From Acidobacteria bacterium UBA6911 (GTDB lineage: Bacteria > Acidobacteriota > UBA6911), in contig DKBB01000398.1 of the NCBI GenBank assembly GCA_002451015.1, positions 48,325 through 72,027 of the forward strand: a stretch of 23,703 bases of DNA, written 5' to 3'. The notes beneath the pieces are model-generated. The model ran no database searches and was not told where the DNA came from. It saw only the letters and a list, made by a program, of their open reading frames with translations. Every line of letters begins with the position of its first letter. Position 1 is the stretch's first letter. The position numbers and the translations under genes were made by a program. Shown piece by piece: positions 1 to 23,703 of the stretch.

Positions 1-1596
1 CGACTGAAAAATTGGAACGAACACTACCGGTCTGCCGGACATAGCTATCCTGCAAATGAGGTTTCAGGCCTTCGGAAAAGGTTCCTTGACAGATCGGTGG
101 ACCTCTACAAAAAGAAAAGAACGGGCCGGCTGCTAAAGGAAGCCGGAAATGTCAAAAAGCTCTGGCTCGGGCTGCTGATTGCAGGTCTGGTATTTTTTGC
201 CTGGAACGAGTTCGGGAGCCTGTTGCATATCCCGACTCCCTTCGACATCGCCATGCACCGCGTGGAAAGCGGTCTGAATTCCTGGATCGACTCCAAACCT
301 TCCGGCAGGAATCTAGTTCATAGTATCGTTCTTGGCCTTAATGAGGACGGTGGCTTTGCATTCGGTCTCCTCCCCGGAGCCATTCATTTACTGTTCTTTA
401 TCGTTCCCGTTATTGTTCCGCTTTCCGTTCTGCTTTCAAGGAGCCGCAGCTTTGCGTTTGAAATGGGCGAATTTTCGCGCCGTGCCTCCACGGGCATCCC
501 CATTCTGCTGGGAGTATTGCTGCTGCTCTACGAATTCGTGGGTTACACCGGGGCGCAAACCCTGGTGGGGCTCATGGAAAATGTGCTTTTCAAACAGCAT
601 TTCATTCCCTGGCTGCGGGCTCTGATTCCCGAGGGATTCCTTGGAAATCTGCTGGTCGGAGAATACGGCCTGATTTCCATGGGGGTCACCTATGCCGTCG
701 GCATCGTTCTCCCGGTGGTCGGTACATTTTTTATCGCTTTCGGTCTGCTGGAGGACAGCGGCTATCTGCCCAGACTGTCCATCCTTTCGGATCGCCTGAT
801 GCGTATCATGGGCCTGAATGGAAAGGCAATTCTCCCGATGGTGCTGGGTTTCGGCTGTGTCACCATGGCAACCATGTCCGCGCGCATTCTAAGCTCCAAA
901 AGAGAAAGGCTCATTGCGACATTATTGCTGTCGCTGGGCATTCCCTGTTCCGCTCAGCTTGGAGTCATCTTGGGTATCGCTGCGGGATTCACCGTTAAAG
1001 CGACAATGGTGATCATTGGTGTCGTTGCATCCCAGCTTCTTCTGGTTGGGTATCTCTCTTCCCTACTCATCCGGGGCCAGCCGAGCGAATTTATTTTTGA
1101 GATACCCCCGATCCGTATGCCGCAGATGAAAAACGTTGTCCTTAAAACGATGTACCGCGTCCGGTGGTACCTGAAGGAAGCGGTTCCCCTGTTTTTGGCC
1201 GGCACATTCGTTCTGTTCATTATGGACAGTGTCCGGATCCACGGGCAAAGTCTTCTCCTCGCGTTTCAGAAAGGCATGGAACCCATCCTTTCCGGTCTGC
1301 TGCACCTTCCGACCGAAGCCGCGGGAATCTTCCTGCTGGGTTTCCTGCGCCGGGATTATGGGGCGGCGGGACTTTACGAACTTGCAAGAGAAGGACTGCT
1401 GACCGGGCAGCAGGTTGTAGTCAGCCTGATTGTCATCACCCTGTTCGTCCCCTGCCTCGCAACTTTTCTGATGATCATCAAGGAACAGGGCTGGAAACGG
1501 GCGCTGGCCATCACCGGCTTTATCGTACCGTTTGCCATAATGGTCGGCACCGTTGTCGGCTGGATCCTGCGAACATTAGACATTCAGTTCAACTGA
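1..1596 (+). CDS. feoB: FeoB ferrous iron transporter, C-terminal membrane part (5' end outside window)
   Basis: The reading frame is open from base 1, so the gene starts before the window and its N-terminal G-protein domain is not seen. A GTG at 97 is an internal codon rather than the start. What remains is about 530 residues of the FeoB permease, which imports Fe2+ across the inner membrane. Around 844-900 lies the first gate motif (GFGCVTMATM) and around 937-966 the second (IPCSAQLG), separated and followed by hydrophobic helices. Classical FeoB has a GCNVPAI-type first gate and a CSARLP-type second gate; the PCSAQLG form is, from memory, typical of a second FeoB type in deltaproteobacteria and relatives. 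The stop is followed after 28 bases by a DtxR-type regulator, so the two are probably one operon. The family call is secure; the subgroup is from memory. Confidence 0.95.
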   Translation, partial: RLKNWNEHYRSAGHSYPANEVSGLRKRFLDRSVDLYKKKRTGRLLKEAGNVKKLWLGLLIAGLVFFAWNEFGSLLHIPTPFDIAMHRVESGLNSWIDSKPSGRNLVHSIVLGLNEDGGFAFGLLPGAIHLLFFIVPVIVPLSVLLSRSRSFAFEMGEFSRRASTGIPILLGVLLLLYEFVGYTGAQTLVGLMENVLFKQHFIPWLRALIPEGFLGNLLVGEYGLISMGVTYAVGIVLPVVGTFFIAFGLLEDSGYLPRLSILSDRLMRIMGLNGKAILPMVLGFGCVTMATMSARILSSKRERLIATLLLSLGIPCSAQLGVILGIAAGFTVKATMVIIGVVASQLLLVGYLSSLLIRGQPSEFIFEIPPIRMPQMKNVVLKTMYRVRWYLKEAVPLFLAGTFVLFIMDSVRIHGQSLLLAFQKGMEPILSGLLHLPTEAAGIFLLGFLRRDYGAAGLYELAREGLLTGQQVVVSLIVITLFVPCLATFLMIIKEQGWKRALAITGFIVPFAIMVGTVVGWILRTLDIQFN

Positions 1597-1624
1597 CGGC
1601 AGCGTTCACAAATTGGAGTGCATC

Positions 1625-2293
1625 ATGGAAAAAAAGACTACAGAGGAAATCGGGGAAGTGCTTGAAGCGGTATGGACACTGCAGGAGCAGGGGATTGCGA
1701 CCGTGGATGAGGTCGTTCGCAGTGCAAAGACCGCGGTTTCGGAAAAACTGCTGGCTCAACTTCAGGAAGAAGGAATGGTGGCGGTCGAGGATTCCGGACG
1801 CATCAACCTACTCCCCAATGGACGCCAGATTGCCGAAAATATCATTCGCCGGCATCGGCTGGCCGAAAGACTGATCTGCGATGCTCTCGGTTCCCATGTG
1901 GAAGACAGTGAAGCCGCCGCCTGTGAATACGAACACGTTCTAGCCGAAGGAATCACGAATTCAATCTGCACCCTCCTCGGACACCCCCGTTACTGCCCAC
2001 ACAACAAACCCATTCCGGAAGGGAGCTGTTGCCGCCAGACCCGCAGCGCATTGAAATCCATTGTAGCATCTTGCGATCAGCTGGATATCGGGGAGTCTGC
2101 GCGTGTCGCATATTTTTCCACCAAGGAACACTCCCGGCTGCTCAAACTGTCCGCGCTCGGGATATCTCCGGGAGTGACAATCAAATTGATTCAGAAATGG
2201 CCTGCCTGCGTGGTTCAGTGCGAAGAAACCGAGATCGCGTTCGAACCGGATGTCGCACGGGACATCCACGTATGGCAAACACCGAAGGAATAA
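1625..2293 (+). CDS. DtxR-family metal-dependent repressor with C-terminal FeoA/SH3-like domain
   Basis: This 222-residue protein is a Fe2+- or Mn2+-responsive DNA-binding repressor. It has a winged-helix domain (about residues 5-68), a dimerization and metal-binding domain (70-140) and an SH3/FeoA-like domain (150-222). The DtxR metal ligands are recognisable at a constant offset of two: H77, E81, C100, E103 and H104 match DtxR H79, E83, C102, E105 and H106. The position of DtxR H98 is E96 here. A CPHNKPIP motif (124-131) followed by a Cys pair (C135, C136) is a further Cys cluster. The ATG at 1625 is preferred over a TTG at 1613 because GGAG lies five bases before it. Its place directly after feoB suggests that it regulates iron uptake. 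Target and metal specificity are inferred. Confidence 0.9.
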   Translation: MEKKTTEEIGEVLEAVWTLQEQGIATVDEVVRSAKTAVSEKLLAQLQEEGMVAVEDSGRINLLPNGRQIAENIIRRHRLAERLICDALGSHVEDSEAAACEYEHVLAEGITNSICTLLGHPRYCPHNKPIPEGSCCRQTRSALKSIVASCDQLDIGESARVAYFSTKEHSRLLKLSALGISPGVTIKLIQKWPACVVQCEETEIAFEPDVARDIHVWQTPKE

Positions 2294-2330
2294 AAAGACG
2301 TGGCGCGTTAATGGCAAAAAGATCGTTGAA

Positions 2331-2375
2331 GGTTTTACTCTTCCGGCAATACAAGAGCCGGAAGATGGCAAAACC
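2331..2375. terminator. Hairpin between convergent genes, possible terminator
   Basis: TCTTCCGGC (2339-2347) pairs perfectly with GCCGGAAGA (2357-2365) around a 9-base loop. The stem continues after a small internal loop with GGTTTT (2331-2336) against AAAACC (2370-2375). It sits between the end of the dtxR-type gene and the convergent copper ATPase. There is no strong U-tract directly after it, so termination is only suggested by its position. Confidence 0.4.
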
Positions 2376-2482
2376 GGCAATGGAAGCTAAAGAATTAAAG
2401 GTTGAAGGTTCAAAATGAAATAATTGGTCCTCCCGTCAATTTATCCATCTGCATCAAACAATTACCGGTCTTCCATTTTTTT

Positions 2483-5017
2483 TTACAGTTCCATTTTGCG
2501 CAGCCGGAGTGCATTGCTGATAACAGAGATGGAGCTTAAAGTCATGGCAGCGCTGGCGATCATAGGGTTGAGCAGCAATCCGAAAACCGGATAAAGAGCA
2601 CCTCCCGCGATCGGCACTCCTAGGATATTATAGACAAACGCAAAGAAGAGATTCTGACGAATATTCCTCATCGTTCCCTTGCTGAGTTTTCTTGCGCGTA
2701 CGACACCGCGCAGATCCCCTTTAACCAGGGTAATTCCGGCACTCTGGATTGCGACATCCGTACCCGTACCCATAGCAATCCCCACGTCAGCCAATGCCAG
2801 AGCCGGTGCGTCGTTTATGCCGTCTCCGGCCATAGCTACGATCCGGCCTTCATCCTGAAGCTTTTTTATCACCTCACCCTTTCGGTCGGGGGTAACTTCC
2901 GCTTCGACCTGGTCGATGCCGAGGCTTCGAGCGACAATCGCCGCTGTTGTTCTGCTGTCTCCGGTCAGCATTACCAACCGGATCCCTTCCTTTTGCAGAT
3001 ACTGGATCGCTTCCTCGGAGGATCTTTTGATCGGGTCCGACACGCCCAACAAACCCGCAAGGAAGCCATCGATAAGTACAAACACGACGGTATGTCCTTT
3101 CTGGCGCATATTCTCGGCGGCCAGAGTGAATGATCCACCATCGACACCCATTTCATCTAGCATGGCGCGGTTGCCGACTACTACGGTTTTTCCTTCCACA
3201 ACTCCCCGGACACCCCTGCCGACAACCGAGGAGAATTCAGTTGCCTTGTGCAGCGGCAGCCCGCGCAATTCAGCGGCTGCGACGATAGCGGTCGCAAGGG
3301 GATGCTCGCTTCCCCTCTCCATGCTTGCAGCCAGACCGAGCAGTTCCATCTCCGTCCAGATTCCGGTTGTAATCACCGAGGTAAGGCAGGGTTTGCCCTC
3401 GGTAAGGGTTCCCGTCTTGTCCATAACAAGAGTATCGACTTTCCCCAGCAACTCCAGCGCTCCCGCATTTTTGAGCAGAACTCCCGCCCGCGCGGCCCTC
3501 CCGGTTCCCACCATCACGGACATCGGCGTAGCCAGCCCCAGTGCACAGGGGCAGGCGATGATAAGAACCGCCACAGCGTTAATCAATGCGTAAACCATGC
3601 TCGGCTCCGGACCGGCATACGCCCATACCAGGAAGGCAATGAGGGATGCCAGAACGACAGCGGGTACAAAATAGGAAGATACACGGTCCGCCACTCTCTG
3701 TATAGGCGCCCTGCTGCGCTGCGCCTCGCTTACCATTCGAACTATATGCGCCAGAAGGGTATCGCTGCCAACCTTTCTTGCCTGCATAATTAATGTTCCA
3801 TTTCCGTTTACCGTGCCTCCCGTCACCCGGCTTCCCTGAGATTTTTCCGCCGGTATCGGCTCTCCGGTCAGCATGGACTCGTCAATCGAGCTGTGTCCCT
3901 CAAGTACCGTTCCGTCAACCGGCACCTTGTCTCCCGGTCTAACGCGCAGCCTGTCTCCCGGGTTTACCTGATCCAGCGGTACATCTTTTTCCATACCTCT
4001 ATCGTCGATGATGCGGGCTTTTGGCGGTGCCAGCCCAAGCAGTGCGCGTATCGCGCTGCCTGTCCTCCTGCGCGCACGGATTTCAATCACCTGGCCCAGC
4101 AGCACCAGGGTAACAATCACAGCCGACGCTTCAAAATACACTTCCGGAGATCCATTCGGTGTCAGGAAAGAATCCGGCAACATACCGGGAAAAAGGACGG
4201 CGATGACACTGTAGAGGTATGCGGTTCCGGTTCCGATAGCGATCAGCGTGAACATATTCAAACTGCGATTCACAATCGAAGCCCAAGCCCTTTCAAAAAA
4301 AGGCCAGCCTGCCCAAAGAACAACGGGGGAAGCCAGGATAAATTGCACCCAGACGCTTCCCCTGAAGTGCATTGCAGGAATCATATCCCCCATCGCGATA
4401 AGGAGAACCGGCAGAGTTGCAAACAGACTGATCCGGAACCTGCGGCTCATCGAATCAAGTTCGGCATTGTCCTCATCCTGAAGGGATGCCGTCTTGGGTT
4501 CCAGTGCCATGCCGCAGACAGGACAGGGCCCGGGAGTTTCCCGGACAACCTCCGGATCCATGGGGCATGTATATAGTTTTTCCTGCCCGTCCTCTGCCGG
4601 AGACGGTTCATCCGCAGTCAGGTCCTTCTGGAGATTCCGGCGGAACTTGGCCAGGCATCCGGGATTGCAGAAATAGTAGATTTCCCCCTCATGCTCCATT
4701 TTCGCGGCGGCATTCGAGGGTTCGAAGGTCATGCCGCAAACGGGATCCGTAACTTTCGAACCGGCACCATTTTCCGCATCTTCGGTGCGAAACGATTTAT
4801 CCATGGGCAGGTACGACTCGGGATCCTGTCGGAATTTTTCCATACACCCGGGATTGCAGAAATAGTAGGTTTGCCCCTCATACTCCATTTTCGCGGCGGC
4901 ATTCAAGGGTTCGAAAGTCATGCCGCAAACGGGATCCGTGACTTTCAGTTGAGTTCGGACAGGGGGCTCGTTTTTTTCTTTATCCATAGGACTTCCGTTT
5001 ATTGTACCAATATCCAT
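2483..5017 (-). CDS. copA: Copper-exporting P1B-type ATPase with tandem YHS domains
   Basis: An 844-residue heavy-metal P-type ATPase, most likely Cu(I) efflux across the inner membrane. The N-terminus has no classical HMA domain. It carries two YHS modules (residues about 26-70 and 89-133, each with CGM...C-NPG-C) and a third Cys-rich heavy-metal-binding module (149-174, CPM...CPVCGM). Membrane segments follow, then CPC at 489-491, the phosphorylation motif DKTGT with D533, the SEHP motif with H572-P573, and GDGIND at 731-736. The last helices contain YN and M-x-x-SS, which match the Cu+ (P1B-1) signature. The start chosen is the ATG at 5017; a second ATG at 4986 with GGAAG four bases upstream is also possible. 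It is convergent with the iron operon and 170 bases downstream of the HD-GYP gene. The two YHS modules are almost identical in DNA. Confidence 0.95.
4688..4940 (-). repeat. Intragenic tandem duplication encoding the two YHS modules of CopA
   Basis: The stretches around 4688-4760 and 4877-4949 differ at only a few bases over about 65, and corresponding positions are 189 bases (63 codons) apart. The start of the ATGCCGCAAACGGGATCC block at 4731 recurs at 4920. Both copies encode the same CGMTFEP and YYFCNPGC motifs. This is a recent in-frame domain duplication. Confidence 0.8.
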
Positions 5018-5046
5018 GATAATCCCAAGGCTGGAAAACTGAAAGA

Positions 5047-5056
5047 GTTGCGCAAC
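5047..5056. promoter_or_regulatory. Perfect 10-bp palindrome upstream of copA, possible operator
   Basis: GTTGCGCAAC is a perfect palindrome 30-39 bases upstream of the copA start, inside the 170-base gap that must hold its promoter. No clear -35/-10 pair was found and the motif matches no copper-regulator operator I know. Its role as an operator is only positional inference. Confidence 0.25.
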
Positions 5057-5187
5057 CTGAACCGGTCGGCCCGATGATACCTGTCGGCGCCATATGCTGC
5101 AGGGACCGGCCTTGAGATTGAAACTGCCGCTTTTTCGGCGCCCTCACCGGACGCACTATAATTCGGGGGAACTTGGAAGTGCCAGAA

Positions 5188-6345
5188 CTAATTACCGTTC
5201 TTCTTCTTTTCTATGCGTCGCATTTTTGAAAGCCCGGCGTTCTTTGTGATATTGCTGCTTATTTCTTTCCACTCATGCTGGGGTATTTTCAGGAATTGAT
5301 CGACGATCACGGGATCCAGCAGGGTTCCGGACATCTTATTTATTTCCATGCAGGCGCTTTCTATGTTTTCCGCCGTACAGGAAAAACGGGAGTAAGTTAA
5401 AGTCTCGAACATATCGGCAACGGCAAATATTCGAGCTCCCAGGTGAATGTCTTCACCTTGCAGACCCTGCGGATATCCCTGACCGTTATATCTTTCATGA
5501 TGCTGCAACACCAGCTTAGCAGACTCCTCAAGAAATTTGATACGGGAAAGTATTCTGAAGCCTATTTCGGGATGGTTTCGCATCAGTAGACATTCATTTT
5601 CATCCAGAGCATCTTTTTTCTCCAGCAGGGCATCGGGTATACCGATGTTTCCCACATCGTGCAGTAATATGCCCTGTTCCATCACCCGGATTTCAGACTC
5701 GCTCATACAGAGCGCCTGTGCCAACCTTGAGCCATAGACGGTAATACGCAGCGTGTGGCCTTCCGAATCGGCGTGACGGCTGTCCAAGGCTTTGCTCAGA
5801 GCAACCAGCGTGGAATGGTATGTCTGTTCGAGAATTCCAAGGGCATCTCTCAACTGAACCGTACGGCTGGCAACCTGTTCCTCCAGCGTACGCTGATAAC
5901 TCTGATTTTCCAAAATCATCCGGCGCTTTTCCAGTGCACGGGATACACCGATGGATAGCTCCTCCATATTGAACGGCTTGGTGATGTAATCATATGCCCC
6001 GTGTTTCAAAGCATCCACCGCCACCTCGATATTGACATCCGAGGTAACCAGGATCACGGCGATACCCGGCCGGATCTGCAATATATTTTTTAGGAAATCC
6101 ACTCCGCCTTTCTCGGGCGGCACAATATCGGTCAGGATGAGATCATAGGAATGTCCTGCCAGAATATCGAGAGCGGAATGGCTGTCTTCGCAGCAGTCAC
6201 AGATATAGCCGAGACTCTCGAGTTTTCGGGCGACAACCTCCCTGCTGAGCAATTCCTTGTCAGCTACAAGAATTCGGGCCGGACGAAAAATCGAACCGAA
6301 AGGAGCGGTGGTCAATGGACCGTATGCTTTACTCGCCGTAGACAT
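5188..6345 (-). CDS. Response regulator: receiver plus HD-GYP c-di-GMP phosphodiesterase domain
   Basis: A 385-residue two-domain protein. The receiver (about residues 22-140) has the phospho-acceptor D73, switch T101 and K123. The usual DD acidic pair reads D29-K30, so the second aspartate is lysine. A coiled-coil-like linker (about 140-170) leads to an HD-GYP domain (about 175-375). This has GH at 196-197, the HD pair at 229-230 and the HHE...GYP motif at 282-292. The usual HDIGKIGIPD motif reads HDVGNIGIPD, with N233 in place of the lysine. HD-GYP domains hydrolyse cyclic di-GMP to control motility, biofilm and other outputs; no partner kinase is next to it. The start at 6345 is the only convenient ATG before the receiver, with a weak ribosome site. 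Family assignment is firm; activity is uncertain because of the two substitutions. Confidence 0.92.
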   Translation of the reverse strand: MSTASKAYGPLTTAPFGSIFRPARILVADKELLSREVVARKLESLGYICDCCEDSHSALDILAGHSYDLILTDIVPPEKGGVDFLKNILQIRPGIAVILVTSDVNIEVAVDALKHGAYDYITKPFNMEELSIGVSRALEKRRMILENQSYQRTLEEQVASRTVQLRDALGILEQTYHSTLVALSKALDSRHADSEGHTLRITVYGSRLAQALCMSESEIRVMEQGILLHDVGNIGIPDALLEKKDALDENECLLMRNHPEIGFRILSRIKFLEESAKLVLQHHERYNGQGYPQGLQGEDIHLGARIFAVADMFETLTYSRFSCTAENIESACMEINKMSGTLLDPVIVDQFLKIPQHEWKEISSNITKNAGLSKMRRIEKKKNGN

Positions 6346-6660
6346 AGCCTGGGACGAAATAAGATCGTCCTTTAATAAACTCCTTCCTTATTGCGGATGC
6401 GAAGCTATTGAGGCTCAACATTTCTTATCGGCCGAACCGTGAAATTCATTGCCGTAATTCCACTTCATTCGAACACCAAATAATAAAAGCCAAAAGCTTA
6501 GACGGCAAATTCCGCGTTTTCCTTAAGCCTTTTCCTCTTTAGGCCCTGACTATTCAATGTTTTCCTATGGGTTCGATGAGAAACTGCAGTGAATTCCCTG
6601 AAGGATGGGTGCTAATTTCATTGGATCTCACAGCAGGAAAGGGAGCCCGGAATGGATTGG
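6346..6660. other. Intergenic gap, no gene recognised
   Basis: These 315 bases separate the start of the HD-GYP gene from the end of the SPL-family gene. They should contain the HD-GYP promoter, but I find no convincing -35/-10 pair. No RNA gene, coherent small coding frame or strong hairpin stood out. Confidence 0.5.
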
Positions 6661-7761
6661 CTATTCCCCGCAGACTGCTTTATCCAATTGACCGCTCAGA
6701 AAAGAGGCGTTGCAGGAATTCAAACCGAAACAGCTTTCCCAGACCGCAAGGCTCTCCATGCAAAGATATACTTTCACACGGGGAGCCTCTTCCTGAATCC
6801 AGGCGATCATATTTTTATACATTTCCTCGCGGATCGGCCTGAAATATCGCACTTTCCCATGATGACCGGGAACAAATTCTCCATAGGGTATTTTCGATTC
6901 AGGAAATCGTTTTTTAACCTGATCAATTAAATGAGGCGGGAATCGAAGCGCTCCGAGACTGACCCATGCTATACCGTAAGGATCTACGGTCCGAAAGATT
7001 TCCTTCACCGCTTCCCTGTAATCCTTTTCCCAACCATCGTAAAAAATGAGTGGATCGAAGTGAAATCCCAATCTGTATCCCCACTTTTGACATTGAAGTG
7101 CCGCCGTCAGCCGCTCTTCCAGCAACGGGGATTTTCTTTCCTCGGTCAGGCAGACCCGGTTTGAGTTCACGGACCAGGACACAATCGTGTGACCTTTGTG
7201 CTCTAGGCCTTCCAGGTTGGAGATACAGTCGGATTTTGTTTTAAGTTCAAGAAAACCATTGGAAAGACCGGCAAAGAAGGGGACCAGTCGACGGGAGAAA
7301 CCCGTTAAAGGGTCCAGGGCGAGAGAATCCGCAAGTTCGCCGGTTCCTATTCTGAATATCCTTTGAGGGAACCTCGCAAGTTTTTCATGCACTTCATTCA
7401 ATAAATCTTCAAAATTAGTGCACACTATCAATGCCCGGCTGCTCAGGTAAGACTGCAGAACACAGTAGGTGCAATCCAAATGGCAATTCCAGACGCAACT
7501 GACAACATAATAATTGCAGCATGTATCCGCTCCCGATCCCTGGCACCGCTTCAGGAAACTGCCGGGATAGCGCATCAGGATAAGAGTATCCCTGCCTTTT
7601 AAAGGCCCTTCCGATACAGCGCACGGCTCCACAGGACGAATTTCAGATTCCTTGACCGTGCAGACTTCAACATCCGGCAATCGTCCGAGGATTTCAGATG
7701 TGACGCTATCCTGCCAGGACTCCTCCTGGACCAGTATGCGTTCAGGATGATACGAAAACAT
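6661..7761 (-). CDS. SPL-family (spore photoproduct lyase-like) radical SAM protein
   Basis: A 366-residue radical SAM enzyme. The [4Fe-4S]-binding motif CxxxCxxC is C93-HLD-C97-TY-C100, preceded by further cysteines (C73, C81, C82, C89) and followed by LQSYL, as in the SPL family. Later blocks (ELKTKSD, SWSVNSNRV, GFHFDPLI) are also typical of SPL-type proteins. Spore photoproduct lyase repairs thymine dimers in Bacillus spores. This protein is a distant relative in an organism with no sign of sporulation here, so the substrate is unknown; nucleic acid is the natural guess. It begins 11 bases after the stop of the ParB-domain gene without its own clear Shine-Dalgarno, which implies translational coupling and joint function. 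Confidence 0.88.
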   Translation of the reverse strand: MFSYHPERILVQEESWQDSVTSEILGRLPDVEVCTVKESEIRPVEPCAVSEGPLKGRDTLILMRYPGSFLKRCQGSGADTCCNYYVVSCVWNCHLDCTYCVLQSYLSSRALIVCTNFEDLLNEVHEKLARFPQRIFRIGTGELADSLALDPLTGFSRRLVPFFAGLSNGFLELKTKSDCISNLEGLEHKGHTIVSWSVNSNRVCLTEERKSPLLEERLTAALQCQKWGYRLGFHFDPLIFYDGWEKDYREAVKEIFRTVDPYGIAWVSLGALRFPPHLIDQVKKRFPESKIPYGEFVPGHHGKVRYFRPIREEMYKNMIAWIQEEAPRVKVYLCMESLAVWESCFGLNSCNASFLSGQLDKAVCGE

Positions 7762-7772
7762 AATATTTCTAT

Positions 7773-8747
7773 CTATACGACTTTAAATAGCTTATCCAAT
7801 TCAGGCCCCTGAGAGGCTTCGAAGAGTTCGGCGACCATCTTCCGGAACTGTTCGGCATTGGGAGCTTTAAAGTCCACCCGGAGGTCGGGGGTTTCAAAAA
7901 ACGGCGCCGGAGTAATCCTAATAGAGCCCGGCAATCCCAAAGACTTCTTTAGTTTCCCAAAACGTTCCTCGGCCTGGATCACTCTTGGATACCGCAAACG
8001 GTAAAGAAGCCCATAAATCCTCTCCCCCCGTTGAAAAGGGGACAAACCGGCATCCTTTAAAGCCGACAGCGCTTCAGGATCACTGAAAGGAGCCTCAGGC
8101 TTCTTTCTATTCTTCGCGGCCAGCTCCTCAAGCAGGCTGAAAAATTTTTTCTGCAGACCAGCGCTCAAACGCATTCCTTCCAGTGCAGACGCGATGGACG
8201 CCTGAGACGAAGCATGCATTGTCGCAAGGTATTGCAGGCTGGAGAGAGTCAGCCTACCTTGACTGAAATGATTTTTCAGTTCCGGGTGAGACGCATGCAG
8301 CATTATATGGGTTTTCAGTGTCTGTTCATGAGGCGCCAGGTCCATCATGGGCAGGAAATCCTTTATTATCAATTCATCCGAAACGCCGAAATCATACCTG
8401 AGCTTGTAGAGCACTCTGGCCTGCTCCAGAGGATCCAATTTCCTATGAGAAAGATTGTCCCAGAGGGCCAGCCTGAAGAGACCGGGCAAATCCCGATCCG
8501 TCTCTTCGATAATCCGTGCAAACACGCGGGTCGCATTTAACTGTCGCAGAGCGTGCAATCGTCTGAATCCGCACACAACCGTATACGGGCGTCCTCCTCT
8601 CATCAATACGACAGGATTCAACTGCCCGATTTCTCGCATGGATATTTGCAGCGGAGCGGAAACAATCTCTTCGCTGATCCTGAAAATCTCATTCGTGCAA
8701 TCAATCGCTTCAATTGATATGTCTTGGCAGATCATGCCAAAAAGCAT
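7773..8747 (-). CDS. ParB N-terminal domain protein
   Basis: A protein of about 324 residues with a ParB/Srx-like N-terminal domain. It has the sequence GQLNPVVL, then a GFRR motif at about residues 60-63 followed by the helix LHALRQLNA. ParB folds of this kind bind CTP or ATP. The middle (about 90-190) is helical and could be a DNA-binding region; the C-terminus is charged and not recognised. The frame stays open upstream to about 9380, but that would run through the opposite-strand TPR gene and its promoter. I therefore place the start at the ATG at 8747 (an ATG at 8735 is also possible), just before the recognisable domain. No ParA gene is adjacent, so plasmid or chromosome partition is not supported. 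It forms a two-gene unit with the SPL-like enzyme. Confidence 0.8.
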   Translation of the reverse strand: MLFGMICQDISIEAIDCTNEIFRISEEIVSAPLQISMREIGQLNPVVLMRGGRPYTVVCGFRRLHALRQLNATRVFARIIEETDRDLPGLFRLALWDNLSHRKLDPLEQARVLYKLRYDFGVSDELIIKDFLPMMDLAPHEQTLKTHIMLHASHPELKNHFSQGRLTLSSLQYLATMHASSQASIASALEGMRLSAGLQKKFFSLLEELAAKNRKKPEAPFSDPEALSALKDAGLSPFQRGERIYGLLYRLRYPRVIQAEERFGKLKKSLGLPGSIRITPAPFFETPDLRVDFKAPNAEQFRKMVAELFEASQGPELDKLFKVV

Positions 8748-8794
8748 AACGAAACAGGGTCGGGCTCTACAACAAGCAACTGCATTTTCATTTG

Positions 8795-8823
8795 TTGTCT
8801 TTACTGTATGCTTTTGATATAAA
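8795..8823 (+). promoter_or_regulatory. Sigma70-type promoter of the secreted TPR gene
   Basis: TTGTCT (8795-8800) and TATAAA (8818-8823) are separated by exactly 17 bases and point to the TPR gene about 70 bases downstream. A small inverted repeat, CGCTA...TAGCG (8825-8843), lies at the expected transcription start and could be an operator or a 5' hairpin. AAGGAGG at 8878-8884 is a strong ribosome binding site seven bases before the ATG. Confidence 0.65.
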
Positions 8824-8891
8824 ACGCTAAATATTAGATAGCGGAGGGGCTTACCGAGAAGTGCCCGTTCGCAAAACAAGGAGGTCTGCTT

Positions 8892-9878
8892 ATGACTTCT
8901 CGCTCGCTTTCCATTACTTACACCCTGCTCCTTAGCCTGTCGTTGATTGCAAGCCCGGCGTTTATCCTTCAAAGGGCACAAGCCCAGGACTATACGGAAG
9001 AAGAATACAAACGGTACCAGACTATTGACGCCGAAGCGGATCCCGTCAAAAAGACGGACATGATTGTCGCTTTCATCAAGGAAAAGCCTGAATCTTCCCT
9101 TCGATCCTATCTTGAAGCCTCTTTCCAGAGACTTATTGCCGAACTGAGTCAGCAGCAGAATTGGTCGCAGGTCATATCCATCGGAGAAAAGTTTCTGACC
9201 GTTTCTCCCGATCACAAGACTACAATTGACGCCCTGACTTATGCATATTCTTCCACGAACAATCTCAGGGGATTCACCAGCTTCGGGGAAAAAACCTATA
9301 AAGCGAATCCCAGTCCGGAATTGGCTTATTCCCTTGCAATCGCCTACCTCAGGCTGGAAAACAGCACAAAATTTCTGCAATGGGCGGACAAAATACCGTC
9401 TTCGTCTCCCAACTATGTTGTGGTTCTGGCCCAGATGATGCGACTAACTACGGGAGCCACTCAGGTAAACCACGCCAGGACCTGCCTAAAAATACTTCCG
9501 ACAGCCCAAAAACCGGAGGGGATGGATGATAGCGCGTGGGCAGATACCGTGAACAGGTCTTATGCGATAGCCTACGGCGTTATGGGCGCATCATCCTACC
9601 AGAGCGGAAGTTACGGCACGGCAATCAAGCATCTCGAAAATGCGCTCAAGTACAACAATCGAAACGAGACTGCCTACTATTTCCTGGGCATGTCCTACTG
9701 GCGCACCAACAAACTTGATTCCGCCATGCTGAATTTTGCCAAAGCCTACCTGCTCAAAGGATCGACCTCAGCGCAGGGCAAGAAGTACCTGGAGGAGCTC
9801 TGGTCCAACAGTCATCGCGGATCACTCACCGGAGTAGAGCGCGTCATCCAGAAGGCCCAGAAGGAATTGGAACAGTAG
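8892..9878 (+). CDS. Secreted tetratricopeptide-repeat protein
   Basis: A 328-residue protein with an N-terminal signal peptide (hydrophobic residues about 8-25, likely cleavage after the AQA at about 30-32), so it is periplasmic or envelope-associated. The rest is alpha-helical with TPR-type spacing. The clearest TPR pair is at about 215-290, where alternating helices carry the A-Y-G, AIKHLENAL and AYYFLGMSYW patterns. TPR proteins are scaffolds for protein-protein contacts; no enzyme domain is present. The start is fixed by a strong AAGGAGG site and an upstream promoter. It is divergent from the ParB-SPL unit and is followed by a hairpin terminator, so it is probably monocistronic. The specific partner is unknown. 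Confidence 0.85.
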   Translation: MTSRSLSITYTLLLSLSLIASPAFILQRAQAQDYTEEEYKRYQTIDAEADPVKKTDMIVAFIKEKPESSLRSYLEASFQRLIAELSQQQNWSQVISIGEKFLTVSPDHKTTIDALTYAYSSTNNLRGFTSFGEKTYKANPSPELAYSLAIAYLRLENSTKFLQWADKIPSSSPNYVVVLAQMMRLTTGATQVNHARTCLKILPTAQKPEGMDDSAWADTVNRSYAIAYGVMGASSYQSGSYGTAIKHLENALKYNNRNETAYYFLGMSYWRTNKLDSAMLNFAKAYLLKGSTSAQGKKYLEELWSNSHRGSLTGVERVIQKAQKELEQ

Positions 9879-9886
9879 TGGTTAGA

Positions 9887-9915
9887 AACCAGCCTGTTTT
9901 CGGCACCGGCTGGTT
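9887..9915 (+). terminator. Rho-independent terminator after the TPR gene
   Basis: AACCAGCC (9887-9894) pairs perfectly with GGCTGGTT (9908-9915), followed by CTTTCCC. It begins eight bases after the TPR stop codon. The U-tract is short, so the strength is uncertain. Confidence 0.5.
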
Positions 9916-10040
9916 CTTTCCCTGCCAGCAAAACGTAAAGCCACGAATCCTTGCGGGAACCAAGTCTGCTTTCATCGTCGCGCAAGGCAAATCATGTTTA
10001 AAACAGCCGATGAGAAATACGTATCGGGAGCCGTCCGATA

Positions 10041-10460
10041 ATGCCCGTTTTCACTCAACGCGAAAAATTGAAAACACTTGGATATTGCGACGTACAGGAC
10101 ATAACCCCGCTTGCCGAAGCGATGCTGCTCAAGAGTGGGATGGTGGACGGCATTGCATCCGTCTTCGTACCGGGATCGACCGCCTCAATCACGACTATCG
10201 AATTTGAATCGGGTGCAATACACGATCTTCAAAAGGCAATCCAACGCCTGGTGCCGGAAAACGCGCCATATGAACACGACAAGCGGTGGCAGGATGGCAA
10301 CGGATTCAGCCATGTTCGCGCAGCCCTGATGAAACCGGGCTTATCCGTTCCTTTTCACCAAGGGCGTTTTCTGCTCGGAACGTGGCAGCAGCTGATACTG
10401 GTAGATTTCGACAACAAATCCCGAATCCGGGAAATAGTTTTTCAGTTCGTCGGAGAATAG
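10041..10460 (+). CDS. YjbQ/UPF0047 family protein
   Basis: A 139-residue protein, the usual length for the YjbQ family. The family landmarks are present: GMVDGIASVFVPGSTASI near the N-terminus (about 33-50), then GNGFSHVRAALMKPGLSVPF and GRFLLGTWQQLILVDFD toward the C-terminus. Members form compact oligomers with a His-containing metal or phosphate site, and some show weak thiamin-phosphate synthase activity, but the physiological role is unclear. GGGAG lies about ten bases before the ATG. It follows the TPR gene after a terminator and is convergent with the peptidase gene. Confidence 0.92.
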   Translation: MPVFTQREKLKTLGYCDVQDITPLAEAMLLKSGMVDGIASVFVPGSTASITTIEFESGAIHDLQKAIQRLVPENAPYEHDKRWQDGNGFSHVRAALMKPGLSVPFHQGRFLLGTWQQLILVDFDNKSRIREIVFQFVGE

Positions 10461-10517
10461 AACCGGCGATGCCGTACTATTACCCAAGCTCCTAACGGTG
10501 GACAGGAAGCAGGAAAC

Positions 10518-10536
10518 CCGATCCAAAAACGATCGG
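10518..10536 (+). terminator. Hairpin terminator after the YjbQ gene, possibly bidirectional
   Basis: CCGATC (10518-10523) and GATCGG (10531-10536) form a six-pair stem with a CAAAAAC loop, followed by a T-rich stretch (ATTGTTTATTCTTTT). It lies between convergent genes and may serve both strands. Confidence 0.5.
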
Positions 10537-10541
10537 ATTGT

Positions 10542-12656
10542 TTATTCTTTTACTACGTTCAATGCCTGTTCGGCAGCAGCAATCAGGACTTCAGGACCGA
10601 CAGGAGAACCCGTCGCATCCTTCATCCATAGATCGGGGGCAATCCGGCCCAACCGTGCCACCCTTTCGAATTCCGGCCCGATCCTGCCCGTTTTCTTCAT
10701 ATGTTCTTCCAACTGAAACGCAATCATATGACCCAGGGGGTAGTCCGGAAGATAGAGAAAATTATTGATCATATGGGAATAGATCCCCAGCATCGTAACA
10801 TTCTCTATTTTAAAAACCGGTGCATAATAGCGATTCCATATATCTCTCGAGATCTCCAGAACGGCATCGCGCAATTGATCCGGAGTAGCGTCGGGATGCC
10901 CGTACATCCAGTGCCACACACCCATGTCGACCATACTTACGCCGCAGATTTCATAGGTCGCCCAGAAATTGTTCAGCGCCTTCAAGGCTTCCGCCTGCCG
11001 GTCGGGCCCCTGCAGTCCAAGTAATTGCAGATCCCGTCCCTGAAATACAAAAGCCAGCGCTTCGGTAAACGCGGTATTCGGCACTCCGTTCAGAGAATAA
11101 TAGTCCACATGATGCAGGGAGATAGTCTGCTCGACATTGTGTCCCAGTTCGTGTACGGCGATATTGAAACCTTTGTAGTTCATGCCCGATTCCCCGATCC
11201 GGGTTCGGAGATGCGCCTTGCCCTGGCGCATCGCGGCGCCCATGGCATGGCCGGAACCGCGGGCGGGATCCACCACGATTTGATCGGACAGAAATTCCGC
11301 ACTCTCGCGGGTGAAATCGAGTGTCTTCAACATCACTGGAATGGCTTCGCCGAACGATTCCGCATCGGGATACCGGGCTGCCACCATAGCATCGAGCTCA
11401 TCCTGGGAATATTGCATCCGGGGGCGGAAACCGTTGTACCAGATATCGAAGGGTTCCAGCCGACGGCCCAGCCTCTTCTCTATCAGGGCGGCAATACGCG
11501 GCAGAATGGGAGACGAAAGCACCTGCTCGAACATTTCCTGAACACGCTCTTCCGGGATCTGCCGGTCTTCATTGAAACGTCGTGTCATCAGACTGGGAGC
11601 GTCGGGATTATATGGATCGGCAAGTTTTACAGCCTGAAAGTTTTCAAGCAGCATCCGATACCGGGTGTTCGGTTCCGGAGTGTTGACCGCTTCCCGGTCC
11701 CCCGGAGAAAAATCCGAATCCTTTTCCGAAACGGGTTCCACTGTGTTGGTGTAAGGATTCCAGTCCAGTTGTGGATTATTGATGACCGATTCGGGTATGG
11801 TCTGATCAATGATCCGCTCCATTACTCTTTGAATCATGCGCTGTTTTGCAGGACCGTTTTCTGAATCGGCATAATTCGCTTTAATCTCGTCCCGCAGGTT
11901 CCAATGGGACAAAAGGCGCAGTTTGGGAGGAAAAAGACGGTGCCCTTTTTCGTCGATCAAGTGATGCATCCAGATGTTATATTCCGAAATATAGCGCTCT
12001 GATGCCGACTCCGCTTCCGATATGGCCTGGTTGACTTCGGCGGGGATACGCTTGGAAAAAAATTCCGCAAGACGGGTTTCAGCCCACTGGCGCCTCGTCC
12101 AATTCCCGCCCTCGGCCAATCGTTCCTCCAGTGTGGTCAATGGGAAATTCAAAAGCACGACAAAAGCCAGCTTATTATTGAAAAAGTCGTCATTCAGGTG
12201 GGCAAACGAATCATAGCCTGCAAAGATCTCGTCATAAGGTGCAATCGGCCCTGTATCCAGATCCACATGCTGGCGGAATTCGCGATTGATTTCGTTCAAA
12301 TGTCCGAACGCCTGTTCGAACAGGCGATTGAACCGGGCAAATGCCGTATCCAGTGCATCCTGATCCCGGATGAAATTTTCGGAGACAAACTCTTCGAATT
12401 CGGACTGATCCCCGTCGCTAACGCGCCAGAACCTGGCCATCTGTTTCAATCCCCGGCTCAGGCGGAAACCCTGATTTTCACCATACTTTTCCGTCAGGTC
12501 TTCTTCGAGTTTCCGGACTGCCGAATCCATCCATGCGGGCGGCGCAGCGGCAGCGTTAAAAGCGGTTTTCTGCGAATTATTCATGCGTGACTCCTGCGAA
12601 CAGGACATTGACAGGATAAGTCCAAAGCTTAATAAAAGAAATCGAGGATATTTCAT
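10542..12656 (-). CDS. Secreted gluzincin zinc metallopeptidase (M2/M3-like), putative lipoprotein
   Basis: A 704-residue protein with an N-terminal signal peptide ending in LILSMSC. This resembles a lipobox but has Ser at the -3 position, so lipidation is uncertain. The zinc motif is H502-E503-L504-G505-H506. A downstream glutamate at about 532 (in FTEALAF) is at the spacing expected for the third ligand in M3-like peptidases of clan MA. The region H-H-V-D-Y-Y-S-L-N-G between them also fits a substrate-contact loop. It probably degrades peptides in the periplasm or at the outer membrane. The family cannot be fixed as M2 or M3 by eye. It follows the metallo-beta-lactamase-fold gene on the same strand by 115 bases, so both may be co-transcribed. 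Confidence 0.82.
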   Translation of the reverse strand: MKYPRFLLLSFGLILSMSCSQESRMNNSQKTAFNAAAAPPAWMDSAVRKLEEDLTEKYGENQGFRLSRGLKQMARFWRVSDGDQSEFEEFVSENFIRDQDALDTAFARFNRLFEQAFGHLNEINREFRQHVDLDTGPIAPYDEIFAGYDSFAHLNDDFFNNKLAFVVLLNFPLTTLEERLAEGGNWTRRQWAETRLAEFFSKRIPAEVNQAISEAESASERYISEYNIWMHHLIDEKGHRLFPPKLRLLSHWNLRDEIKANYADSENGPAKQRMIQRVMERIIDQTIPESVINNPQLDWNPYTNTVEPVSEKDSDFSPGDREAVNTPEPNTRYRMLLENFQAVKLADPYNPDAPSLMTRRFNEDRQIPEERVQEMFEQVLSSPILPRIAALIEKRLGRRLEPFDIWYNGFRPRMQYSQDELDAMVAARYPDAESFGEAIPVMLKTLDFTRESAEFLSDQIVVDPARGSGHAMGAAMRQGKAHLRTRIGESGMNYKGFNIAVHELGHNVEQTISLHHVDYYSLNGVPNTAFTEALAFVFQGRDLQLLGLQGPDRQAEALKALNNFWATYEICGVSMVDMGVWHWMYGHPDATPDQLRDAVLEISRDIWNRYYAPVFKIENVTMLGIYSHMINNFLYLPDYPLGHMIAFQLEEHMKKTGRIGPEFERVARLGRIAPDLWMKDATGSPVGPEVLIAAAEQALNVVKE

Positions 12657-12771
12657 AATTTTTCACCCGTTTGCGACAGGATGGATAGAAATTGCATACG
12701 TACACTTCCTTGTTCCAATAATGGGCTCGCAGGGTGGATGCATCCCTGGAACGGGATTGAAACGACCCTTT

Positions 12772-13518
12772 TTATTTCTGCTCGTCACGAAGTCGTACTT
12801 CTATCTCCGATACGTCCTTGAGAAGATCGACTAGTTTTTTGCTGTCGGTATCGCCGAAGCGGTAGTGGTACGGGTAGAGCACCCCGGGCATCATTGCCTG
12901 GGCGGCATCCGCGACCTGTTCCGGAGTCATCGTATACGGCTGGTTCATAGGAAGAAAAGCCACATCGATCCCTTTCAAGGCCTTCATTTCTGGAATGTTT
13001 TCCGTATCCCCGGCAACATAGATCCGCTTATCCCCGAAAGTCAGGATATACCCATTGCCGTTGCCTTTGGGATGAAAGGATTTCTCCAGGTTGTAGGCCG
13101 GAACCGCTGCGATGGCAATTCCCGCAACCGTTTGTTTATCCCCGTTTTTCATAATCACGGCACCTGAAACCGAAGCTGCCGAAGCTGCGTTGCAGATTAC
13201 TTTCGTATCCGCTGCACGAATAGCCTCGATAGCTTTTGCATCCAGGTGATCCCCATGTTCATGGGTGACCAGAACAAGGTTCGCTTTGGGGAGCGAAGCA
13301 TAATCAGGAAAAACCATCATCGTGGGATCGACATGGACAACCTTCCCGGCGAAGGCAAACATAAGCGATCCGTGGCCTATAAAGGTGATTTTCAAATCTC
13401 CGCCCGAAGTTTGAATGACGTCTTCCTGAAACTTGTTTTGACCATAAACAACCGATGCAGCCATAATTGCCCCCAACATAATAGTGAGAAAGCACCTGAA
13501 AATCTTAACGTCGTTCAT
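12772..13518 (-). CDS. Secreted metallo-beta-lactamase-fold hydrolase (UlaG-like)
   Basis: A 248-residue protein with a signal peptide (hydrophobic 8-24, cleavage near the YGQ at 25-27). The metal motif THEHGDHLD places H86, H88, D90 and H91, preceded by GHGSLMF and HVDP, an arrangement typical of UlaG/COG2220-type MBL proteins. A GDTE motif (about 170) and a late YHYRFGDTD supply further ligands. The family contains lactonases and phosphodiesterases; no substrate can be assigned. A G-rich stretch (GGGGGGGA) immediately before the ATG probably acts as the ribosome site. It lies downstream of the peroxiredoxin and upstream of the peptidase, all on the same strand. Confidence 0.88.
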   Translation of the reverse strand: MNDVKIFRCFLTIMLGAIMAASVVYGQNKFQEDVIQTSGGDLKITFIGHGSLMFAFAGKVVHVDPTMMVFPDYASLPKANLVLVTHEHGDHLDAKAIEAIRAADTKVICNAASAASVSGAVIMKNGDKQTVAGIAIAAVPAYNLEKSFHPKGNGNGYILTFGDKRIYVAGDTENIPEMKALKGIDVAFLPMNQPYTMTPEQVADAAQAMMPGVLYPYHYRFGDTDSKKLVDLLKDVSEIEVRLRDEQK

Positions 13519-13686
13519 TCCCCCCCCTTTTTTCCTGTATTAACACATAAATTGGGATCGGGCCAAAGGTTAAATGAGTGATCGGGTATTTCTAATTATC
13601 ATCCCCGGCGGGCTTTACAAATACGAACGTCGATCACAGGCAGCTCCCGGAGGCAATCTGACTGCAAAGGTAAAGGGAAAGGGCAC

Positions 13687-14148
13687 CTAACTTACTGCCT
13701 CCATAACCAGTGGAACGGTATCGTCCGGTTTTACCTTATACCAAGCCTGTAGCACGTTGGCTCTTTCATCAATCAGGAAAGATGAGCGGATAATTCCTTC
13801 ATATTTCTTTCCGTACATGGACTTCTCACCCCATGCGCCGTAGGCTTTGGCGACTTTATTATCCGGGTCCGAGAGAAGCGGGAATCCCAGCTTATATTTC
13901 AGGTCGAACTTCATCTGTTTGTCCGGCGGATCGGGGCTGATGCCTACTGCCGCAATCCCGATTTTATTCAAATCCTTCAGGGAGGCGCTGACACTGCAGG
14001 CCTGTTTCGCTCAACCGGAAGTATTCGCCTTCGGGTAGAAATACAGAAGCAATTTCTTGCCCTTGTAATCGGATAGTTTGATCTTTTTCCCGTCCTGGTC
14101 CATCAATGAAAAAGCAGGCGCCTTACCGCCCGGTTCCAATGCCGCCAT
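13687..14148 (-). CDS. Selenocysteine-containing BCP-type peroxiredoxin (UGA read as Sec)
   Basis: One continuous reading frame of 154 codons encodes a BCP/AhpC-TSA peroxiredoxin, interrupted only by TGA at 14011-14013 (codon 46). Residues before it ([13 protein letters not shown]) and after it ([18 protein letters not shown]) match the family's TPGCTxxAC active site. The TGA is therefore exactly at the peroxidatic cysteine, with the resolving Cys at 51 (+5). The remaining frame ([40 protein letters not shown]) is intact to TAG at 13687. The ATG at 14148 has a strong GGAGG seven bases upstream. The enzyme would reduce hydroperoxides using thioredoxin. I infer Sec insertion from the TGA position, the intact frame and the downstream hairpin; a Cys-to-stop mutation is the alternative. 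Automatic annotation would split it into two fragments. Confidence 0.85.
13983..14013 (-). promoter_or_regulatory. Bacterial SECIS-like hairpin directly after the UGA
   Basis: Seven bases after the UGA, AGGCCUG (14003-13997) pairs with CAG (13990-13988) and GCCU (13986-13983), with one bulged C at 13987. The apical loop CAGUGU (13996-13991) contains a GU about 17-18 bases after the UGA. Bacterial SECIS elements are hairpins in the coding region just after UGA with a G/U-containing apical loop in about this range. The fold was drawn by hand, not computed. Confidence 0.6.
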
Positions 14149-14193
14149 GATTTGTCCTCCTATCGTTTGAATTCGGTTCGTCCATTGCAACGA

Positions 14194-14493
14194 CCAGCCA
14201 GTCGGTCGCTCCCGATTGGACCTCATCCAAGCCGTCATCCCGTCGATTACCCTGTAGGTGTCCCCATAACAGGCGCATTCTGAAGACTCCCGGCTATATT
14301 GGAGCGATACCCGGATCGGCATATAACGAAATATGACTCTTCTTGTCCCGGATATCAACACTCCTTCGCGCCAGATCCGCAATCGGCATGCGGATAGCTT
14401 TGTCGCACTGCCAGCAATTCCCCCCCTCTTCACAAAACAAGTCGAAGACAACATAATCCGGGTATTTCCTCAAAACATCCAGGGAGGGAACAT
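14194..14493 (-). pseudogene. Rhodanese-domain gene broken by frameshifts
   Basis: Between dnaE2 and the peroxiredoxin gene, pieces of one rhodanese domain appear in order in three frames. Frame 1 (from about 14482) gives [15 protein letters not shown] and then [12 protein letters not shown]...DIRDKK. A second frame (about 14342-14283) gives [18 protein letters not shown], which contains the active-site loop CRSGYR with the catalytic Cys at 14321. A third frame (about 14280-14196) gives [15 protein letters not shown]. An ATG at 14493 with AGAGG upstream sits in yet another register and stops after seven codons. At least two internal shifts are needed, plus one near the start. A run of seven G near 14420 could be a sequencing weak point. 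An intact version would transfer sulfane sulfur. The last frame runs without a stop into the peroxiredoxin start. Confidence 0.72.
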
Positions 14494-14509
14494 TTAAAAA
14501 GCCTCTTTT

Positions 14510-17500
14510 TCATAAAAAGCGGACGGAATCGACCGTCAGGCTGACGGCCCCGAAGTCCTCTTCCACCAGGCCCGTCAGCACATAGGGGCGGGACCGGTGC
14601 ATCATGTGGCAAAATCGGGCATAGGTCTGGGGAAAGAAGGTAGTTTCATACAGTGCGGTCGTATCTTCGAAGCTGATAAACTCCATCGGTTCCTCCTGGC
14701 TGGTTGTAACGACTTTTCCGGTTACCCACCAGCCCACGGCCGTCACCCGACGACCGACAAATTTATGAAGATCAGCACCTCTTACATACTTCAGTTTTGA
14801 AAGCTGCGCGGCATACAACGACAACGGATGCCGGCTGATCAGAAAATCGAGAGTCTCGAGTTCATGCTCCAGTATTGTGCGCGCACTGTAACGGGAAACC
14901 TGCGGCGGAACGACAGGGTCCATATCCTCAAATAATGTGCGGACAGACGGATGGCGCGCCGCGCGCGTCTCATGCAGGGCCAACGCTTTCCAGATCATTT
15001 CCGGCCGTGTCGCGCCGCCGGCAATATGATCGCACGCACCCGATTTGACCAGTATCTTTATATCCGCCGGATCGAGCGGCACACGCCGCAGGAAATCCTC
15101 GAACGATGCATACGGCCCGTTTCGACGTTCCTCCACGATCGCCTGCAGAGCCCTATCCTGCAGACCTTTCAACTGCATTAATCCCACACGGATTTTCCCA
15201 TCTCCGCCCCGGTACTCTCTCCGGCTGGCATTCACATCCGGCATCAATATCCGCAACCCCATCCGGCGCGCCTCGGAAATATAAGCCAAGGTCGAATAGT
15301 ACCCGCCCCGATTGGTCAGCACCGCCGCCATAAATTCGGCAGGGTAATGCGCCCGCAGATAACAGGATTTGTAGGAAACCAGGGCATAGGAAGCGGAATG
15401 CGGCTTGCAGAACGAGTATCCCGAAAAACTCATGATCATGTCCCAGACCTCTCCCGCAACGTCCTTCGGGACCCCGCGGCTTGCGGTCCCGGCGTGGAAC
15501 CGTTCCCTGTAGTCCTCCAGCTTCCGGGCCGCGCGTTTTTTCGCTATGATTTTCCGCAGCAGATCCGCATCCGCCGCGCTGAATCCCGCCATGGCCATGG
15601 CAATCTTTGAAACGTCCTCCTGGTAAACCATGATGCCGTAGGTTTCGTGCAGCACCTCGTCCAGGATGGGATGCAGCGACCGGTATTCTCCGCCCCTCAG
15701 GCGCCGCACGTACTCGCGAATATACCGGTTGGCCGCGGGACGTATGATCGAGCTGTGAATCACCAAGTGATCGAAATCGCCGGTGCCGCACTTCTTCTGC
15801 AGTTGCCGCATCGAGGGAGACTCCACGTAGAACACACCCATTGTGTCTCCCCTGCGCATGAAGTCCCGGGTTTTTACATCTCCCGTCGGATCCCAACGCT
15901 CATAGTCGATGTCCGTCCCGTAATTTTCTTTAATCGCTGCCAGGGCATCCCGGATCACCGCCAGGGAGCGGTTTCCCAGGAGATCGATCTTGATCAGGCC
16001 GGCATCTTCGGCCTGGTCTTTCTCCCACTGAACGATCGGAACTCCTTTCGGGGCGGGTTGCACCGGGACGTACCGGTCGATTCGGTCCGGGACTACGACA
16101 ATGCCGCCGCAGTGCACGGACACATGGCGAGGATACCCTTCGAGCTTCATTGCCAGGCGCACAATTTCCGGCCATGGATGCTTCAGATCCATGTCTTTGT
16201 AGACCGGATGGTTGTTCATGGAATCTTCCAATTGACTTGCCCGCCAGAAGTATCCCATGCGCTGTGTCACTGCCTTGATCTCCTGTTCCGGAAGACCGTA
16301 CACCTTCGCCACTTCCCTCACAGCGGCCCGCGCCCTGAACCCCACGTGGTTGGAAATCATGGCAACCCTGGAAATGCCGTATTTACGGAAAACGTAATCG
16401 AACACGCCGTCGCGCTCGTCCCAGGGGAAATCAATGTCGATATCGGGAGGATCGGTCCGACCCTCATTGAGAAAGCGCTCGAAGAAAAGATTATGGGTGA
16501 TCGGCTCCACGTGGGTGATTCCGAGGCAGTAGGAAACCAGGCTTGCGGCGGCCGATCCACGGCCGCAGGTGCGGTTGGACTGCCGGACGATATCCCGGAC
16601 GACCAGGAAATAGGTCGCAAAACCTTTGTCTCTGATGATCTCGAGTTCGTGCTTCAGCCGTTTGAGCACCGAGTCGGACAACTCGCCGTAACGCCATTCG
16701 GCGCCGCGGTAGCATTCCTCACGCAGGTACTCGAACGCATCCGATCCATTTGGCGGCTTGAAGGAGGGAAAGACAAGGCTGCCTATATTCATGTCCGCGG
16801 AGCATTCGGCCGCGATACGCGCGGTATTATCCAAAGCACTATGGATATGAGGATACCGGCGTGCCATATCCGGCCCCGGCTTCAGCCAGCGGTCCTCGCC
16901 CGCGACTTCCTCCGGCGGAATGCACGACAGGGAGGTGTTCAGATCGATCGCGCGCAGCAGTCGATGCAGCGAAAAATCGGAAGGATCGACAAAATACACG
17001 TCGTTGGTGGCCACAGGGGGGATCCCGCTGCGGCGTGAGAAATCCATCAGAGGAGGCTCCGCACCCGGATCGTTCAACTCGACATATATCTGGGAGGTCC
17101 CGTTCTGACGGCCGAGAGCGCGCAACAACGGCAACCGGTCGCTCACTACAATCAGGTGTTCGCGATCCTCCATCAAGGCTTCGCTCAGGCAAAAACCGGT
17201 CTCGGACAGGCGGCGGGAGATAATGCGGCAAAGAGTCTCATACCCTCGCCGGTTGCGAGCCAGGAGCACGGCGCGTTCCGCCTCCGTCCGCAGTTCCGAT
17301 CCCACTATCGGCCGCAACCCGCGATCTTGCGCATACTGGAGAAACCAGACCAGCCCGTAAACACCGTTGGTATCGGTCAGAGCCATCGCCGGCATACCGC
17401 GGGCCAGGGCCGCATCGACCAGGGCCTCGACAGTACCGGCTCCGCGGCAGAACGAGTAGTTGGAATGCACGTGCAAATGAACAAACATGGCTGTTGGCAT
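14510..17500 (-). CDS. dnaE2: Error-prone DNA polymerase III alpha-type subunit DnaE2 (ImuC)
   Basis: A 996-residue C-family DNA polymerase of DnaE2 size, shorter than replicative DnaE. The N-terminal PHP domain starts with HLHVHSNYSF; the usual ALTDH motif reads ALTDTN (T44 in place of His). The polymerase active site PDIDIDF places D353, D355 and D357. KPHSASYALVSYKSCYLRAH and the following helix-hairpin-helix region are characteristic, and the C-terminus has an OB-like segment (about 900-990). DnaE2/ImuC performs mutagenic translesion synthesis together with ImuB. Here the ImuB-like gene lies directly upstream with an 85-base gap filled by an inverted-repeat element. ATG at 17500 is used; an ATG at 17488 is equally close to the PHP motif, and neither has a strong ribosome site. 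It is followed by the broken rhodanese gene. Confidence 0.93.
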   Translation of the reverse strand: MPTAMFVHLHVHSNYSFCRGAGTVEALVDAALARGMPAMALTDTNGVYGLVWFLQYAQDRGLRPIVGSELRTEAERAVLLARNRRGYETLCRIISRRLSETGFCLSEALMEDREHLIVVSDRLPLLRALGRQNGTSQIYVELNDPGAEPPLMDFSRRSGIPPVATNDVYFVDPSDFSLHRLLRAIDLNTSLSCIPPEEVAGEDRWLKPGPDMARRYPHIHSALDNTARIAAECSADMNIGSLVFPSFKPPNGSDAFEYLREECYRGAEWRYGELSDSVLKRLKHELEIIRDKGFATYFLVVRDIVRQSNRTCGRGSAAASLVSYCLGITHVEPITHNLFFERFLNEGRTDPPDIDIDFPWDERDGVFDYVFRKYGISRVAMISNHVGFRARAAVREVAKVYGLPEQEIKAVTQRMGYFWRASQLEDSMNNHPVYKDMDLKHPWPEIVRLAMKLEGYPRHVSVHCGGIVVVPDRIDRYVPVQPAPKGVPIVQWEKDQAEDAGLIKIDLLGNRSLAVIRDALAAIKENYGTDIDYERWDPTGDVKTRDFMRRGDTMGVFYVESPSMRQLQKKCGTGDFDHLVIHSSIIRPAANRYIREYVRRLRGGEYRSLHPILDEVLHETYGIMVYQEDVSKIAMAMAGFSAADADLLRKIIAKKRAARKLEDYRERFHAGTASRGVPKDVAGEVWDMIMSFSGYSFCKPHSASYALVSYKSCYLRAHYPAEFMAAVLTNRGGYYSTLAYISEARRMGLRILMPDVNASRREYRGGDGKIRVGLMQLKGLQDRALQAIVEERRNGPYASFEDFLRRVPLDPADIKILVKSGACDHIAGGATRPEMIWKALALHETRAARHPSVRTLFEDMDPVVPPQVSRYSARTILEHELETLDFLISRHPLSLYAAQLSKLKYVRGADLHKFVGRRVTAVGWWVTGKVVTTSQEEPMEFISFEDTTALYETTFFPQTYARFCHMMHRSRPYVLTGLVEEDFGAVSLTVDSVRFL

Positions 17501-17508
17501 TGAAAACC

Positions 17509-17590
17509 CGTAGGGGTGAACCTTGTGTTCACCCTACACATGATTCGATTCAAAAACGCAAACAGGGTGAATACAAGATTTGCCTCTACG
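17509..17590. repeat. 82-bp palindromic (MITE/REP-like) element at the imuB-dnaE2 junction
   Basis: A left arm of 27 bases (17509-17535, starting CGTAGGGGTGAACC) and a right arm of 27 bases (17564-17590, ending TTTGCCTCTACG) are inverted copies with about five mismatches around a 28-base spacer. The left arm also folds on itself: GGGTGAAC (17514-17521) and GTTCACCC (17527-17534) with a five-base loop. The right end contains CTA (17586-17588), the complement of the TAG stop codon of the imuB-like gene. Confidence 0.75.
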
Positions 17591-18734
17591 CTACATGAAC
17601 GACCGCCTTCGCACCATAACGATGGCGCAGAGTATCGAGAGCAAGCTCGAGCCTCGCATGGCGTTCGGGTCCGGAATCGGAAAACAGCTCCATCTGAACC
17701 GAACCGGCAGAAAGATCCGTCAGCCGCAGATGCACGCTTCGCACGCGCGTGCGACGTGACAGCGTCAGCTTCAAAACTTTCAGGGCGCGCGTATAAAGGA
17801 TTGTCGACGACTGTACGGGAGGGGCGATTTTCAGCCCCCGCCGTCCCTCCCGGTGATCCGCGTACCGCACGCACAACTCCATCCGCCCGGCGCACTGTTT
17901 TTTTTCGCGCAGCCGCCGAACAGCGCGTTCGCAGACTTCGCGCAGCACCCGCTTCAACAGGTCGTAATCGTTGCTGTCTTCCGGCAGCACCATTGCTTCT
18001 TCAAGAACGGGAACCGCCTGCATCGGATACACCGGCGTCCGGTCGATTCCCCGCGCATGCTGGTAGAGCGAAAACCCGAGGCGGCCGAATGCCAGAGCAA
18101 GGTGCGCCATCTTCATTGCCGCGACATCGCGAATGATGCGGAGATTCAGATCCGCGAGCAGTTCCTCGGTCCGGGGTCCGACTCCGGGAAGCAGGCGTAC
18201 CGGCAGGGGCGACAGGAAAGAAGGTTCGTTCCCGTGGGGCACGTCCTGCAGCCCGGCGGGCTGAATCACCTCGGAAGCAATCCGGCTGACCATTTTGTTG
18301 GAAGCGATCCCGAGAGAGGCTTCCAGGCGAAGCTGTCGTCGGATCTCTTTTTGGGCCCTCCATGCCGTATCCCGCGGAGGTCCGAAAAGCCGCCCGGTGC
18401 CCGTAATATCCAGATAGGCGTGACCGTGTCCGGAAGGTTCGAGCAGCGGCGAAAATCCGGCCAGGACCCGGAAAATCGCACGGGAAGCCCTGCCGTAAAG
18501 CATCTCGTTCGGAGGCAGAACGATCATCCCGCGACAATAGCGGACCGCTCGCGACAGCGCCATTCCCGGGCGGACGCCCTCGGCCCGGGCCTCGGAGGAT
18601 ACGGACGTCACAATGGATCGGGCGGCATCCCGGTGGGCGACAACAACCGGCCTTGCGCGCAGTTCGGGATGGATCACCCGCTCCACCGCCACGGGAAAAT
18701 TCGTCACCGTCATATAAATTATTTCTCGTTCCAC
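17586..18734 (-). CDS. imuB: ImuB-like catalytically inactive Y-family DNA polymerase
   Basis: A 382-residue Y-family protein. The N-terminus aligns with DinB (EREIIYMTVTNFPVAVE against the HVDMDAFFASVE block), but the metal-binding aspartate is T9. The second acidic pair of the SxDExYLD motif reads GH (G104-H105, before AYLD). All three catalytic carboxylates are therefore lost, as in ImuB, a non-catalytic adaptor that brings DnaE2/ImuC and the beta clamp together. The thumb HhH region (LLPGVGPRTEELLADL) and little finger are present. A beta-clamp-type motif QMELF occurs at 347-351 near the C-terminus. The GTG at 18734 is chosen because it aligns with the family start; an ATG seven codons later would shorten it. 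Classical ImuB is longer, and no imuA is visible. It lies between DUF72 and dnaE2 on the same strand. Confidence 0.88.
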   Translation of the reverse strand: MEREIIYMTVTNFPVAVERVIHPELRARPVVVAHRDAARSIVTSVSSEARAEGVRPGMALSRAVRYCRGMIVLPPNEMLYGRASRAIFRVLAGFSPLLEPSGHGHAYLDITGTGRLFGPPRDTAWRAQKEIRRQLRLEASLGIASNKMVSRIASEVIQPAGLQDVPHGNEPSFLSPLPVRLLPGVGPRTEELLADLNLRIIRDVAAMKMAHLALAFGRLGFSLYQHARGIDRTPVYPMQAVPVLEEAMVLPEDSNDYDLLKRVLREVCERAVRRLREKKQCAGRMELCVRYADHREGRRGLKIAPPVQSSTILYTRALKVLKLTLSRRTRVRSVHLRLTDLSAGSVQMELFSDSGPERHARLELALDTLRHRYGAKAVVHVA

Positions 18735-18758
18735 TTTATTTCCGTGCCCCGTCTAATG

Positions 18759-18856
18759 AAATTGGTGACAGGCTAGAATTTCACTAATTTCTTAAGAGAT
18801 TTTCCCGATAAATTTCCAGCCTGGAAATTAGTGAAATTCTAGCCTGTCACCAATTT
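18759..18856. repeat. Perfect 33-bp inverted repeat overlapping the DUF72 stop codon
   Basis: The 33 bases at 18759-18791 (beginning AAATTGGTGACAGGC) are the exact reverse complement of 18824-18856, with a 32-base spacer. The right arm contains the last codons and the TAG stop (18839-18841) of the DUF72 gene. The spacer holds a competing 9-bp hairpin, AATTTCCAG (18811-18819) and CTGGAAATT (18821-18829). No U-tract follows, so it looks more like a mobile palindromic element than a terminator. Confidence 0.88.
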
Positions 18857-19615
18857 TCCCAGTTCCTCGAGCAGCATGCGGGCGTTGATCACGGCCTGGC
18901 CGCGCCAGTGATTGCCGAAAAAAACAAGCACCCGCTCGCACTCCTGTTCCAAACGGCGGATTTCAGGAACGACGGCCGCAAGCTCCGCCCGGCTGTACAG
19001 GTAATCGTGCTGGGCCGACCCGTCCCCTTTCACCCACCGGGAGCTGTTTCGTCCCTGGAAGCGGACGTATGCAAGATCTGAAGTCGCGTAGAAAAAAGTC
19101 TTCTCCGTCAGGCGCATTCCTCCATCGATGCAGGCAAGCGCGACCCGGTTCGCCGCCAGGTGCTTCGCCGCCCGGGCAGAAAGCCAGTCGGAACACCCGA
19201 ATTCGGCTATCAACGGAATGTCTTCAAGAAAATCCCGAATCCGGACCACCTGGTCAAAGTTTTCCCGCATGAACCCAAACTCGGGCGGAAACTGCAAGAG
19301 CGCCCCCGTCAGCCGGCCGGCCTCTTTCACCGGCCACAGCGCCGCCGCGAACCGTCGAGCCAGCGCCTGGTTGTCCGGATGCTCTTCCGCCAGGCGGAAA
19401 GGCGCCCGGAAAACGAACTGGAAATCCTCTGCGGTTTCTTCGACAAGTTCCTGCGTCATAATAACTTCCGGAATCCGATAGTACGTTGTTGCCAGCTCGC
19501 AGCAGCCGAACCTGCGGCTGTAATAGCGCAGCCACGATTTCGAATCGAGGTTGCCGGGATAAAACACCGAAGCCCATTCGCGGTACTGGAATCCGCTTGT
19601 CCCTACAACGATCAT
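18839..19615 (-). CDS. DUF72 (YecE-like) family protein
   Basis: A 258-residue DUF72/COG1801 protein with a predicted TIM-barrel fold. The N-terminus IVVGTSGFQYREW and the downstream FYP, TTYYRIP and RAP segments match the family. The near-C-terminal FFGNHWRGQAVINARMLLEEL is its usual ending. The biochemical function of DUF72 is not established. It is the first gene of the run leading to the imuB-like and dnaE2 genes, so a role in DNA damage is suggested by position only. The final residues KLVTG and the stop codon lie within a 33-bp inverted repeat and may have been supplied by it. The ATG at 19615 has no Shine-Dalgarno but is just six bases after a -10 element, so the mRNA may be leaderless. 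Confidence 0.9.
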   Translation of the reverse strand: MIVVGTSGFQYREWASVFYPGNLDSKSWLRYYSRRFGCCELATTYYRIPEVIMTQELVEETAEDFQFVFRAPFRLAEEHPDNQALARRFAAALWPVKEAGRLTGALLQFPPEFGFMRENFDQVVRIRDFLEDIPLIAEFGCSDWLSARAAKHLAANRVALACIDGGMRLTEKTFFYATSDLAYVRFQGRNSSRWVKGDGSAQHDYLYSRAELAAVVPEIRRLEQECERVLVFFGNHWRGQAVINARMLLEELGKLVTG

Positions 19616-19621
19616 AGGTAC

Positions 19622-19650
19622 AAAATAGGTGAAGAAAAGGTGAAAATCAA
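19622..19650 (-). promoter_or_regulatory. Promoter giving a probably leaderless DUF72-imuB-dnaE2 transcript
   Basis: On the minus strand TTGATT (19650-19645) and TATTTT (19627-19622) are 17 bases apart. The ATG at 19615 starts six bases after the -10 element, where transcription itself should begin, and no ribosome binding site is present. No LexA-type palindrome was recognised, although a repeated TTCACC lies in the spacer. Confidence 0.5.
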
Positions 19651-19680
19651 GCAGAAAAGGAGAACTTCATTCCTGGATTT

Positions 19681-19851
19681 TTAAGACTTTTGGAGAGATA
19701 GGATCTGACGAGGAAAGAGAATTAGGCCGAAATTGCACGCGACGCCACATCTGGCAATATTCTCACGAGTGACAATATTTGCATCGTTGATAAGATGTTC
19801 CCAAGTCGCAACAACTTTACGAGAACCATTAGAGGCATCTGCTCTATTATT
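19681..19851 (-). pseudogene. Possible fragment of a helix-turn-helix recombinase-type protein
   Basis: Downstream of pirin a frame without a start codon is open for about 56 codons, ending at TAA 19681-19683. It includes RKVVATWEHLINDANIVTRENIARCGVACNF. The pattern W-x-x-L...TR-x-x-IAR-x-x-G-V weakly resembles the C-terminal helix-turn-helix of resolvase-like proteins. This may be a decayed tail of a lost mobile gene, or chance. Confidence 0.2.
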
Positions 19852-20755
19852 TGTATTTGATGAACGTTCTTTCCTCGTACTCCTTAAAGGCGAGCTTCAA
19901 CTCTTCGCGGGTGTTCATGACGATGGGGCCGTACCAGGCTACGGGCTCGCCGATAGGACGACCGGAAATGAGAAGAAACCTCACGGGATGTTCTTCGGTG
20001 AAGACCGCGATCTCCTCGCCGTCGTCGAATAAAACGAGGGATCCGTTTTCGACAAAGGGATCGCGCTTAAGGTCGAAGTAGTTTTCCCCTGCCACCTCGT
20101 ATGTAAAAGGATTCTTCTCCCGGCAGAAATATCCCCGGCCGTCGATTACATAGACAAAAACCGTGTGGCCCGGTTTTGTGGGATGGGTAAATTCCGAATT
20201 CGCGGGAACCGTAACGTCTATATATTCGGGATCGATGACGATATCCCCTACCGGGCCCTTCACGTCGGACACTTCGCCGGCGATGATTTTGACCGTCGCC
20301 CCGTTCGGAAGCCGGACTTCGGGAATCTGCGCGGCGGTCACATCCCGGTAGCGCGGATCCATCATCTTTTGCCCGGAAGGCAGGTTGGCCCAGAGCTGGA
20401 ACCCGAACATCCTGCCGGCGTCATCCCCTTTGGGCATTTCCTGGTGAATGATGCCGCTTCCGGCCGTCATCCACTGCACGTCCCCCGAACCGATGATTCC
20501 ACTGTTGCCTAAACTGTCGCCGTGCTCGACATCCCCTTTCAGAACGTAGGTGATGGTTTCGATACCGCGGTGGGGATGCCAGGGAAAACCCTTCAGGAAT
20601 TGGGCGGGATCGTCGGAACGGAAGTCGTCCAGAAGCAGAAAAGGATCGAACGCGGGCACTTCGCTGAATCCGAAAACCCTTCTCAGACGCACGCCCGCCC
20701 CTTCCATCGTCGGTTTGCTCTTTAGAACTTTGAGTATTTTTCGGGTTTCATTCAT
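19847..20755 (-). CDS. Pirin-family bicupin protein
   Basis: A 302-residue pirin with two cupin domains. The four iron ligands of the N-terminal cupin are present: H60 and H62 (in HPHRGIE), H104 and E106 (in GSGIIHQEMP), corresponding to H56, H58, H101 and E103 of human pirin. The C-terminal cupin (about 180-285) has KPGHTVFVYVIDG and FDDGEEIAVF. Bacterial pirins include quercetin dioxygenase-type enzymes and regulatory partners; the role here is not determined. GGAAG lies eight bases before the ATG. The CYTH gene is 67 bases upstream on the same strand, so they may be one operon. Confidence 0.95.
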   Translation of the reverse strand: MNETRKILKVLKSKPTMEGAGVRLRRVFGFSEVPAFDPFLLLDDFRSDDPAQFLKGFPWHPHRGIETITYVLKGDVEHGDSLGNSGIIGSGDVQWMTAGSGIIHQEMPKGDDAGRMFGFQLWANLPSGQKMMDPRYRDVTAAQIPEVRLPNGATVKIIAGEVSDVKGPVGDIVIDPEYIDVTVPANSEFTHPTKPGHTVFVYVIDGRGYFCREKNPFTYEVAGENYFDLKRDPFVENGSLVLFDDGEEIAVFTEEHPVRFLLISGRPIGEPVAWYGPIVMNTREELKLAFKEYEERTFIKYK

Positions 20756-20822
20756 TTGAGTATCTTCCTTTCTATCTAGCCCGAACCTGCTTCAGCAAAT
20801 AGCGAGCTCTCACACATACGAC

Positions 20823-21344
20823 TCATCCGGCCATACCCGATGCCAGCAGATCCACATAGGCTCCCTCAATGAGCTGATCCGGCTGTATCCCCAGCTTTCC
20901 CATGAGGTCCCGCGCAACCGTTTCTCCGGCTTCCGCTGTCTCCCCGTCCTCGAGCATCACCTCGAGTTCCAGGAAATCGCCCAGTCCGTCCACACGGTCT
21001 AGGTGGATGCGGGTTCTTCCCGCAAGAAACAGAGCCCGGATCTTGCACACACGACCCGCCTGTCCGTAGGCCTGCGACAAAGATTCGCGCAGAGTGTTCG
21101 GGGAGGCCGTTGGAGAAACAAGGTAGAAGGATTCTTTCGGACCTTTCCGGTCGTCACGGCGATAGAAAATGAGTTCTCCTTCATCCTCTGAAAAAGCGCG
21201 AAGCTTCAGCCGCCCGTTCTCACAGGGAAAGAATGTATCGTCCTGGATGATTTCAACCGGTCCTTCATCGGCAAGCGCAGCAGCTTTGGGAAAAATCGAT
21301 TCGACACTTTCTATACTGGCTTTTATTTCAACATTTCTTGCCAT
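20823..21344 (-). CDS. CYTH-domain phosphohydrolase/cyclase-type protein
   Basis: A 173-residue single-domain CYTH protein (class IV adenylate cyclase/thiamine triphosphatase superfamily). The N-terminal signature reads RNVEIKAS, keeping the E and K of the ExExK motif but with N for the first E. Charged tunnel strands follow (RLKLRAF, ELIFYRRDD). RTRIHLDRVDGLGDFLELEVML supplies the later acidic and basic residues. Such enzymes act on triphosphate-containing substrates with divalent metal. Substrate choice (ATP, thiamine triphosphate, inorganic triphosphate) cannot be read from the sequence. GAGAG is four bases before the ATG. Confidence 0.92.
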   Translation of the reverse strand: MARNVEIKASIESVESIFPKAAALADEGPVEIIQDDTFFPCENGRLKLRAFSEDEGELIFYRRDDRKGPKESFYLVSPTASPNTLRESLSQAYGQAGRVCKIRALFLAGRTRIHLDRVDGLGDFLELEVMLEDGETAEAGETVARDLMGKLGIQPDQLIEGAYVDLLASGMAG

Positions 21345-21376
21345 AGTTCTCTCTTTTGTCTAATTCATCGCCGCCG

Positions 21377-21589
21377 TTACCAGCCGGCTCCCGCTAAATG
21401 CAGGACCGCGACTGCCGACTTGACCACCGGGCAGACCTTCATGGGTTCAATCGGGGTCCGCGCTCCTGTAAAGGCGTCCGTCCCGCCATCGAGAGAAGCA
21501 TTACGGACGCGACACGTAGAGTGACGCGTCCCCCCGGAGGATGCCGTTACGGAAACGGATATCAGCAACAGTAAAATCAGTCTGTTCAT
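21377..21589 (-). CDS. Small ORF with hydrophobic N-terminus, unknown
   Basis: A 70-residue frame starting MNRLILLLLISVSVTASSGG, which resembles a signal peptide. AAGGA is four bases before the ATG. The rest (two cysteines, no recognised motif) is not familiar. It is 32 bases upstream of the CYTH gene on the same strand. It could be a small secreted protein, a truncated remnant, or a non-coding frame. Confidence 0.35.
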   Translation of the reverse strand: MNRLILLLLISVSVTASSGGTRHSTCRVRNASLDGGTDAFTGARTPIEPMKVCPVVKSAVAVLHLAGAGW

Positions 21590-22231
21590 TATATCCTTTC
21601 GAAAGTCTGGCGCTCGGGCAGGATAGTCCGCTGTCGCTCAAGCAGCACATTTTTATCGGCTCGTTATTCCGCACACCATTCATTAAACTTGATAACTTTT
21701 CTTAATTTACCAGTATGAAGCTTCGGCAGAAAGAAGAATGATTTTTCTGGTAATGGAATTTACAAAATTTGAGAGCGATTCTTTCGCGGGCAGTCCGATT
21801 TCCCGACTCGGTGATTGCATGAACCGGCGCCGCCGAATCGGCCGAAAAGTCAAAAATGAGTTTCCGTGAACTTTTCAGCTGCAGAACCCCGGACAGCATA
21901 ACTTCCGGTGCACATCCTGGTTCGTGGGTTTTAACCGTTGCCCGGCGAATATTCTGAAAAATGCCGACAGGTGCAGTGTCGTTATACAGGACTATTGCAG
22001 GCCGATATCGCAAGTTGTAATATCACCGTCTGAAACTCAATTCCGAAATTGTGTTTTTTGAAGGTTTGTTGTCTTTAACTCTCAATAGGTTGACATTGGA
22101 GAATGCAGCTTTGCCGAAGTTGAAATTAATAGGGGAAACCTGTTGATCTGGGAAGAGAATTGCATTTTCCCAAACCTCAGGTTCGGGATTGAGTCTGGAT
22201 CGGCATTATTCACAATATTGCGGACGGATGC
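21590..22231. other. Long intergenic region upstream of homoserine dehydrogenase
   Basis: About 640 bases without a convincing gene. A 103-codon frame on the minus strand (21702-22013) has no recognisable domain and no good ribosome site. A TTGACA at 22090-22095 lacks a -10 at the right distance. A hairpin TCCCAAACC/GGTTCGGGA (22168-22188, one mismatch) lies 44 bases before the homoserine dehydrogenase start and could be a leader structure. No tRNA fold or known riboswitch was recognised. Confidence 0.5.
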
Positions 22232-23266
22232 ATGATGGAACAGGAACTGAAACAGATAAATTTTGCATTCATCGGCTTTGGAAACGTCGGCAGAGCTTTT
22301 GCCCGGCTTCTAATAAACCGAAGAAGGTGGCTTATTAAGAAATACGGCGTCGAATGGAAAATCACCGGCATTGCGACAAACAATCACGGGACGTGCATCG
22401 ATGCCCGGGGCTTGCCGGTCCAGAAGATCCTCAGGTCCTGGAAAGCACACTCCAACCTGAACAATTTCCATAATGGACCTTCCCGCAATTCCCACTCGGA
22501 CTTCATACGCCAGTGCGGCGCCGACGTTCTTTTCGAAATGAGCATCCTGGATCTCAACGGGGATCCCGCATCCACCTATATCCGGGAGGCGCTGCGCGCT
22601 GGCTTAAATGTCATCACGACAAACAAGGGCCCCGTGGCGACTAATTTCCGCCAGCTCTCGCGGTTGGCGCGCCAGCGCGATGTACAATTCCTTTATGAAG
22701 GGACCGTAATGGACGGTGCGCCCGTATTCAACCTTGTTCGCCAGAACCTGCCGGGCACACATATACGTTCGCTGCGGGGAATTCTGAACAGCACTACCAA
22801 CTACATACTCACTCAGATGGAGCAGGGAACTTCATTCGAGGCCGCCCTGGACTATGTAAAGAAAAAAGGTATCACCGAAGCGGATCCAAGACTGGATCTT
22901 GAGGGGTGGGATTCGGCATTCAAGCTTTCGGTCCTGATTCAGGCCTTGATGGGGGGGAGCGTCAAGCCCAACGACATCGAACGACATAGCATTTCAGAAG
23001 ATATCGGCCGTAAAGTCCGGGCGGCGGTTCGACGCGATCGGCGGCTCCGGCTTGTGGCAAGGGCCTATCGCCAGGGAGGCCGGGTCATCGGCAAGGTGGA
23101 ATTGCAGGAACTTGAAATTTTCGATCCACTCGCTGCGATACGTGGATTAAGTAATATCCTGGTCCTGAATACAGACACGATGCGCGAGCTGGCGATTATA
23201 GAAAACAACCCATCGGTCGAGCAGACCGCGTTCTCCCTATTTTCCGACCTCGTATCGATACTGTAG
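22232..23266 (+). CDS. hom: Homoserine dehydrogenase
   Basis: A 344-residue monofunctional homoserine dehydrogenase, which reduces aspartate semialdehyde to homoserine for threonine and methionine synthesis. The Rossmann motif GFGNVG is at 15-20, the conserved TTNKGPVA with K132 at 129-136, and the substrate domain carries GILNSTTNYILTQMEQG. EADPRLDLEGWDSAFKL follows. The C-terminus lacks the ACT regulatory domain found in many longer family members, so this is the short form. The start is one of two adjacent ATGs (22232 or 22235), with only a weak GGA upstream. It stands alone, convergent with the SDR gene. Confidence 0.95.
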   Translation: MMEQELKQINFAFIGFGNVGRAFARLLINRRRWLIKKYGVEWKITGIATNNHGTCIDARGLPVQKILRSWKAHSNLNNFHNGPSRNSHSDFIRQCGADVLFEMSILDLNGDPASTYIREALRAGLNVITTNKGPVATNFRQLSRLARQRDVQFLYEGTVMDGAPVFNLVRQNLPGTHIRSLRGILNSTTNYILTQMEQGTSFEAALDYVKKKGITEADPRLDLEGWDSAFKLSVLIQALMGGSVKPNDIERHSISEDIGRKVRAAVRRDRRLRLVARAYRQGGRVIGKVELQELEIFDPLAAIRGLSNILVLNTDTMRELAIIENNPSVEQTAFSLFSDLVSIL

Positions 23267-23304
23267 TCGAAGTCGGATTTTAGACTTGGATCTTGGACCT
23301 TTTT

Positions 23305-23703
23305 TTATATCCCCCAACCCCCGCTCAGGTGAATATTCGTTCCGTTTACGTAACGCGCTTCATCCGAAAGAAGGTAACAGACCGCGCCTACCGCATCATC
23401 CGGGCTGCCGATATATCCCGCAGGGATACTTTTGACAGACTGCGTGATGACATCCCTCGGCACACTGCCGGTTTCAATAAATCCGGGGGAAATGGTATTG
23501 GCCGTGATACCGAAGGGAGCCAGCGTTTTGGCCAGCGAGCGCGTCAGTGCCAGTACTCCCATTTTTGCGATATAGTGTGCGGTCACGAAAGGCTGTCCGA
23601 TCTGCTGGTCCGCATTCACCATGCTGAAACTGATGATTCTTCCCCATCGGCGCTGCATCATTCCTGCAGCCGCCAGACGGCTCAGGTAAAAAACCGGGTG
23701 GAG
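23305..23703 (-). CDS. SDR-family oxidoreductase, C-terminal part (5' end outside window)
   Basis: The frame is open to the window edge, so the ATGs at 23661 and 23658 are internal. The visible 132 residues include the catalytic Ser region (GRIISFSMVNA), the catalytic Tyr and Lys in YIAK, the NTISPGFIETG cofactor loop, and the standard ending VNGTNIHLSGGWGI. This is a classical short-chain dehydrogenase/reductase, close to FabG-type 3-oxoacyl-ACP reductases, using NAD(P)H. The exact substrate cannot be told without the N-terminal half. It is convergent with hom, with a T7 run between them. Confidence 0.92.
   Translation of the reverse strand, partial: LHPVFYLSRLAAAGMMQRRWGRIISFSMVNADQQIGQPFVTAHYIAKMGVLALTRSLAKTLAPFGITANTISPGFIETGSVPRDVITQSVKSIPAGYIGSPDDAVGAVCYLLSDEARYVNGTNIHLSGGWGI

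Follow-up and report, generated by a model that had tools for sequence, protein, structure and literature searches.

A BCP/PrxQ-type peroxiredoxin gene of an Acidobacteriota bacterium with UGA at the peroxidatic cysteine position: a probable selenoprotein

The question raised by this locus is whether a TGA triplet within an otherwise intact peroxiredoxin gene of Acidobacteria bacterium UBA6911 is read as selenocysteine (Sec), or whether it reflects a damaged gene, an erroneous sequence or a changed genetic code. The stretch of DNA analyzed here, referred to as the window, comprises 23,703 nucleotides of contig DKBB01000398.1. The overall evidence is that the gene very probably encodes a single-chain BCP/PrxQ-type peroxiredoxin of a bacterium of the Acidobacteriota that decodes UGA as Sec, as the original prediction of a probable selenoprotein had proposed.

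The gene lies on the minus strand (13687..14148) and, translated from 14148 to 13687, runs from an ATG (14146-14148) to a TAG stop (13687-13689), giving 153 residues with a single internal TGA at codon 46 (14011..14013, minus strand), beyond which the frame continues normally for the 107 further codons that had been described. The ribosome-binding site, AGGAGG (14156..14161, minus strand), is spaced 7 nt from the ATG, in agreement with the strong site first proposed. Under the standard code the gene is split into two ORFs, whereas with TGA kept open it forms one frame; the enzyme is therefore easily missed, which bears out the expectation that standard gene calling would miss or split it.

Profile searches, in which the TGA was read as Cys, place the product in the family originally named, i.e. 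a BCP-type peroxiredoxin intact except for one TGA: the NCBIfam model NF006960 (thioredoxin-dependent thiol peroxidase/BCP) matches residues 1-152 with 165.4 bits (cut-off 140), and the Pfam AhpC-TSA model matches with 126.1 bits. A PrxU identity was considered and rejected, the NCBIfam model NF040737 giving 52.6 bits against a cut-off of 270. The active site motif is P39-x3-T43-x2-U46, with the conserved Arg of the PxxxTxxC/U type of active site present as R121, and the TGA thus falls exactly at the position of the peroxidatic Cys. In an alignment of 20 sequences T43 and R121 are invariant, as is Cys51 (TGC; 13996..13998, minus strand), the candidate resolving residue at +5, which is retained as predicted. 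A resolving Cys at +5 corresponds to the α2 type of BCP/PrxQ enzyme.

The comparison with homologues that had been proposed, i.e. whether the catalytic position is Cys or TGA elsewhere, found both. Among related genome loci (the best 80 of 274), the aligned catalytic codon is TGC in 41, TGT in 24 and TGA in 15, the last comprising, by record title, 11 loci from Desulfobacterales or relatives, three from Deltaproteobacteria and one from Myxococcota (L054). At the protein level, 120 homologues were listed from 7994 database matches, and Cys occupies the catalytic position in 119 of them; standard-code protein calls can hardly show a TGA at this position. The sole non-Cys entry among the 120 listed of 7994, P0003, which ranks second and is 85% identical to the window protein, has Trp there, probably because a TGA was translated under code 4. 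Other entries, such as P0122 and P0124, start only past the Sec position, and these late starts suggest interrupted frames elsewhere. Two of the four neighbors of the window peroxiredoxin in its tree group (P0003 and P0122) thus carry signs of an interrupted frame. Two residues close to the catalytic position differ in frequency between Cys and TGA loci, in counts that are not corrected for relatedness: Cys at +5 is present in 59 of 65 Cys loci versus one of 15 TGA loci, and Ser44 (as in TSG-U) in 13 of 15 TGA loci versus six of 65 Cys loci. The window protein has both.

The surrounding genes were compared with those of the syntenic sibling locus L001, which belongs to the genome G001 (MAG Acidobacteria Zod_Metabat.95). 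A search of 396 genomes from the phylum of G001, of which 166 had a match at 1e-30, revealed no closer relative than G001 among the matches listed, which are a part of the total. Searches for sel genes covered G001, its order (15 genomes) and 14 control genomes. G001 itself has SelA (550 bits), SelB (407.2 bits), a tRNA-Sec (72.5 bits, anticodon TCA) and two SelD genes (369.4 and 356.9 bits), each of the latter with one in-frame TGA. Within the order, the cut-off was passed by SelB in 15 genomes, SelA in 14, SelD in 14 and tRNA-Sec in 12, compared with two, one, two and five, respectively, of the 14 controls; SelD genes bearing a TGA occur in 13 genomes of the order. Weak tRNA-Sec matches mean little, because five of the 14 controls pass the cut-off, and 11 of the 12 tRNA-Sec matches in the order score at least 68 bits. 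From the presence of SelA, SelB, SelD and tRNA-Sec in G001 and its order, it is therefore likely that the organism of the window also decodes Sec. The order of G001 looks rich in selenoproteins. In five of its genomes (G001, G002, G005, G006 and G011) there are at least two peroxiredoxin- or thioredoxin-like matches with one TGA each, and in the loci checked this TGA aligns with the catalytic position.

Elsewhere in the window TGA behaves as an ordinary stop, ending feoB, dnaE2 and a CYTH gene, and Trp is encoded by TGG in the window genes. A dnaE2 frame running past its TGA was considered as a recoded gene and rejected, since the downstream part is a remnant of a rhodanese sequence. Inspection by eye of the open frames of the window gave no convincing case of another TGA-interrupted gene. 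Scans of the window with Rfam (gathering scores) and for tRNAs were empty, and a promoter scan upstream of the peroxiredoxin gene was uninformative (two sites versus 1.0 expected).

The sibling locus has seven genes in common with the window, with 71-88% protein identity, two of them being cut by contig ends. Other genes of the window include one for a 704-residue protein with a HELGH motif, noted by eye (10542-12656, minus strand; 83% identical in L001), which matches no NCBIfam model and reaches Pfam Peptidase_M57 only below its threshold (17.8 versus 21). There is also a metal regulator of the DtxR type (1613-2293, plus strand), which carries a C-terminal FeoA domain and whose gene immediately follows feoB. 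At 6661-8750 (minus strand) a spore-photoproduct-lyase-like protein (115 bits versus a cut-off of 400) adjoins a protein that is ParB-like by eye and has no Pfam match at 0.01; the last two are both kept in L001, the spore-photoproduct-lyase-like one only in part owing to a contig end.

The positional counterpart of the peroxiredoxin in the sibling (L001:3506-3964) encodes a protein 80% identical to that of the window, with TGC as the catalytic codon. Comparison of the two genes gives a dN of 0.142 ahead of the TGA (codons 1-45) and 0.098 beyond it (codons 47-153), and pS is approximately 0.7 in both parts; the whole-gene dN is 0.110, compared with 0.062-0.181 for six neighbor genes. The frame is thus constrained on both sides of the TGA. 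By contrast with dN, the dS of the peroxiredoxin pair (1.81; window 13687-14148 versus L001:3506-3964) exceeds the values for the six neighbor genes (0.46-0.87), so the two may not be strict orthologues. The pair probably split earlier than the neighbor genes, be it by replacement, by loss of a copy where there had been two, or by unusual synonymous change, and the two proteins also fall in different tree groups. The sibling thus demonstrates Sec machinery in a relative, rather than a Cys-to-Sec change between strict orthologues.

The gene order also differs. L001 has, in sequence, dnaE2, a regulator of the Fur family (closest to PerR models and below their cut-offs), a PrxU gene (1222-1938; 407.8 bits, which passes the PrxU cut-off) whose catalytic codon is TGA, in DFTFV-U, a gene with metallo-β-lactamase (MBL) and rhodanese domains, which is intact, and the BCP-type peroxiredoxin gene. 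The set formed by the regulator, PrxU, MBL-rhodanese and peroxiredoxin genes is likely a peroxide-defense cluster that is absent as such at the window locus, where neither the regulator nor PrxU was found between dnaE2 and the peroxiredoxin gene. What is present in this interval is a decayed and frameshifted piece of the MBL-rhodanese gene, from its rhodanese end (14227..14477, minus strand; identified by tblastx, blastn and reading frames), which suggests loss in the window. Since this adjacent operon mate has decayed, decay has been active in the interval that holds the peroxiredoxin gene.

The original prediction also noted a SECIS-like hairpin starting 7 nt past the UGA. Such a hairpin exists (13983..14003, minus strand), pairing AGGC-CUG with CAG-c-GCCU at -7.7 to -7.9 kcal/mol, with the loop CAGUGU in the minimum free energy (MFE) form; its distinction from chance did not hold up. 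Of 200 dinucleotide shuffles, 157 fold as well or better (z +0.76), and 55% of random synonymous recodings fold at least equally well. The bSECIS model, as set out in PMC13188914, has a loop of 3-9 nt, a stem of 4-16 bp, G in loop position 1 or 2, a spacing of 16-37 nt and an MFE of at most -7.5. The MFE form (-7.9) misses two of these limits, its spacing being 14 and the G being third in the loop, whereas a suboptimal fold (-5.5 kcal/mol, loop GUG, spacing 16 nt) agrees with the model in geometry and not in energy. The hairpin was rejected as decisive evidence on the basis of the shuffles and recodings. Some accepted bacterial selenoprotein genes likewise miss the bSECIS model, according to PMC13188914 and PMC12013277, so the hairpin is better regarded as neutral than as contrary evidence. 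Across the related loci, folding past the catalytic codon is more stable at TGA than at Cys loci, both for the mean folding z (-0.96 for 16 TGA loci versus -0.11 for 66 Cys loci, P = 0.013) and for the mean MFE (-12.2 for 32 TGA rows versus -8.9 for 76 Cys rows, P = 0.0013), in each case with relatedness not removed; the 32-row set includes the window and counts some places twice. The window hairpin is not among the stable TGA-locus folds.

The main rival to Sec is a recent nonsense mutation, in which a Cys codon became TGA during the decay of the regulator-PrxU-MBL/rhodanese-peroxiredoxin cluster. The missing or decayed state of the cluster genes in the window, the TGC codon of the sibling counterpart and the weak SECIS signal are what such a mutation would lead one to expect. 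The position of the TGA is not: of the 1377 single-base changes in the L001 gene, which is intact and has TGC, 60 give a stop, ten of them TGA, and only one of the 60 stop-making changes meets codon 46, so that chance would not readily place a TGA at the catalytic codon. Outside codon 46 the frame is constrained like the neighbor genes, which counts against loss of function, while being still compatible with a very young mutation. Recurrence of TGA at the aligned codon in 15 of the best 80 of 274 loci, the signs of interrupted frames in two of the four group neighbors and Sec decoding in the order of the sibling likewise speak against simple damage, and a nonsense mutation is in our judgment improbable.

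Less probable still is an error in sequencing or assembly that conceals a TGC or TGT codon. The TGA is known from a single DNA copy, and TGC or TGT is found in 65 of the best 80 of 274 loci; an error would, however, have had to strike exactly codon 46, the Trp of P0003 and the short P0122 hint independently at TGA in close relatives, and the window has Ser44, which is associated with TGA in related loci. A changed genetic code, with TGA read throughout as Trp or Gly, might account for the Trp with which P0003 is translated; it was rejected, as TGA is the stop codon of three window genes (feoB, dnaE2 and CYTH) and TGG the codon for Trp in the window genes, and we give it almost no weight. Trp or Gly at the peroxidatic position would moreover abolish peroxiredoxin chemistry. 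Sec is favored over these alternatives because TGA recurs in relatives, the sibling and its order have Sec-decoding machinery, the frame is constrained on both sides of the TGA, and TGA is a normal stop in the window.

If the codon is read as Sec, family knowledge suggests how the enzyme would be made and would work. SelB and Sec-tRNA(Sec), presumably encoded in the genome of the window organism, would insert Sec at codon 46, possibly aided by the short stem-loop just past the UGA. The U46 selenolate would attack the peroxide in a site formed with P39, T43 and R121, and the resulting selenenic acid would be resolved by Cys51 to give a selenenyl sulfide, which thioredoxin would reduce.

With regard to how the Sec state arose, there are at least three changes of state on an 80-row tree for which the columns of the active site were masked. 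A single origin of all TGA versions was rejected (16 TGA rows together, AU p = 0.00036), as was placing the window sequence together with the 12 main TGA rows (AU p = 2.8e-6); the Sec state of the window has an origin separate from that of the main deltaproteobacterial Sec clade. A larger tree puts the window within a 47-row group (99/90) without any other TGA locus, where it adjoins P0003, P0005, P0010 and P0122 in an open fork of weak support (80/76). The listed members of this group have Cys, except for P0003 (Trp) and cut-short entries. Because the surrounding rows have Cys, a change from Cys to Sec is the more economical interpretation, while the counts of changes do not show direction. 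It may be, as a tentative reading that we consider possible rather than probable, that the gene is a young Cys-to-Sec replacement caught at an intermediate stage, with Sec in a Cys group, a minimal, barely folded SECIS and the +5 Cys kept, unlike in the larger Sec clade of Desulfobacterales and relatives. If the replacement is indeed young, the switch may be connected with PrxU, since the sibling retains a Sec-PrxU gene close to its Cys version and this locus has none.

With Sec at codon 46, the locus represents a further Cys/Sec switch among peroxiredoxins, separate from the main Sec clade of this comparison. The window Sec enzyme and the L001 Cys enzyme, 80% identical and from the same genome place, form a pair in which the effect of Sec can be studied with the +5 Cys kept. 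The locus is also an example of good evidence for a selenoprotein despite an unremarkable downstream hairpin.

Sec peroxiredoxins are, as the original prediction stated, a known class. The Sec peroxiredoxin (Prx, TxxU) of Eubacterium acidaminophilum has been known since 2001 (Sohling et al., as cited in PMC13188914), and a 2006 survey recorded 12 Sec peroxiredoxins and five Cys-to-Sec events (PMC1794560) and an ocean survey 253 Sec peroxiredoxins (PMC2398784). A literature search of titles and abstract openings, with most subscription journals outside its range, yielded no named Sec-BCP of Acidobacteriota. The E. acidaminophilum enzyme resembles that of the window in having Sec in place of the peroxidatic Cys in PxxxTxxU within an AhpC/TSA fold; by contrast with the Sec Prx/PrxU enzymes, the window protein is of BCP/PrxQ type and scores far below the NCBIfam PrxU cut-off. 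Typical BCP/PrxQ proteins (NF006960) share its length, fold family, active site motif and +5 Cys, but have a Cys codon where the window has UGA. Fourteen of the TGA loci (L025-L028, L032-L034, L038-L040, L042, L043, L045 and L046), i.e. those of Desulfobacterales or relatives and of Deltaproteobacteria, are like the window in having TGA at the aligned codon, and 13 of the 14 share TSG-U, whereas none of the 14 has the +5 Cys; 12 of them group together to the exclusion of the window. The myxococcotal locus L054 combines TGA with the +5 Cys as in the window, but is only 53% identical and has a TPG-U motif. The window peroxiredoxin thus adds to the known Sec-peroxiredoxin class, in which it is distinctive for its retained +5 Cys and for the similar Cys enzyme of its sibling.
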